The notes beneath the pieces are model-generated. The model made no database searches. It was given only the letters and a program-made list of their open reading frames with translations, and was not told the origin of the DNA. The position numbers and the translations under genes are program-made. Below are positions 1 through 64,000 of a stretch of DNA of 64,000 nucleotides, piece after piece. Source of the DNA: Acidobacteriota bacterium (GTDB lineage: Bacteria; Acidobacteriota; UBA4820); contig JAKQCT010000066.1 of the NCBI GenBank assembly GCA_029559035.1, positions 1 to 64,000 of the forward strand. The letters run 5' to 3'. Numbering within the stretch: the stretch's first letter is position 1; each line of letters begins with the position of its first letter.

Positions 1-365
1 GCGGGGCAAGTGTAGCAAATCCATGTGGGCTTATAAATATGTGCCCGCAACCTCTCTTTGCGCCTCCGCTACGCTCCGGCGCAAAGATCTTCTCTCCCTC
101 ATACTCATGGCCATATCCACCCATGAAAAAGAACATACCAGGTCTCAGAGAGCACAGATCGAGGGGCGTTGCTTCGAAGAACGCCTTTTGCTCAACAATT
201 TCCACCTAATACAATGATGCCAGGCCATGCATTATGCATTGATGAACGATAACCTTCATTGAAAACGCTCCCGCTTGGCATTAAAATGAAGTTGTGGAGA
301 AAAGATGAGCGGAAACAAAGAGGAAAATAAGTATATCTTCCTCCGAATTCACCCGGGATGGTGAT
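1..365. other. Gene-free stretch with a hairpin
   Basis: I see no convincing gene here; the one short open frame (23-217) has no ribosome binding site and no family resemblance. A 9-bp inverted repeat (CTTTGCGCC at 56-64 with GGCGCAAAG at 78-86) could form a hairpin. It resembles the small GC-rich repeats seen in other intergenic parts of this window. No clear promoter for the gene at 366 was found. Confidence 0.5.
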
Positions 366-1994
366 TTGAAGAGAGCACTGTTCTTCACGATTTTTTTGTT
401 CTTCTTATCCTGGTTCCAAACAAGTGCGGCATCAATATGCTACAGCGATAAGTATTATCCTGCTGTGGTAAAGCTCGAATCGACACCAAACGGCTTCATC
501 GCATACCTGGGAGGAAAATTCAGGATTGTGAAAAAAAAGGATACCTGTACATTTCCATCTTATACATCAACATATCCTTCTGTAATTTATGAAAAGCACA
601 TGGGTTGGAAAATCAGCGAAAAAAGCATTGTCTGTGATAGCGATTGTGATTGCATTGACAGGGACAAGCCGCCGAATACTGAGGCCAAAAAAATCCCCCC
701 GATAAAAATGTCCAATGAGGAAGCGATAAAATATTTCCCGGACCTCGCGAAAAGGGACGATTGGGAGATCGAACAATGCTTCGCTGCAACTTATGCAGAC
801 GGCGATTTGATATGGTTCGGAATCGAATTCTATGACGGCGAAGGCACAACAGGGATCGGCGGATTCGGTAAATATGACGTGAAAACAGGAAAAATGGAGA
901 TTGTAAGGCCAAAATTGACCATTCATTCTTCAATCGGCCCAATTATTTATGATGGACGATCGCTCTGGTTCGGAACATATTATTCTTTCGAGTGTATTGG
1001 AACTCCGCCCGCGGAGGGTCTTGTAAAATATGAATGGAAAACCGGCAAAATCCAATCCTATGAAGGTACTGATGACGGTCCCTGCGGCTTTTTGATTCGG
1101 GACATGCTTAGGACAGGCCGTTATCTATGGGTAGCGACAGACATGGGGCTTTCCCGGTGGGATTACAGAAAGCAGAAATGGGATCATTTCGTGCCGACAC
1201 CTGACGAAGCAACGCCATTCAGAAGTACGACTTGCCAAGCCGTCTATGCGGAGCTGTTAAATACACTTCCAAAAGAATACGATCCCAAGGAATGCAACAA
1301 TTTTAGCAGTTACTACGAACAACTTACGAAGGAATTGGAAAAATTCTATCCCAAGTTCTTAAGAGACTATCTGCTTTCAAAGCCTCCGAAGGAATGGATC
1401 GGTAGCGACCTTTCATTTTTGGCCAGTGGATCGAAGGATTTCGCGCAGCTGAACAAGGAAGTACTGTCCCGAAGAGAAATCAGCTCTGATGACCACTGCA
1501 TAATAAAAGGATTCAAGGAGAAAAAATGTATTGATCCCGGATGGCGCGATTATCTTATAAAAGTTGCCCTTGCCGATAAAGGGTTTGATAACAAAAATTC
1601 CGCCTTTGGAAGTCTTTGTCAATTTGAGGGCGACGAGAAGGTAGGGCAGCTGGGCCTGGATTTCCTGGAAAGGCAACAGCCCGGGAAAACCGGCTGCATG
1701 AACTTCGACCTGGCCCTGTCAATGTTGACTAGGAATTTTGATAAAAGGAGCGTTCCTATATTATTCAAACTGCTCGAAAGATTCCGGTCTGACAATACTA
1801 AAATTTTCCTGATCAGTAGAGAGCTGGATTGGATAACCGGCAATAAAATTAACGGAGGTCTTAAATTCAACTGTTTTCTTGACGATAAGATTCCAGAATC
1901 TTACTCGCCGGAGAAAGCCTATTCAGATTGGTTGAAATGGTGGGAAATCCATAAAAAGGAATATTCGGACCATCAAGATCAGAAAGAACAATAA
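366..1994 (+). CDS. Secreted propeller-like protein, function unknown
   Basis: A 542-residue protein beginning with a signal peptide (MKRALFF then a hydrophobic stretch ending near ASA, residue 23). The start is TTG behind a weak GGGATGG. Residues about 140-280 contain blade-like repeats of the form LIWFGIEFYD, SLWFGTYYS and LWVATDMGLSRWD, typical of two-component-regulator-type beta-propellers. The C-terminal half (about 300-540) looks helical and may hold HEAT-like units (SVPILFKLLERF). Several cysteines (CDSDCDC) suggest disulfides in the periplasm or outside. Base composition is more AT-rich than the genes that follow. I do not recognise a specific family and infer no enzyme activity. Confidence 0.7.
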   Translation: MKRALFFTIFLFFLSWFQTSAASICYSDKYYPAVVKLESTPNGFIAYLGGKFRIVKKKDTCTFPSYTSTYPSVIYEKHMGWKISEKSIVCDSDCDCIDRDKPPNTEAKKIPPIKMSNEEAIKYFPDLAKRDDWEIEQCFAATYADGDLIWFGIEFYDGEGTTGIGGFGKYDVKTGKMEIVRPKLTIHSSIGPIIYDGRSLWFGTYYSFECIGTPPAEGLVKYEWKTGKIQSYEGTDDGPCGFLIRDMLRTGRYLWVATDMGLSRWDYRKQKWDHFVPTPDEATPFRSTTCQAVYAELLNTLPKEYDPKECNNFSSYYEQLTKELEKFYPKFLRDYLLSKPPKEWIGSDLSFLASGSKDFAQLNKEVLSRREISSDDHCIIKGFKEKKCIDPGWRDYLIKVALADKGFDNKNSAFGSLCQFEGDEKVGQLGLDFLERQQPGKTGCMNFDLALSMLTRNFDKRSVPILFKLLERFRSDNTKIFLISRELDWITGNKINGGLKFNCFLDDKIPESYSPEKAYSDWLKWWEIHKKEYSDHQDQKEQ

Positions 1995-2313
1995 TCAGGA
2001 ATCACCACCGTTTTTATCCTGGTTATCCTGTCCATCCTTGTGAAAAAGTTATTCTTCTGCATATTTTTCTTCTCCCTTGGCATCCTCTATGGCTTTGCAG
2101 GCTCCGCCTGCATTGAAAATTGAAAGTTGAAAAGTTAAAAGTTGAGGAACCATTTCCTTATTGACCTTCAGCCTTCCGCCATCAGCCTTCAGCTCTAGTG
2201 TCAGCTCTTCAGCCTTCAGCGCTTTCCCCCCTTTCCCCTTGCAAAAAAAGGAGTTTATCCTTAAAATATCCGTTTTTAAGGGTCGGGGAAAACCACGGAA
2301 AGGACGGTCGCAA
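1995..2313. repeat. Intergenic heptamer repeats
   Basis: This gap holds no gene. Positions 2113-2146 are a run of heptamers of the GAAAATT/GAAAGTT type, and 2166-2220 are degenerate CAGCCTT-type heptamers on the same strand. Both motifs recur in other gaps of the window. A reading frame open from 2161 into nfnA crosses this region but lacks a ribosome binding site, so I start nfnA at 2314. Confidence 0.6.
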
Positions 2314-3168
2314 ATGTTTGAGATCACTGCCAAAAAGACTCTCGCGGAGGGCGTCGTCGAGATGACCTTCAAGGCGCCGAGGATTGCCAAGGTGCACAAG
2401 CCGGGACAGTTCTGCATGGTGATGAACGACGAGGATTCGGAGAGGATACCTCTCACGATAGCCGATTCGGACGCGAAGACTGGCGAGGTGACAATCGTCT
2501 TCCTGATCGTGGGCCGCTCGACCTTCGAGCTGGCGAGCAAATACAACGTCGGCGATACTCTTTTCTCCGTCGTCGGCCCGCTGGGCACTCCCACCCACAT
2601 CGAAAAGTTCGGCAAGGTGGTGGTGATCGGCGGGGGGCTCGGCGTCGCGCCCATCTATCCCATCTGCAAGGGGCTCAAAGAGGCGGGCAACGAGGTGATC
2701 TCGATAATCGGCTTCCGCTCGAAGGGGCTGATGTTCTGGAAGGAGATGATCGAAAAGGCCTCCACGAGGACGATCGTCACCACCGACGACGGCACCTTCG
2801 GGATGAAGGGTTTCGTCACTACCGCCCTTGAAAAGCTTCGTGGCGAAGAACCCGACATCGCGAGGGTGATAGCCATCGGCCCTCCGGTGATGATGAAGGC
2901 GGCCGCGGAGATGACCCGCCCCTGGGGCATCCCCACCTGGGTCTCTCTCAACACGATCATGGTGGACGGCACGGGAATGTGCGGAGGGTGCAGGCTGGAG
3001 GTCGGCGGCCAGACCAAGTTCGTCTGCGTCGACGGCCCCGATTTCGACGGCCACCTGGTCAACTGGGACGAGATGGCGATAAGGATGAAGGTTTACGGGT
3101 ACGAAGAAAAACACGCGGTGGAGACCGACCATGAATGCAAGATCGGCCTGACGCCGGTGAGAAAGTAG
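2314..3168 (+). CDS. nfnA: NfnA: NADH-binding small subunit of ferredoxin:NADP+ transhydrogenase
   Basis: A 284-residue ferredoxin-reductase-fold protein. RIPLTI (44-49) is the FAD-binding signature, VVVIGGGLGVAP (102-113) the nucleotide-binding loop, and Cys223, Cys226 and Cys238 near the C-terminus would hold a [2Fe-2S] cluster; Asp218 sits where an Asp ligand is expected in Thermotoga NfnA. The family pairs with NfnB to couple NADH and reduced ferredoxin oxidation to NADP+ reduction by electron bifurcation; the same family includes archaeal sulfide dehydrogenase SudB. ATG 2314 is chosen because AAAGGA lies just upstream and the length then matches the family. The stop is 9 bases before nfnB. 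Cytoplasmic. Confidence 0.85.
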   Translation: MFEITAKKTLAEGVVEMTFKAPRIAKVHKPGQFCMVMNDEDSERIPLTIADSDAKTGEVTIVFLIVGRSTFELASKYNVGDTLFSVVGPLGTPTHIEKFGKVVVIGGGLGVAPIYPICKGLKEAGNEVISIIGFRSKGLMFWKEMIEKASTRTIVTTDDGTFGMKGFVTTALEKLRGEEPDIARVIAIGPPVMMKAAAEMTRPWGIPTWVSLNTIMVDGTGMCGGCRLEVGGQTKFVCVDGPDFDGHLVNWDEMAIRMKVYGYEEKHAVETDHECKIGLTPVRK

Positions 3169-3177
3169 AGGGATGGG

Positions 3178-4677
3178 ATGACCGACAAGATCGATATCGT
3201 TGCCCTCGGAGGAGTCGAACCCGGAAAGCCGAAGAAGGCGCGCCCGAAGGAGCCGAGAAGGGAGATCGCCTGCCAGGACGCCAAGGCCAGGATAAGGAAC
3301 TTCAGCGAGGTCGCCCTCGGCTACAAGCCCGAGGACGCCGTTTACGAGGCGATGCGCTGCCTCGAGTGCCCGCGCCCCAGGTGCGTAGTCGCATGCCCCG
3401 TCCACATAGACATCCCGTCTTTCGTCGGCCTCATTTCGAGAGGCGAGTTCTCCGAGGCGGCGAAGGACCTCAGGAAATACAACACACTTCCGGCCGTGTG
3501 CGGCAGGGTCTGCCCGCAGGAGAACCTTTGCGAGGCGGCGTGCGTCCTGAACGACACAAACCCCGGTAACCCGGTGGCGGTCGGAAGGCTAGAAAGGTTC
3601 GCAGCCGATTGGGTCCTGGCGAGGGAGAACGGCACGGTGAGGCAGGCCGCGGTCGAGCCCACGACGCCCTTCAAGGTGGCGGTTGTCGGCTCGGGCCCGT
3701 CGGGGCTTACCTGCGCGGCCGAGCTCGCGAAGCTGGGCCACACGGTCCACCTTTTCGAGGCGCTGCACAAGCCGGGCGGCGTCATGATGTACGGCATCCC
3801 CGAGTTCCGTCTCCCCAAGGCGATGGTTCAGAAGGAGATCAACTACGTGAGGAGCCTCGGCGTGGTGGTCGAGACCAACTGCATCGTCGGAAAGACCTTC
3901 CCGATCAAAGAGGTGATGAACGAATACGACGCGATATATGTGGCGAGCGGCGCGGGATATCCCAACATGATGCGCATCCCCGGCGAGAACCTCGGCGGGA
4001 TCTATTCGGCCAACGAGTTCCTGACCAGGGTCAACCTGATGAGGGCATACGATTTCCCGAAGGCGGGCACGCCGGTCAAGAAGCCGAAGAACGGGATCGT
4101 AGTCGGGGCGGGATTCACTGCCTTCGACGTGGTCAGGATCATGCTGAGGCTGGGCGCCGAGAAAGCCGGGATCGTCTACAGGAGGACCCGCAAGGAGATG
4201 CCCGGAAGGGGCGAGGAGATCGAGCACTCCGAGGAGGAGGGCGCGTTCATCCAGGAGCTCAGGAACCCCGTCCGCTTCATAGGCGACGAGAGGGGCTTCG
4301 TGAAGCAGATCGAGCTTCAGAAAATGGAACTTGGCGAGCCCGACGCTTCGGGACGAAGGAAGCCCGTGCCGGTCGAAGGTGGCAATTACATCATCGACGC
4401 GGACCTGGTCGTCGTGGCGATAGGCCAGTCGCCGAACGTCCTCATCCCGTCGAGCCTTCCCAACCTTTCGACGAGGTGGGGATCGGTCATCAACGTCAAC
4501 CGCGAGAGCTACATGTCCACGGTCCCGAAGGTGTTCGCGGGCGGCGACGCGATAACCGGCGCGGCGACCGTGATCCTGGCGATCCGCGCGGCGAAAGAGG
4601 CGGCGAGGGCGATGGACGCCTACCTGCACGACCCCAAGAGGAAATGGTTCCCTCCCGAAGTCTCGGAAAAGAAATAG
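3178..4677 (+). CDS. nfnB: NfnB: NADPH-binding large subunit (GltD-like flavoprotein)
   Basis: A 499-residue protein of the glutamate synthase small-subunit family. Two cysteine groups, Cys61/64/69/73 and Cys108/112/118/122, are the expected ligands of two [4Fe-4S] clusters. GSGPSGL (171-177) begins the FAD-binding Rossmann fold, and VVGAGFTAFDV near residue 308 the NADP-binding fold. Together with NfnA it would form the bifurcating NfnAB complex. A free-standing GltD is the main alternative, but no gltB catalytic subunit lies nearby and NfnA is directly upstream, so Nfn (or SudA) is preferred. The next gene begins 10 bases downstream. Confidence 0.85.
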   Translation: MTDKIDIVALGGVEPGKPKKARPKEPRREIACQDAKARIRNFSEVALGYKPEDAVYEAMRCLECPRPRCVVACPVHIDIPSFVGLISRGEFSEAAKDLRKYNTLPAVCGRVCPQENLCEAACVLNDTNPGNPVAVGRLERFAADWVLARENGTVRQAAVEPTTPFKVAVVGSGPSGLTCAAELAKLGHTVHLFEALHKPGGVMMYGIPEFRLPKAMVQKEINYVRSLGVVVETNCIVGKTFPIKEVMNEYDAIYVASGAGYPNMMRIPGENLGGIYSANEFLTRVNLMRAYDFPKAGTPVKKPKNGIVVGAGFTAFDVVRIMLRLGAEKAGIVYRRTRKEMPGRGEEIEHSEEEGAFIQELRNPVRFIGDERGFVKQIELQKMELGEPDASGRRKPVPVEGGNYIIDADLVVVAIGQSPNVLIPSSLPNLSTRWGSVINVNRESYMSTVPKVFAGGDAITGAATVILAIRAAKEAARAMDAYLHDPKRKWFPPEVSEKK

Positions 4678-4687
4678 GAGAGCGAAG

Positions 4688-5464
4688 ATGAAACTCCTCG
4701 ATTCCTTTGTGAATTACCTCGGCCAGCCGGTCGAAGAAGAACACGGCAAAGAGTTCGCCAAGGCTCTTGACATCGTCGGGGCTTCGGAATTCCCCGCCGA
4801 CCTCACTCTCCAGAAGCTTTTCGAAGAACTGCTCTCCGAGAAGGAGGCGCACCGCTTCTCCGTGAAGAGCGGATTTTTCCTCTCCGCGTTCCTGAGGAAG
4901 ACGGGAAAAAGCGACGCTCTGGAGATACCCGCCGGCGTCACCGTCCACTACCTCGGCGCTTTCCTGTCGGGAGGCGAGCTGAAGGTCAAGGGGGAGTGCG
5001 GCGACTACCTGGGCGCGTTCGCCGAAGGCGGGACGATCCTCGTCGAGGGTACGGTCAAGGATTACGCCGGGTTTTCGATGAAGGGCGGGAAGATACAGGT
5101 CAGGGGCGTCGTCCAGAACCACGCCGCCATGAACATGGAAAGCGGCGAGATCGTCATCGAGAAGAACTGCTACGACTTCTGCGGAAACTCGATGAACGGC
5201 GGGAAGATCGAGATCAGGGGCAACGCGGGCTACTCCCTCGGATACAGGATGAAGGGCGGCGAGATCGAGGTGAGGGACCTCGCGTGGGACCTTATCGGCG
5301 AAGAGATGAAGGGCGGGAAGATCACCGTCAAGGGCCACATCGGCAAGGAGTTCGGCCTCAACATGTCCGGCGGCGAGATATTCCTGAACGAGGCGAACAA
5401 GGATCTTCCGAGATCCAAAACCAAGGGCGGCACGATCAACTTCGTCAGCTTCAAAAAAAGTTGA
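4688..5464 (+). CDS. Free-standing GXGXG-domain protein
   Basis: A 258-residue protein whose residues about 80-245 are a series of short repeats of the type MKGGKIQVRG, MESGEIVIEK and MKGGEIEVRD. This is the right-handed beta-helix GXGXG fold found at the C-terminus of the glutamate synthase large subunit and in formylmethanofuran dehydrogenase subunit C. Residues 1-75 are a helical N-terminal part I do not recognise. There is no amidotransferase or FMN domain. It follows nfnB by 10 bases with GGAGAG as ribosome binding site, so it is almost certainly co-transcribed. A structural or third-subunit role with NfnAB is an inference from position and from the GltB/GltD relationship. Confidence 0.75.
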   Translation: MKLLDSFVNYLGQPVEEEHGKEFAKALDIVGASEFPADLTLQKLFEELLSEKEAHRFSVKSGFFLSAFLRKTGKSDALEIPAGVTVHYLGAFLSGGELKVKGECGDYLGAFAEGGTILVEGTVKDYAGFSMKGGKIQVRGVVQNHAAMNMESGEIVIEKNCYDFCGNSMNGGKIEIRGNAGYSLGYRMKGGEIEVRDLAWDLIGEEMKGGKITVKGHIGKEFGLNMSGGEIFLNEANKDLPRSKTKGGTINFVSFKKS

Positions 5465-5557
5465 TCCGATGATTTTTAACTTTTCATTTTTCAATTTTCA
5501 ATTTTCAATTGGCGGAAGCCGTTCTTCTTCGAAGCGGCTTCTTTCGGCGGCGCCGTC

Positions 5558-5998
5558 ATGGATCTGATCCTTTTAAGGCATTCGGAAGCAGAGGACACCT
5601 CCCCCGACGCGCAGAGGAAGCTGACATCGAAGGGAAGGAAGGATTCCGCCAGGGTCGCGAAGTGGCTTTTGGAAAGAATCCCCGGGGATTTCACGCTCTA
5701 TTCGAGCGACCTGGTCAGGGCGAAGGAAACGGCGAGAGCGCTCGGAAAAGAACCTGTGATCATAGACGAACTTCTCCCCGGAGTGAGTCCGCAGAGGCTT
5801 CTCGACAAGGTTTCGTGGCCCCACGACGACGAGGCGGCCGTCATCCTCGTCGGGCACCAGCCGCAGATCGGCCAGGTGGCCGCCTATATCCTCGGCTCGC
5901 ACGGCTCATACAAAACCAGGAAGGCCTCCCTCTGGTGGTTCAAGGGCGATGAGCGGGAGACCGAGCTCTTCTGCCACATCTGCCCCTCAAGTCTTTGA
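5558..5998 (+). CDS. sixA: SixA-like phosphohistidine phosphatase
   Basis: A 146-residue histidine-phosphatase-superfamily protein. The catalytic motif LLRHSEA is at residues 5-11 with phospho-acceptor His8, and LYSSDLVRAKETA and VGHQPQIGQV supply the second arginine and second histidine of the active site. The length matches SixA, which removes phosphate from phosphohistidine in phosphotransfer domains. The gap from the previous gene is 93 bases and contains TTTTCAA-type heptamers (5472-5510), so it may have its own transcription start. Substrate here is unknown; other small RHG phosphatases are possible. Confidence 0.8.
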   Translation: MDLILLRHSEAEDTSPDAQRKLTSKGRKDSARVAKWLLERIPGDFTLYSSDLVRAKETARALGKEPVIIDELLPGVSPQRLLDKVSWPHDDEAAVILVGHQPQIGQVAAYILGSHGSYKTRKASLWWFKGDERETELFCHICPSSL

Positions 5999-6498
5999 AG
6001 AGCTGAAGGCTGATGGCTTACGCCAGGGCTGAAGGCTGAAGGTTAAAGGCGAGATCCCGCCACGCTTTGCTCGCGGCTTTGGCAACCGAGGGACGCTTTG
6101 AAGATAGCTCGCGACGCTGAACACTCCCCCGGCAGAGAATGTGCCTTTGCGCGAAGTAAATTCGACGCACGGCACGACATTTCATGCCCTGCGGGCTGAT
6201 GGCTGAAGAGCTGATGGCTGAAGTTCAATAAGGAAATGATTCCACAAATTTGAAATTTAATCTTTAAAATTTGATATTTTAAATTCAGGCGCAGCCTGCA
6301 GGGCGGAAGGCTGAAGGCGTAAGGCTGAAGCACCCCTCCCTTGCTTGTAAGGGAGGCCGGGAGGGATTTTCCAACATTTTTCACTTTTCAATCTTCAACT
6401 TTCAATTTTCAATGCCGTCAGACGGGGACCGCTGCCGGTCGTCGGTTGAAATCTTTTGGCAAGAGCCGGTGTTATAATTAAATGAAGGAGGATCTATC
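5999..6498. repeat. Intergenic region rich in dispersed repeats
   Basis: Five hundred bases without a supported gene. It contains CAGCCTT-family heptamers on the minus strand (about 6001-6050, 6194-6227, 6303-6330), TTTTCAA-type heptamers (6376-6413), an AT-rich AAATTTGAAATTT-like block (6245-6290) and one copy (6137-6186) of a 50-base repeat whose second copy is at 46333-46382. A TATAAT lies at 6473-6478, close enough to the ferritin gene that the transcript would have a very short leader; no matching -35 box was found. Confidence 0.6.
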
Positions 6499-7008
6499 AT
6501 GGGCACAAAAGGCATAGAGATCGTCGGAATGGATGTGAAAAAGCTGATCGGCCTGCTCAACAAGGCCTTCTCGGACGAGTGGCTGGCTTATTACCAGTAC
6601 TGGATCGGGGCGAAGGTGGTGAAGGGGCCGATGAAGGAGGCGGTGATAGCCGAGCTGGTCCAGCACGCGGCGGACGAGCTGAGGCATTCGGAGATGCTTG
6701 CCCTGAGGATCATCCAGCTCGGAGGGACTCCCGTGACGAAGCCGGAGGACTGGTACAAGCACTCGGAGTGCGGCTACGCTGCGCCCGACGATCCCTTCGT
6801 GAAGGCGATCCTCGACCAGAACATCAAGGGCGAGCAGTGCGCCATAAAGACCTACAAGAAGCTGGTCGACCTGACGAGCGGCAAGGACCCGGTCACCTAC
6901 AACATAGTCCTTCAAATACTGCAGGACGAGGTGGAGCACGAAGAGGACCTGCAGGCAGAGCTCGAAGACCTCGAGACCCTTCTGTCGCAGTTCAAGAAGG
7001 GCAGGTAG
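6499..7008 (+). CDS. Dps-like ferritin (DPSL/thioferritin type)
   Basis: A 169-residue four-helix ferritin-like protein. Candidate di-iron ligands are Glu27, Glu60 with His63 (ADELRHSE), Glu112 (KGEQC) and Glu144 with His147 (DEVEHEED). Cys91 and Cys114 flank the third helix region, matching the paired cysteines that define the Dps-like thioferritin group, which stores iron while consuming peroxide. An AAGGAGG site 8 bases before the ATG gives a firm start. A strong terminator follows at once, so it is a single-gene unit, but it sits beside a Fur-type regulator and catalase, in keeping with a peroxide-defence role. Bacterioferritin is the alternative. Confidence 0.8.
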   Translation: MGTKGIEIVGMDVKKLIGLLNKAFSDEWLAYYQYWIGAKVVKGPMKEAVIAELVQHAADELRHSEMLALRIIQLGGTPVTKPEDWYKHSECGYAAPDDPFVKAILDQNIKGEQCAIKTYKKLVDLTSGKDPVTYNIVLQILQDEVEHEEDLQAELEDLETLLSQFKKGR

Positions 7009-7026
7009 TTTTTCCGACATTTCCTT

Positions 7027-7060
7027 AAAGGCCGGGGAACGGTTTTCCCCGGCCTTTTTT
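7027..7060 (+). terminator. Rho-independent terminator after ferritin
   Basis: Long GC-rich hairpin (AAAGGCCGGGG paired with CCCCGGCCTTT) followed by six T, starting 19 bases after the ferritin stop codon. Confidence 0.9.
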
Positions 7061-7091
7061 ATCCGGGTACCTTCCGGTTCGCGGCGAAATC

Positions 7092-7123
7092 TTGACAAGG
7101 GATTTTTATCAGGATAATATCCT
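7092..7123 (+). promoter_or_regulatory. Promoter and likely Fur/PerR operator
   Basis: TTGACA (7092-7097), 17 bases, TAATAT (7115-7120) forms a near-consensus promoter for the regulator-catalase pair. The -10 box lies inside a perfect 13-base palindrome, AGGATA-A-TATCCT (7111-7123), a likely operator through which the downstream repressor controls itself. The palindrome is seen; binding is inferred. Confidence 0.75.
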
Positions 7124-7155
7124 AAATTGGAAAAATTACTATTTGGAGGCATCGC

Positions 7156-7602
7156 TTGCGGGTCAGCCGTGATAAGTTGACGAAAAGGATGGAAGAATTC
7201 AGGGCTGCTTTGAAGCGGGCAGGGTTGAAGATCACGCCCCAGAGGCTTGCCGTCTTCGCCCGGCTCGCGGAGGAGGATTCCCATCCGGGGGCGCGGGCGA
7301 TCCACGGGAAGCTTAAAAAGAAGATGCCGGGGCTATCCCTCGACACGGTTTACCGGACCCTCTGGCTTTTCGTTGACTTGGGGATAGTGGAAAACATGGG
7401 GGAGATCGACGGGGTAAGGTTCGACGCCAACACGGAGCCTCACCACCACTTCATCTGCAGGAAGTGCGGAGCTTCGTTCGACATATATTGCCGTGATTTC
7501 GACGACCTGAAACTGCCCGGGGAGCTTTCGGAAATAGGCGAAGCGATGAAGGCGATGGTCGAGGTGAGGGGGATCTGCAGGAAATGCCTGTCGCGGAAAT
7601 GA
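7156..7602 (+). CDS. Fur-family regulator, probably PerR-like
   Basis: A 148-residue Fur-superfamily protein: N-terminal winged helix (about 15-85, with LSDTVYR-type recognition helix [13 protein letters not shown]), then the metal-binding dimer domain with [12 protein letters not shown] and a C-terminal CRKC, giving two CXXC pairs for structural zinc. Fur proteins repress genes when loaded with metal; PerR members release DNA on peroxide oxidation. The start is TTG with GGAGG 6 bases upstream; no ATG fits. Catalase begins 37 bases later, and the promoter carries a palindrome over its -10 box, so autoregulated control of catalase is the likely job. Assignment to PerR rather than Fur rests on context. 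Confidence 0.85.
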
Positions 7603-7639
7603 TCTTGAACGATCCAGCCATAGAAAGAAAGGAGAGAGC

Positions 7640-9097
7640 ATGAAGAAGAAAAAACTTACCCACGTGACCGGGGCGCCGGTGGCCGACAACCAGAACGTGA
7701 TGACCGCGGGGAAGAGAGGGCCGCAGGTCCTGCAGGACGTATGGTTCCTGGAAAAGCTGGCTCATTTCGACAGGGAAGTGATCCCCGAGAGGAGGATGCA
7801 CGCCAAGGGTTCCGGGGCTTACGGTACCTTCACCGTCACTCATGACATCACGAAGTACACAAAGGCGAAGATCTTCTCCGAGATCGGAAAGAAGACCGAG
7901 CTCTTCGTAAGGTTCTCGACCGTCGCGGGCGAGCGCGGAGCGGCCGACGCGGAGAGGGACATCAGGGGATTCGCCATAAAGTTCTATACCGAGGAGGGCA
8001 ACTGGGACCTGGTCGGGAACAACACGCCCGTATTTTTCCTCAGGGACCCCCTGAAGTTCCCCGACCTCAACCACGCTGTAAAGAGGGATCCGAGGACCAA
8101 CCTTAGGAGCGCGAAGAACAACTGGGACTTCTGGACCTCGCTCCCCGAGGCTCTGCACCAGGTGACCATCACGATGAGCGACCGCGGCATCCCCGCGTCG
8201 TACCGCCACATGCACGGGTTCGGAAGCCACACCTTCAGCATGGTCAACGGAAAGAACGAGCGTTTCTGGGTGAAGTTCCACCTTCAGAGCCAGCAGGGGA
8301 TAAAGAACCTGACCGACCAGGAAGCCGAAGCAATCGTAGGAAAATGCAGGGAGAGCCACCAGCGCGACCTTTACGAATCCATCGAGAAGAAGGATTACCC
8401 GAAGTGGAAGATGCAGATACAGGTCATGCCGGAGAAAGACGCCGCGAAGTGCCCCTATAACCCCTTCGACCTGACGAAGGTCTGGTTCCACAAGGATTAT
8501 CCCCTCATCGATGTGGGGATCCTGGAGCTGAACAGGAATCCCGAGAACTATTTCGCCGAGGTCGAGCAATCCGCTTTCAACCCCGCGAGCATCGTCCCCG
8601 GCATAGGGTTTTCTCCCGACAAGATGCTGCAGGGCAGGCTTTTCTCATACGGCGACGCACAGCGCTACAGGCTCGGGGTCAACCACCACCAGATCCCCGT
8701 CAACGCGCCACGATGCCCCGTCCACGGGTACCACCGCGACGGAGCGATGAGGGTGGACGGCAACTACGGAGGCACTCTCGGCTACGAGCCCAACAGCTAC
8801 GGCGAGTGGGAAGATCAGCCCGAGACGAAGGAGCCGCCTCTCGCGCTCGAGGCCGGCGCGGCCGTGGACCACTGGAACCACAGGGAGGACGACGACTACT
8901 ACTCCCAGCCGGGTCTCCTCTTCAGGCTGATGAGCCCCGCGCAGCGGAAGGTCCTTTTCGAGAACACGGCGAGGGCCATGGGTGACGCCCCGAGGGAGAT
9001 CAAGATCCGCCACATAGGGAACTGCCTCAAGGCCGACCCCGCCTACGGCAAGGGCGTCGCCGAAGCTCTCGGCATCCCTATGAGCGAAGTGAAGTAG
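7640..9097 (+). CDS. katA: Monofunctional haem catalase
   Basis: A 485-residue small-subunit catalase that converts hydrogen peroxide to water and oxygen. The catalytic residues are visible: distal His54 ([10 protein letters not shown]), Asn127 (LVGNNTP) and the proximal haem ligand Tyr337 ([14 protein letters not shown]). The length fits the clade 3 enzymes. AGGAGAG precedes the ATG. It is second in a two-gene unit with the Fur-family regulator and ends at a strong terminator, so expression should follow the regulator's promoter. Confidence 0.95.
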
Positions 9098-9118
9098 AAA
9101 ATACCCGAAAGCTGTTCC

Positions 9119-9150
9119 AAGGGCGCGGGAATCTTCCGCGCCCTTTTTTT
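9119..9150 (+). terminator. Rho-independent terminator after catalase
   Basis: AAGGGCGCGGGA hairpin with its complement ending CGCGCCCTT, then eight T; 21 bases after the katA stop. Confidence 0.9.
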
Positions 9151-9228
9151 CCCCAATTTCCCATTTCCCCCTTTATCCTCTATACTTCTGCTTTATAGCG
9201 CTCAAGTCCTGAGGGGAGGAACCCCGGA

Positions 9229-10818
9229 GTGATGGCCCGAAAAAACCTTCTGTTCATCTTTATTATATTGGCATGGTCAGCCGCGGCTTTCACTGAAGCC
9301 CCGCAGAGCGACAAGAGGGTGATCTCCAAGATAACGATTCAGGTGGACGACGTCTTCGACCTGTCGAAACCCGAAGAGGACAACATTCTCGGAAGGGCGG
9401 CCAATTTCCTACACATCGAGACGAAGAAGCGATCCGTCGAGAACCTCCTTCTTTTCAAGGGCGGCGACGAGGCCACAGAGCAGGTGATCTACGAGGCCGA
9501 AAGGCTTCTGCGCGGCCTGCCGTGGGTGCGCGACGCGTGGATAACGGTCGGGCAGGACGGGGAGGCTCTCGTCCGCGTGCACGACGCCTGGAGCCTCAAG
9601 GGCGGGCTCAAGTTCGGCTCGGTCGGCGGCGACAACACCTTCAGGATACGGGCGCACGAAGTGAACCTGTTCGGTTTAGGAAAGACACTTCTCGTCGGGT
9701 ACGAGGACAACCCCGAGAGGAACATCGGCGAAATTGAGTACCAGGACCCGGCTTTGCTGGGGTCGAGATGGAGGCTTTTCGCGGGATACCAGAAACTCTC
9801 GGACGGTTCCTATAAGAAGCTTAAACTGGAGATGCCCTTCTACGAACTGAGGACGCCGTGGTCTTTCGGGGCGGAGGGGACGAGGGAGAAGCTCAACTTC
9901 AAGCTCTACAACGACGACAACCTCGCCTGGGAGATCCCGTCGATCACGGACGAGGTTTCCGTCTATTTCCACAAGGCCCTCATCGTAAATGAGAAATCCG
10001 CATTGCGGGCAGGGGTCGAGCTCTGGTCCAGGCAGAACCTCTACGACGCGCCTTACCCCGTTCACCCGGAGTATCTTTCCGTCCCCAAGCTCGAAGACCG
10101 AAGGCTAAGGGGCCTCGTCCTTTACCTCGGTTACTTCGAGGACTGTTTCCTCACCTGCTCCAACATCATGGCGACCTCGAAAGCGGAGGACTTCAACCTA
10201 GGGACGGAGGCGCAGTTCCATCTCGGCTGGTTCTCGGAGGAGTTCGGCGGCGACAGGGACGCCCTTTACGCGGACGCCGAAGTAACGAAGGGCTTCGCCC
10301 CGACGGAGGACTGGCTGATCCTTGCGGCGCTCGAGGGCGAGGGGCGCAGGGAAGGCGGCCTATACAGGAACATGAAGCTCAATCTGAAGGCCGATTTTTA
10401 CAATACGACTTTTCCCCGGCAGACCCTAGCCGCATCGGTCGAAGCGTTCCTCGGAAGCAGGCTCGACGTCGAGAACCTGGTTTATATCGGAGGATCTGAC
10501 GGACTGAGGGGTTATCCGAACCATTTCAGGATAGGCGACCGCCGATGGTCCTTCTCGGCCGAGGACAGGATAACCACCGACGCTTCGCTCTGGGGCGCCC
10601 TCCAGCTGGGGTATGTGGGCTATGTCGACGCCGGGGCGGTCAGGGAGATCGGCGGCGGATGGACAAAAACCTATGCCAATGTCGGGTTTGGGCTGAGGAT
10701 GGGGAACCTGAAAAGCGCCTTCGGTCACATCATCCTCGCCACCATAGCCTTCCCCCTCGTCAAGGAAAAGGGCATGGACTCTTACCAGATCGTGTTCGGC
10801 AATTATATAAGATTCTGA
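9229..10818 (+). CDS. Omp85-superfamily outer-membrane barrel
   Basis: A 529-residue protein with a signal peptide (hydrophobic residues 6-22, cleavage near FTEA). Residues about 30-125 look like one POTRA-type domain (VISKITIQVDDVFD, LPWVRDAWITV), and the rest is a beta-barrel rich in alternating aromatic/polar strands. IGGSDGLRGYPNHFRIGD near residue 420 matches the conserved loop-6 RGY/F motif of BamA/TamA-type proteins, and the chain ends in an aromatic residue (NYIRF). It probably inserts or exports something at the outer membrane. It is too short and has too few POTRA domains to be BamA itself. Start GTG 9229 or ATG 9232 behind GGGGAGGA. Confidence 0.75.
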   Translation: MMARKNLLFIFIILAWSAAAFTEAPQSDKRVISKITIQVDDVFDLSKPEEDNILGRAANFLHIETKKRSVENLLLFKGGDEATEQVIYEAERLLRGLPWVRDAWITVGQDGEALVRVHDAWSLKGGLKFGSVGGDNTFRIRAHEVNLFGLGKTLLVGYEDNPERNIGEIEYQDPALLGSRWRLFAGYQKLSDGSYKKLKLEMPFYELRTPWSFGAEGTREKLNFKLYNDDNLAWEIPSITDEVSVYFHKALIVNEKSALRAGVELWSRQNLYDAPYPVHPEYLSVPKLEDRRLRGLVLYLGYFEDCFLTCSNIMATSKAEDFNLGTEAQFHLGWFSEEFGGDRDALYADAEVTKGFAPTEDWLILAALEGEGRREGGLYRNMKLNLKADFYNTTFPRQTLAASVEAFLGSRLDVENLVYIGGSDGLRGYPNHFRIGDRRWSFSAEDRITTDASLWGALQLGYVGYVDAGAVREIGGGWTKTYANVGFGLRMGNLKSAFGHIILATIAFPLVKEKGMDSYQIVFGNYIRF

Positions 10819-10960
10819 AAAAGCCCGCCCGTGTTGAAAAGTGGAGGGGATCGAGATTTCCACCGTTTTTGATAACCTGTGGAAAACTATCCTGTATGTT
10901 CAGCAGTATCATTCAGATAAGACTGATGGAACGATGTTCACTGCTTTTGTTGAAAACCCC

Positions 10961-10989
10961 TTGACAAACCGTTTTTTTTAATGTATTAT
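10961..10989 (+). promoter_or_regulatory. Promoter for FmdB-like gene
   Basis: TTGACA at 10961-10966 and TATTAT at 10984-10989 with the ideal 17-base spacing, 27 bases upstream of the ATG at 11016. Confidence 0.75.
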
Positions 10990-11015
10990 TGGAAACCTAA
11001 AGGAGCAAAGCAGCG

Positions 11016-11291
11016 ATGCCGATATACGAATATAAGTGCTACGACTGCCACAAAAGGTTCGAGAAGATCCAGAAGCTCTCCGATCCGGTGGTCGAGGTCT
11101 GTTCCTTCTGCGGAGGGGCAGTTCAAAAGTGCTTTTCGATACCGGCTATCAGCTTCAAAGGCAAAGGGTTCTATTGTACGGACTATTCGTCAGGGTCCGC
11201 CTCATCAGGGGCGTCTTCGGAGACCACGGGCCTCATCAAGTCCGAGTCCGGGAAGGACGCCGCCTCCGGCAGCGGAGGAAAGAATGTATGA
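11016..11291 (+). CDS. FmdB-family zinc-ribbon protein
   Basis: A 91-residue protein starting MPIYEYKCYDC, the hallmark of the FmdB/CxxC_CxxC_SSSS family. One zinc ribbon is formed by Cys8/Cys11 and the CSFC pair; the FSIPAISFKGKGFYCTDY segment and a Ser/Gly-rich tail are also typical. FmdB was first described as a putative regulator of formamidase expression, but the family's general role is unclear. It has a strong promoter of its own. AAAGGAG precedes the start. The UUCG hairpin at 11399-11420 is the likely end of the transcript. Confidence 0.85.
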   Translation: MPIYEYKCYDCHKRFEKIQKLSDPVVEVCSFCGGAVQKCFSIPAISFKGKGFYCTDYSSGSASSGASSETTGLIKSESGKDAASGSGGKNV

Positions 11292-11398
11292 TCTACCCCA
11301 CCTCATTTATAAGCACCTCATCCGACCCGTGGCTCTTACGAGAGTCCCCCGCCACACACCCTAACCTACCTCAAAGTTGACCTACCTCGCTTAATGAT

Positions 11399-11431
11399 CC
11401 CCCCGGCTTCGGCCGGGGGGACAGTCTTTTT
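11399..11431 (+). terminator. UUCG-loop hairpin terminator
   Basis: CCCCCCGGC-TTCG-GCCGGGGGG is a perfect 9-bp stem with a UUCG tetraloop, followed after a few bases by CTTTTT. It lies about 110 bases after the FmdB-like gene. Confidence 0.75.
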
Positions 11432-11507
11432 GCAGGGTTGGTGACTCGTTTTTGCGAAAGTATCGACCGTGAAACCTTGTCCGATCGCCGATCCGTGGCG
11501 TCTCATG

Positions 11508-11536
11508 TTTACAAATCATCGTTTCTAATTTACAAT
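11508..11536 (+). promoter_or_regulatory. Promoter for glnA
   Basis: TTTACA (11508-11513), 17 bases, TACAAT (11531-11536). The two boxes are part of a near direct repeat, TTTACAAATCAT and TTTACAATCAT, which could also be a regulator site. The leader to glnA would be about 65 bases. Confidence 0.6.
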
Positions 11537-11605
11537 CATAAGTCCCCTTGAAAAGGTTTTCGCGTTTTTGAGGGCATTCGTATCACTTAAAGAAAGGGGA
11601 CGGCA

Positions 11606-13033
11606 ATGACCCATACATTCGAATCCATCCAGAAACTGATCAAACAACGGGATATTTTCTCCATAGACCTCAAGTTCATCGACCTCAACGGCGAGATCAG
11701 GAAGGTGACGATCTCCCGTTCCGAGTTCAACAGGGGGCTTATGTCGGAAGGGATCGGATTCGACGGCTCTTCAGTGACAGGGTTCAGGAAAGTTTCCGCG
11801 GGCGATCTGGTCCTGATCCCGGACCTTTCGACGCTCGTTGAGGAACCTTTTTCCGACGAGAAGCTGCTCTCGTTCATGTGCAACATAAAGGAAGCCGACA
11901 CCCGCGAACAGTTCGCCGACGACCCGAGGTTCATCGCGAGGAAAGCGTCCGAATTCATGAAGAAGTCCGGCATAGCAGACGAGGCCGGGTTCGCTCCCGA
12001 GTACGAGTTCTACCTGTTCTCCGAAGTCGCTTTCGACACGCAGCCGAACTATTCGTTCTTCGAGATCGAGACTGAGGAGGGATACTGGAACAGCGAGTTC
12101 GATTTCGAAACGGATTACCTTTCGATCGACAGGAACAAGGGGTATCACCGCGCGCTTCCCGTCGACAGGTTCTTCGAAGTGAGGCAGTCAATCACGAGGT
12201 GCATGGCGAAGATGGGCATAGATTTCAAGTACCACCACCACGAGGTGGGCGGCGCCTCCCAGCACGAGATAGAGGTTCCTCTCACGCCCGTCTTCACGGC
12301 CGCGGAGAACGCGGTGATGATCAAATACATCATCAAGAACATAGCCCGCCGCCACGACCTTTACGCCACGTTCATGCCCAAGCCTCTCGCGGGGGACCCG
12401 GGCTCCGGCCTCCACTGCCACATGCAGTTGAGGAAAAGCGGGAAGAACCTCTTCTACAAGAGAGGGGCTTACGGAAACATGTCGCGGGAGGGGCTCCAGT
12501 TCATCGGAGGCATCCTGCACCACGGCTGCGCTTTGGCGGCGCTTACAAATCCGTCGGTCAATTCCTTCAAGAGGCTGGTTCCCGGCTTCGAAGCGCCTAC
12601 GAACCTCTTTTTCTCGGTGGGGAACCGTTCCGCCGCGATCAGGATACCGAAATACGCGACCAGCGAGGACGATGTCAGGATGGAGTTCAGGACGCCGGAC
12701 GCCACATGCAATCCCTATTTCGCGCTGTCCGCGACCCTGATGGCCGGGATAGACGGCATCAGGAAAAAGATGAACCCGGGCGAGATGGGTTTCGGCCCCT
12801 TCGACATGAACATCCACGAGCTGTCCGAGAAGGAAGTAAAAAAGATAAAATCGATCCCGGCGACTTTCGAAGATTCCCTTATCGCGCTTGAAAAAGACCA
12901 CGAATTCCTCCTTGAGGGCGGCGTTTTCACCAAGAACTTCATCGACGCCTGGATAGGGACGAAACGCAAGAGCATCGAAGCTTTCAGGCATTCGATAGAT
13001 CCGCTGGAGTACAAGCTTTATTTCGACTGCTGA
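11606..13033 (+). CDS. glnA: Type I glutamine synthetase
   Basis: A 475-residue enzyme that makes glutamine from glutamate, ammonia and ATP in the cytoplasm. Seen: the beta-grasp domain with EGIGFDGSSVTGF, the metal/substrate segment APEYEFYLF, the HHHEVGGASQHEIEV signature, the ATP-binding FMPKPLAGDPGSGLHCHMQL and NRSAAIRIPKY. The C-terminal region has NIHELSEKEVKK where adenylylated enzymes carry the NLYDLPPEE tyrosine segment, so this looks like the alpha subtype without adenylylation control. AAGGGGAC precedes the ATG. It has its own promoter and no partner gene. Confidence 0.95.
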   Translation: MTHTFESIQKLIKQRDIFSIDLKFIDLNGEIRKVTISRSEFNRGLMSEGIGFDGSSVTGFRKVSAGDLVLIPDLSTLVEEPFSDEKLLSFMCNIKEADTREQFADDPRFIARKASEFMKKSGIADEAGFAPEYEFYLFSEVAFDTQPNYSFFEIETEEGYWNSEFDFETDYLSIDRNKGYHRALPVDRFFEVRQSITRCMAKMGIDFKYHHHEVGGASQHEIEVPLTPVFTAAENAVMIKYIIKNIARRHDLYATFMPKPLAGDPGSGLHCHMQLRKSGKNLFYKRGAYGNMSREGLQFIGGILHHGCALAALTNPSVNSFKRLVPGFEAPTNLFFSVGNRSAAIRIPKYATSEDDVRMEFRTPDATCNPYFALSATLMAGIDGIRKKMNPGEMGFGPFDMNIHELSEKEVKKIKSIPATFEDSLIALEKDHEFLLEGGVFTKNFIDAWIGTKRKSIEAFRHSIDPLEYKLYFDC

Positions 13034-13043
13034 GAAGAAATCG

Positions 13044-13094
13044 GTTCGATCCGGAGGACGGGCTTTTCCTAATTTACCGGCTTCCGGAGCGAAC
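13044..13094. other. Imperfect long hairpin after glnA
   Basis: GTTCGATCCGGA (13044-13055) pairs with TCCGGAGCGAAC (13083-13094), 11 of 12 bases. No T-run follows on the plus strand, so it is not a classical terminator; it may still protect or end the glnA transcript. Confidence 0.4.
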
Positions 13095-13188
13095 AAGCCC
13101 ATAAAAAAAGGGCAATTCAACAACATTTTGCGGTTAACGCGTAAGCAGCTCAACTTGTAGTGCTCCATGTTTCATCGCGTCTAACCCC

Positions 13189-13217
13189 TTGACAAAGCTT
13201 ATGAAAGTCCGTATAAT
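13189..13217 (+). promoter_or_regulatory. Consensus promoter of the ribosomal supercluster
   Basis: TTGACA (13189-13194), exactly 17 bases, TATAAT (13212-13217): a perfect sigma-70-type promoter. The leader to rpsL would be about 50 bases. It is probably the main promoter for the ribosomal genes that follow without a clear terminator. Confidence 0.9.
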
Positions 13218-13271
13218 ACCGAAGCTTGTCCGTGAAGGCAGGCACTTTTTTGACAGGTATAAGGAGGAGAT

Positions 13272-13646
13272 TTGCCTACGATTAACCAGCTTGTCCACAG
13301 TATCAGGGAGCAGGTGAAGTACAAGACGAAAAGCCCCGCTCTCCAGTCGAACCCGCAGAAAAGAGGCGTCTGCACGCGTGTTTACACCACCACGCCGAAG
13401 AAGCCCAACTCCGCACTGCGCAAGGTCGCCCGCGTCCGCCTCACCAACGGCATGGAAGTCACTTCCTACATCCCGGGCGTCGGACACAACCTTCAGGAGC
13501 ACTCGGTCGTCATGATCAGGGGCGGAAGGGTCAAGGACCTGCCGGGAGTGAGATACCACATCATCCGTGGAAAGCTGGACACCACAGGAGTCGAAGGAAG
13601 AAAACAGTCGAGGTCGAAATACGGAGCCAAAAGACCTAAAGCTTGA
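13272..13646 (+). CDS. rpsL: Ribosomal protein S12
   Basis: A 124-residue S12 of the 30S decoding centre. [19 protein letters not shown] carries the lysine altered in streptomycin-resistant strains (here the sensitive Lys), and [13 protein letters not shown] and the KYGAKRPKA tail are standard. The start is TTG directly behind AAGGAGGAGA, which leaves no better choice. First gene of the str-S10-spc-alpha supercluster. Confidence 0.97.
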
Positions 13647-13709
13647 ACGGCTCTCGGCGCGAGAGCGGCTGCTCTTTGATAAGTGAAGGAAGTATAAGGA
13701 GTAATACTA

Positions 13710-14180
13710 ATGCCAAGGAAAGCTTATGTTGCGAAAAGGGAAGTCCCGCCTGATCCTCTCTATGGTTCGACTCTGATCACGACGATCGTCAACAAGATCA
13801 TGGTCCAGGGGAAGAAGGCCGTCGCGGAGTCGATCGTTTACGGTGCGCTCGACATCATCAAGAACAAGAAGAACGACGACCCCCTCAAGATCCTGCACAA
13901 GGCCATAGACAACGTGAAGCCGAACCTCGAGGTCAAATCCCGCAGGGTCGGCGGCGCGACCTATCAGGTCCCGATCGAGGTGAGGGCCGACAGGAAGCTC
14001 TCGCTCGCCCTCAGATGGATCATCGAGAACGCGAGGAAGAAAAAAGAGAAGACCATGATGGCCAACCTGGCGTCGGAGCTGATGGACGCTTACGAAGAGA
14101 AGGGCGATTCCATCAAGAAGCGCGACGATACGCACAAGATGGCCGAAGCGAACAAAGCTTTCGCTCATTATAGATGGTAA
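13710..14180 (+). CDS. rpsG: Ribosomal protein S7
   Basis: A 156-residue S7, the primary assembly protein of the 30S head that binds the 3' major domain of 16S r[36 protein letters not shown] and the [37 protein letters not shown]-type C-terminus are conserved features. It follows rpsL by 63 bases behind AAGGAG and lies 17 bases before fusA. Confidence 0.97.
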
Positions 14181-14197
14181 GGAACAGGTAGACCGCC

Positions 14198-16279
14198 GTG
14201 CCGAGAACAGTCCCATTGGACCGCTGCAGGAATATAGGCATCATGGCCCATATCGATGCGGGAAAAACGACGACGACCGAGAGGATCCTTTATTATACGG
14301 GCGTCAACTACAAGATGGGAGAGGTTCACGACGGGACTGCCACGATGGACTGGATGATCCAGGAGCAGGAGCGCGGCATCACGATAACTTCTGCCGCCAC
14401 CACCTGCAGTTGGAACGATTATAGCGTCAACATCATAGATACCCCCGGACACGTTGATTTTACCGCCGAGGTCGAGAGGTCCCTCAGGGTCCTCGACGGA
14501 GCCGTAGGTGTGTTCTGCGCGGTCGGCGGCGTCGAGCCCCAGTCGGAGACCGTGTGGCGCCAGGCCGACAAGTACAAGGTCCCGAGGCTTGCCTTCGTTA
14601 ACAAGATGGACAGGCAGGGGGCCGATTTCCCCCGCGTCATCTCCATGATGAAGGAGCGCCTGAAGACAAGGCCCGTTCCCGTCAACATCCCGTGGGGAAA
14701 AGAAGACAATTTCGTGGGAGTGATCGACCTGGTCGCGGGCAAGGCGATAAGGTGGACCGACGACACGCTCGGCGCCGATTTTGTCGTCGAGGAAGTCCCC
14801 GCGGAGTGCAGGAATGATTTCGAGCATTACCGTGAGGTTCTGCTCGAAGCGGCGTCGGAGCAATCCGACGAAGTGCTTCACAAGTATCTTCACGGCGAAG
14901 AGATCGAAGAGCAAAGCATTAAGGAAGCGGTCCGGAAGGCAGCGATCTCCATGAAGATAACGCCGGTGTTCTGCGGGACCGCGTTCAAGAACAAGGGCAT
15001 TCAGCCGTTGCTGGACGGGGTCATAGATTACCTCCCGTCGCCGCTGGACATCCCGCCAGTCGAGGGCGTGAATCCGGACAATGAAAAGCCGGTGGTCTGC
15101 AAGCCCGAAGACGACGCGCCCCTGTCGGCGCTCGTCTTCAAGATAATGACGGACCCCTTCGTCGGCCAGCTGGCCTTCGTGAGGGTCTATTCGGGAAAGC
15201 TCGAGGCCGGAAACAGCGTCCTCAGCGCCGGCAAGCAGAAGCAGGAGAGGATCGGAAGGCTCCTGAGGATGCACGCCAACAAGAGGGAAGAGGTCGACGA
15301 GATACTTTCCGGCGACATAGGCGCGGTCGTCGGGCTAAGGGAGGTCGTCACCGGCGAGACCCTCTGCGAGAAAAAACATCCCGTCGTCCTTGAGACCATG
15401 AAGTTCCCCGACCCGGTCATCTCGGTCGCCATCGAACCGAAGACCAAGGCCGACCAGGACAAGCTTGGCAACGCTCTCGCGAAGCTCACCAGGGAAGACC
15501 CCACCTTTCGCGTCAACATCGACAACGACACCGGCCAGACCCTGATCCGCGGGATGGGCGAGTTGCATCTCGAGATCATCGTGGACAGGCTCACGCGCGA
15601 GTTCGGCGTCTCCGCCAACGTGGGAAAGCCGCAGGTGGCCTACCGCGAAACGCTCACCCGCCCGGCCAAGGCGGAAGGCAAGTACATCAGGCAGACGGGC
15701 GGAAAAGGCCAGTACGGCCATGTCAAGATAGAGGTCGAACCGGTGGAACCCGGCACCGATTTCGTTTTCGAGAACGAGATCGTGGGCGGGTCCATCCCCA
15801 AAGAATTTCACGCCGCCATACGGAAAGGCATCGAGGAAGCCCTGGAGATGGGCCCCCTCGCTGGGTTCCCCGTGAAGGATGTCAAAGTAACACTCACGGA
15901 CGGTTCCTACCACGAGGTGGATTCTTCCGAAATGGCTTTCAAGATCGCGGCTTCGATGGCTTTCAAGGATGCCTCGAAAGCGGGCGAGCCGGTGCTCCTC
16001 GAGCCGATCATGAAGGTCGAGGTCACGGTTCCCGAGTCCTACATGGGGGACGTCATCGGGAACATCAATTCAAGAAGAGGCAGGATAATGAACATCGAAC
16101 CGAGGAGCGGCCTCCAGATAATCGATTGCTTCGTGCCCCTCTCGGAGATGTTCGGTTACGCGACGGATCTTCGTTCGCTTACTCAGGGTAGGGGAACTTA
16201 CAATATGGAGTTCGACAAGTACGAACCGGCTCCAAAAAGTGTGTCAGATTCGATAGTAGCCCGTGTGCAGGGCCTTTGA
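14198..16279 (+). CDS. fusA: Elongation factor G
   Basis: A 693-residue translational GTPase that drives tRNA-mRNA translocation. P-loop AHIDAGKT at 17-24, switch I with RGITI near 59-63, DTPGH at 81-85 and NKMD at 135-138 form an intact G domain, followed by the usual domains II to V. The start is GTG ([14 protein letters not shown]) behind AAGGAACAGG. Unlike the neighbouring EF-Tu, this protein keeps the canonical RGITI motif. Same transcript as rpsG and tuf. Confidence 0.97.
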
Positions 16280-16294
16280 TTAAGGAGGCAAAGG

Positions 16295-17503
<1,209 letters not shown>

Positions 17504-17509
17504 CAACTC

Positions 17510-17827
17510 ATGCTGAACGAGAAAATCAGAATACGCCTTTTGGCTTATGATCACTGGCTCCTGGACCGCTCCACGAAAGAGATCGTGGAAACGGCGCGCA
17601 GGACCGGCGCGCGAGTGAAGGGACCGATCCCGCTTCCGACGGAAAAGGTAATCTTCACCGTGAACAGGTCCCCGCACGTCGACAAGAAGTCCAGGGAGCA
17701 GTTCGAGGTCAGGACGCACAAGAGGCTTTTGGATATCTATGACCCGACGCCGCAGACGGTGGACGCGCTTCAGAAGCTAACACTGCCGCCCGGCGTCGAT
17801 GTTGAGATAAAGGCGTTTGAGAAGTAG
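17510..17827 (+). CDS. rpsJ: Ribosomal protein S10
   Basis: A 105-residue S10 (also NusE, part of antitermination complexes). [38 protein letters not shown] and [16 protein letters not shown] are the conserved signatures. It starts 6 bases after tuf with no strong Shine-Dalgarno, so translation is probably coupled to tuf. Confidence 0.96.
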
Positions 17828-17910
17828 GGGAAAGACGCGGTGTTTTTCCCCTGCTTTCAAGATAGCGCGAGTAAGTCGTCGGCGGACGACCAATGCTTGA
17901 GGAGGCATTT

Positions 17911-18534
17911 ATGAAAATCGGGATTTTGGGTCGCAAGCTGGGAGTTAACCAGCTCTTCGATCCCGAAAGCAGGGAAGTGGTGCCCGTGACCATCATCAAG
18001 GCCGGGCCGTGCCTTGTTCTTCAGAAGAAGAGCAAGGATAAGGACGGCTACAACGCGCTCCAGCTCGGGCTCATCGAGACCGACAGGAAGAAGAAGGTGA
18101 ACAAGCCCCTTCAGGGACACCTCAAGGCCTCGGGGGCGGGCAGCGCCAGCTACATCCGCGAGATCAGGGGCGAGTTCCCGGACCTCGCCGTCGGCAGTCA
18201 CGTGACGCTCGAGAACTTCCAGGACGTCAAGATGGTAGATGTCATCGGGACATCCAAGGGCAAGGGGTTCCAGGGCGTCGTCGTAAGGCACGGCTTCGGC
18301 GGAGGCGCGGCGACCCACGGCTCGATGTTCCACAGGGCCCCGGGCTCCATAGGAGCGTCCTCCTACCCGTCCAGGGTTTTCAAGGGCACGAAGATGGGCG
18401 GCAGGATGGGCGGGGTGCGGGTTACCACGAAGAACCTCACGGTCTCAAGGATCGACGCGGAGAACGGGCTCATTCTCCTCAAGGGCTCCGTCCCCGGTCC
18501 CAAAAACGGCTTCGTTATCATTCACGGGCTCTAA
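17911..18534 (+). CDS. rplC: Ribosomal protein L3
   Basis: A 207-residue L3, one of the early 23S-binding proteins reaching the peptidyl-transferase centre. GKGFQGVVVRHGFGGGAATHGSMFHRAPGSIG is the conserved loop. The reading frame is open from 17893, but a GGAGG lies between that ATG and the one at 17911, so 17911 (MKIGILGRKLG) is the start. About 80 bases separate it from rpsJ. Confidence 0.96.
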   Translation: MKIGILGRKLGVNQLFDPESREVVPVTIIKAGPCLVLQKKSKDKDGYNALQLGLIETDRKKKVNKPLQGHLKASGAGSASYIREIRGEFPDLAVGSHVTLENFQDVKMVDVIGTSKGKGFQGVVVRHGFGGGAATHGSMFHRAPGSIGASSYPSRVFKGTKMGGRMGGVRVTTKNLTVSRIDAENGLILLKGSVPGPKNGFVIIHGL

Positions 18535-18546
18535 GGAGAAATGGCA

Positions 18547-19176
18547 ATGTTGACACTTCCCGTCTTAAACAACGCGCTTTCAAAGGAAAGGGAGATGGAT
18601 CTGCCGGAAGACGTTTTCGGCGTCACCTTCAGACCCGACGTGATCCACGAAGCGGTTATCTGCTACCTGGCCAACCAGAGGCTCGGAACGCACTCGACCA
18701 AGAGAAGGGACGAGGTCAGCGGTTCTGGCAAGAAGCTCTGGAAACAGAAGCACACCGGAAGAGCCAGGATGGGCGAGATACGCTCCCCCCTCTGGTATCA
18801 CGGCGGGATCACCTTCGGCCCCAAGCCGAGGGATTATTCCTACGCGATCCCGAAGAAGGTGCGCAGGCTCGCGATCAGGTCCATCATCTCGGAGAGGATC
18901 CGTCGGGGAACCCTCAAAGTCCTCGACACGCTCGAAGTGAATGAACCCAGGACGAAGGCCTTCGTGGAGAATTACAAGGAGATCATCGGATCCTCCAAGA
19001 CCGTCCTGTTCGTTGACGAGGTGGCCAGCAAGAACGTGCTCCTCGCCAGCAGGAACGTACCCGGGGTCGACGTAGTTTCGTTGAACGAGCTAAACGCCTA
19101 TAACCTGGCGAAATACGAAACGGTCGTTTTCACGGAAAACACCCTTAGCAAGCTCGCGGAGGCGCTCAGGCCATGA
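18547..19176 (+). CDS. rplD: Ribosomal protein L4
   Basis: A 209-residue L4. GSGKKLWKQKHTGRARMGEIRSP is the extended exit-tunnel loop typical of the family. ATG 18547 is preferred over 18541 because AAGGAG at 18533-18538 is then correctly spaced; two extra residues would be added otherwise. The stop codon overlaps the rplW start (ATGA), a sign of translational coupling. Confidence 0.95.
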   Translation: MLTLPVLNNALSKEREMDLPEDVFGVTFRPDVIHEAVICYLANQRLGTHSTKRRDEVSGSGKKLWKQKHTGRARMGEIRSPLWYHGGITFGPKPRDYSYAIPKKVRRLAIRSIISERIRRGTLKVLDTLEVNEPRTKAFVENYKEIIGSSKTVLFVDEVASKNVLLASRNVPGVDVVSLNELNAYNLAKYETVVFTENTLSKLAEALRP

Positions 19177-19466
19177 AATCACCCAACAACGTTATAATTC
19201 GCCCGTTGCTCACTGAAAAGAACCTCCTCGCCAAGGACAGGAACAACACTCTCGCCTTCGAGGTGCGCAGGGACGCCGGCAAGATAGAGATCGCCAGGTC
19301 CGTGGAGACCCTCTTCAAGACCAAGGTCGAGGAGGTCAGGGTTGTGAACGTCATGGGCAAGAAGAAGAGGATGGGCCGTTTCGAAGGCATGAGGCGGAGC
19401 TGGAAAAAGGCTTACGTCAAACTCCGCAAGGGCCAGAAACCGGTCGAATATTTTGAAGGACTGTAA
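19173..19466 (+). CDS. rplW: Ribosomal protein L23
   Basis: A 97-residue L23, which surrounds the peptide exit and docks trigger factor and SRP. NVIIRPLLTEKN at the N-terminus and VNVMGKKKRMGRFEGMRRSWKKAYVKL are the family signatures. It overlaps rplD by 4 bases and precedes rplB by 10. Confidence 0.96.
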   Translation: MKSPNNVIIRPLLTEKNLLAKDRNNTLAFEVRRDAGKIEIARSVETLFKTKVEEVRVVNVMGKKKRMGRFEGMRRSWKKAYVKLRKGQKPVEYFEGL

Positions 19467-19476
19467 GGGATAAGCC

Positions 19477-20298
19477 ATGGGAATCAAGACCTATAAGCCG
19501 TATACGCACAGCAGAAGATACATGACCAACTCGACGTTCGAGGAGATCACGAAGAGGACCCCCGAGAAGTCCCTTCTCGAGCCCAAGAAGCGCATCTCCG
19601 GGCGCAACGCCGACGGCCACGTCACGATGAGGAGAAGGGGCGGCGGCCACAAGCGCCACTACCGCGTCGTTGACTTCAAGAGGGACAAGAACGACATCCC
19701 GGCCAGAGTCTTCGCCATCGAGTACGACCCCAACAGGTCGTGCAGGATAGCTCTCCTACATTATAAAGACGGCGAGAAGAGGTACATCCTGGCCCCGGAC
19801 GGCATCGCTGTCGGCGCGGTCGTCCTTTCGGGGGAGAACGCGGAAGTCCAGGTGGGCAACGCGATGCCGCTCAAGAAGATGCCCGTCGGAACGCTCGTCC
19901 ACAACGTCGAGCTGACGAAGGGCAAGGGCGGCCAGATCGCCAGGTCCGCGGGCGCTTCCGTCCAGCTCATGGCGAAGGAGGGACACCAGGCGACCCTCAG
20001 GATGCCCTCGGGCGAGATGCGTTACGTCGACCTCGACTGCTACGCCACCGTCGGCATGGTGGGCAACATCGAGCACAAGAACATCGTTCTCGGAAAAGCG
20101 GGAAGGACAAGGTTCCTCGGAAGGCGCCCGAAAGTCCGCGGCACCGCGATGAACCCGATCGACCACCCGCACGGGGGCGGCGAGGGCAAGAGCAAGGGCG
20201 GACGCCACCCGGTCAGCCCGTGGGGACAGCCCACCAAGGGCTACAAGACCCGCCGCAACAAGAGGACGCAGAGCTTTATTGTCAAGAGGAGAGCCTAA
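19477..20298 (+). CDS. rplB: Ribosomal protein L2
   Basis: A 273-residue L2, essential for subunit association and peptidyl transfer. [22 protein letters not shown], the SH3-like core, and [23 protein letters not shown] are conserved; the histidine in the latter (DHPHGGG) is the one long implicated in the active centre. Its TAA overlaps the rpsS start (TAATG). Confidence 0.97.
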
Positions 20299-20600
20299 TG
20301 TCAAGGTCTTTGAAGAAGGGCCCCTTCGTCGACGATCACCTCCTCAAGAAGGTGCAGTCGTCGAACGAGGAAGGGAAAAAACAGGTCATCAAGACTTGGA
20401 GCCGGAGATCGATGATCATTCCCGAGATGCTCAACCACACGATCGCCGTCCACAACGGGAAGAAGTTCGTACCCGTCTACATAACAGAGAACATGGTCGG
20501 CCACAGGCTGGGAGAGTTCGCCCCCACGAGGACGTTCAAGGGGCACACCGGCGAGAAGAAGAAGGTCGAAACCTCGTCGGCCCCGCCGCCGGCTAAATAG
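20298..20600 (+). CDS. rpsS: Ribosomal protein S19
   Basis: A 100-residue S19 of the 30S head. [19 protein letters not shown] and the [43 protein letters not shown]-type core are typical. The start at 20298 shares its A with the stop of rplB; the same frame is open further upstream but only as a shadow of rplB. Confidence 0.96.
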
Positions 20601-20610
20601 GAGGCTCACT

Positions 20611-20976
20611 ATGATGTTCAAAGCAAGTGCCCGCTACGTGGGCACCTCACCGCAAAAAGCCAGGCTGGTCGGCAACCTCATCAAGGGAAAGCCCGTCGGG
20701 GACGCCATTTCGATACTGCACTTCACGAACAAGAAGGTCGCGAGGACCTTCGAAAGCCTTCTGCACGACGCGGTCGCGAACGCGCAGAGCCAGCCGAAGG
20801 AACAGGTCGACGTCGATTCCCTCATGGTCACGGAGGTGATAGTGGACATGGCTTCCCTCAAGATGAGGAGAAGGATCATGCCCGCCTCGATGGGAAGAGT
20901 GTTCAGGTTCGTGAAGCGCCAGAGCCACATAACGGTCGGCCTCATGGAAAAGGCCAAGCGCGGCGGCAAGCAGTAG
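20611..20976 (+). CDS. rplV: Ribosomal protein L22
   Basis: A 121-residue L22 lining the exit tunnel. SPQKARLVGNLIKGK near the N-terminus and MRRRIMPASMGRVFRFVKRQSHITVGL (the tunnel hairpin) identify it. Either ATG of the pair at 20611/20614 could start; TAGGAGG at 20598-20604 favours the first. Confidence 0.95.
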   Translation: MMFKASARYVGTSPQKARLVGNLIKGKPVGDAISILHFTNKKVARTFESLLHDAVANAQSQPKEQVDVDSLMVTEVIVDMASLKMRRRIMPASMGRVFRFVKRQSHITVGLMEKAKRGGKQ

Positions 20977-21009
20977 CCGCGGAAGTTAACTGATACTGGG
21001 AGGTGTCAT

Positions 21010-21639
21010 TTGGGTCAGAAAGTTCATCCCGTAGGCTTCAGACTTGGGTTTAACAAGGACTGGGAATCGCGCTGGTTCGCCAGGAAGGATTATAAAGAGC
21101 TTCTCCACGAGGACCTCAAGCTGAGGAACGAGCTCAAGAAGAGGTTCCAGCACGCAGGAGTTTCGAAGATCGAGCTCGAGCGGGCCGGAAAGAAGCTCAC
21201 CGTTGCGCTTTTCACCAGCCGCCCCGGTATCATCATCGGCAAGAAGGGCGCCGAGGTGGACAAGCTGAAGGAAGACCTTCAGAAGAGGACGGGAAGGGAA
21301 GTCTACATAAAGATAGAAGAGATCCACCGCCCCGAGACCGATGCCCAGCTGGTCGCGGACGGGATCGGAATGCAGATCGTCAAGAGGGTCTCCTTCAGGA
21401 GAGCCATGAAAAGGGCGATGGAGATCTCCAGGAAAGCGGGCGCGCTTGGCATCAAGATCAGGATCTCCGGAAGGCTCAACGGGGCCGAGATCGCCAGGAC
21501 CGAATGGTACCTCGACGGCCGCCTTCCGCTCCAGACCCTCAGAAGCGACATCGACTACGGCTTCGGCGAAGCGTTCACGACCTACGGCACCATCGGCATA
21601 AAGGTCTGGATCTTCAAAGGCGAGAAAGTCACGAAATAG
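21010..21639 (+). CDS. rpsC: Ribosomal protein S3
   Basis: A 209-residue S3 at the mRNA entry channel, with a KH domain ([17 protein letters not shown]) and the C-terminal [21 protein letters not shown] segment. The start is TTG ([13 protein letters not shown]) behind GGGAGG. About 33 bases separate it from rplV. Confidence 0.96.
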
Positions 21640-21651
21640 AGGAGATTTGCA

Positions 21652-22077
21652 ATGTTGATGCCCAAGAAAGTCAAATACAGGAAGCAGCAGAGAGGCCGGA
21701 TGAGCGGCGTCGCCACCAGGGGACAGTTCGTCGATTTCGGAGACTACGGCCTGATGGCGCTCGAGCCCGCCTGGATAACGAACAGGCAGATCGAGGCCGG
21801 CCGTATCGCGATAAACAGGTTCATCAAGAGGAACGGCAAGCTCTGGATACGCATCTTCCCCGACAAGCCCTATACAAAGAAGCCCCTTGAGACCAGGATG
21901 GGAAAAGGAAAGGGCAACGTGGAAGGATGGGTGGCGGTCGTAAAGCCCGGCAGGATCCTCTATGAGCTCGAAGGCGTCAGCCCGGAAACTGCGGAGGAGG
22001 CATTCAGCCTCGCCGCCCACAAGCTTCCGATAAAGACGAAGATCGTCTCGAGGAAAGAACAGGAGCTGCTGGTATGA
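21652..22077 (+). CDS. rplP: Ribosomal protein L16
   Basis: A 141-residue L16, near the A-site tRNA in the 50[20 protein letters not shown] and [24 protein letters not shown] are the family signatures. ATG 21652 is chosen by homology with the common MLMPK start and by GAGGAG upstream. Its stop overlaps the start of rpmC. Confidence 0.96.
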
Positions 22078-22301
22078 TGAAACTCGAAGAACTGAAGGAC
22101 GTCAAGAAGGTAAGGGAACTCACCGCCGACCAGCTCAGGCACGAGGCCAAGGAGCTGGAGGACCAGCTTCTCAAGCTCCGGTTCCAGCTCGTCGCGGGCC
22201 AGGTCACCAACCCGAACATAATCAGGGCGTACAGGAGAAGCCTCGCGAGGATAAGGACGATCATCGTCGAAAAAGACATGGTAGGAGCTAAGAATGGCTG
22301 A
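22074..22301 (+). CDS. rpmC: Ribosomal protein L29
   Basis: A 75-residue two-helix L29 at the exit-tunnel rim. [49 protein letters not shown] matches the family. It overlaps rplP by 4 bases (ATGATGA; start may be 22074 or 22077) and rpsQ by 8. Confidence 0.93.
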
Positions 22302-22557
22302 GAAAAAAGAATCTAGCCGCCAGACAAAGATCGGCGTTGTCACTTCGGACAAGATGGACAAGACCGTGGTGGTCAATGTCGAATTGAAGTTCTTTCATCG
22401 CACCTACAGCAAGGTCGTCAAGAGGACTTCCAAGTTCAAGGCGCACGACGAAAAGAACGAGTGCGGAATCGGGGACAAGGTGCTGATCATGGAGACCCGC
22501 CCCCTGAGCCGCGGAAAAAGATGGACAGTGAAGAAGATCATCGAGAAGGCGAAGTGA
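22294..22557 (+). CDS. rpsQ: Ribosomal protein S17
   Basis: An 87-residue S17 with the OB-fold features [14 protein letters not shown] and [24 protein letters not shown]. It overlaps rpmC by 8 bases, so the two are translationally coupled. Confidence 0.95.
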
Positions 22558-22582
22558 CCGTACTTCCCGGACGGAGGCACAA

Positions 22583-22954
22583 ATGATACAGATGAGGACC
22601 ATGCTGACAGTGGCGGACAACTCGGGGGCGAAGAAGATCGCCTGCATCCGCCTGAAGGGCGGGAGCATAGCCGGAAACTACGCGGGCCTGGGCGACATCA
22701 TCACCTGCTCGGTCAAGGAGGCGATCCCGCAGAGCAACACGAAGAAGGGCAAAGTCGTTAAGGCCGTCATCGTAAGGGTCAGAAAAGAGACCAGGAGAAG
22801 GGACGGATCCTACATCCGCTTCGACGACAACGCCGCTGTTTTGATAGACGACAAGAACGAACCGATCGGGACGAGGGTTTTCGGACCCGTGGCAAGGGAA
22901 CTCAGGGAGAGGAAGTTCATGAAGATCATCTCCCTGGCGCCCGAAGTTCTGTGA
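22583..22954 (+). CDS. rplN: Ribosomal protein L14
   Basis: A 123-residue L14 at the 50S interface. [24 protein letters not shown] and the C-terminal [28 protein letters not shown] are nearly invariant family segments. CGGAGG precedes the ATG. Confidence 0.97.
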
Positions 22955-22965
22955 GAGGAGAAGAC

Positions 22966-23292
22966 ATGGCTCTCAGGATAAGAAAGAACGATACGGTAAT
23001 CATAATTTCCGGAAAAGACAAGGGCAAGAAGGGCCGGGTCCTCAGCGTGGACAACGAGAAGCATAGGATACTCGTCGAGAACTGCAACTTCGTCAAGAGG
23101 CACACGAGGCCGATGCCCCAGAAGAACATCAAGGGCGGGATCCTAGAAAAGGAATCCCCTCTTCCCCAGAGCAAGGTAAAGATCTTCTGCGGCGACTGCC
23201 AGAAGCCCACGGCGATCGGCTCGAAGACCACCGACGGCAAGAAGCAAAGGATCTGCAAGAAGTGCGGCGCAGCTTTGACAAAGGGAGCGTGA
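22966..23292 (+). CDS. rplX: Ribosomal protein L24
   Basis: A 108-residue L24 with the KOW motif (KNDTVIIISGKDKGKKGRV) and the zinc-ribbon-like C-terminal CGDC...CKKC pair. The frame is open from GTG 22951, but GAGGAG just before ATG 22966 and the normal MALRIRKND start favour 22966. It follows rplN closely. Confidence 0.95.
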   Translation: MALRIRKNDTVIIISGKDKGKKGRVLSVDNEKHRILVENCNFVKRHTRPMPQKNIKGGILEKESPLPQSKVKIFCGDCQKPTAIGSKTTDGKKQRICKKCGAALTKGA

Positions 23293-23296
23293 TAAG

Positions 23297-23854
23297 ATGG
23301 CCACCAAGAAGTATGTCCCCAGGCTCTTTGAACTTTACCAGAACGAGATAGTTAAGGACCTCAGGAAAGAGTTCGGTTACAAGAACGTGATGCAGGTCCC
23401 GAAACTCGAAAAGATAAGCGTGAACATCGGTATCGGAGAGGCAAAGAACGACATCAAGCTCCTCGACGAAGCGGTCGCGACGATGACCGCTTTCACGGGC
23501 CAGAAGGCGGCCGTGAGGAGGTCCAAGAAGTCGATCAGCAACTTCAAGCTGAGGAAGGGCATCCCGGTCGGCGCATCCGTGACCCTGCGCGCCACGAGGA
23601 TGTACGACTTCCTCGACAGGTTCATCTCCCTGGCCATCCCCAGGATGAGGGACTTCAAGGGCGTGCCCGACAGGTCGTTCGACGGCATGGGCAACTACAC
23701 CCTCGGCGTCAAGGACCAGCTGATCTTCCCCGAGGTCGAGTACAACAAGGTCACGAGGGCGATGGGAATGAACATCACCTTCTGCACTTCGGCGAAAACC
23801 GACATGGAAGCCAAGGCCCTCCTGAAGGCCTTCGGCATGCCTTTCAAGAAGTAA
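23297..23854 (+). CDS. rplE: Ribosomal protein L5
   Basis: A 185-residue L5 that contacts 5S rRNA and the P-site tRNA. VPKLEKISVNIGIGEA, TGQKAAVRRSKKSISNFKLRKG and GNYTLGVKDQLIFPEV are conserved. It starts 4 bases after rplX with only a weak Shine-Dalgarno, consistent with coupling. Confidence 0.97.
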   Translation: MATKKYVPRLFELYQNEIVKDLRKEFGYKNVMQVPKLEKISVNIGIGEAKNDIKLLDEAVATMTAFTGQKAAVRRSKKSISNFKLRKGIPVGASVTLRATRMYDFLDRFISLAIPRMRDFKGVPDRSFDGMGNYTLGVKDQLIFPEVEYNKVTRAMGMNITFCTSAKTDMEAKALLKAFGMPFKK

Positions 23855-23863
23855 GGAGTAGAT

Positions 23864-24049
23864 ATGGCAAGCGTTAGAATGTTCGCCAAGATGGTCAAGA
23901 AACCCAAGTTCGAGGTCCGCTACCGGAACCGCTGCCAGCGATGCGGAAGGGCGAGAGGCTACTACAGGAAGTTCGCTCTCTGCCGCATCTGTCTCAGGCA
24001 ACTGGCCCTGGAAGGAAGGCTTCCGGGCGTGACGAAGGCTTCTTGGTAG
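23864..24049 (+). CDS. rpsZ: Ribosomal protein S14, zinc-binding short form
   Basis: A 61-residue S14 of the short (type Z) kind. Two CXXC pairs, CQRCGR and CRICLRQ, would hold zinc. The C-terminal [13 protein letters not shown] is typical. The presence of the zinc-dependent form means the gene relies on zinc supply; no zinc-free paralogue is seen here. Confidence 0.97.
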
Positions 24050-24064
24050 AGGGAGGATGAACAG

Positions 24065-24460
24065 ATGATGACCGATCCTATTGCCGACCTTTTGACCCGC
24101 ATCAGGAACGGGATCAGCGCAAGGAAGAACAGCGTTGACATCCCATCCTCGAGGACGAAAGTCGAGATCTGCAAGATATTGAAAGAAGAAGGCTACATTC
24201 TCAACTTCAAGGAGACCGATGACGGAAAACAGGGCGTCCTGACCGTCGACCTCAAGTACACCCCGAACGGCAAACCCTGCGTCGACGGGATCGAGAGGGT
24301 TTCCAGGCCCGGCAGGAGGGTCTACCGCGGAACCGAAGAGATTGAACCCGTCCTGAACAACCTCGGGATGAATCTGATCAGCACCAGCAAGGGGATAATG
24401 ACCGACAGGAAAGCCAGGGAGCTCAATGTCGGCGGCGAAGTCCTCTTGAGGGTCTGGTAG
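24065..24460 (+). CDS. rpsH: Ribosomal protein S8
   Basis: A 131-residue S8, a central-domain assembly protein and, in enterobacteria, the repressor of the spc operon. DPIADLLTRIRNGISARK and the C-terminal STSKGIMTDRKARELNVGGEVLLRVW are diagnostic. The start is the first of two ATGs behind GGGAGGA. Confidence 0.96.
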   Translation: MMTDPIADLLTRIRNGISARKNSVDIPSSRTKVEICKILKEEGYILNFKETDDGKQGVLTVDLKYTPNGKPCVDGIERVSRPGRRVYRGTEEIEPVLNNLGMNLISTSKGIMTDRKARELNVGGEVLLRVW

Positions 24461-24469
24461 GAGGCAGAG

Positions 24470-25006
24470 ATGTCGAGGATAGGCAAGAAGCCGATAGCGA
24501 TAAATCCCAAAGTCAAGGTGGACCTCAAGGGCGCAAGCGCCGAGTTCAGCGGCCCCATGGGGAAGGTGAATGTCAACATCCCCGAGGGGATCACCTGCAA
24601 GATGGAGTCCGGCAGCCTGCTGGTCGAAAGGCGCGACGACACGGCGGCCCAGAGATCCCTTCACGGGCTGGCGCGCCAGCTGCTCGCGAACGCCGCCCTC
24701 GGCGTCGAAAAAGGGTTCAGGAAAGAACTCGACATCGTGGGCGTAGGCTACAAGGCGAACGTCGAGGGGAAGAAGGTCGTGTTCAACATCGGATATTCCC
24801 ATCCCATCGAGCTCGTTGTCCCCGAGGGGATCAAGGTGACGGTTGACAAGGGCACGCACGTAGTAGTCGAAGGCGCCGACAGGGAGCTCGTGGGCCAGAT
24901 CTCGGCGACCATCAGGCACTACAAGAAACCCGATCCGTACAAGGGCAAGGGCGTGATGTTCACCGGTGAAAAGATAATCCGCAAAGCCGGCAAGGCCGCG
25001 AAGTAA
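24470..25006 (+). CDS. rplF: Ribosomal protein L6
   Basis: A 178-residue L6 near the factor-binding site. MSRIGKKPI at the start and YKANVEGKKVVFNIGYSHPIEL and YKGKGVMFTGEKIIRKAGKAAK at the end are typical. GGAGG precedes the start; 10 bases after rpsH. Confidence 0.96.
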   Translation: MSRIGKKPIAINPKVKVDLKGASAEFSGPMGKVNVNIPEGITCKMESGSLLVERRDDTAAQRSLHGLARQLLANAALGVEKGFRKELDIVGVGYKANVEGKKVVFNIGYSHPIELVVPEGIKVTVDKGTHVVVEGADRELVGQISATIRHYKKPDPYKGKGVMFTGEKIIRKAGKAAK

Positions 25007-25019
25007 GGGAGAAGCGTAA

Positions 25020-25397
25020 ATGTCCAACCACAGGCATTTCAGTTCGAACGAAAGAAGAGAGTGGCGCAAGATCAGGGTCTTCGACAAGATCAGGGGAACG
25101 GCCGAGAGGCCGAGGCTCGCGGTCTACAGGAGCGAGAAGTACCTCTACGTCCAGGCGATAGACGACAGCGAGGGAAAAACGATCGTGTCGGCTTCCTCGC
25201 TCGAGAAAGAGTTCAAGAACGTGAAGACCGGGGCCAAGAAGAACCTTAAGATCGCGGAGAAGCTGGGCGAACTGGTCTCCGAGAGGCTGAAATCGAAGGG
25301 AATAGAGACGGTCGTGTTCGACAGGAGCGGCTACCGGTACCACGGCCGCGTGAAGACCCTGGCGGAAGCGGTCCGCAAATCCGGCGTCAAGTGTTAA
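25020..25397 (+). CDS. rplR: Ribosomal protein L18
   Basis: A 125-residue L18, which binds 5S rRNA with L5. RPRLAVYRSEKYLYVQAIDDSEGKTIVSASS and FDRSGYRYHGRVKTLAEAVRKSGVKC are the family signatures; the final residue here is Cys rather than the common Phe. GGGAGA precedes the ATG. Confidence 0.95.
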   Translation: MSNHRHFSSNERREWRKIRVFDKIRGTAERPRLAVYRSEKYLYVQAIDDSEGKTIVSASSLEKEFKNVKTGAKKNLKIAEKLGELVSERLKSKGIETVVFDRSGYRYHGRVKTLAEAVRKSGVKC

Positions 25398-25403
25398 GAG
25401 GGC

Positions 25404-25913
25404 ATGGGAATGGTTGACAGAGTAGAAGGACAGGAATTCGAGATCACCGAACAGGTCGTTAACGTCAGAAGGGTCACCAAGGTCGTCAAGGGCGGAAAGA
25501 ACTTCTCATTCTCGGCGCTCGTGGTGGCGGGCGACGGGCACGGAAGGGTCGGATTCGGCCTCGGCAAGGCGAGGGAAGTTCCCCTCGCCGTGAGCAAGGC
25601 CTTCGAGAAAGCAAAGAAGAGCATGGTCTTTGTCTCGATCTGCGAGACGAGCATACCCCACCCGATCATCGGCCATTTCGGCTCGAGCCAGGTGGTTATG
25701 AGGCCGGCCTCGAAGGGGACCGGCGTCATCGCCGGGGGAGCCGTCAGGTCGGTCATGGAAGCGGCCGGGATCCGGGACATCCTCACCAAGTGCCTCGGGA
25801 CCAACAACCCGCAGAACGTCGTCAAGGCGACCTTCAACGGCCTCAAAAGGCTCCAGAACGTCGAGAACATCGCCGGCAAGAGAGGCAAGACCATAGAAGA
25901 GATCACGAGGTAG
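25404..25913 (+). CDS. rpsE: Ribosomal protein S5
   Basis: A 169-residue S5 of the 30S fidelity centre. [39 protein letters not shown] is the double-stranded RNA-binding part and [29 protein letters not shown] the second conserved part. ATG 25404 or 25410 could start. 6 bases after rplR. Confidence 0.96.
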
Positions 25914-25918
25914 ATGAA

Positions 25919-26125
25919 ATGACTCCCAGAAAGAAGACCCAGAAGGAAAAAGGACTGACCGTGACGCTGGTCAAGCGCCCCGGGACGGAGAAGCTGAGAG
26001 TGATCACATGGGCGATGGGGCTGAGGAAGCTCAACAGGACCAGGACCTACAACGACTGCCCCGAGATCAGGGGAATGATATTCAAGGTAAAACATCTCCT
26101 CAAAGTCGAGGAAAGCGGAGAATAA
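25919..26125 (+). CDS. rpmD: Ribosomal protein L30
   Basis: A 68-residue L30: LTVTLVKRPGTEKLRVITWAMGLRKLNRTRTYNDCPEIRGMIFKVKHLLKVEE. ATG 25919 lies 5 bases after the rpsE stop, with no strong Shine-Dalgarno, so coupling is likely. The same frame is open further upstream within rpsE, but that part is a shadow. Confidence 0.93.
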   Translation: MTPRKKTQKEKGLTVTLVKRPGTEKLRVITWAMGLRKLNRTRTYNDCPEIRGMIFKVKHLLKVEESGE

Positions 26126-26126
26126 A

Positions 26127-26570
26127 ATGTTGCTTAGCGAGATAAGGCCTGCCAAAGGCGCGAAGAAAAATCCGAAGAGGGTGGGAAGAGGGCCAGGTTC
26201 CGGACACGGCAAGACGTCGTGCCGGGGTCAGAACGGCCAGAAGTCCCGCTCAGGCTTCAGCATCCGCCCCGGGTTCGAAGGCGGTCAGATGCCTCTCCAG
26301 AGAAGGCTCCCCAAAAGGGGGTTCACCAACATCTTCAAGAAAGAGTGGCAGATCGTGAACCTCGAGAGCCTGGAGAAGCTTTTCGAGGCCGGTGCCACCA
26401 TCGACAAGAAGGCGCTCAAGGAGGTCGGCCTGGTCAAGGATGCCCTGAAGCCGGTGAAGATCCTCGGCAAGGGGAAGGTCACGAAGGCGTTCAACCTCGT
26501 CGTCGACGGGTTCTCCGAGTCGGCCCACAAGGCGATCGCGAAGGCAGGCGGGAAAATAGAGAAAGTTTAA
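26127..26570 (+). CDS. rplO: Ribosomal protein L15
   Basis: A 147-residue L15. The glycine/arginine-rich N-terminus (GRGPGSGHGKTSCRGQNGQKSR) and FEGGQMPLQRRLPKRGF are diagnostic. It starts one base after the rpmD stop. Confidence 0.96.
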   Translation: MLLSEIRPAKGAKKNPKRVGRGPGSGHGKTSCRGQNGQKSRSGFSIRPGFEGGQMPLQRRLPKRGFTNIFKKEWQIVNLESLEKLFEAGATIDKKALKEVGLVKDALKPVKILGKGKVTKAFNLVVDGFSESAHKAIAKAGGKIEKV

Positions 26571-26582
26571 GGAGAAATCACA

Positions 26583-27989
26583 GTGATCGAAGCTTTCCAG
26601 AACATCTTCAAGATACCTGACCTCAGAAAGAGAGTGATCTTCACTTTCCTTCTTCTCGCGGTCTACCGCATCGGCGCCCAGATCCCCACGCCCGGCGTAA
26701 ACGCGATGGCCCTGCAGGAGTTTTTTCAGGCTTACGAATCAGGCCTTCTCGGATTCTGGAACATCTTCTCCGGTGGGGCGTTCGCCAGATGCACCATCTT
26801 CGCCTTGGGGATAATGCCCTACATAACGGCGTCCATCATCTTCTCCCTCCTCGTGGTAGTCTGGCCGTACCTCGCGAAGCTCCAGAAGGAGGGCGGCGCC
26901 GAGGGCAAGAGGAAGATCAACCAGTACACCAGGTACGCGACGATATTCATCTGCATCGTCCAGGGGCTCGGCATATCCGTGTGGGTCAAGGACCTCGTCA
27001 GCCCCAGCGGCACGAGGGTGGTCGAGAACCCGAACCTCTGGTACCATTTCTCCGTAATAACGATCCTGACCGCGGGCGCCACCTTCATCATGTGGCTCGG
27101 CGAACAGATAACCGCCAGGGGCGTCGGCAACGGAATATCCCTGATGATCTTCGCGGGGATCGTCGTCGGCCTCATACCCGCCATCTTCAAGACCTTCGAG
27201 CAGTGGAGCCAGGGCAACATCAGCATCCTGGCGATACTCGTCCTCCTGATCTTCATGGTCGCGGTCGTGGCGTTCATCGTTTATTTCGAAAGGGCTCAGA
27301 GGAGGATCCCGATCCAGTACGCGAAGAGGATGGTAGGCAGAAGGATGATGGGAGGCCAGTCGGTCTACTTCCCCCTGAAGCTGAACCCCGTAGGCGTCAT
27401 CTCGATCATCTTCGCGGTGTCCCTGCTCGGCCTTCCGGCCACTTTCCTTTCCCTTCCGGCCCTTGAAAAATACCCGTGGGTCAAGGTGATCTCGGAATAC
27501 CTCGGTTACGGCACCATCACCTATCTCCTGCTTTACGCCGTCCTGATCATCGTCTTCACCTATTTCTACGTCAGTATCGTCTTCAACCCGGACGAACTGG
27601 CCGACAACCTCAAAAAATACGGCGGGTTCATACCGGGGATCAGGCCAGGCAAGAACACGGCCGATTACCTTTACAAGTCCCTGACCAGGCTTATCTTCGC
27701 CGGATGCCTTTACCTTATCCTGGTCGCGCTTCTTCCGATCATACTGATGAGCGGCCTGCCCCTTCACCATCTCTGGGGCATCGGGCCGTCGATTGAGTCT
27801 TACTTCAGGACGCTCCACCTCGACTGGATACTCAACGGCTTCAAGGTCCAGTTCTACTTCGGAGGCACCTCGCTCCTTATCGTCGTGGGAGTCGCGATGG
27901 ACACGATCCAGCAGGTGGAATCCCAGCTGATCATGCGCCATTACGAAGGGTTCTCTAAGAGGACCAGGATCAGGGGCAGGAGAGGCTGA
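26583..27989 (+). CDS. secY: Protein translocase channel SecY
   Basis: A 468-residue, ten-helix channel of the Sec translocon. RIGAQIPTPGVN in the first loop, the SASIIF-like second helix (MPYITASIIFSLLVV), and the C-terminal GTSLLIVVGVAMDTIQQVESQLIMRHYEGF are conserved. The start is GTG behind AAGGAG. Position between rplO and adk is the standard spc order. The stop overlaps adk (TGATG). Confidence 0.97.
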   Translation: MIEAFQNIFKIPDLRKRVIFTFLLLAVYRIGAQIPTPGVNAMALQEFFQAYESGLLGFWNIFSGGAFARCTIFALGIMPYITASIIFSLLVVVWPYLAKLQKEGGAEGKRKINQYTRYATIFICIVQGLGISVWVKDLVSPSGTRVVENPNLWYHFSVITILTAGATFIMWLGEQITARGVGNGISLMIFAGIVVGLIPAIFKTFEQWSQGNISILAILVLLIFMVAVVAFIVYFERAQRRIPIQYAKRMVGRRMMGGQSVYFPLKLNPVGVISIIFAVSLLGLPATFLSLPALEKYPWVKVISEYLGYGTITYLLLYAVLIIVFTYFYVSIVFNPDELADNLKKYGGFIPGIRPGKNTADYLYKSLTRLIFAGCLYLILVALLPIILMSGLPLHHLWGIGPSIESYFRTLHLDWILNGFKVQFYFGGTSLLIVVGVAMDTIQQVESQLIMRHYEGFSKRTRIRGRRG

Positions 27990-28639
27990 TGATATCCTTC
28001 ATCGTTCTTCTCGGACCTCCGGGAGCCGGAAAAGGGACGCAGGCCAAGCTGATCTCCGATAAGCTCGGCGTGCCCCACATTTCGACCGGCGACATCCTGC
28101 GCGAGGCCGTGAGAAACGACTCGCCGCTGGGAAGACAGGCGAAAGCGATAATGGACAGGGGGGAACTCGTCCCCGACCAGCTTCTCGTCGACATCATCGT
28201 GGAAAGGCTTTCTCGGGCGGACTGCGCGAACGGCTTCCTGCTCGACGGCTACCCGAGGAACATTTCCCAGTCTCAGACCCTGGAAAAGGTTTGCGCGGAA
28301 CACGCGATCTGGGACAAGGTCAGGGCTCTGGAGATAACCGTCCCCGACGAAGAGATAGTGGACCGGCTCAAGAACAGAAGATCCTGCCCTTCGTGCGGCG
28401 CCGTGTACAACGTAGTCTCCAACCCGCCGAAGCGGGCGGAGACCTGCGATTCCTGTTCCGCGAAGCTCCAGCTCAGGGACGACGACCGCGAGGAGACCGT
28501 CAGGCAGAGACTCAATGTCTACCACGAGAGGACCGAGCCGGTGGTCGGGTATTTCGCGGAAAGAGACAAGCATATAGTCGTGAAGGGCGAAGGTTCTCCC
28601 GAGGACATCTTCGCCGCGATAATGGAGAAGCTGCGGTGA
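27989..28639 (+). CDS. adk: Adenylate kinase, zinc-containing
   Basis: A 216-residue adenylate kinase that interconverts ATP, ADP and AMP. P-loop GPPGAGKGT at 9-17, AMP-binding STGDILREAV and GFLLDGYPR, and a long LID domain with four cysteines (CPSCG and CDSC) for structural zinc. It overlaps secY by one base and map by 4 bases. Confidence 0.97.
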   Translation: MISFIVLLGPPGAGKGTQAKLISDKLGVPHISTGDILREAVRNDSPLGRQAKAIMDRGELVPDQLLVDIIVERLSRADCANGFLLDGYPRNISQSQTLEKVCAEHAIWDKVRALEITVPDEEIVDRLKNRRSCPSCGAVYNVVSNPPKRAETCDSCSAKLQLRDDDREETVRQRLNVYHERTEPVVGYFAERDKHIVVKGEGSPEDIFAAIMEKLR

Positions 28640-29388
28640 TCTTTTTGAAGACCGGAGAGGAGATCGAGATAATGGACGAGGCGAACCGCATCGTCCACAA
28701 GGTGCTTGACGCGCTGGGCGAAAGCCTCGTGCCGGGCGCCACGACCCTCGAACTCGACAGGATCGCCGAGAACATGACCCTGAAGGAGGGCGCGGAGCCG
28801 GCCTTCAAGAACTACCACGGATATCCCGCCTCGTTATGCGTCTCTATAAACGACGAGGTGGTGCACGGGATACCCAGCGGAAAAAGGACCATCAGGGAAG
28901 GCGACATCGTCTCCGTCGATTTCGGGGTCCTTTACAAGGGATATTACGGCGACGCCGCCAGGACCTACGCCGTCGGAAAGGTGACGGGAGAGGCCGCGCG
29001 GCTGATAGATGTCACACGGGAATCGCTGAAGAAGGGCGTCGAGCAGGCGGTCGACGGCAACAGGATCTCGGACATCTCGAAGGCTGTCGAAGGCTACGTT
29101 CTCGACAACGGATTTTCGGTGGTGAAGGATTACGTCGGCCACGGCATCGGCAAGAACCTCCACGAGGACCCGCAGGTTCCAAACTTCACGAAGGATGACG
29201 GAGGTTACCCCATCAGGGCCGGAATGGTGCTCGCGATAGAGCCGATGGTCAACGCAGGCTGCAGCGACGTCACGGTCGACAGGGACGGATGGACGGTCAG
29301 GACAAGGGACGGGGCCAACTCGGCCCATTTCGAATATTCGGTAGCCGTCACGGCTGACGGCCCCAGGATCCTGGGAGTAAGGAGTTAA
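28636..29388 (+). CDS. map: Methionine aminopeptidase type I
   Basis: A 250-residue pita-bread enzyme that removes the N-terminal methionine of new proteins. The first part ([23 protein letters not shown]) and metal-ligand segments [39 protein letters not shown] and the final [11 protein letters not shown] are present. The start is GTG 28636, overlapping the adk stop (GTGA); the frame is open further upstream inside adk but that is a shadow. The stop overlaps infA. Confidence 0.95.
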
Positions 29389-29609
29389 TGAGCAAAGACG
29401 ACGTCATCCAGATGAAGGCAACGGTCAAGGAAGCCCTGCCCAACGCGATGTTCAGGGTGGAGCTCGAGAACGGGCACAGGGTGCTCGCTCACATATCCGG
29501 CAAGATGAGGAAGAATTTCATCAGGATACTGCCGGGCGACCAGATCCTCGTCGAACTGTCGCCGTACGACCTCAACAGGGGAAGGATCGTTTACCGCTTC
29601 AAAGCGTAA
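29388..29609 (+). CDS. infA: Translation initiation factor IF-1
   Basis: A 73-residue OB-fold protein that sits in the 30S A site during initiation. [60 protein letters not shown] is the family pattern. Its start overlaps the map stop (TAATG). Confidence 0.97.
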
Positions 29610-29620
29610 TGGAGTTTATA

Positions 29621-29734
29621 ATGAAAGTAAGAGCGTCTGTGAAGAAAATTTGCCCGAAATGCAAGATCATCAAGAGAAAAGGCGTTATCAGGGTCATCTG
29701 CGATAACCCCAAGCACAAGCAGCGTCAGGGATAG
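29621..29734 (+). CDS. rpmJ: Ribosomal protein L36
   Basis: A 37-residue L36 between infA and rps[21 protein letters not shown] then [17 protein letters not shown]. The zinc ligands C-X2-C, Cys and His are all present, so this is the zinc-binding form. AATGGAG precedes the ATG. Confidence 0.95.
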
Positions 29735-29746
29735 GGAGGTGTAACA

Positions 29747-30124
29747 GTGGCACGTATTTCAGGTATTGATCTGCCTCTTAACAAAAGGGTCGATGTGGGC
29801 CTAACTTACATTTACGGGATCGGTCAAGCCCGCTCCAAGGAGATCCTCCAGAAGGCCGAGGTGAACCCCGCCGTCCGCGTCAAGGACCTGTCCGAAGACG
29901 AGGTCGCAAGGATCAGGAAGGTCATCCAGGAAGGCGCGGAGGTCGAGGGAGATCTCCGCAAGAAGGTCCAGACCGACATCAGACGCCTCATGGACATCGA
30001 AAGCTACCGCGGCTCGAGACATAAATCCGGACTGCCGGCCAGGGGACAGAGGACGCATACCAACGCCAGGACCCACAAAGGCCCCCGCCGCGCCATCGCC
30101 GGTAAGAAGAAAGTAACCAAGTAA
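29747..30124 (+). CDS. rpsM: Ribosomal protein S13
   Basis: A 125-residue S13 of the 30S head, making the inter-subunit bridge to L5. [25 protein letters not shown] and [37 protein letters not shown] are typical. The start is GTG behind GGGAGGTG. Confidence 0.96.
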
Positions 30125-30145
30125 CAGGGAAGAAGGAGTATAGAG

Positions 30146-30538
30146 ATGGCTAAAGCAGCCGTAAAAAGAGCCCCGAAGAAGGAAAAAAAGAACATCCCGC
30201 AGGGACGGATCTACATCAACGCCTCGTTCAACAACACGCTGATAACCGTCACCGACCTCGAAGGCAACACCGTCTGCTGGACCACTTCCGGCGGTTCGGG
30301 GTTCAAGGGGACGAGGAAGGGTACTCCCTTCGCCGCCCAGGTCGCCGCGAAGATCGCGTCCGACAAGGCGATGGAGAACGGGATGAGGGAAGTCGACATT
30401 TTCGTCCAGGGCCCCGGCAGCGGGAGGGAATCGGCCATCCGCGCCATCCAGGCCACCGGAATGAGGATCAGGTCGCTGAGGGACATCACCCCGATCCCCC
30501 ACAACGGATGCCGTCCACCGAAAAGAAGAAGAGTCTGA
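30146..30538 (+). CDS. rpsK: Ribosomal protein S11
   Basis: A 130-residue S11 of the 30S platform. [45 protein letters not shown] and the C-terminal [17 protein letters not shown] are nearly invariant. AAGGAG precedes the ATG. Confidence 0.97.
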
Positions 30539-30552
30539 TATAGGAGGTTCAA

Positions 30553-31179
30553 TTGGCACGTTACCATCAAGCAGTATGTCGTTTGTGCCGCCGCGAAGGC
30601 GAAAAGCTTTTCCTGAAGGGAGACCGCTGCTTCAAGGAAAAATGCGCGATAGAGAAGAGGAACACCCCTCCCGGCCAGCACGGCAGGAGAAGGGGCAAGA
30701 TGCAGGGGTACGGAGTTCAGCTCCGTGAGAAGCAGAAGGTCAAGAGGATCTACGGAGTCCTCGAACAGCAGTTCAGGAACTACTTCAAGAAGGCCTCCCT
30801 CAAGAAGGGCATCACGGGCGAGATCCTTCTCACCTTCCTCGAAAAGAGGCTGGACAACGTAGTCTACAGGCTCGGCTTCGCGACGTCCCGCCCGCAGGCG
30901 AGGCAGCTCGTGGCCCATGGGCACATCCTCGTCAACGGCAAGAGGGTGGACGTGGCCAACTGCCAGGTCAAGGCGAACGACGAGATCTCGATCTCACAGG
31001 GAACCCAGAAGAACGTGTTCGTGGAGCAGGCGGTAGAGTCGGCCAAGGGAAGAGGCATCCCCGAATGGCTCGAGCTGGACAGGGAAGGCTTCAAGGGCCG
31101 GGTCCTCAGGGAGCCCAGGAGGAGCGACATCCTCTACCCGATCAACGAACAGCTCATCGTCGAACTCTACTCGAAGTAG
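30553..31179 (+). CDS. rpsD: Ribosomal protein S4
   Basis: A 208-residue S4 that starts 16S rRNA folding. CRLCRREGEKLFLKGDRC with nearby Cys suggests a zinc site at the N-terminus, and RLDNVVYRLGFATSRPQARQLVAHGHILVNGKRVD is the S4 RNA-binding domain. The start is TTG behind TAGGAGG. Confidence 0.96.
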   Translation: MARYHQAVCRLCRREGEKLFLKGDRCFKEKCAIEKRNTPPGQHGRRRGKMQGYGVQLREKQKVKRIYGVLEQQFRNYFKKASLKKGITGEILLTFLEKRLDNVVYRLGFATSRPQARQLVAHGHILVNGKRVDVANCQVKANDEISISQGTQKNVFVEQAVESAKGRGIPEWLELDREGFKGRVLREPRRSDILYPINEQLIVELYSK

Positions 31180-31223
31180 CCTGAGACACCGGAAGAAAGA
31201 AAACAGGGAAGGAGCATATAACC

Positions 31224-32195
31224 ATGCGACCCTTTATCAAGCCTGATCCTGAAAAGAGCAAATGGAACAAGAAGTCGGAGAACTTCGGCGAGTTCACGGT
31301 CCAGCCCTTCGAAAGAGGGTGGGGAACCACGATCGGGAACGCCCTCAGGCGCGTCCTGCTCTCCTCGATCGAAGGCGGCGCCATAACGGCCGTCCGGATC
31401 GAAGGCGTCCTCCACGAATTCACCACCATCTCGGGGGTAAAGGAGGACATCACCACGATCATCCTCAACCTCAAGGGGATCAACATCGTCTGCCACAGCG
31501 ACGAACCCAGGGTGGTGACCATCAAGGCCAGGGGCCCCGCGACGATAACCGCCAAGGACATCCAGCACGACGATTCCATAAAGATCATCAACAAGGACGC
31601 CCACATAGCCACGCTGAACGAAGAAGGCAAGCTCGACATGAAGCTCATTGTCCAGAAGGGCAGGGGATATGTGCCCGCCGAGCAGAACAAGACCGACGAC
31701 CCGCTCTTCGTTCCCATCGACGCGATCTACAGCCCCGTCCTCAAGGTCAACTACAAGGTCGAAGAGACCCGCGTAGGGGAAGCCACCGACTTCGAGAAGG
31801 TGACGCTGGAAATATGGACCAACGGCGCCGTAGGCCCCCGCGAGGTGCTTCAGAAAGCCACCGGCCTTCTGAACCATCACATCCAGCTGGTGGAAGAATC
31901 CGCCGGCCGTGAAGGCGGAGATGCCGCGAAATCGGCCGCTGCCGCGGCTCCGAAAAAGGGCAAGGCGGACAGCGCGGCGCTCAAGGCGCTCCTGTCGCAG
32001 AAGGTGACCGATCAGGAAAACCTTAGCAAGAGGGTCCTGGCCTCCCTCGACACGATGAACATAAAGACCATCAAGGACCTCGTGACGAAGACCGAAGCGG
32101 ATCTCAGGGAAGGCAAGAACTTCGGAGAGAAGGCGCTGGGCGAGATCAACGAGCTCCTCGAAAGTCTCAACCTGACACTCGGCATGAAAGTTTGA
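31224..32195 (+). CDS. rpoA: RNA polymerase alpha subunit
   Basis: A 323-residue alpha subunit. The N-terminal dimerisation domain contains [32 protein letters not shown], and the C-terminal domain (about 255-320, [46 protein letters not shown]) binds upstream promoter DNA and regulators. An Ala/Lys-rich linker (around 235-250) joins them. AAGGAG precedes the ATG. Confidence 0.97.
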
Positions 32196-32205
32196 GAGGA
32201 TTAAA

Positions 32206-32676
32206 ATGCGTCATAACGTAGATCACAGGAAATTGGGAAGGACAAGCGAGCACAGGATGGCCATGCTCAGGAACCAGGCCACCAGCCTCATCAAGCACGA
32301 CAGGATCAGGACCACCCTGCCGAAGGCGAAGGAGCTCAGAAGGTTCGTCGAGAAGCTGATAACCCTCGCGAAGAAGGATTCCCTCCACGCGCGCAGGCTC
32401 GCGGCGGCCGACATCCAGGAGCCCGAGGTCCTCAAGAAGCTCTTCGCCACGATCGGCCCTCTCAACGCCACCCGTCCCGGCGGCTACACCAGGATAATCA
32501 AGATCGGCGTCAGGAAGGGCGACGGCGGCGAAGAAGCCTTCGTCGAGCTCGTCGGAAGGGAAAAGAAGTTCGAGGACAAGACCAAGAAGAAGGAAAAGAA
32601 AAAGGCCAAGAAGGAAGAGGCCGCGGCGGAAGCCGCTCCGGCAGAGGAGCCCAAGGCCGAAGAGCCGAAGGCGTAA
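32206..32676 (+). CDS. rplQ: Ribosomal protein L17 with charged tail
   Basis: A 156-residue L17. [45 protein letters not shown] is the conserved core. After residue about 120 comes a low-complexity Lys/Glu/Ala/Pro tail, longer than in the shortest homologues. Last gene of the ribosomal supercluster; rarA begins 34 bases later and no hairpin terminator is visible between them. Confidence 0.95.
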
Positions 32677-32710
32677 CGTTAAAAGGACCGGAGAGAAAAC
32701 AGCCGGATAG

Positions 32711-34015
32711 ATGAAAAAACTTTTCGGGAACGCGGCCGGACAAGCCCCCCTAGCGGAGCGGGTCCGGCCTTCTCTTTTCGACGATCTCATCGGGATGCAG
32801 GGCATCGTGGGAGAAAACACCCCCTTCGGCGCCCAGGTGAGGAGCGATTCCCTGCAGTCCTCGATCCTCTGGGGTCCCGCGGGCAGCGGAAAGACCACCA
32901 TCGCGAGGATCTTCTCGAAGATGACCAGGCACCCCTTCACTTCGCTCTCCGCCGTCCTTTCGGCCATAAAGGAAGTCAAGGAGACGATGGAGAAGGCGAA
33001 GGCCCTCTGGCTCGACGAGGGAACTTCATCGATCCTCTTCATCGACGAGATCCACAGGTACAACAAGGCCCAGCAGGACGCCTTCCTTCCGTACCTCGAA
33101 GAGGGTTCCGTGGTCCTGCTCGGCACGACGACCGAGAACCCGTCGTTTCACCTCACCCCGGCGCTCCTGAGCAGGTGCCAGGTTGTGGTGATAAACCCGC
33201 TGACGACGGAAGGTATCGTCACCATCCTCGAAAGCGCCCTCAGGAAGGACAAGCTGATGGCGGAAAAGGGCGGCCATCCCTCGAAGGAGCTGATCGAGAC
33301 CTTCGCCAGGGTATCGTCGGGCGACGCGAGGTTCGCGCTCAGCCTGCTCGAAGCTTTCGTGACGCATTACCCGAAGGACAGGCCGAAGACGGTCGAAGCG
33401 ATCCTCGACTGGGCGTCGAAAAGCAGGGTCATTTACGACCACGCGGGCGAGGAGCACTACAACATCATCAGCGCGCTCCACAAGTCGATAAGGAACTCCG
33501 ATCCCGACGCGGCGCTATACTGGCTCTACCGGATGCTTGAAGGCGGGGAGGACCCGCTCTTCATAGCGAGGAGGCTCGTCAGGGTGGCGGTCGAGGACAT
33601 CGGCAACGCCGACCCCGCGGCTTTGAGGGTGGCTCTGGCGGCGAAGGAGGCGATAGATTTTCTGGGGATGCCGGAGTGCGACCTTGCGCTGGCGCAGGCG
33701 GTGGTCTACATGGCGGCGTCGCCGAAGTCGAACTCTCTCTATGTCGCGGCGAGCGAAGTGAAGGCGGACCTCAGGAAGGGTAAGAGGTTCCCGGTGCCGC
33801 TGCACCTGAGGAACGCGCCGACGAAGCTGATGGAGGATATCGGCTACGGCGAGGGGTACAAGTACGCGCCGGACGAGAAGAAGGGGATCGCGAAGATGGA
33901 GTGCCTGCCGAAGGAGCTGAAGGGCAGGAAGTACTACCATCCGAAGGAGACGGGCTACGAGAAGAAGATCGCCGAGTGGCTTGTTATGTGGAAGAACCGA
34001 AAGGAAAAGGAATAG
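32711..34015 (+). CDS. rarA: Replication-associated recombination ATPase RarA
   Basis: A 434-residue AAA+ ATPase of the RarA/MgsA/WRNIP1 family, acting at stalled replication forks. PLAERVRPSLFDDLIGMQGIVGE, Walker A GPAGSGKTT (about 56-64), Walker B LFIDEIHRYNKAQQD and the sensor segment LGTTTENPSFHLTPALLSRCQ are clear, followed by the C-terminal tetramerisation part with HYNIISALHKSIRNSDPDAALYWLYRML. It appears to read through from the ribosomal cluster. Confidence 0.95.
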   Translation: MKKLFGNAAGQAPLAERVRPSLFDDLIGMQGIVGENTPFGAQVRSDSLQSSILWGPAGSGKTTIARIFSKMTRHPFTSLSAVLSAIKEVKETMEKAKALWLDEGTSSILFIDEIHRYNKAQQDAFLPYLEEGSVVLLGTTTENPSFHLTPALLSRCQVVVINPLTTEGIVTILESALRKDKLMAEKGGHPSKELIETFARVSSGDARFALSLLEAFVTHYPKDRPKTVEAILDWASKSRVIYDHAGEEHYNIISALHKSIRNSDPDAALYWLYRMLEGGEDPLFIARRLVRVAVEDIGNADPAALRVALAAKEAIDFLGMPECDLALAQAVVYMAASPKSNSLYVAASEVKADLRKGKRFPVPLHLRNAPTKLMEDIGYGEGYKYAPDEKKGIAKMECLPKELKGRKYYHPKETGYEKKIAEWLVMWKNRKEKE

Positions 34016-34211
34016 GGCCGACGGCAAGGGGCAATCTGCGTTGTCAGCCTGCGAGGAACCATCTCCAGAGTATGTCAATTATACGCTTCCGATGTTTCCT
34101 CTTGCCTTCCTAGCATCTTACCCCTTGGCGTCTATGCCTGGTTTTCTTTATCTTAATAACAGTTCCTGAAAAATTATCCTCCCTCCGTGGGAGGAATAAA
34201 AGGTGGGTGTC

Positions 34212-34514
34212 ATTTTGCAAGAGAGTTGGTCGTCTCTGCGACAGTCGGGGCCGGTTCTGCGATTGAGGGATTCCTCTCTGCAAGCGCCGAGGTTTCATCT
34301 GCGAAACAGTCGGCGATCTTTGCAAGAGGCGAGTAGCTCTCTGCAAGTGCTGAGTAACGCCCTGCAAGAGATGAGCAGCTCTCTGCAAGAGGTGAGCAGC
34401 TCTCTGCAAATGTTGAGTAACGCCCTGCAAGCGTCGAGTAGCTCTCTGCAAGAGATGAGTAGCTCTCTGCAAGAGGCGAGTAACGCTCTGCAAGGCGCGC
34501 AGGCAAGTCTGCGC
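34212..34514. repeat. 21-bp tandem repeat array (minisatellite)
   Basis: About 14-15 units of 21 bases. Every unit has a core YTGCRA; the central units (34320-34490) read roughly CTCTGCAAGAGRYGAGYAGCT, while those at the left end keep the core but have drifted elsewhere. No spacers alternate with the repeats, so it is not a CRISPR. Frames on both strands are open: plus gives heptads such as SSSLQEM, minus gives LAESYSS with an always-conserved Ala. Whether any frame is translated is unknown; none has a good ribosome binding site. Confidence 0.8.
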
Positions 34515-34540
34515 AACAAAAGCGTGTCAAAAAGGACACA

Positions 34541-34570
34541 AAAAGGCCCCGCCGTGCTTAGGGCGGGGCC
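34541..34570 (-). terminator. Terminator of the minus-strand gene at 34604
   Basis: GGCCCCGCC (34545-34553) pairs perfectly with GGCGGGGCC (34562-34570); read on the minus strand it is followed by TTTTTGTGTCC. It lies about 34 bases after the stop at 34604. Confidence 0.85.
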
Positions 34571-34603
34571 AGACGCCGAAATGCGATTTATGCAGATGTG
34601 GTT

Positions 34604-35322
34604 TTAATTCGGTTTAGCCCCTTCGGGGGGCTCTTCGCCTTTTCTTTTGCCCCGGTTGCGGCCGAGGATGTCGAGGTTGTATCTCGCGGCAAGCGAGGCG
34701 TCGCCGGACCAAAGCTCGTGCCCCGCGTTATTTACCATCTTGAGCCCGGTGTACAAAAGCCCCTTCTGGAAGTAGAACTCCTTCACCGAATCGGGAAGCT
34801 CCCTCAGCCTTTTTACTTCCTGCGTCGCGTCCTTCGTCCTAAGCTCGGTTTCCAGCTTTTTCCCCTCTTCAAGAAGCTTGTCCAGGTTCGCCCCGTGCAG
34901 ATTGCCGAGGTTCGCCTCAAGAAGCTTCACCATTTCCGTGTGCTGTCCCTGAAGCGCCGGGATCGTCCTGGCGTGCGAGATCTTCAAAAGCCCGTCAGGC
35001 ATGGACTTTCCCATCTCGGCGGCGTTCTTCGCCCTCTTCGCCACCTTCCTGCGCCACACTTTCGCCCGGCGGAAAGCCTCGTTCTGGACATTCGTCGCTT
35101 CCTCGGACTCGGCCTTCATCAAAGCCTTGTCCTTCCTGGCGGCGTCAACCTTCCCCACCACCGCCCGACCTCATCCTTGAACCCGTCGGGAAGAAGCTCG
35201 TAAAGAGCCTTTCCGTCCAGAGCGGCGATTCCCAGAGTGTAGCCAGCCTGGTCCACAAGGTAATCCGCCCTGAAACGGGAGCCTACTTCGATAAGTTTTT
35301 CCCTCGGAATTTCGGTAATCAT
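34604..35322 (-). pseudogene. Conserved helical protein, frameshifted
   Basis: Two overlapping minus-strand frames read as one protein: 35322-35119 starts with a strong site (GAGGAGG, MITEIPREKL) and covers residues about 1-55 (...YELLPDGFKDEVG); 35161-34604 continues with KVDAARKDKALMKAESEEATNVQNEAFRRAKVWRRKV to the end. Adding one base in the G-run near 35153-35158 would join them into about 239 residues, rich in helix, with no signal peptide. The second part has no ribosome binding site. Either the gene is broken, or the base is missing from the sequence, or a -1 frameshift occurs. I do not know its function, though it looks like a conserved hypothetical family. Confidence 0.65.
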
Positions 35323-35576
35323 CTAGACACCTCCTCTATCAAGACGCGCCCGGACGGAGCATCCCTCCGCCCTGAAAAGCGCGGTCTTACCCCGCAGAAC
35401 GCGCCCTTCCGCAAGACGACGCGCCAAAACGCCGCGAAGGACGCCAGTCAAACTGAAAAAGGTCGATTTGTTCCAAGGACACTGCAAATCCCCCGAAAAA
35501 TTCAAACCCCGGTGCTGCTGTCTTAGTGAGTCAAGAGGGAATTGTAAAATAAAAGAGGGACGGAAGCAAGGGGGGG

Positions 35577-36242
35577 TTAGGGCTTTTTAAAAAGATCGGA
35601 TTTGACGAGGCCGAGAGCATCAACTATCTTTTTTGCAACTTCACCAACTTGTTTATCAATACTCGCCTTTTCCCTTTCTAGCTCTTTTTTCCCTTTTTCA
35701 GCCAACACGTTTGAAAGAACGCCAAGGGTAGCCCAAGAAATAACTTGCTTCGGAGCTCCATCAAGAAATATTTTGAATGTCGTTTCTTTCTCTGGAGTCC
35801 AATCTGGATTGGTCATTTTTATAATTGATAATTTCTCGGAGAGAGATAGCTTTGATATTTCTGATTCGAGAGAATTTGCCACTGATGATATGTTGTGTAC
35901 GAAATTATTTCTGATCTTCGTTAATGTTCTAAGATAATTCATATCTATATCGCCAATCAGAGCCAATTCCTTGGCAAAGGCTAATTTGCCGGTGCTGGTA
36001 TTGGCAAAAGTTAATTTACCTAGAATCTTGTCCAATTCAGGTTTTCCTACAGTTATGCTTATTACCTGTGTAAGCAAAGCCTCAAGCAAGGCATGGGTCT
36101 TTATAACAAAAGACCAATCGTCTTGCTTTATAAGATCATGATAGAAATTTTTGGGCAAACCCAAGCCCTGTTCAAATTGATCAATGGCTTCGTCTAATGA
36201 TTCTGGAAATAATTCTTTTTTCAGACTTTCTTCCACTTTCAC
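35577..36242 (-). CDS. HEPN-motif protein attached to type III RM operon
   Basis: A 221-residue, mostly helical protein. Residues 105-118 read RTLTKIRNNFVHNI, containing Arg111-Asn112-X3-His116, the RX4H motif with a polar residue after Arg that defines HEPN ribonucleases; KTHALLEALLTQVI (48-61) resembles the first helices of the MltR/HEPN-like fold. The C-terminal 50 residues are charged and may be coiled-coil. The start is GTG overlapping the Res stop by 4 bases (GTGA). It is clearly more AT-rich than Res. Many HEPN proteins cut RNA in anti-phage responses; that role is inferred from motif and neighbours. A non-catalytic MltR-like regulator is the alternative. Confidence 0.65.
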   Translation of the reverse strand: MKVEESLKKELFPESLDEAIDQFEQGLGLPKNFYHDLIKQDDWSFVIKTHALLEALLTQVISITVGKPELDKILGKLTFANTSTGKLAFAKELALIGDIDMNYLRTLTKIRNNFVHNISSVANSLESEISKLSLSEKLSIIKMTNPDWTPEKETTFKIFLDGAPKQVISWATLGVLSNVLAEKGKKELEREKASIDKQVGEVAKKIVDALGLVKSDLFKKP

Positions 36243-38923
36243 CTCTCTTTGTATTCCCTGAATCCATCCATCAAGTGCTTGAATGAAGTCGGCTTGTATT
36301 TTTCAAAGCTTTCTTCGTCCACGTAAACGAAGTCGTACACAACGTCTGTCTGCACCCGGTTGACGTCTTCGCACCATTGCCGCAGGCGCGCCATCTTCAG
36401 CGGCACATCCAAATCCTCCCGCCCTTTGGTTTCGACGATGACTATCCGCTTGTCGGAAAGCTTGACCATCAAATCAGGGTAGTAATTGGAAATGTCGCCA
36501 TCGGCGTTCACATAGTCCAGCTTAAAATGCACGGCCAGATAGTTCTTCGCGTATGAAACCACGTCGCTGCACTCCTCCAGGAATGAGGCAAAGCGAAGTT
36601 CCAATTGGCTGTCGCCGATGATACGGTTAAAGACGCTTTTCTTGGGAACAATATAACTTTGCTCTTTTGCAACAAAAGGCCGGGTCTGGCGCAGCTTGAT
36701 CGTATCCCTTATTTCGGCGTCGCCTTTCTCCCGGACGGTCAGCGCGTTGATGGCCTTTTTGAATGTTTCAATCAAAGCCTTGGTTGCAGCCAGTTCTGAA
36801 AGGTTGCGCAATGTGTTTGGGTTTTCCAGTTCCACCGTGCGGTCAAACAATTCCTCTTGTACAAACGCCTTGATTTTGCCGTACAACACATCATAGCCGC
36901 TCACCAGGCGCAGATCCTTCATGATGCTTTGGGCAAAGTAGCCGATCACGCTTCGATAGTCGGCAACGCCGGCTGTGTCGAGAATCGTCGTATGCGTAAT
37001 CTCGCCGGTAGTGATGTCCTTGAAAACTATCTCCCGCTGCTGCTCTTCGCTGAACTGCAAATACAACAATCGCTGATGCCCCAGCTTGCCCACATCCAGA
37101 TCGCCAAGATTTTTATATTCCCGATAGACGCGAGGCGTCAGCACCGGGATTTCAATGTCCAGCGCGGCAATATCCTTCTTCTCGTTCTCATTGTCAACTT
37201 CTACCACCAGCGGAGTCTTCGGCCCCGTTCCTTCACCCATCGCCTTACGCTCCAGCAACACACCTTCCTGCTGGATGGATTCCACAAACTCCATAAAGGC
37301 ATTGGTGCCCACCACGCTGACATGCTCTTCCACATCACCGTGATACATTCTGCGCAAACCCCTGCCCAGCGTTTGCTCGGGAAGGATGTTGCTCTCGGCG
37401 ACATAGGCGCGGAGGCCCACGATGGTTGTGACATTGCGAACATCCCACCCCTCTTTGAGCATCATTACCGAGATGATCGCCTTGTACGGGCTGTCCATCT
37501 CGTCAATCTCATTGGCCTGTTTGCGCAGTTTTTCCAGTTCGTCCTTGTCCTTGCCCGAGGCTGATTCGGAAATCTCGCCGTTGTTCTTGGTGTGTATGAC
37601 CAGCACGGCGTCCTTCAAATCCGGGTATTGACGTTCCAGATACTCGGCCACATCGTCGCAGTTGCGCGTGTCATCGGTCATTATAAATAGGATTGCCTTC
37701 TTGCCCATCTTTTCGTGCTCGGCGTACGCCTTGCGCCATTCGAGCACACCGAGATGAATATAGTCGGTATATTTTTCGGTATACTTCGCGCTCTTACGCT
37801 CCTGCAGTTTCGCGCGGCTGGGCGCGTCGGGCAGGAGGGGATGCTTGACCACGTTCTGCCTGATGGCTTCAACCAGCGGGTAATCAGCCACAGTCTGCAC
37901 AAAGATAGCGCCGTTGTTGTGCTTGGGCGTGGCCGTCGTGTCAACTTGCATGGATAGAGCCGCCCCTTTTTGTTTTAACCGGTTGTGGATGTCTTCAATG
38001 GACTTGAACCATGCCATGCGCGGGTCGTGAATGTGGTGCGCCTCGTCATTCAGCACCATCAACTCGTCAATATCCCGAACGATCATCCCTAAATCCACTT
38101 TGGAGTCGGTGGTCGCTCCCGAAGGACGCTTGCCCAGAAAATAGTCCCGCATGTCTTCATCCTCGGGTGAAGGCGGAATGTCGTCGCCCGAATAAACACG
38201 GTGAATGTTTGTCAGAAAGATATTGCCCGTAGGCCGGGTAATGCGAACCTCATCCTGCACATGCAGTGTCAGTTGAAAATCGTCCCGCCAGCTGCGCCCG
38301 TCATACCCGTTATCCGGCAACACCGGATCATCGAAGAAGATACGAAGACCCTGAAAATCCCGGTAAATCCTGTCCAGCACTATAATGTTGGGTGTGATTA
38401 CAAGAAAGTTGCGTGAAAGTTCTGAATCCGGCTCGTAGAGTTTGTGATAAAAACTCCACGCCAAAACCAGGCTCAGCACCTTGGTCTTGCCTGTCCCCGT
38501 CGCCATCTTCACAACAAACCGCCGCCAGGACTCGTCGAACATGCTCCCCGATACAAGGCCGGTTGAATCGAAACGCATCATATCGTGCTTGTCCTTAACC
38601 CCAACCACATCGTAGAGATAAACAATCGTCTCCAGCGCCTCGCGCTGGGCGAAGTAGTATTCAAACTCCGCAATGGCTCCGTCTGCCTTCGGCAATAGAT
38701 GCGGCGTCTTGAACCACCAATTGAGCAGGCTTTTGCTTGTGTCCGCCGCGCCCACATACCCCCCGTCCCTGAATTCCTTCACCTTGCGGCGCAGAACCGC
38801 CACGAGCGGCGGTATGAGTTTCTCCATACTGCCTTCCCGCAATGCCTCGTCGGCGGGAAACCAGCGTATGCCCGGATCGAGAATGGCGTGCGGGGAATCT
38901 GGAAAGTCTTTATGCAATGCCAT
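36239..38923 (-). CDS. res: Type III restriction enzyme, Res subunit
   Basis: An 894-residue protein. Walker A ATGTGKT at 141-147, a DEAH-type box (LNDEAHHIHD, about residue 295), the SF2 helicase C-terminal half (KAIISVMMLKEGWDVRNVTTIVGLR, QTLGRGLRRM) and a PD-(D/E)XK nuclease near the C-terminus (YYPDLMVKLSDKR then VIVETKG, about 815-835). With Mod it would translocate or slide along DNA and cut near unmodified sites. Its ATG shares a base with the Mod stop (TAATG), so translation is coupled. All motifs look intact. Confidence 0.92.
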   Translation of the reverse strand: MALHKDFPDSPHAILDPGIRWFPADEALREGSMEKLIPPLVAVLRRKVKEFRDGGYVGAADTSKSLLNWWFKTPHLLPKADGAIAEFEYYFAQREALETIVYLYDVVGVKDKHDMMRFDSTGLVSGSMFDESWRRFVVKMATGTGKTKVLSLVLAWSFYHKLYEPDSELSRNFLVITPNIIVLDRIYRDFQGLRIFFDDPVLPDNGYDGRSWRDDFQLTLHVQDEVRITRPTGNIFLTNIHRVYSGDDIPPSPEDEDMRDYFLGKRPSGATTDSKVDLGMIVRDIDELMVLNDEAHHIHDPRMAWFKSIEDIHNRLKQKGAALSMQVDTTATPKHNNGAIFVQTVADYPLVEAIRQNVVKHPLLPDAPSRAKLQERKSAKYTEKYTDYIHLGVLEWRKAYAEHEKMGKKAILFIMTDDTRNCDDVAEYLERQYPDLKDAVLVIHTKNNGEISESASGKDKDELEKLRKQANEIDEMDSPYKAIISVMMLKEGWDVRNVTTIVGLRAYVAESNILPEQTLGRGLRRMYHGDVEEHVSVVGTNAFMEFVESIQQEGVLLERKAMGEGTGPKTPLVVEVDNENEKKDIAALDIEIPVLTPRVYREYKNLGDLDVGKLGHQRLLYLQFSEEQQREIVFKDITTGEITHTTILDTAGVADYRSVIGYFAQSIMKDLRLVSGYDVLYGKIKAFVQEELFDRTVELENPNTLRNLSELAATKALIETFKKAINALTVREKGDAEIRDTIKLRQTRPFVAKEQSYIVPKKSVFNRIIGDSQLELRFASFLEECSDVVSYAKNYLAVHFKLDYVNADGDISNYYPDLMVKLSDKRIVIVETKGREDLDVPLKMARLRQWCEDVNRVQTDVVYDFVYVDEESFEKYKPTSFKHLMDGFREYKER

Positions 38924-41115
38924 TATTTTTTCCCTCCGTTCTTCCCCACACTTATATCAATAATCGTCATCGTGTCATTGCCGAATATGTCCACCACCTT
39001 GACAGCGATCTTGCGCCGCCCCGGATAGCATTCGTGAAAGACGCTCTTCAATTCCAGCGACCGATCCTTCTTGGTTCGGAAAGTCTGCCACTCGTTCTCG
39101 AAGATATAATCCCCCGTCCAGCGTTCTTCCCATTCACCGGTTTCCTCGTTCTTCACACGGATGATTTCGCGCTTGCTCTCAAAGTCGAAGTCCACCGACC
39201 AGTAATCAATCCAGTCGGTCCAGTTCTTGGTCAGCACTTCACGGTTGGTGATCCCGCGCGCGTCCTTGCTCACCTTGACGATCTGCCCTTTTTCAACAAC
39301 GATCCGGCTTCCCTTGTTCTTGATCTCCGCTTCGGCGTTGGCAATCGAGTCCTGCGAATAAAACACCGAAAAGTCCGTCAGTTCCATTGCCACACTGTTG
39401 CCTTTGACGTGAGGTTTGACCTCAATGAAGGACACATCGTGAAATACCACCTGATTTTTCTCAACCGCCCGTTTGTCGAATACTTCGGCAGGGATGTACT
39501 TGGGCGCGATGTCAATGCCTTTGGCACGGGCTTCATCCAGCACGTTGGGGAACAGCCCCATCTCAAACTCAAAGCCCAGGATATCCACTTTGGTGATATG
39601 TTTTTTACGGCACTCCAGAATTATTTCTTCAACGAAGAGGCGCGTTACCGGCATGTTCACCGGCCCCACCGCCACCAGCCGACCGGCCTTCTTACCGTGA
39701 AAACTGGCGAAGCCTGTTGTCTTCTCCGCCAAGTAAGCCCGCAGGATCAGGTCAAGAAACGCCGCTTCTTTCTCTTCCAGTTGCTTGCGCTGTTCTTCCT
39801 CGCGCAGGTTCGGGTTGACGCCGATATAATGCTGCCGTTCGTACTTGCCCAGGTTGAGGATTTCAAATGCACGGTAGTCCTTGCCTTCAGCCTTCAATTG
39901 CCGCTGGACGCCGATCAGCCGCTTGCGCGTCGTGTGAATGGCGAACTTGCCGAGATCGGCCCCGATCCACTTGCGCCCCAGCTTCTCCGCTACAGCCTCA
40001 GTCGTGCCCGAGCCGGAAAAAATATCCATCACAATGTCACCTTCGTTGGATGAGGCTTTGATGATGCGTTCGAGAAGGGCCTCGGGTTTTTGAGTGGGGT
40101 AGCCCCATATTTCGCTATGGTCACCCTGATTTGCTTTATATGCTCTGGGGTCAGCATATATTTGCTTAATGTCATTCCAAACGGTTGACGCTGGTTCACC
40201 AGGACTTTCATCTAGATATTGTTTTTCATAAATGGGGTTACCATCACTGTCCTTGCCTCGAATTCGTTTGCGGTATACCCTATTATCCTCGTCTGTCCAC
40301 TTGAACCAGTCGATAATATAGGATTCTTTGTATGGTAGATAGATTTTATTCTCTTTCCGCGCAGTATATGATTTTGCAAAATGCAAAATGTATTCATGTA
40401 TTTTCACCAGTTTTGTTCCAGCAGCCCGACCACCAGACGGTGATCCGTACGCCCATATAATTTCGGATACTAAGTTTGATTTTCCAAATACTTCCTCTAA
40501 TATTAGTCTCGCATAATGGTTTACCTGAATTCCCATATGCACGTAAATACTTCCATCCTCGGCCAGCAAATCCCGCATCAGTACCAGCCGTTCGTAGATC
40601 ATGGCTATAAAGGAATCAGCTCCTTTACCCCAAGTGTCGCGGTAGGCGATCTCTTCGAGGATGTTGGGTTTCTTGGTGAAAGTGTCGTCACCTATTTCGA
40701 TGTCCATGCTGAAGTCCGCGCCGACATCGAAGGGCGGGTCAATATAGATCAGTTTGATGCCGCCCTGCTTTTCAATCTCCTCGCGCAGCGGGCCGTTTTT
40801 CAGACTGGAGAGGATGAGCTTGTTGTCGCCCCAGATCAGCTTGTTTGTCCAGCCCTTTAGCTGGCGTCCCCGTTCATCAAAGAGACCCCGCTGTATGGCC
40901 GTGTCGGCAGGCTTTTCGGCGCGCGGCTCGTCCACCTGCTCGATGACCTGAAAGGGCAGGACGATATTGCAGACCTCGCTCGTCTTGCCGTTCCATACCA
41001 GTTCAACCTCCCGCTTGTCTTCAAACAACAGAAAGCGGTACTTATCCGGCAGCGGCCTGCCCGCCTCGATAAAACGAATGATCTCTTGCTGTTCCTGTTC
41101 AGTCAATCGCGGCAT
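38923..41115 (-). CDS. mod: Type III DNA methyltransferase, Mod subunit
   Basis: A 730-residue beta-class N6-adenine methyltransferase. Motif IV DPPF is at 126-129 and the AdoMet motif I (DIFSGSGTT) at 364-372, so the order IV then I marks the beta class. Residues about 200-345 between them, the target-recognition region, are coded by DNA (40081-40515) clearly richer in A and T than the flanks. It methylates the recognition site and guides Res. GGAGAG precedes the ATG. HerA ends 33 bases upstream. Confidence 0.93.
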
Positions 41116-41148
41116 AAATTTTCTCTCCTTCGAGGTGGTCGGTGAAAA

Positions 41149-42846
41149 TCATCGCTTTTGATATCTCCAGCGATTCACAACGGCCTTCAACTGCAAGTCT
41201 GACATTGCATCGTTCTGCCATCCTTTGTCGAAATCAATATCGTTTGACTTGGGGAGCTGCGCGGGCAATAAGTCGCGGATTAGGATGCGCGAGGGTAGCA
41301 TCGCTGCTTGGCCTACAAAGATTGCCTCTTGCTTTCGAAGTCCAGAGAGCATTTTTGTCAACCCTGACATTGAATCAGGCAGTATTGCCTTTACGTGTTC
41401 GCGGTCAGAATCATTGGTAATCCTCAAAACAATCCACGAATTGCATTGAGATAAAACTGTTGTCTCAACTTCACTTGGGCGTTGAGAGACAAGGATCAAA
41501 CCAACGCCGTACTTCCTCCCTTCTTTGGCAATACGTCGTATCGCCTCTTGAGCCGCTTCGTATTGTGCCTCTCCACTATTCGGCACGTACCGATGCGCTT
41601 CCTCACACACGAGAAGGATGGGATCGGTTGCGCGCTCATCGGATGTTTGCCACACCTTCAGGTTGAAAAGTGTACGTGCGACAACAGCACTCGATACACC
41701 CGCGACCTCATTTGGAACACCAGAGAGATCAATCACGCGTGGCTGTTGTCCATCACCCACAAGTTGCGCAACAATGCCCGGAAACGGGTCGTTCGCCACT
41801 CCAGTCCATTCTGTCATAAGAAAGTTGAGGCGAGCATCAGCCACAAGCACATCGAGCTTTTGAAGAATGGAGTTGTGGGAGTCTTGTTTGCTCGCCTGCG
41901 GTGGCTTGTCTGCCTCTATCTTAGCACGAAGGGTTGCAAGCTTGTAGGGTACAGGGGAATCTACGGTAATGGCAGCAGCATCAAGGCTGAGAATCCCAGC
42001 GCCTTCCTTTCGTGCATCCATCAGAGCGCTCTTCACGATGTTTGCCTGCGAAGTTGCCACGAATTCTGTCTTCCCTATTAATAGTGCGATGGTTTCCTGG
42101 AAGCTTAAGAGCCAATAGGGTAGTGACAACGTGCCATTATCAGTCGACAGCTGTGAATGTCCGGGAAATGCAGCACCATATTCGTTGTGTGGGTCTAGTA
42201 TGACAATTCGTGGTTTCCATTTTGAATATCCAGCCTCTTGGCCTCTTTCAAGAACGCTGTGAATTATCGCAGCTACTGCGCAAGACTTTCCTGCTCCGGT
42301 TGAACCGAGAACAGCTGTGTGTTTCCCGAGAAGTTCGTTCACATCCGCGTAACACGGTGCTCCACCTGAACCAACATGCTCACCAAGACGAATTGTTGCG
42401 TCTCTCGTGTGGCCGTAGATGGAGCGTAGTTCCGTCTTGGGCGTTAAATAGACAGTCTGCTGTGGTAAGGGATAGGTCGCCACTCCGCGCTCGAACTTTA
42501 AATCCGAAGTGCCAGCCGCATCAAGTGTCCACTCGCCCTCCCCAAACAAATCAGCTTCGACAATCCGCTCATCTGGAGAGGCATGGGAAACTAGTCCCTG
42601 CTCTGCTTCGTATTCTGCTTTCATCCTTAGCCGGCCCACGAGCGCGTAGATTAGTCGGCGACCGAAGTGGATTCGAATGATCGAACCGAATTGACCGATC
42701 GGATATGTTTCCCCCGCATAAACACGCGAAAGTTCTGTTAGATGAGGATCAAGCTCAGCAATGATGCGGGAACCGTCTACTTCGATAATCTTGCCTATGG
42801 CCAGGTTTTCAATTGGTTCGCCAGGTTTGCGTTTTTCGGCATTCAT
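41149..42846 (-). CDS. herA: HerA-type ATPase of a SIR2-HerA defence pair
   Basis: A 565-residue HerA/FtsK-superfamily ATPase. An N-terminal HAS-like barrel (about 15-75, IGKIIEVDGSRIIAEL), Walker A GSTGAGKS (181-188), Walker B with ILLVCEEAH (410-418) and a later arginine-bearing segment (LILVSQRPSEVE). In SIR2-HerA systems the ATPase hexamer assembles with SIR2 and controls its NAD+-depleting or DNA-cutting activity on infection. It overlaps the SIR2 gene by 4 bases. Base composition is more AT-rich than the chromosomal core. Confidence 0.9.
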   Translation of the reverse strand: MNAEKRKPGEPIENLAIGKIIEVDGSRIIAELDPHLTELSRVYAGETYPIGQFGSIIRIHFGRRLIYALVGRLRMKAEYEAEQGLVSHASPDERIVEADLFGEGEWTLDAAGTSDLKFERGVATYPLPQQTVYLTPKTELRSIYGHTRDATIRLGEHVGSGGAPCYADVNELLGKHTAVLGSTGAGKSCAVAAIIHSVLERGQEAGYSKWKPRIVILDPHNEYGAAFPGHSQLSTDNGTLSLPYWLLSFQETIALLIGKTEFVATSQANIVKSALMDARKEGAGILSLDAAAITVDSPVPYKLATLRAKIEADKPPQASKQDSHNSILQKLDVLVADARLNFLMTEWTGVANDPFPGIVAQLVGDGQQPRVIDLSGVPNEVAGVSSAVVARTLFNLKVWQTSDERATDPILLVCEEAHRYVPNSGEAQYEAAQEAIRRIAKEGRKYGVGLILVSQRPSEVETTVLSQCNSWIVLRITNDSDREHVKAILPDSMSGLTKMLSGLRKQEAIFVGQAAMLPSRILIRDLLPAQLPKSNDIDFDKGWQNDAMSDLQLKAVVNRWRYQKR

Positions 42847-43991
42847 CTCTCACCCCCAAGTAGGCGTGTGATATTCTCAAACTTCCACCATAAGAGGTCT
42901 GTCGTCGCAGCCGCTGATTGCGTGCCATGAAAAAACCCACGGTTGGCGAATATCATTAGCTGATTTGCCACGGTGGCATCTTTATGCCATTTTTCAAGTT
43001 GACCAGATGGTTCGTTATCAGAAGTGAAGACAACCATCGTGAGGTCACCTTTTGATTCTCGCAACGCACGATCAAGCTCAAGATTTATGTGAGCATCGCC
43101 GAATCGATATCCGCAGACGACTAGCACACATTGGGAGCCGCTGCTTGGCCTGAGAACGCGTCGTGCGCGCTCCGCCAGTTGTGCATATGGGTCAAGCTGA
43201 GTTTCGCGATATTTAGTAGAGGCGGGCCAAATGAGAATTCGTCGCTCGGTGGCCACCGTGATTTGGAGACTATCCCCAATCCGCCGAGGTAAAGGATCGT
43301 CCGGCAACTCGCACCAATTGATAGATCCGTGCAGTTTGAAAACCCGTGCGGCCAACCCATCGCGATCAAATGTTTCAGGTCTCCACCAACCGGTCACTCC
43401 TCCATCAATTCCGTCCGCGAATGAAACACGCTCCAAGGCTAGAGCGTCCTCAAGTAAGGTGTCATAGTTCAAGACAAGGTAGTCCACTGTCTGCCCAGAT
43501 GTTGGTTTTCCTGGCCGCAGCGGACGATGCAAAGCTCTAATAAAACTTTGGTGGGTTTCAATATTCACTTTCTTATCAAATATTTTAGCAATGCCCCGCT
43601 TTATTTGATCGGATGCTGCTCGCAATTGCACTTCACTATAAGATGCTCCATCGATTGAGACGTCCTTTTTTTTCGCGCCTCGCGTGGTTCTGCGGTCCGC
43701 GATCGCAAGCAGGTCAATCAGCTCGCTGAGATAATCCTCAATATTAGCGTCGGTTGCACCATCGAACAGCTTTTCTATTGCCTTAAGAATTGTTTTGGTA
43801 GTTGTGTCAAGTGCGTCACTTTTTAGGGTTTCTTGGGTGAGTTCCATTGTCAGGGGTACTCCAGCACACTTGCTGCAGCCAGCCCCCATTAAAAAGGCTC
43901 GTCCGCTCTGGGCGAGTAGCTCCTCGAACTTCGCTACGGCATCGGCGAAGGGTTTCTCTCTAAGCGCGGAAAGATTGTCAGGCTCTGTCAT
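42843..43991 (-). CDS. SIR2-domain defence effector
   Basis: A 382-residue SIR2-family protein. NAD+-binding GAGCS (36-40), LNYDTLL (174-180) with the conserved Asn/Asp, and KLHGSINW (219-226) with catalytic His221 are present; the C-terminal part (VLVVCGYRFGDAHINLEL) completes the Rossmann fold. Prokaryotic SIR2 effectors of this kind break down NAD+ during phage infection. First gene of the minus-strand operon, with GGGAGGGG before the ATG. A TATAAT on the minus strand at 44066-44071 may be its -10 box. Confidence 0.88.
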   Translation of the reverse strand: MTEPDNLSALREKPFADAVAKFEELLAQSGRAFLMGAGCSKCAGVPLTMELTQETLKSDALDTTTKTILKAIEKLFDGATDANIEDYLSELIDLLAIADRRTTRGAKKKDVSIDGASYSEVQLRAASDQIKRGIAKIFDKKVNIETHQSFIRALHRPLRPGKPTSGQTVDYLVLNYDTLLEDALALERVSFADGIDGGVTGWWRPETFDRDGLAARVFKLHGSINWCELPDDPLPRRIGDSLQITVATERRILIWPASTKYRETQLDPYAQLAERARRVLRPSSGSQCVLVVCGYRFGDAHINLELDRALRESKGDLTMVVFTSDNEPSGQLEKWHKDATVANQLMIFANRGFFHGTQSAAATTDLLWWKFENITRLLGGER

Positions 43992-44563
43992 TGATCCCCT
44001 CCCTCAAAACACTCAAATTATCCCCGAAATACAAAGCACCCATTCTTTTCTCCCTTTCCTCTTATATTATACTCCTCCACCCTGTCATTTGGAGCTACAG
44101 GCTGAAGCAGGCACAAATAGGAAGTGGGAAATAGGAAATAGGTGGGAAAAGGTAGATCGCCGCAGTCGGGGTTACGCGTTGAGGTCATCTTCGCGATGAC
44201 AAGATTATTAAGACAATCGCGCCCGTGAAGGGCGTGGCTACGAAAACAAGGGAGACCCCGGATCAAGCCCAGGGTGACAAAACCCGCTTACTTTCAGGAA
44301 AGATGTTTGAAACTGGTGGGGGCAAGCAGAGCTTGCCGTTCGCCCCTACGACAAAACAACATTCCCTATTGAACATCAGCCTTCAGCCATCAGCCTTCAG
44401 CCTATGTCTGTAGCGAAAGCCCAAGGGCGGGGGATTTTTTCTGTTGGAAGGTATAGAATGGAAGCGTGAGAAGTGAGAAATGAAAATGCCGAGGCGGTTT
44501 TATTGATCAGCCTAATTATTGTTCGACTCACTCGGTACAAAAGGAATAAATCGGGACAGCCAC
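43992..44563. repeat. Intergenic region with dispersed repeats
   Basis: No gene. It includes the presumed promoter of the defence operon (TATAAT on minus, 44066-44071), a GC-rich repeat (44218-44240) whose near-identical inverted copy is at 56729-56749, and CAGCCTT-type heptamers (44376-44404). Confidence 0.55.
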
Positions 44564-45130
44564 CTATTTCTTTCCGGTCTTTTTCGTTATCTCTTCCCAG
44601 ATCTCGGTAAGGCCCAGGCGGTCGGCCCAGCGGGAGATGTAGTCAAGGTCAAGCTCGGAGCCGCTCACCCTGATCATGCCGGCGATGTCCCGCAGGTGTT
44701 TCTCTGAGCCGCCTCTTTTGAAAAAATCCATCTTTTTGATGATGACGTCCTCCGGTGAAGCGAACCTGGCCTTGTAAGAGCCCGCGGGAGAGATCATCCT
44801 GGCGCGGCTGAAACGGCTTTCGTCGAAGGGAGTGTCCTTTTTGATCATTATGTCTATCTTGAGCGCGGATGCCGGGTGGATTATGTTGAATTGCCTGCAT
44901 TTCTCGACAGCTTCTTCCACTTGCTCCCTTTCAACATAAAACTCGTTCTCTGGAAATGCTTCGATCAAGCCGGGAATGTCCTTTTTTTCTATGGAAGCTA
45001 CAATGTCAATGTCGTTCGTGAGCCTGGGTTCGCCGTAGAAGATGGATGCGATGGCCCCGGTCACTACATAGTCGATACCCAGAGACTCGAAAACCTTCGC
45101 CACCTTCTCAAGGAGTTCATGGGGTCCCAT
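44564..45130 (-). CDS. Nucleotidyltransferase-fold protein (AbiEii-like)
   Basis: A 188-residue protein. GIDYVVTGAIASIFYGEPRLTNDIDIV (about 18-44) gives the GS/G motif and the D-X-D metal pair of minimal nucleotidyltransferases; SPEDVIIKKMDFFKRGGSEKHLRDI is typical of the AbiEii/DUF6036-type group. Such proteins act as toxins or stand-alone transferases. Its start overlaps the end of the small gene upstream by 14 bases, suggesting a two-gene toxin-antitoxin-like unit. The pairing is seen; the toxin role is inferred. Confidence 0.75.
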   Translation of the reverse strand: MGPHELLEKVAKVFESLGIDYVVTGAIASIFYGEPRLTNDIDIVASIEKKDIPGLIEAFPENEFYVEREQVEEAVEKCRQFNIIHPASALKIDIMIKKDTPFDESRFSRARMISPAGSYKARFASPEDVIIKKMDFFKRGGSEKHLRDIAGMIRVSGSELDLDYISRWADRLGLTEIWEEITKKTGKK

Positions 45131-45338
45131 GGCCGAACCTTCTGAGGATCTCCTTCCGGATGGTTATTTCGTCCCAGTCGGGATGTGTTTCCTTGAGGTA
45201 ATTTTCAAGCGACGAACGGACGGAGAGCCACATGTCGAAGGCTATCTTGAGCCGCTCTTGAGGCGTTTTTTTCCTGAGGATCTCGGCGGTCTTGTCATCC
45301 ACCATTTCCATCCTAGATAAATCAACTGCCATAAGCAT
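45117..45338 (-). CDS. Small helical protein paired with nucleotidyltransferase
   Basis: A 73-residue protein (MLMAVDLSRMEMVDDKTAEI...). The middle, RKKTPQERLKIAFDMWLSVRSSL, and IRKEILRRFGHG resemble small proteins often found next to nucleotidyltransferases. It overlaps the next gene by 14 bases. It may be the antitoxin or a cofactor; I do not recognise a named family. Start could be one of two ATGs (MLM) behind GGGAGA. Confidence 0.65.
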   Translation of the reverse strand: MLMAVDLSRMEMVDDKTAEILRKKTPQERLKIAFDMWLSVRSSLENYLKETHPDWDEITIRKEILRRFGHGTP

Positions 45339-45477
45339 CTCCCGTTAAAATTCTATCATATTTCAATCTCTCTTTCTCTTCAGCCTTAAGCCTTCAGCCT
45401 CTGACGCCTCCTCTTCCCCTTATCGTCCGGTCGGGCTACAATGACTTCTTTGATCTCGTTTGATCGGGGGAGGCTGT

Positions 45478-46239
45478 ATGTTCAAGAGAGCGATCGTCAG
45501 GAAACCCGGGAAAAGCATGGTGGGGGGCATCACGACGGCGGGGCTGGGGAAGCCGGACCACGCGCTGGCGCTGATCCAGCACGAGGCTTACGTCGAAGCG
45601 CTCAGGGAGTGCGGCCTCGAGGTTATCGTGCTTCCCGCGGACGAGCGCTACCCTGATTCGACTTTTATAGAGGACACGGCCCTTCTGACCCCGAAGTGCG
45701 CCATAGTCACAAACCCCGGGGCGCTTTCGAGAAGAGGGGAGACCGCAGGGATATTAAAAGTCCTGGGCGATTTTTATTCGGACATCGAAAAGGTGAGGGA
45801 GCCGGGGAAGGTTGACGGCGGCGACATAATGATGGTGGGATCGCACTACTATATCGGGCTGTCGGCAAGAACCAACAAGGACGGGGCCAGGCAGGTTATC
45901 GGGTATTTGGAGAAACACGGCATGACCGGCTCGACGGTGAAAATGGGGAAGATCCTCCATCTTAAAACAGGTGTCTCCTACCTCGAGCGGAACAACCTGG
46001 TCGCGAGCGGGCTTTTCTTCGAAAGCGCCGAGTTCCATAAGTTCAACAGGCTGAAGATAGACTACGACGAGAGCTACGCCGCCAACTGCATCTGGGTTAA
46101 CGACAAGGTCCTCGTTCCCAAAGGCTATCCGAAAGCGAAAAAGACCATAGAAGGGGCAGGCTATTCGACCATAGAGCTGGACATGTCGGAGTTCCGCAAG
46201 CTCGACGGCGGCCTGAGCTGCCTTTCGCTGAGGTTTTAA
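45478..46239 (+). CDS. DDAH/arginine deiminase-family amidinohydrolase
   Basis: A 253-residue protein of the dimethylarginine dimethylaminohydrolase type. Substrate-binding Asp60 and Asp66 (PDSTFIEDTA), VDGGDIM, catalytic His161 (ILHLKTGVSYL) and the nucleophile Cys248 (GGLSCLSLRF) are all in place. It would hydrolyse a guanidino substrate such as methylated arginine to citrulline; the actual substrate is unknown. ATG 45478 is chosen because GGGGGAGG precedes it; an upstream TTG in frame lacks support. No neighbours suggest a pathway. Confidence 0.88.
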   Translation: MFKRAIVRKPGKSMVGGITTAGLGKPDHALALIQHEAYVEALRECGLEVIVLPADERYPDSTFIEDTALLTPKCAIVTNPGALSRRGETAGILKVLGDFYSDIEKVREPGKVDGGDIMMVGSHYYIGLSARTNKDGARQVIGYLEKHGMTGSTVKMGKILHLKTGVSYLERNNLVASGLFFESAEFHKFNRLKIDYDESYAANCIWVNDKVLVPKGYPKAKKTIEGAGYSTIELDMSEFRKLDGGLSCLSLRF

Positions 46240-46444
46240 AAGACGCCTTCGGCTTTCCGAAGAAGGGGGCGCTACGCTCCCTCCTTAGACGCTAATTCGC
46301 TCCGCTCATTTCGCTGATTCACCCCCGTATAGGAATGCGCCTTAGCGCGAAGTAAATTCGGCGCACGGCGCTATATCGCATGTTGCTAGATTTCCTATCT
46401 GGAGCTTTACGGGTTAAAATATCTCTTTTCCGCACGGAGATGGA
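46240..46444. repeat. Intergenic gap with 50-base dispersed repeat
   Basis: Positions 46333-46382 match 6137-6186 at about 43 of 50 bases, including the block GCGCGAAGTAAATTCG. The repeat contains short inverted arms (GCGCGAA/TTCGGCGC). No gene. Confidence 0.6.
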
Positions 46445-47377
46445 ATGAAAAAACTTCTCGTTGTTCTCTTTCTGGTTGCCTCCCTTCCGCTATTCGCAGA
46501 GAGGGTGCTGGTCTTTCCCTTCACCCAGAAGGGCGACGACATCTCGACGCTCTGGCTCGAGATGGGGGTCTCGGCCGCCATCGAAGAGTCGCTCCTGGAC
46601 AACGGCGTAAGGTGCGTGCCGATCGACGACCTGGAGAATTACTTCAAGGAGAAGAACCTCGTCTCCCAGCCGAAATTTTCGCTTTCCGCCCAGCTCGGCC
46701 TTTCCCGGGAGTTCGGCGCGAGCCACCTTCTTACCGGCATATACTCGATCACGGACGGCACCATCTCCATAGAAATGAAGGTCTTTTCGCTCGAAAGGGA
46801 TGTGATCGCGAAAGGTTCCTGGAGATCTTCGGGCTACGTCAAGGACCTCAGGCGCATCGCCGAAGAGCTCTCCAAGAATTTCCTCGAATCAGCGGGGAGA
46901 AAGTTCAAGCCCTTTCCCGCCGTCGACCCGGAGGCTTTCGAATCGTACATCAGGGGAAGGATAGTCCTCGACCCGACACTCCGCGAGGTCTATTTCAGGA
47001 AAGCGCTCGAGATAGAGCCGTCATACTTGGACGCCCGGTGCCTCCTGGCCCTAACGCTGAACGAGGAAGGGGAGATCAGCGAGGCCCTGAGGATTCTGGA
47101 AAGCCTCAAGAAACAAAGCTACGCGCGCTCGTCGCTCGGCCTGAAGACGCTCGGAGAACTTAAGATGGAGGCCGGGCGGCTCTCCGAGGCCAAGGAGCTC
47201 TTCATCTCGTCCCTCCGCCAGGTGGAGAACGCCGAGGGGCACCTGCTCCTCGCACGCCTTTACCTCAAGCAGGGAAAGAAGGAAGAGGCGCTCAAGGAAG
47301 CCCGCGTGGCTGAGCGTTTCGGCACACACAACGACGAAGCGGCGGAACTCATCGACGAGATAAACAAAGAAAAATAA
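46445..47377 (+). CDS. Exported TPR protein
   Basis: A 310-residue protein with a signal peptide (MKKLLVVLFLVASLPLFAE). Residues about 20-130 resemble the domain of FlgO/TolB-like periplasmic proteins (RVLVFPFTQKGDD, LLTGIYSITDGTISIEMKVF). The C-terminal half has TPR helices (VYFRKALEIEPSYLDARCLLALTLNEEGEISEALRIL). Probably a periplasmic scaffold; the role is not known. It ends 3 bases before mtaB. Confidence 0.75.
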   Translation: MKKLLVVLFLVASLPLFAERVLVFPFTQKGDDISTLWLEMGVSAAIEESLLDNGVRCVPIDDLENYFKEKNLVSQPKFSLSAQLGLSREFGASHLLTGIYSITDGTISIEMKVFSLERDVIAKGSWRSSGYVKDLRRIAEELSKNFLESAGRKFKPFPAVDPEAFESYIRGRIVLDPTLREVYFRKALEIEPSYLDARCLLALTLNEEGEISEALRILESLKKQSYARSSLGLKTLGELKMEAGRLSEAKELFISSLRQVENAEGHLLLARLYLKQGKKEEALKEARVAERFGTHNDEAAELIDEINKEK

Positions 47378-47379
47378 AA

Positions 47380-48579
47380 ATGGCGAAGATCGTCACGCTC
47401 GGCTGCCGGCTCAACCAGTACGATTCGGCAAGGATCGGGAAACTTCTCGAGGGCCGCTGCGAAGATATCGTCATAATCAACACCTGCACCGTGACGGGCA
47501 ACGCGGACATCGACGCGCGCAAGGCCGCGAGGAAGATGAAGCGGAAGAACCCCGGCGCGAAGGTCATCCTCTACGGCTGCGGAGTGAAGGGCAACAGGAG
47601 GCTGTTCGAGGGGATAAAGGAGATCGATCACCTTGTCCGCGACGAGCGGGAGCTCATGGCGATCCTGGCTCTGCCCTGGGAGCCGCGTGTCACCCCGGGC
47701 TTTACCGGAAGGACTAGGGCGCTCCTAAAGATCCAGGAGGGTTGCGACCGGCAGTGCAGCTACTGCATCGTTCCGATCGTAAGAGGCCGTTCCAGGTCTA
47801 GGCCGCCAAGGGAAGTTGAGGACGAGTTCGACTCGCTTCTGGAGGCGGGATACAGGGAGATCGTCCTCACCGGCACGCATATCGGGGATTTCGGAAAGGG
47901 GCTCGATGAGAAAACATCGTTGCCCGACCTGATCAGGAGACTGCTCGGGAAAAGCGGCGATTTCAGGCTGAGGCTCAGCTCCATCGAGGCAGGCTCGATA
48001 AGCGGCGAACTGATCTCGACTATGGCGGAGAACAGGGGGCGGATAACCGAACACCTTCACGTCGCGGTCCAGAGCGGCTCCCCAAAGGTCCTTCGCGACA
48101 TGAACAGGGACTCCGACATCGCGGGTCTCGGCGATACCATCCGCAGACTGGAAAAGGAAGTCCCGGGCATCGCGATAGGGGCTGATTTCATCAACGCCTT
48201 TCCGACTGAGGGTGAAAAAGAGTTCAGGGAGACCGTTAAATTCATCGGAAAAATGCCTTTCGCGTTCCTCCATGTCTTCACCTTCAGTTCCAGGCCGGGA
48301 ACGGTCGCCTTCCAGTTCAAGCCTCTCGCGAAGGAGATCGTCGATGAAAGGAAAAAGGAGTTGATGGCGCTGGCTGCGGAAAAGAGGCTCGGCTTCTACA
48401 AAAAGAACGAGGGGAAGATCCTCAGATGCCTGACCCTCGAAGGAAGCAGTGGAAGAGGGAAAGCCCTGAGCGGGAATTTCATCGAGCTTTCTTCAGATTG
48501 CCGCTGGGAGCCCAACAGATTCATCGACCTCAGGCTCCGCCTGGACGAAAACGGAAAACCATCCGGAGAGGAGGCCTGA
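47380..48579 (+). CDS. mtaB: tRNA methylthiotransferase MtaB-like
   Basis: A 399-residue radical SAM enzyme of the MiaB family. Three N-terminal cysteines for the auxiliary cluster (TLGCRLN, INTCTVTG, YGCGVKG) and the radical SAM motif CDRQCSYC (about 124-131). The GCRLNQYDS form is the mark of MtaB, which converts t6A37 of tRNA to ms2t6A, rather than MiaB or RimO. The C-terminal TRAM-like part is short. It follows the TPR gene by 3 bases and precedes the next by 2. Confidence 0.88.
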   Translation: MAKIVTLGCRLNQYDSARIGKLLEGRCEDIVIINTCTVTGNADIDARKAARKMKRKNPGAKVILYGCGVKGNRRLFEGIKEIDHLVRDERELMAILALPWEPRVTPGFTGRTRALLKIQEGCDRQCSYCIVPIVRGRSRSRPPREVEDEFDSLLEAGYREIVLTGTHIGDFGKGLDEKTSLPDLIRRLLGKSGDFRLRLSSIEAGSISGELISTMAENRGRITEHLHVAVQSGSPKVLRDMNRDSDIAGLGDTIRRLEKEVPGIAIGADFINAFPTEGEKEFRETVKFIGKMPFAFLHVFTFSSRPGTVAFQFKPLAKEIVDERKKELMALAAEKRLGFYKKNEGKILRCLTLEGSSGRGKALSGNFIELSSDCRWEPNRFIDLRLRLDENGKPSGEEA

Positions 48580-48580
48580 T

Positions 48581-49291
48581 TTGGCGTTCGAAAAAAGGGG
48601 CGTATTCAAATATATTGACCTGAGAGGTTTTTTCCCGTTGAACGTCGCGGCATTTTTCCTCGTGAACAGGAACGGAAGGCATTCAACAGAAGAGATACGG
48701 GAGTTCCTGGAGATTATGGGCTGCCCCGCGGATGTGGTCCACAAGCCGAAACAGGTCCACTCGAGCGAGATAATCGGGAATTGCGGCGAGAGAGAATGCG
48801 ACGGCGTTCATACAGGCAGGATCGGGGAGGCGATAACGATAGCAGTTGCGGACTGCGTTCCGATACTCATTTCTGCGGACGGGGGGAAGACGCTCGTCGC
48901 GCTTCACTCAGGCTGGAAGGGAACGATCGGAAGGATCGCGGAGAAAGCTTGCAGGATGTTCGATCCCTCATCGTTCGACCGCGTATGGATAGGGCTTTCG
49001 ATCAGGAAATGCTGTTATGAAGTTCCCGCCAATAGGATCGAAGCCTTCACGAAAGAATTTCCCGGAAGCGCCGGGATAGATGAAGAAAAGAGGCGGCTCG
49101 ATCTTCCCGTGATCAACGCCGAAATGATAGAAAGCATGGGCGTCCCGAAGGAAAAGATAACGATGGACGGAACATGCTCCTGCTGTTCCCCCGACGGATT
49201 CGCCTCTTATAGGAGAGACGGAGAGAAGGCGGGGAGGATGGTTTTGGTCGCCGTCAGGATACGCGGAAGCGCTGAAGAACTAAAGACATAA
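48581..49291 (+). CDS. YfiH/LACC1-family purine nucleoside enzyme
   Basis: A 236-residue protein of the family once called polyphenol oxidase or laccase-domain. PKQVHSSEI, VADCVPILI, VALHSGWKGTIGRI and GLSIRKCCYEV supply the His and Cys that bind zinc in the active site. Family members act as purine nucleoside phosphorylase and adenosine deaminase. The start is TTG behind GGAGAGGAGG. It follows mtaB by one base. Confidence 0.88.
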   Translation: MAFEKRGVFKYIDLRGFFPLNVAAFFLVNRNGRHSTEEIREFLEIMGCPADVVHKPKQVHSSEIIGNCGERECDGVHTGRIGEAITIAVADCVPILISADGGKTLVALHSGWKGTIGRIAEKACRMFDPSSFDRVWIGLSIRKCCYEVPANRIEAFTKEFPGSAGIDEEKRRLDLPVINAEMIESMGVPKEKITMDGTCSCCSPDGFASYRRDGEKAGRMVLVAVRIRGSAEELKT

Positions 49292-49370
49292 TAGTGCGGA
49301 AGCCGGGAAGAGGCAAGCAGGGAAGGAAGGATTGTCTGCAGGAGCGAACTGCAGCTCGCCCGAATAAAGA

Positions 49371-49392
49371 AGGGCGCCCGGTCGAGCGCCCT
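49371..49392. terminator. Shared hairpin between converging genes
   Basis: AGGGCGC (49371-49377) pairs with GCGCCCT (49386-49392), between the plus-strand gene ending at 49291 and mscL ending at 49424 on minus. The minus-strand side has the more T-rich tail (TCTTTATT). Confidence 0.6.
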
Positions 49393-49423
49393 ATGATTGC
49401 TTCACGACTTGCGATCTTCCGCT

Positions 49424-49840
49424 CTAGCCGATGTCGCTTGTGCAGTTGGGGCACTTCGTGGCGTTGAGGGGTATCGACGAGCAGCACTTGGGGCATTCCT
49501 TTGTCGTCGGAGCTGCAGGGGCTTCGGCTTTCTTGAGCCTGTTCATAGCCTTCACCGCGAGGAAGATGACGAAGGCGATTATGAAGAAGTCGATGCAGTA
49601 GTTGATGAAAGCGCCGTATTTCAGCAGAACATCGGCCTTGCCCGCAGGGTCTTCCTTCAGGACGACCGCCAGCTTGGAAAAATCAGCGCCGCCCAGGAGC
49701 AGGCCGATCGGAGGCATGACGACGTCGCTCACGAAAGAGCTGACGATCTTCCCGAAAGCCCCGCCGATGATGACCCCCACCGCCATGTCCACCACATTTC
49801 CCTTTACCGCGAATTCCTTGAACTCACTGATCATTCCCAT
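49424..49840 (-). CDS. mscL: Large-conductance mechanosensitive channel with zinc ribbon
   Basis: A 138-residue MscL, the pressure valve of the inner membrane. The N-terminal amphipathic helix ([43 protein letters not shown]) and second membrane helix ([21 protein letters not shown]) are typical. The C-terminal cytoplasmic helix is followed by [19 protein letters not shown], a four-Cys zinc ribbon in place of the usual charged tail. AAAGGAGG precedes the start. It follows the MBL gene by 37 bases. Confidence 0.93.
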
Positions 49841-49877
49841 CTGAGTGCCCCTCCTTTCGGGTTATTAAAACGATCTT

Positions 49878-50726
49878 CTAACGTTCGAATTTTTCCTTGA
49901 GGATCCCTTTTTCGCCGAACTTGCACGCTCTTGTCACCGGGTCGTGGTAGAAGAGGAACCAGGCGTTCTCATCCATCGCTTCTTTTTCAAGCTTCTCTTT
50001 TTGATCGATGACATCCATCGGGTAGTTGTCGTAGGACATCACCCAAAGCGGGTTGAAATGAGCGTGGCTGGGGAGCAGGTCGCCGAGGTGGTAAGCGGTT
50101 TCGCCCCTGCTTTCTATCCTTACGACCTGGTGGCCGCGGTTATGCCCGCCCGTGTGCCGGACCGATATGCCGGGGACGATCTCCCGTTCCCCGTCGACAA
50201 GGTCCAGCCTCCCGCATTCGGCGAGCCCCCGGAAGTTTATCTCCCAGAACGTGTGGGCGGACCTCCTGTTGGGATGGCTCACATCCTCCCATTCCGACCT
50301 CTGCATGACGATCCTGGCGTCGGGAAAAGTGGGGACTATTTCCCCGTCCTTTTCAGCGAGGACCCCTCCCGCGTGGTCGTAATCGCAGTGGGTGAGTATG
50401 ACCGTGTCTATCTCTTCCGGGGAAAGTCCCATCTCCTTGAGGCTTTCAGGGAGAGCCCATTTGTCCCTTATCCCGTGGATCTTGGCCTGTTTTTCCGTGA
50501 GCTTGTTGCCGATCCCCGTGTCTATGACAACGTTGTTCTGTCCTGTCCTGACAAGGATCGGGCTGGCCACGAGGAAGATGTCGTTGTCCGAAGCCGGGGG
50601 GATCTTTCTCTCCCACACAACTTTAGGGACCGGCCCGAACATCGTCCCGCCGTCCACATGGAAGCTCCCGCCGTCGAGCCACGCGATTTCAATTGAGCCG
50701 ACATTCAGTTTTGCTTTATCCTTCAA
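49878..50726 (-). CDS. MBL-fold metallo-hydrolase
   Basis: A 282-residue metallo-beta-lactamase-fold protein. The metal-binding HCDYDHAGG (about 111-119), a later HTGGHNRGH, and HLGDLLPSHAHFNP give the usual His/Asp ligands. It resembles the N-acyl-homoserine lactonase/quorum-quenching-like group, but the substrate is not known. The start is TTG behind GGGGGG. No pathway neighbours. Confidence 0.85.
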   Translation of the reverse strand: MKDKAKLNVGSIEIAWLDGGSFHVDGGTMFGPVPKVVWERKIPPASDNDIFLVASPILVRTGQNNVVIDTGIGNKLTEKQAKIHGIRDKWALPESLKEMGLSPEEIDTVILTHCDYDHAGGVLAEKDGEIVPTFPDARIVMQRSEWEDVSHPNRRSAHTFWEINFRGLAECGRLDLVDGEREIVPGISVRHTGGHNRGHQVVRIESRGETAYHLGDLLPSHAHFNPLWVMSYDNYPMDVIDQKEKLEKEAMDENAWFLFYHDPVTRACKFGEKGILKEKFER

Positions 50727-50768
50727 TTGACCCCCCGGCGGCAGTTACCCGTATGAAGATAAAAATAT

Positions 50769-50858
50769 TGGCGGAGAGAGAGGGATTTGAACCCCCGTTA
50801 CGGTCGCCCGTAAACCTGATTTCGAGTCAGGCGCCTTCGGCCGCTCGGCCATCTCTCC
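50769..50858 (-). tRNA. tRNA-Ser (CGA)
   Basis: On the minus strand the acceptor GGAGAGA pairs with TCTCTCC, the anticodon loop is CTCGAAA in a CCTGA/TCAGG stem (anticodon CGA, serine), and there is the long variable arm of class II tRNAs. CCA is encoded at 50769-50771. A TATAAT lies at 50870-50875 on minus. Confidence 0.95.
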
Positions 50859-51140
50859 ACCAAGCCGATATTATAAGAAACTATTGAAGGAAAAGAAAGT
50901 GTCCGCGCCGTTAATAATTTCAGGTAAAAAGCCCGGCTTTAAAAGGTAAAGCCCGCCTGGGGGAGACGGGCTTTGAGAAAAAGGAGGGTGCGAGGGGTTG
51001 GGGTTGACCGCTTTTCCGCGGCCGCTTTATATTAAGCAACATCAATGCCAGAATCTTATCTGTTGAAAATAATAGAGTTGTACTTGTGGGTGAAAAATGA
51101 ACCAGCGTTACCGTGCCTTAAAGGACATGACGATGTGCCA
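50859..51140. terminator. Gap with hem-operon terminators
   Basis: Two hairpins lie between hemD (ending 51141, minus) and the tRNA: AAAGCCCG/CGGGCTTT (50948-50974) and AAAGCC/GGCTTT (50928-50940), the latter followed on minus by TTTTT. They probably end the hem transcript. The rest shows nothing I recognise. Confidence 0.6.
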
Positions 51141-51905
51141 TTATGGCGCTGACATCCTAAAATATTCCCGGATCGTTTTCAGGATTGCCGTAAGGCTCGT
51201 GTCGCCAGGTGGAGAGATCGCGTTTAAACCCAGTTCCGACGCCCTCCCCAGAGTGGTCGCTCCGATAGGAAGGACCTTTGTCCGGCTGATGGCGCGAAAG
51301 GCTGAAGGAGAGTCCGCGAAAGCGCTGAAAGCCGACGGAGAAGCGAAGAACGCGAGATCGGCTCCCTCCTTCAAGAGAGAGAGCTCCTCGTCCCGGATCT
51401 TCCGCGGTATTGTTTCGTAAAGCTCCAGTTCCGAGACCGCCCAGTTACCTTTGATCAATATCTCCTGAGCTGTCCGGAGGCCTCCCCTTGAAGAAGGGAA
51501 AAATGCTGTCGAGGGCGGAAAAGCCCCGAGAAGGCAAGTCCCGAGGTGCTCACCATCCTCGACGGGCGGCATTACATCAGTCTTTACGCCTGCGGCGGAA
51601 AGCTCTTCCCCGGTCCCCTTCCCGACTGCGGCGTACCGGGTTTTCAGGGGAAACTCCAGGCTCTTTTCTTTCATCCATCCGAGAAGGTGCCTGACGGCCC
51701 TTCTGCTTGAGAAAACCATCCAGCCGAAAGAATTCCACTTGGCCGCGATCTCGCCGTCGTTCGAAGGCTTCAAGGCGACCGTTTCCAATGCGGGTATCTC
51801 GATGACGCGAAACCCGAGTTTTTCGAGCTCAATCCTGAGAGCGGAATTGTCCTCAGGCGCTCTCGTCAACAGGATCTTCCGGACCGATCCAGTTTTGCCG
51901 CTCAT
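51141..51905 (-). CDS. hemD: Uroporphyrinogen-III synthase
   Basis: A 254-residue two-domain HemD-fold protein that closes and inverts ring D of hydroxymethylbilane to give uroporphyrinogen III. Seen: ILLTRAPEDN at the N-terminus, WMVFSSRRAVRHL, and FFASPSAFSAF plus LPIGATTLGRASELGL at the second domain. ATG 51905 overlaps the hemC stop (ATGA). Family sequence is poorly conserved, so the call leans on its place after hemC. Last gene of the operon. Confidence 0.85.
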   Translation of the reverse strand: MSGKTGSVRKILLTRAPEDNSALRIELEKLGFRVIEIPALETVALKPSNDGEIAAKWNSFGWMVFSSRRAVRHLLGWMKEKSLEFPLKTRYAAVGKGTGEELSAAGVKTDVMPPVEDGEHLGTCLLGAFPPSTAFFPSSRGGLRTAQEILIKGNWAVSELELYETIPRKIRDEELSLLKEGADLAFFASPSAFSAFADSPSAFRAISRTKVLPIGATTLGRASELGLNAISPPGDTSLTAILKTIREYFRMSAP

Positions 51906-52813
51906 ACTTCGCAAAGGAGCTCTCTTGCCCCCAGGGTCAGAAAGCGTTCGAAAAGCTCTCCGGCGAGATCGAGATGGTCAGAAGCGTTTCCTTCAACTTC
52001 ATCCCTGATCCGCTTCGCTCCCGAGAGCGACGAAAGGAACGCCGAAACGCGCATCCGCCCGCCCGAGATCTCGGCGTGGATCCCCACGGGCGTTGTGCAG
52101 GACCCCTGCAGGTCCCGGAGGAACTTCCTTTCCGTCTCCGTTTCCATCCGCGCCTTTTTGTCGTCCAGCTTCGCGAGCAGATCGTTAAGGTCGCGGCTGT
52201 CCTTTCTGGTTTCGACGGCGATCGCTCCCTGGCCCACTGCAGGTATCACCTCGCCTAGAGAAAAATGGCCGCTGATAAGGTCTTCGTATCCGAGCCTTTT
52301 CAAACCCGCCGAAGCCAGGACTATAAAATCGAAGATACCTGACTCGACCTTTCTCAGGCGGGAATCGACGTTGCCCCTCAGGGGGACGATCTCCCATCCG
52401 GGGCCCAGAAGCAAGAGCTGGAATTTTCTGCGCAGGCTGCCAGTACCGATCCTCGCTTTTTCCGGAATTGAACTTCCCCCCATTGCCGGCGACAAGACGA
52501 AGGCGTCCCTGGGGTCCTCTCTTTCCGGGACACAGGGAAGGAAGAGTTCGGGAGGGTTCTCGACAGGATAATCTTTCAGCGAGTGGACGGCGACGTCTAT
52601 CCTGCAGTCCAGGAGCGCCTCCTGTATCTCCTTCACGAAAAGCCCTTTCCCTCCGAACCCGTGAAGAGGGAGGCTTGTTATCCTGTCCCCCGCGGTTTTT
52701 ATGACGACCACCTCGGTTATGCAGTCTCGTTTCCTCAGGAGGTCAGATACGATCTCCGCCTGCCTGAGCGCGAGGGCGCTTCCCCTGGTGCCGATCCTCA
52801 CGTGAAGGTTCAT
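51902..52813 (-). CDS. hemC: Porphobilinogen deaminase
   Basis: A 303-residue enzyme that links four porphobilinogens into hydroxymethylbilane. RIGTRGSALALRQAEIV, VHSLKDYP, GTGSLRRKFQL and LQGSCTTPVGIHAEI, with the Cys that carries the dipyrromethane cofactor, are all present. The true start is ATG 52813 behind AAGGAGG; the frame runs further upstream into hemA without support. It starts 4 bases after the hemA stop. Confidence 0.96.
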   Translation of the reverse strand: MNLHVRIGTRGSALALRQAEIVSDLLRKRDCITEVVVIKTAGDRITSLPLHGFGGKGLFVKEIQEALLDCRIDVAVHSLKDYPVENPPELFLPCVPEREDPRDAFVLSPAMGGSSIPEKARIGTGSLRRKFQLLLLGPGWEIVPLRGNVDSRLRKVESGIFDFIVLASAGLKRLGYEDLISGHFSLGEVIPAVGQGAIAVETRKDSRDLNDLLAKLDDKKARMETETERKFLRDLQGSCTTPVGIHAEISGGRMRVSAFLSSLSGAKRIRDEVEGNASDHLDLAGELFERFLTLGARELLCEV

Positions 52814-52817
52814 TATT

Positions 52818-54119
52818 TCAGCCTCCTTCGGTCCCGCCGCCGCGTCGGCCGCCCGTATCACTGTCGAGGAAGAACCTTTCGAAGACCTCGGCGGCTTCGT
52901 CCCTCTCCTCTTCCAGGACCAGTTTCTTGAGCTGGGTGATTGGGCCGTGCATGAGGCGGTGGACGATTTTCATGACAGACCTCCGGACAAGGTCCTCTTC
53001 CTCTTTGCCGGAGATCCCAAGTTTTGAAAGAAGCGTGCCGGTCTCCGCCTCGGCCATCCGGCCGGCTCTCTCGACCACTCTCTCAATAAGGCGGGGAAGT
53101 TCCGCGTGTTCAAGGAAATGGCCGTAGAGTGCGACCTCCTCTTCCACCATCCGCTCCGCGACTACCGCTCTTCTCTTCCGCTCCTCGAGCCCCAGGTCGG
53201 CACTCCTCTGAAGGTCGTCGATGTTGAAAAGATATACTCCGTCTATGTCTCCCGCGCCCTCCTCGGTGTTCCTGGGGACTGCGATATCGATTATCATCAG
53301 CGGCGCCCATTTTCTCCGCTTCATCGCGGAAAGAAGCATCTCCCTCGTTATCACCGGCTTCGCGGCCGCCGTAGAAGCTATGACCAGGTCGGCGCGGCAA
53401 AGCTCATCGGGAAAACTTTCCCACGGGACTACCCTCGCGTCAAAGCGCGAAGCGATATCCCCCGCCCTCGCGCTGGTCCTGTTCGCGACCGCGACGTTCC
53501 TGGATCCTTCGTCGTAGAAGTGCGACGCTATTATCCTGGCCATTTCGCCCGCTCCGAGGAGAAGCACTTTTTTGGCGCCGATCTCGGAGAATACCGACCT
53601 GGCGAGATTGAAGGCCGCGTAGGAGACCGTCACCGGGTGCCTTCCTATCCCGCTTTCGGTGCGGACCTTCCTGGCCACGTACATGGCCCTCTGGAACACC
53701 AGGTTGAGCTGGGTGGTGATGGTTCTCCCGGACCGGGAGGCGAAGTAAGCCTCCTTCACCTGTCCGAGGACCTGAGGCTCCCCGAGGATCATCGAATCGA
53801 GCCCGGAGGCGACCCTGAAAAGATGGCGCACCATGTCCCTTCCCGTCATCGTCCGGAACAGGTTCCGCCCATCGGGCGGAAGCTCCCTGTTCTCGAGGAG
53901 GAGGTCAGCCAGCGCGAGAGGGTCCGTTTCCGGAGGCAGTTCGGCGTATAACTCGACCCTGTTGCAGGTCGAAAGGAGGACCGCCCCGGGAACTCCCCTG
54001 TTCCCGAGCCACCGCAGGAAAGACAGTCTTTCATCGTCCCCGAAAGCCAGTTTTTCCCTGGTCTCCACGGGAGCTTCGCCGTGGCTGATGCCTGTCATGG
54101 CGAGGCGGTTCAGTGCCAT
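52818..54119 (-). CDS. hemA: Glutamyl-tRNA reductase
   Basis: A 433-residue enzyme that reduces glutamyl-tRNA to glutamate-1-semialdehyde, the first step of the C5 haem pathway. GISHGEAPVETREKLAF, catalytic Cys in LLSTCNRVELYAE, SGLDSMILGEPQVLGQVKEAY and the NADPH-binding VLLLGAGEMARI are clear. ATG 54119 is chosen by homology; it overlaps the end of the hemX-like gene by 10 bases. Confidence 0.96.
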   Translation of the reverse strand: MALNRLAMTGISHGEAPVETREKLAFGDDERLSFLRWLGNRGVPGAVLLSTCNRVELYAELPPETDPLALADLLLENRELPPDGRNLFRTMTGRDMVRHLFRVASGLDSMILGEPQVLGQVKEAYFASRSGRTITTQLNLVFQRAMYVARKVRTESGIGRHPVTVSYAAFNLARSVFSEIGAKKVLLLGAGEMARIIASHFYDEGSRNVAVANRTSARAGDIASRFDARVVPWESFPDELCRADLVIASTAAAKPVITREMLLSAMKRRKWAPLMIIDIAVPRNTEEGAGDIDGVYLFNIDDLQRSADLGLEERKRRAVVAERMVEEEVALYGHFLEHAELPRLIERVVERAGRMAEAETGTLLSKLGISGKEEEDLVRRSVMKIVHRLMHGPITQLKKLVLEEERDEAAEVFERFFLDSDTGGRRGGGTEGG

Positions 54120-54901
54120 AACATGCCCATGAAAATGAAAAGGAAAAGGGAAGAGCCGACGATCACCAGAAAAGCCCTCTTGCGGGGCCTCATGCCGGAT
54201 CTCACCCATCCGAAAGTGGCCGCGCCCAGCACGATCCAGGAGAGGAAGGACGCAGCTTCGAGCAGCCCGGGACGGTACCCGCCGCCGTCCGAGCGGAGTA
54301 TCCCGTAGGCGGCGGACGAGAGCATCCCCGCGCTGAAGAAAAAGAAGCCTGTTTTAAGATAGAACTTGCTCAGTTTCTCGGTAACGGATATAGGGGGGAG
54401 GAGCAACGCGTTCGGCTGTTTCCTTTTCCTGAGTGAGTGGTCCTGCATGATGAATATCGCGGAGTAGATGAAAGAGAACAGCACCAGCGTCATCCCGGAC
54501 ACGATAAGAAAGATGTGAAGCGGGAACCAGAAAGTCGTGAAATACGGCTTCGTTTCCGGAAGGTCCTGGGGAAGCATTCCTGCGGTCATCATCAGGAGGA
54601 CCGAGATTGGGGTAAGGAAAAAAAGCATCTCCCTCTGCCTCGCGAATATCCCCGAGACGAAGTAGGTGAGCATCAGGAAGAACACGGTCAGTTCCATGAG
54701 CTGGGGAGCGTTCACGGATGGAATGACCCCGCTCTCCTTCCATTTCGCGGTCAAAGAGGCGGCGTGAAGAACGAACGCGGCCGAAGCGGAAGCCAGGCAG
54801 AGCAGGTGCAGGGCTTTCCTCCTGAAACCGCCGTCGAGGAACGCGAAAGCCATCGCGGCGACGTACAGAAGCAGCGTGAGGTCACCTATCGTCCTGATCA
54901 T
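54110..54901 (-). CDS. hemX: HemX/CcsA-like membrane protein
   Basis: A 263-residue protein with about eight membrane helices, of the cytochrome c assembly (CcsA/HemX) family; HAASL, FWFPLHIFLIVSGMTLVLFSFIYSAIFIMQ and LLEAASFLSWIVLGAATFGWVRSG are typical. It lacks the WGXXWXWD-type tryptophan-rich haem motif of true CcsA, so it is closer to HemX, which influences glutamyl-tRNA reductase levels. It sits directly before hemA, the usual HemX place. Confidence 0.8.
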   Translation of the reverse strand: MIRTIGDLTLLLYVAAMAFAFLDGGFRRKALHLLCLASASAAFVLHAASLTAKWKESGVIPSVNAPQLMELTVFFLMLTYFVSGIFARQREMLFFLTPISVLLMMTAGMLPQDLPETKPYFTTFWFPLHIFLIVSGMTLVLFSFIYSAIFIMQDHSLRKRKQPNALLLPPISVTEKLSKFYLKTGFFFFSAGMLSSAAYGILRSDGGGYRPGLLEAASFLSWIVLGAATFGWVRSGMRPRKRAFLVIVGSSLFLFIFMGMLWH

Positions 54902-55946
54902 CCTCTATCCATCCTCCGCCGACCACACGGTCTTCCAGGTACCCCACCGCGGCCTGCCCCGGGGCGGCCACTTCCGTTTCCGCGAGCCATTCGGCCGTCG
55001 CAATCCCTTCCGCCTCGAGGATCCTCGCGCGGCGCGGAACCTGGCGGTAGCGCACCTGCATGTCCAGTTCCCCGGCGCTTTCACCACCCCTCCAGCGCCA
55101 GTTCCCGATCCTGAAGCGCCTTCGGGACGCTTCCTCTTTTGTTCCCACCACGAGGGCGTTCGAGCGGAGGTCTTTCCTGGTGACGTACAGCGGCTCGGAA
55201 AACGGAACCGCTATCCCCTTTCTCTGTCCGACAGTATAATTCCACAGGCCGGAGTGGGTTCCTATCCTCTTCCCGTTTCGGAGAACGATCGGCCCTTCCT
55301 CTTCCGTGAAGCCGTTTTCCGAGAGGAACGCCGAGAGGCCGACCCCCGAACCGAAGCATATGTCCTGGCTTTCCGGTTTTTCGAAATTCGGCAGCCCGGC
55401 TTCAGAGGCTTTTTTCCTGACCTCGGTCTTGGTCATGGAGCCCAGAGGGAAAAGGACGTTCTGAAGGATCTCTTCGCCCACATCGAAAAGGAAATAAGAT
55501 TGGTCCTTCATTTTGTCAAGGCCTCTCAGCAGGCGGGCCTTTCCGTCGAGCGTCTCGAGCCTTGCATAATGGCCCGTGGCCAAAAGTTCCGCCCCCTGGC
55601 TTCGGGCCCATCCCAGGAGGAAGCCGAACTTGATCTTCGAATTGCAGACGACGCATGGATTCGGAGTGGAGCCCGAGCGGATCCCTTCTAGGAACGGCTG
55701 TTTTACGGTTTCATCGAACAGGCTTCTCTGATCCAGAACGAAATGATGAATACCCAGCTTGTCCGCCGCTTCCCTGGCGCTCAGTATGTCCTCGTACGCG
55801 CAGCAGGACTTCGCGCCTGAGTGACCGCATTCGTCCTGCAGAAGCAGGGTCGCCCCCAGAACGGAGTAACCGCGCTCCTTCAGGACAAGAGCCGCCACCG
55901 AAGAATCGACGCCCCCCGAAAGGGCGACGACGACCTTCCGTGACAT
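54882..55946 (-). CDS. mnmA: tRNA-specific 2-thiouridylase MnmA
   Basis: A 354-residue enzyme that puts sulfur on U34 of tRNAs for Lys, Glu and Gln. The P-loop ALSGGVDSSVAAL (8-20), the catalytic NPCVVCNSKIKFG and the second cysteine in SQDICFG are present. It overlaps the hemX-like gene by 20 bases and begins one base after the FHA gene, so it belongs to the same transcript. MnmA acts on the same tRNA-Glu that feeds haem synthesis. Confidence 0.95.
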   Translation of the reverse strand: MSRKVVVALSGGVDSSVAALVLKERGYSVLGATLLLQDECGHSGAKSCCAYEDILSAREAADKLGIHHFVLDQRSLFDETVKQPFLEGIRSGSTPNPCVVCNSKIKFGFLLGWARSQGAELLATGHYARLETLDGKARLLRGLDKMKDQSYFLFDVGEEILQNVLFPLGSMTKTEVRKKASEAGLPNFEKPESQDICFGSGVGLSAFLSENGFTEEEGPIVLRNGKRIGTHSGLWNYTVGQRKGIAVPFSEPLYVTRKDLRSNALVVGTKEEASRRRFRIGNWRWRGGESAGELDMQVRYRQVPRRARILEAEGIATAEWLAETEVAAPGQAAVGYLEDRVVGGGWIEDDQDDR

Positions 55947-55947
55947 C

Positions 55948-56493
55948 CTAGAATTCGTCTTTTGTCGTTAGGAACATCATGAGGGTGCCGCCAACCCGGA
56001 ACTCGGTCCTGTTCTCGAGCGTGGACGCCTGGATGTGCTGTTCGTTGATGTAGGTCCCGTTGGTGCTCTTCAGGTCTCTCAGGGTGACCGTGTTGTCCCG
56101 CACCTCGATCCTCGCGTGGTTCCTCGAGACTTCTGCGTCGTTGAGAACGACGTCGCATTCCGCCCTTCCGATGACGGTCACTGTTTCGGTCACGTAAAAG
56201 ACCGCGCCCGCGTCGGGGCCGCTCAGCACCGCGAGCGAGATCCTGACGCTGTCAGGCATCCTCAGAAGATGGGCGTCAGGGATGTCGTCATGCTTTTTCG
56301 CCTTGAGGACATCTTCAGGCACCTTGAAACGCTGAGTGGGGGGAGAAGAGGGATCTTCGGGGTTGGGGTCCTTGAACACCTTTATAACTTCCCCGCAGCC
56401 CGGGCACTTCAGAGAAATGTTGTCTTTTCCCTGGAAATACTTTTCCTCGTTGATCTTGTATTTCTTGCTGCATTTCGGGCATTCTACGATCAC
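55948..56493 (-). CDS. FHA-domain protein with zinc-ribbon start
   Basis: A 181-residue protein. Residues 1-40 (CPKCSKKYKI, LKCPGCG) form an MJ0042-type zinc ribbon, residues about 85-180 a forkhead-associated domain (VIGRAECDVVLNDAEVSRNHARIE, LKSTNGTYIN) that binds phosphothreonine. The linker is Pro/Asp-rich. The start is GTG behind GGGAGG. First gene of the mnmA-hem operon; its binding partner is not seen here. Confidence 0.85.
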   Translation of the reverse strand: MIVECPKCSKKYKINEEKYFQGKDNISLKCPGCGEVIKVFKDPNPEDPSSPPTQRFKVPEDVLKAKKHDDIPDAHLLRMPDSVRISLAVLSGPDAGAVFYVTETVTVIGRAECDVVLNDAEVSRNHARIEVRDNTVTLRDLKSTNGTYINEQHIQASTLENRTEFRVGGTLMMFLTTKDEF

Positions 56494-57106
56494 TCTGGGT
56501 TCCTCCCTGGTTACTTGTTACCATTAAAATCATTTTTGGTCAAGTGGCGGGAAACGGGGCTGTGACCGGAACTGTCTTTTGTTCATAGGCAGATGGCAAT
56601 GGACACGCGACCTGCGAAAAGCGTGTGTTACCTGCCCCGCGCCCCGAAAAGCTTCCCTGGGGCCGTGTGGCCCCGGTCAACAGTGAAATTCATTGAAAAT
56701 TGAAAAGTGAAGATGAAACATTGTGGCAGCCACGCCCTTTACGGGCGCGCCCGCGGGCGTAAAACCCGCGGCTACAATATGTCTTCTGCCTTCATCGCAT
56801 CTGGCCGATGCGCCATATCCTCTTGCCACCTTCTGCCTAAATCGGCGCTCAGAGGCCCGCCCCTTCAGACAACCCTACCTTCCCCGCTTGCCGACTTCCA
56901 AGCTTTCCGGCTTCCTAACTATTAACGGGATTCTGGCGGGGTCGACGCCGACCCGCTCCCGCGCCTCGCAGGCTCGGCTTCATGGAAAAACCTGCCGGTT
57001 TCCCCATGGACTCCTTCCCGCCTTCGAAGGAGCACTTACCACGGGAAAAGCCTCTTTTCCCGTTAACCCTTTTGGGTCGCGTGTTCTCGATTTCTTCGTG
57101 GGATTC
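56494..57106. repeat. Long gap with repeats and partial tRNA-end copy
   Basis: No supported gene. Seen: TTTTCAA-type heptamers on minus (56689-56718), a GC-rich repeat (56729-56749) inverted relative to 44218-44240, the palindromic block CCGCGGGCG/ACCCGCGG (56751-56769), a 21-base copy of the tRNA-Asp 3' end and flank (56927-56947), and a perfect 10-bp inverted repeat (57041-57050 with 57054-57063). Confidence 0.6.
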
Positions 57107-57184
57107 TGGCGGGGTCGACGGGGCTCGAACCCGCGACCTTCGGCGTGACAGGCCGACGCTCTAACCAAACTGAGCTACGACCCC
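57107..57184 (-). tRNA. tRNA-Asp (GTC)
   Basis: On the minus strand the acceptor GGGGTCG pairs with CGACCCC, the anticodon loop CTGTCAC in a TCGGC/GCCGA stem gives anticodon GTC (aspartate), the T arm carries GGTTCGAGCC, and CCA is encoded (57107-57109). Confidence 0.96.
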
Positions 57185-57197
57185 GGACAGAACGCGT

Positions 57198-57226
57198 ATT
57201 TTCTCAAAGCTTCAACGATAAGTCAA
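57198..57226 (-). promoter_or_regulatory. Promoter of tRNA-Asp
   Basis: On the minus strand TTGACT (57226-57221), 17 bases, GAAAAT (57203-57198), 13 bases upstream of the tRNA 5' end. Confidence 0.55.
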
Positions 57227-57356
57227 GAGGTTTCTTGGAAATAAAGCCCGGAAAACTTTTTATAAGTCGCGGTTGTTGTGGATTTCTTCGTGAAAGCTTG
57301 AAAAAATGAGCAAAAGGTAATAAGGTTTCACTTTTAAGGATCTGCAGGAGGAATCC

Positions 57357-57710
57357 ATGAAGAAGGTCAATTTGTTGCTGCCTCTCTTTTCAGCGCTATG
57401 TCTTGTAGTCCTTTCGATCTCCGCGGAGCAGGCGACAATCGGCGCCGAAAAATGCGCGAGGATATGTCATAAGATACAGTATGATTCATGGCTGAAAACC
57501 CGCCACGCCGCCGTGAGCCCCAAGGTCGATTGCGAGTCCTGCCACGGCAAGGGCTCCGATTACGCGAGGCTCCATATCATGACCGATCCCGACGCCGCCA
57601 AGGCCGCCGGGCTTGTCGCTAAGCCTGCCAAGGCGTCCTGCACGGAGAAGTGTCACACGACCGGTTTCAAAGAAGAGATGATTAAAGCGGTCCACGAGCA
57701 CAAGAAGTAA
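57357..57710 (+). CDS. Small periplasmic multihaem cytochrome c
   Basis: A 117-residue exported protein (signal peptide to about residue 23). Three haem-attachment sites: CARICH (33-38), CESCH (59-63) and CTEKCH (95-100). The first and third have three residues between the cysteines (CX3CH), not the usual two. YDSWLKTRHAAV after the first site resembles the cytochrome c554 family, and His50, His73 and His113 are candidate second ligands. Likely an electron carrier in the periplasm. AGGAGG precedes the ATG. Confidence 0.8.
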   Translation: MKKVNLLLPLFSALCLVVLSISAEQATIGAEKCARICHKIQYDSWLKTRHAAVSPKVDCESCHGKGSDYARLHIMTDPDAAKAAGLVAKPAKASCTEKCHTTGFKEEMIKAVHEHKK

Positions 57711-57744
57711 CTGAAAAACCGATAGATTCTTTACTATCTGTCAC

Positions 57745-57773
57745 TTGACATATTTATTCTCGTATGGTTAATT
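57745..57773 (+). promoter_or_regulatory. Promoter, possibly of a leaderless transcript
   Basis: TTGACA (57745-57750), 17 bases, TTAATT (57768-57773). The expected start of transcription, about 57779-57781, is right at the ATG of the next gene (57782), which has no Shine-Dalgarno sequence. Confidence 0.5.
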
Positions 57774-57781
57774 CATAGCTT

Positions 57782-58510
57782 ATGGAAGAGTTATCCCGGG
57801 CGCTTGACAAATGGGACAGGAAAAGCGTTTTTCTGCTGAGAATCGATTACGGTTACCCGGTCCCCCTTAAGGCCGACCGCACGATCGACTGTTCCGCGGT
57901 CCCTCCATCGGATGTGCTGGAAGCGGCTCCGGCGTTTGCCCGTCCCGCCGTATGCCGGATCGTTTCTCCCCAGTTCGCTTTCTCGTCAAGAAGGAGGACG
58001 AGGGAGGGAGGCGGAGCGTCCGCCGTTCCTCTCCGTGATTCGGCGGTGATCATCGAGACGAGGTTCCCGAAAACCTTCAGGAGCGTCAGGGACTACCTCG
58101 AAAAAGAGAATGTCCGTCATACATCCTACGAAGCAAGACACGACGGCTCGCTTCCGCCCCTCTACAGGCAGCTGAGGCCGGGAAGCGACCTTTTCGAGCT
58201 TCATCTGTCCAGGGAATGGGAGACAGGGCTGTGCATGGCGCGCGGCACGTCGGTCATCGTCGAGGCGGGTTCGCTGATCTCCAAAAGCGCGGAACCGGTC
58301 GCGGCGGGAGCTCTGGCGAAGGAAATGGGGATAACGACGGGAGCGGCCGCGTCGTACCTGAGATGGATGGAAGACGCCGCGCTGGTCAGGAGGGTCGGAA
58401 AAGGATACCTGCTGAGGCACGAAGGGCTCTACCTTCTTTTCCGGGGCCGCCCCGAGCGTCAGGCCCGCGAGCGGGTCGTGAAAAAGAGCGACCCGATGGA
58501 CCTTGACTGA
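57782..58510 (+). CDS. Unknown protein with C-terminal winged-helix part
   Basis: A 242-residue soluble protein. The first 130 residues (ending around RFPKTFRSVRDYLEKENV) are not recognised. Residues about 170-225 (AAGALAKEMGITTGAAASYLRWMEDAALVRRVGKGYLLRHEGLYLLF) have the pattern of a winged helix-turn-helix. It may be a transcription regulator, possibly of glmS, which lies 50 bases downstream on the same strand. No promoter palindrome is seen. Confidence 0.6.
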   Translation: MEELSRALDKWDRKSVFLLRIDYGYPVPLKADRTIDCSAVPPSDVLEAAPAFARPAVCRIVSPQFAFSSRRRTREGGGASAVPLRDSAVIIETRFPKTFRSVRDYLEKENVRHTSYEARHDGSLPPLYRQLRPGSDLFELHLSREWETGLCMARGTSVIVEAGSLISKSAEPVAAGALAKEMGITTGAAASYLRWMEDAALVRRVGKGYLLRHEGLYLLFRGRPERQARERVVKKSDPMDLD

Positions 58511-58560
58511 ATTGAAAGAGCGTACATCTTTTTATTGTTGACGGACACCGGAGGTCCACC

Positions 58561-60387
58561 ATGTGCGGAATAGTCGGATACATCGGGCCGCGATCGCCCC
58601 TGCCGATCCTCGTGGAAGGGCTCAAAAAACTTGAATACAGGGGTTACGACAGCGCGGGAGTGGCGCTCATTGGCGGTAAAGGCCTGAACACCGAAAGAGC
58701 GGCGGGCAAGATGGTCAACCTGGAGGAAAAGCTCGCCCTGAAGAAGCTCGAAGGCGACTACGGGCTCGGACACACCAGGTGGGCGACCCACGGAAGGCCC
58801 ACCGAGGAGAACGCCCATCCTCACACTGACTGCGGCGGCGACATCGTCGTCGTCCACAACGGGATCATCGAGAACTATGTCGAACTGAAAAGCGCTCTCG
58901 AGAAAAAGGGGCACAAGTTCCGCACCGAGACCGACACCGAAGTGGTCGCCCACCTTCTCGAGGACGAGGGAAGCGATCTTCCTTCGGCTATGAGGAGCGT
59001 GTGCGGCAAGCTAAAGGGGATTTTCGCCCTCGCGGTGGCCTCTCTGCGCGACAGAGGGAAGATAGTGGTGGCGAGGATGGGGCCGCCGATAGTGATAGGC
59101 GTCGGGGACAAGGAGAACTTCGTCGCCAGCGACATCCCGGCGATCCTTCAGCACACCAGGAACATAATCTATCTTGAGGACGGCGAGATCGCGGTCATAA
59201 AGGCGGAAGAGATCGGGATAACCGATTTCGCGGGAGAACCGAGAACCCGTCTTCCGCAGAGGATAGCCTGGGATCCGATCCAGGCCGAGAAGGCCGGCTA
59301 CAAGCATTTCATGCAGAAGGAGATATTCGAACAGCCGAGAGCCCTCAGGGACACTCTTGTGGGAAGGATCTCCATAGAGACGGGGAGCGTCCACCTCGAG
59401 GAACTCGCGCCGCTCTCCCGGGAACTCAAGGAGACAGGGAGCCTTAATTTCGTGGCTTGCGGGACATCCCTCCACGCCTCGCTCTGCGGCAAGTTCCTGG
59501 TCGAGAACCTCGCCAGGATCCCCTGTTCCGTCGATTACGCGTCAGAGTTCAGGTACAGGGAGCCGGTCATCGATCCGAGGGACATTTTCGTCTTCGTAAG
59601 CCAGTCGGGCGAAACGGCGGACACGCTCGCGGCGCAGAGAGAAGCCAGGATCAGGGGCGCGAAGACCCTCGCGATCTGCAACGCCGTCGGATCGATGCTT
59701 ACAAGGGAGGCCGACGGGACAGTTTACACCCACGCGGGTCCCGAGATAGGCGTCGCCTCGACCAAGGCTTTCACCACACAGCTCACCGCGATAGCCCTTC
59801 TCGCGTGCCACCTGGGGGAACTGAAAGGGACTCTCCCGCAGGAAGAAAGAAAAGAATTCCTTTCAGCCCTTCAGCAGCTCCCCAAGCTTGCGGAAAAAGC
59901 GTTACGCCTCGAGAAGCAGGTCGAGAAGATCGCGAAGAACTATTCGAAATATAACAACTTCCTTTATCTGGGCAGGGGCGTCCATTACCCGATAGCTCTC
60001 GAAGGCGCGCTCAAACTCAAGGAAATATCCTACATCCACGCCGAAGGCTATCCCGCGGGCGAGATGAAGCACGGCCCCATAGCTCTGATCGACGGGAACC
60101 TGCCGGTCGTGGCGCTCGCGATGAAGGACCACGTCTACGACAAGGTGGTGTCCAATCTCGAGGAAGTCAAGGCGAGGGATGGGAAGGTGATCTCGATAAC
60201 CCAGGCGAAAGACGAGAGGCTAGAGAGGACTTCCGACTGGATAATGGAAGTTCCTGCGACCCTGCCGCTCCTGCAGGCTATACTGACGATAATCCCTCTC
60301 CAGCTCCTGGCGTACCACATAGCGGTGCTGAGGGGCTGCGATGTCGACCAGCCCAGGAACCTCGCGAAAAGCGTGACGGTGGAATGA
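58561..60387 (+). CDS. glmS: Glucosamine-6-phosphate synthase
   Basis: A 608-residue enzyme that makes glucosamine 6-phosphate from fructose 6-phosphate and glutamine, starting amino-sugar synthesis for peptidoglycan and LPS. Cys2 (MCGIVGYIG) is the glutaminase nucleophile; two SIS domains follow (VSQSGETADTLAA, YIHAEGYPAGEMKHGPIALI), ending with the family's PRNLAKSVTVE. CGGAGG precedes the ATG. No glmS ribozyme was recognised in the short leader. Confidence 0.97.
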   Translation: MCGIVGYIGPRSPLPILVEGLKKLEYRGYDSAGVALIGGKGLNTERAAGKMVNLEEKLALKKLEGDYGLGHTRWATHGRPTEENAHPHTDCGGDIVVVHNGIIENYVELKSALEKKGHKFRTETDTEVVAHLLEDEGSDLPSAMRSVCGKLKGIFALAVASLRDRGKIVVARMGPPIVIGVGDKENFVASDIPAILQHTRNIIYLEDGEIAVIKAEEIGITDFAGEPRTRLPQRIAWDPIQAEKAGYKHFMQKEIFEQPRALRDTLVGRISIETGSVHLEELAPLSRELKETGSLNFVACGTSLHASLCGKFLVENLARIPCSVDYASEFRYREPVIDPRDIFVFVSQSGETADTLAAQREARIRGAKTLAICNAVGSMLTREADGTVYTHAGPEIGVASTKAFTTQLTAIALLACHLGELKGTLPQEERKEFLSALQQLPKLAEKALRLEKQVEKIAKNYSKYNNFLYLGRGVHYPIALEGALKLKEISYIHAEGYPAGEMKHGPIALIDGNLPVVALAMKDHVYDKVVSNLEEVKARDGKVISITQAKDERLERTSDWIMEVPATLPLLQAILTIIPLQLLAYHIAVLRGCDVDQPRNLAKSVTVE

Positions 60388-60388
60388 A

Positions 60389-60724
60389 ATGATAATAGCT
60401 GTAGCGTCTTCGGACAAGAACATCGATTCGAAAGTGAGCGGGGTCTTCGGCAAAGTCCCCTTTATCTTCGTCGCCGACACGGAAAGCCGGATCGTCAAGA
60501 TCCTCGACATCTCGAAGATCGCGGCACTTCCTTACGAAAGCGGGAAAGGCGCAGCGGAGCTGCTCATCAGGATAGGAGCGGATCGCGTAGCGGCGGTTTC
60601 GATCGAAGAGGAACCCCGCGAAATCCTTGCCGGTAAGGGGATCGCGGTCTTCTCCGGAGCGTCGGGGACCGCGAGGGAAGTGATCGACCGGATCGCGACG
60701 GGAGGCCGCATTGAAAACAAATAA
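60389..60724 (+). CDS. NifX/NifB-like cofactor-binding domain protein
   Basis: A 111-residue protein of the dinitrogenase iron-molybdenum-cofactor family (ribonuclease H-like fold). MIIAVASSDKNIDSKVSGVFGKVPFIFVADTE and GIAVFSGASGTAREVIDRI are typical. In nitrogen fixers these proteins carry cofactor parts; stand-alone forms in other bacteria are of unknown use. It begins one base after glmS and overlaps the protease gene by 14 bases. No other nif genes are seen. Confidence 0.8.
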   Translation: MIIAVASSDKNIDSKVSGVFGKVPFIFVADTESRIVKILDISKIAALPYESGKGAAELLIRIGADRVAAVSIEEEPREILAGKGIAVFSGASGTAREVIDRIATGGRIENK

Positions 60725-63700
60725 GACATCATTCCTCGCAGCGTGGGCGGCCAAGGTTTCGCTGATCTGCGCTCTTCTTCTTCAATCAGCTTCATCGGCC
60801 CGCGCCTCATCGCCTTACGGAGAGGCGGCGGACAAGTATCCGTCGGGAGTTGTTATTGAACGACAGGATGCCGGGAGGGGAAGCGGTCTCATCTTCCTGA
60901 AATGGAGGGCGGTGGATCCCCTCTCCGAAACCGGGGTGAAGATCCAAGAGAATTATCAGGGGAACCGTTTATTCCTCGCGAGCTTCACGCGGGAAGTTGG
61001 CTTGAAGAAGATCAGGTCCGTCGAGGACGGGGAGCTGTCCTTCCTGGAAAAAATCCCCGACAATGGTTTCCTCGTCAAGGCTTCAAGCAGGGGTCTAGCG
61101 CGGCTCATGAGTCTCGAAGGATTCAGAAGCGTTCTAAAATATGAACCCCAAGACAAGATAGATCCGGCGCTGCTCTCCGGAACCTGGAGAGAACCGGTCG
61201 TCATCGAGGCGCTGCTCGCGAGAGGGGAAAGCCCGGCCTCCCTGGTCGAAGAGACGAGGTCCCAGTTCTTCCTTGGAATGCTGGGACACGAAGAGGAGGG
61301 GATCAGGCTCAGATGGCTGGTCCAAAGTGAGAGCCTCGCCGAATTTTCCAGGAAACTTGCCTCGCGCGACGAGGTGGTACTCGTTTCGCCGTTCTTCCTG
61401 CCGGGGGTCCTCAACGACGACTCCATCTGGGTCATCCAGAGCTACGACACGGCGAACAAGCGGAACTACGCGCTTTCCGCGACGCTCTTCAATCACGGCC
61501 TGCTCGGGCAGGGCGAGATCGCGGGAGTTTCAGACAGCGGCCTCGACAATGACATGTGCTACTTTTCCTACGGCGAGAACGGGTACGCGGAAGCTTCATA
61601 CCCGTCTCTCCCCGCGGCCGGGCCGCTCGACCTGTCGAAAAAAGTGATAGGCTACGCGGTGCTTCCCGGAGCCTCGGCCTACGACAACAACGCCACCTGC
61701 GGAGGGCCGGTCCAGTTCCACGGTACGCACACTTCAGGGAGCGTCGTGGGCGACAACTTCATGAACATCGCCTCTCAAAGCTCGGCGGGCCACGACACGG
61801 GAGACGGGATGGCTCCGATGGCGAAACTCTATTTCCAGGACGCCGGCGACGACACCAGCGGCTGTCTCACCGGCCTCGCGAACGACTACGGTGATATCTT
61901 CGGGCAGGCTTACAACGCCGGCGTGAGGGTACACTCGAACTCCTGGGGGTCTTCTTCCGGAGGGCAATACACCACGGAGGCTTCAGAGGTGGACCGGTTC
62001 CTCTACGACAACGAGGATTTCTCCCTCTTCTTTGCCGCGGGCAACAGCGGGCCTTTCACCGGAACGATCGATTCTCCGGCGTCCGCGAAGAACTGCGTCG
62101 CAGTGGGGAGCGTCGTCTCGGGTTCGATCGGCTCTGATGCGGTCTCTGATTTTTCATCGAGAGGGCCGACCGCCGACGGAAGGGTCAAGCCGGACATCAT
62201 GGCTCCCGGCGAAAGCATAGTCTCCGCGTCCGGTACGATAAGTTCTTTGGACCGCAACTGCGGGTTCAAATGGCTCAGCGGAACTTCCATGGCCACGCCG
62301 ACCGCGGCGGGTGGAGCCGTCCTTTTGAGGAACTATTTCACAGAAGGATTTTATCCTCGCGGAGAGGCGGACCAGGCCGATTCCTTCTCTCCGAGCTCGA
62401 GCCTCATTAAGGCGGCCCTGATAGCGGGGGCGATGGATGTCGGAGGCGCGGACATTCCCAACGTGATGGAGGGCTGGGGGAGGGTCAACCTCGACCGGTT
62501 CGCCTTTTTCAGGAACGACGACAGGGACACCCTCAGGCCTGCAGCTTACGACGTGAGGAACGAGGCGGGGCTGACCGACGGGGAAGAGATGGTTTTCGAA
62601 GTGGCCCTCAATCATGCGGGCCCGCTCAAGATCGTCCTTGTGTGGCTCGATCCGGAAGGGACTCCGATGTCGTCGAAGGCGCTTGTGAACGACCTCGATC
62701 TTGAAGCGGCGTCACCTTCGGGAGAGATCTTCAGAGGCAACAACTTCGTCCAGGGGACTTCCGTGTCGGGAGGGCAGGGCGACAACAAGAACAATGTCGA
62801 GGGGATCTATCTTTCGGATGCGGCGCAGGGCACATGGCAGGTGAAGGTCAAAGCCTCCGACGTGAACGGTACCCCCAGGCAGGACGATTCCGAGAGGCAG
62901 GGCTTCGCGCTCGTTATGATCAAGACTTCCTCTCCTTCGCCCGAAGCCGCTCCCTCCGGACTCGAAGCGGCTGACGAAGGGGAGGGAGGGATAAGCCTTT
63001 CGTGGAACGCTGTCGGCGGAGCAGATTCCTATTCGGTATACAGGATCACCGGAACGGCCCCCGGTTCTCCCGTGACGTTCATCGGCGGATCTGCGACCAC
63101 GACATTCACGGACATGAGGGCCCACGGAGGCTATCTTTACACCTACTTCGTGAGGGCCGCGACCGGCAATTTTGAAGGGCCGGCTTCTGAGAAGGTCACC
63201 GCGACAGGCAGCGGAGACTGCTCACTGAGACCTCGTTTCGCGGGAGTGCTCAGCGCTGCGAACGACGACGATACTCCCGGCTGCGACATTGTTCTCGGCT
63301 GGGGAGCCGCGGAGCCGAGATGCCCGCTTTATCCCGGGATCAGCTACAACGTTTACAGGGACGACTCGCCGGATTTCGTTCCCTCGCAAGGGAACAAGAT
63401 CGCTTCAGGCTTAGGAGCCCTTTCTTTCAGGGATTCGACGATCCCCTCCAGCAACACCTACTACTACATCGTCAGGGCGGAGGATTCCGCCGGCAACGAG
63501 GACGCCAACATCGTCAGGATAAACGCCACGCCTTTCGGCGAGCCCGTCTCGACGGGAGACTGGACCGACGACGGGGGCGACGCTCTCGCGCTCATGTCGC
63601 TTGAGTCGCCGTGGAACGTGAACGACGCGCGCAACCACACCCCTTACGGAAAATATTCTTACAGCATAGCGGACAAGGGGCTTCCCTACCGTTCCAACTC

Positions 63701-64000
63701 GTGCTCGTCGCTGGCGACGCCTCTCCTGGAACTCAGGGGCGACACTCCGGAGCTGAGCTATTCGGTAAGCTACAACCTCGAGAACGGCTGGGACGGAGTG
63801 GTCGTCGAAATCTCCGAGGAAGGGGCCGATTGGGTCCCCCTGACGCCGTCGGAAGGTTATCCCGGAAGCTTCGCCTACACGGGGACGCCCCCAGTCAACA
63901 GGTGCGGGATCGTCTCCACTCGCGGAGCATTTTCCGGGCCGAAGGTCAACGACGGGCTGACCGCGTGGATCCTCTACACGCACGACCTGTCCGCCTACAA
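60711..64000 (+). CDS. Subtilisin-family secreted protease, cut by window end
   Basis: At least 1096 residues, still open at the last base. A signal peptide (about 1-34, ending SSARA), a prodomain, and the S8 catalytic triad: Asp275 (GVSDSGLDND), His337 (FHGTHTSG) and Ser526 (SGTSMATP), with FAAGNSGP supplying the oxyanion Asn. After the protease domain come a P-like/jelly-roll domain (about 610-745), two fibronectin type III-like domains (SLSWNAVGGADSYSVYR and ISYNVYRDDS) and the start of another beta-rich domain. Probably a surface or exported protease. The start is TTG with GGAGG 5 bases upstream. Confidence 0.9.
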   Translation, partial: MKTNKTSFLAAWAAKVSLICALLLQSASSARASSPYGEAADKYPSGVVIERQDAGRGSGLIFLKWRAVDPLSETGVKIQENYQGNRLFLASFTREVGLKKIRSVEDGELSFLEKIPDNGFLVKASSRGLARLMSLEGFRSVLKYEPQDKIDPALLSGTWREPVVIEALLARGESPASLVEETRSQFFLGMLGHEEEGIRLRWLVQSESLAEFSRKLASRDEVVLVSPFFLPGVLNDDSIWVIQSYDTANKRNYALSATLFNHGLLGQGEIAGVSDSGLDNDMCYFSYGENGYAEASYPSLPAAGPLDLSKKVIGYAVLPGASAYDNNATCGGPVQFHGTHTSGSVVGDNFMNIASQSSAGHDTGDGMAPMAKLYFQDAGDDTSGCLTGLANDYGDIFGQAYNAGVRVHSNSWGSSSGGQYTTEASEVDRFLYDNEDFSLFFAAGNSGPFTGTIDSPASAKNCVAVGSVVSGSIGSDAVSDFSSRGPTADGRVKPDIMAPGESIVSASGTISSLDRNCGFKWLSGTSMATPTAAGGAVLLRNYFTEGFYPRGEADQADSFSPSSSLIKAALIAGAMDVGGADIPNVMEGWGRVNLDRFAFFRNDDRDTLRPAAYDVRNEAGLTDGEEMVFEVALNHAGPLKIVLVWLDPEGTPMSSKALVNDLDLEAASPSGEIFRGNNFVQGTSVSGGQGDNKNNVEGIYLSDAAQGTWQVKVKASDVNGTPRQDDSERQGFALVMIKTSSPSPEAAPSGLEAADEGEGGISLSWNAVGGADSYSVYRITGTAPGSPVTFIGGSATTTFTDMRAHGGYLYTYFVRAATGNFEGPASEKVTATGSGDCSLRPRFAGVLSAANDDDTPGCDIVLGWGAAEPRCPLYPGISYNVYRDDSPDFVPSQGNKIASGLGALSFRDSTIPSSNTYYYIVRAEDSAGNEDANIVRINATPFGEPVSTGDWTDDGGDALALMSLESPWNVNDARNHTPYGKYSYSIADKGLPYRSNSCSSLATPLLELRGDTPELSYSVSYNLENGWDGVVVEISEEGADWVPLTPSEGYPGSFAYTGTPPVNRCGIVSTRGAFSGPKVNDGLTAWILYTHDLSAY

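Follow-up and report, generated by a model that had tools for sequence, protein, structure and literature searches.

A small c554-like cytochrome of an Acidobacteriota bacterium with two CX3CH haem motifs flanking one CX2CH motif

Background

Cytochrome c554 of Nitrosomonas europaea (1bvb, 1ft5, 1ft6; PF13435) has four haems and is one of several described systems with which the small cytochrome treated here can be compared. A dedicated haem lyase is known for the motif of MccA. Another, NrfEFG, serves CX2CK according to the available part of a review (PMC3601427), whose section 8 assigns cysteine-type CcmE proteins to System I*. ImcH of Geobacter and its homologues are large membrane quinol dehydrogenases with one CX3CH among many CX2CH motifs. 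The accessible text of PMC6295460 describes this CX3CH as atypical and recognises the group by N-terminal membrane helices and at least five CX2CH besides the CX3CH. In Methanosarcina acetivorans, the archaeal heptahaem cytochrome MmcA also contains CX3CH and is matured by a Ccm system whose CcmE has a CXXXY motif, as reported in the available sections of PMC11024163 and PMC9084895. Its seven motif peptides, CXXXCH and CXXXXCH included, carried +615.17 Da in LC-MS/MS (PMC11024163, available section).

The present cytochrome is encoded in a stretch of 64,000 nucleotides (contig JAKQCT010000066.1, assembly GCA_029559035.1), hereafter the window. It shares with c554 a CHKxQxxSWxxxxHA element at site 1 and a CESCHG site, which a profile search of the PDB aligned to 1bvb, 1ft5 and 1ft6 with a weak E of 0.012. 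An AF2 model of the apoprotein, of moderate confidence (pLDDT 71, pTM 0.54), placed c554 (1ft6) first in VIA-align among only 7 chains, over 91 residues with a middling Z of 5.5 and an rmsd of 2.8. Foldseek returned no PDB match for this model at E <= 0.001, and a PDB sequence search with the single protein found MccA, weakly (E 0.0044). Unlike c554, the protein carries three motifs, of which two are CX3CH, and it scores 19.3 bits against the PF13435 (cytochrome c554 / c-prime) cut-off of 20.8.

The ImcH-like CX3CH, of the form CG[RK][ILV]CH, precedes Y and SPHA and then a CX2CH, and is in this respect similar. In contrast to ImcH, however, the present protein has 117 residues, one CX2CH and no membrane domain beyond its candidate signal peptide. 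The likeness to MmcA is one of motif and of maturation system. Small c554-like cytochromes that carry an extra motif (Acidobacteriota, Ignavibacteria, Zixibacteria and others) have the same domain, and 9 of 87 carry CX3CH at site 1; they differ in having four or so motifs and in showing CX3CH at site 3 in only one of the 87. CX3CH itself is already known; in the present variant, the motifs of haem 1 and haem 3 are each widened by one residue. No publication on the small c554-like family was recognised in the open-licence literature at the level of listings.

The gene and its product

The initial annotation reported CARICH, CESCH and CTEKCH in this gene, and both the motifs and their coordinates proved exact (Table 1). 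The reading frame is intact and starts with ATG. Its product is probably exported, judging from the N-terminal sequence. Pfam and NCBIfam yielded sub-cut-off matches to c554-like and decahaem cytochromes, among others. When residues 25-117 were shuffled 200,000 times, at least two CX3CH arose in 0.0195% of the shuffles, and at least two CX3CH plus one CX2CH in 0.001%. Conservation of the widened motifs is stronger evidence than these statistics. Scans that count only CXXCH would call the protein mono-haem and could miss it.

Table 1. Features of the cytochrome gene, in window coordinates
Feature	Position	Strand	Basis
Triheme c554-like cytochrome gene (predicted), 117 aa	57357..57710	+	Reading frame; conserved family; Pfam/NCBIfam matches all below cut-off
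Ribosome-binding-like AGGAGG	57346..57351	+	5 bases 5' of the ATG
Candidate N-terminal signal peptide, residues about 1-23	57357..57425	+	Read by eye
Haem site 1, CARICH (CX3CH), residues 33-38	57453..57470	+	Sequence; CX3CH in 12/132 cleaned relatives, own included
His50, candidate distal haem ligand	57504..57506	+	Invariant, 12/12 alignment rows
Haem site 2, CESCH (CX2CH), CESCHG context, residues 59-63	57531..57545	+	Sequence and alignment
Haem site 3, CTEKCH (CX3CH), residues 95-100	57639..57656	+	Sequence; CX3CH in 5/132 cleaned relatives, own included
His113-Glu-His115, candidate distal ligands	57693..57701	+	His113 invariant, His115 in at least 90% of 12 rows

Family and conservation

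The source genome (2.86 Mb, 99 contigs, 95% complete) contains one clear copy of the cytochrome. A scan of genome contigs with the single protein as query found no relative. The relatives search gave matches at E <= 0.01 in 23 of 60 genomes, the source genome included, and a profile of 12 rows matched 118 of 396 genomes of the phylum at E <= 1e-6. The best named relatives belong mostly to Acidobacteria, Geothrix and Thermoanaerobaculia, and other phyla contain weaker ones, which points to Acidobacteriota as the probable phylum. Of the 173 profile hits, the three expected motifs were present in 144, and 132 remained after cleaning, own sequence included. The 12 sequences dropped in this last step, some of them cut off or masked, had a first motif that failed the site-1 test; all are CX2CH at the motifs found. 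Counts given below refer to relatives gathered by similarity to the protein and not to a random sample.

All Cys-Cys-His triads are kept throughout the 12-row alignment, as are the histidines listed in Table 1 at the levels given there. An HxH follows site 3 in 39 of the 45 relatives that lack an extra motif. The protein displays the features of a triheme c554-like form of Acidobacteriota, namely site 1, CExCHG and site 3 in this order, His50 and a C-terminal HxH. On this sequence basis, the cytochrome is a conserved c554-like domain with three motifs and three candidate distal histidines, predicted to lack the second haem of c554. Within its taxonomic family, the homologue of genome G002 reads CGKMCH/CEACH/CTEKCH and is 58% identical over the aligned rows, and that of G001 reads CAKMCH/CETCH/CLKCH, so that its site 3 is CX2CH. 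G003, the fourth genome of this family examined, gave no match to the cytochrome.

Distribution and history of the widened sites

Among the 132 sequences, site 1 is CX2CH in 119, CX3CH in 12 and CX4CH in one, and site 3 is CX2CH in 127 and CX3CH in five. Extra motifs are CX2CH in 86 cases and CX3CH in one. Homologues uniform in CX2CH, which the initial annotation had named as a contrary outcome, were thus not seen, though most have CX2CH. CX3CHG does not occur at the middle site in any of the 173 hits; for the 132, CX2CH at this site was part of the selection pattern. Both outer sites are widened together only in the source genome and G002, and each is widened without the other in some relatives. 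Hence, of the idea that both odd sites form one subfamily trait, recurrence holds and unity does not.

At E <= 1e-15, 9 of the 13 class genomes contribute 11 sequences. Three of these (source genome, G001, G002) have CX3CH at site 1 and four (source genome, G002, and one copy each in G008 and G012) at site 3. In the taxonomic family, CX3CH occupies site 1 in each of the three members found, and site 3 in two of them, which agrees with the earlier proposal of a lineage trait and not a slip. Elsewhere, CX3CH at site 1 appears in G021 (another family of the phylum), a Chitinispirillaceae MAG, Ignavibacteria, a Bacteroidetes MAG and a Zixibacteria MAG. The widened site 1 has the form C[AGT]xxCH in 12 of 12 sequences, and the widened site 3 reads CT[EAS]KCH in five of five; related rows in these counts are not independent. 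Two single cases stand out: in L075 (Zixibacteria), both site 1 and the extra motif are CX3CH, and L088 (GN15) has CX4CH at site 1 without an extra motif.

A tree of the 132 sequences requires a minimum of five changes for CX3CH at site 1, six for any widening there and three for site 3. Its starred branches force at least four changes for any widening at site 1 and at least two at site 3. These trees are quick reconstructions from 150-155 columns with many weak forks. In a tree of 144, the family joins two paralogues with CX3CH at site 3 (SH-aLRT 84). This grouping suggests that site 3 was widened before site 1, with a later reversal at site 3 in G001. Widening of site 3 is not essential, since G001 keeps CX2CH and G002 of the same family has CX3CH. 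As judged from the sequences, the CX3CH trait is heritable, recurrent and separable.

Haem maturation machinery

The 13 class genomes were searched for ResB (PF05140), CcmE (PF03100) and Cytochrom_C_asm (PF01578), and a further 26 genomes for CcmE. The CcmE of the source genome ends in KCPSKY, a cysteine replacing the haem-binding histidine as in System I*. A CcmF/NrfE-family gene adjoins it (354.5 bits), and a CcmC-like gene lies elsewhere (107.5 bits), both below their NCBIfam cut-offs. Each of the 31 CcmE sequences read, from 12 of the 13 class genomes and 19 of the 26 others, belongs to the cysteine type, whether the carrier has CX3CH or CX2CH; variants include CASKY in G031 and CPSRY in G021. 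These 31 sequences offer no contrast for or against the idea that System I* causes CX3CH. PF03100 gave no CcmE match in 7 of the 26 further genomes, and System I* is thus not found throughout the wider family. These seven are the CX3CH genomes of L058 and L068, the CX4CH genome of L088, and four CX2CH genomes: those of L045, L033 and L070, and G037, the only one of the four with a listed completeness (100%).

ResB matches occur in three class genomes (G001, G008, G010), and the source genome has none. It has four Cytochrom_C_asm matches, compared with one to three in each of the other 12. Three correspond to the CcmF/NrfE-like gene, the CcmC-like gene and a HemX-like gene of the window next to hemA. 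The fourth (C47:26701-27231) is divergent and CcsA-like, just over the cut-off and, at 29.3 bits, just under it on recheck. It is followed by a 266-aa membrane protein without a family match that looks ResB-like by eye. A TonB-dependent receptor and a molybdopterin-domain protein, the latter with one CX2CH, are encoded nearby. Together, the CcsA-like gene and the membrane protein may represent an additional System II-like haem lyase in this genome. The C47 region corresponds to L168 3894-5427 (-).

Gene neighbourhood and other multihaem genes

The cytochrome gene lies between a tRNA-Asp gene and an unnamed reading frame, followed by a glmS-like gene with SIS and glutamine amidotransferase domains. 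No operon partner was seen around it. The 242-aa reading frame directly downstream (57782-58510, +) has weak winged-helix matches only, and a comparison of the surroundings of 11 cytochrome relatives showed no relative of this frame. In G002, the cytochrome gene is directly upstream of a CbcL-like protein (11 CX2CH and a cytochrome b561 domain), and an ImcH-like gene (one CX3CH, 12 CX2CH) follows two genes downstream of the cytochrome, before nuo-looking genes (by eye). In G021, the CX3CH relative precedes a CbcL-like protein and then a second one with a sub-cut-off b561 match; the same cluster holds an NrfH/NapC-like protein with CX4CH.

ImcH-like genes are present in 9 of the 13 class genomes, and all nine keep CG[RK][ILV]CH; none was found in the source genome, G001, G003 or G012. 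Many class genomes with a CX2CH copy of the small cytochrome have an ImcH-like CX3CH elsewhere. Four other multihaem genes of the source genome (NrfH-like, NrfA-like, eight-motif and c554-like, by eye) have CX2CH at all 21 motifs; they come from two family searches and one weak match and are not a census.

Explanations for the widened sites

The reading we favour, with a probability of about 0.75, is that of a small exported periplasmic c554-like electron carrier with three haems, all attached, whose CX3CH sites are loaded by System I*. Haem 1 would sit on CARICH, haem 2 on CESCH and haem 3 on CTEKCH, the second haem of c554 being absent. Proximal ligands would be His38, His63 and His100, with His50, His113 and His115 as probable distal ones. 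Site 1 may have gained one small residue after its first cysteine, and site 3 one residue. A System I* Ccm with CPSKY in CcmE would attach haem to both, as the CXXXY-type Ccm does in Methanosarcina, and the widened sites probably still hold haem. The wider loops would be accommodated, with a possible shift in redox potential or haem pose. It is improbable that one or both CX3CH sites have lost haem, leaving a mono- or dihaem protein: occupancy is read from the motifs, but none is half-lost in the three family members, and CX3CH binds haem in MmcA (PMC11024163, available section). The 132 relatives are silent on this point, complete motifs having been pre-selected. An assembly or sequencing error is practically negligible. 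The assembly is a 99-contig draft, and the intact frame to which the initial annotation appealed would not alone exclude an error, since a one-residue insertion equals three bases. The same insertion recurs, however, in G001, G002 and other phyla, and it is this recurrence in separately assembled genomes that excludes an error.

A dedicated CX3CH lyase, comparable to NrfEFG for CX2CK (PMC3601427, available part), had been raised by the initial annotation together with an unusual maturation system. The source genome does have a System I* CcmE and the extra CcsA-like gene with its ResB-like-looking neighbour, but neither tracks CX3CH: G001 and G002 carry the motif without a fourth match, and the CcmE sequences read are all of one type. 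The TonB-dependent receptor and molybdopterin-domain neighbours suggest another substrate. Such a lyase is not supported and appears quite unlikely, although this test is weak and has no clean control, because genomes with CX2CH copies often have an ImcH-like CX3CH. Neutral drift is a far more serious contender, at somewhat below an even chance. Ccm would recognise little beyond the cysteines and the histidine, and insertions would be tolerated without functional meaning. This agrees with the favoured carrier on haem binding and rivals its tuning part only. CX3CH comes and goes on the tree, and G001 has CX2CH at site 3, as drift would allow. On the other hand, separate lineages show the insertion in a constrained form, the middle site is spared among the 173 hits, and the ImcH-like proteins keep CX3CH in nine of nine cases. 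It is conceivable, though unlikely, that C[AGT]xxCH at haem 1 is a selected, convergent redox-tuning device of small carriers and ImcH-like proteins, cheap because System I* loads haem regardless of a one-residue insertion; the genes for both lie side by side in one cluster in G002. The sequences of the source genome, G001, G002 and the CX2CH members form a natural series in which a haem motif varies by one residue. With this series it can be tested directly, in a System I* background, what a change in motif spacing costs and how it affects haem loading and redox potential.

Additional observations

A haem biosynthesis cluster (hemD, hemC, hemA and the HemX-like Cytochrom_C_asm gene; window 51141-54901, -) lies about 2.5 kb from the cytochrome gene. 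An exact direct repeat of 21 bases occurs at 56927-56947 and 57100-57120, 173 bases apart, and the 3' end of the tRNA-Asp gene (57107-57184, -) lies within its second copy. The first copy could represent a decayed piece of a tRNA or else an old, attachment-site-like duplication. In G008, a family member lies beside a 1020-aa protein with 42 CX2CH motifs (L160 6235-9297, -). In the paralogues L025, L009, L007, L032, L033 and L038, the triheme domain ends a longer protein, with a Pro/Ala-rich linker in several and a lipoprotein-like start in some (by eye); these are possibly tethered electron carriers.
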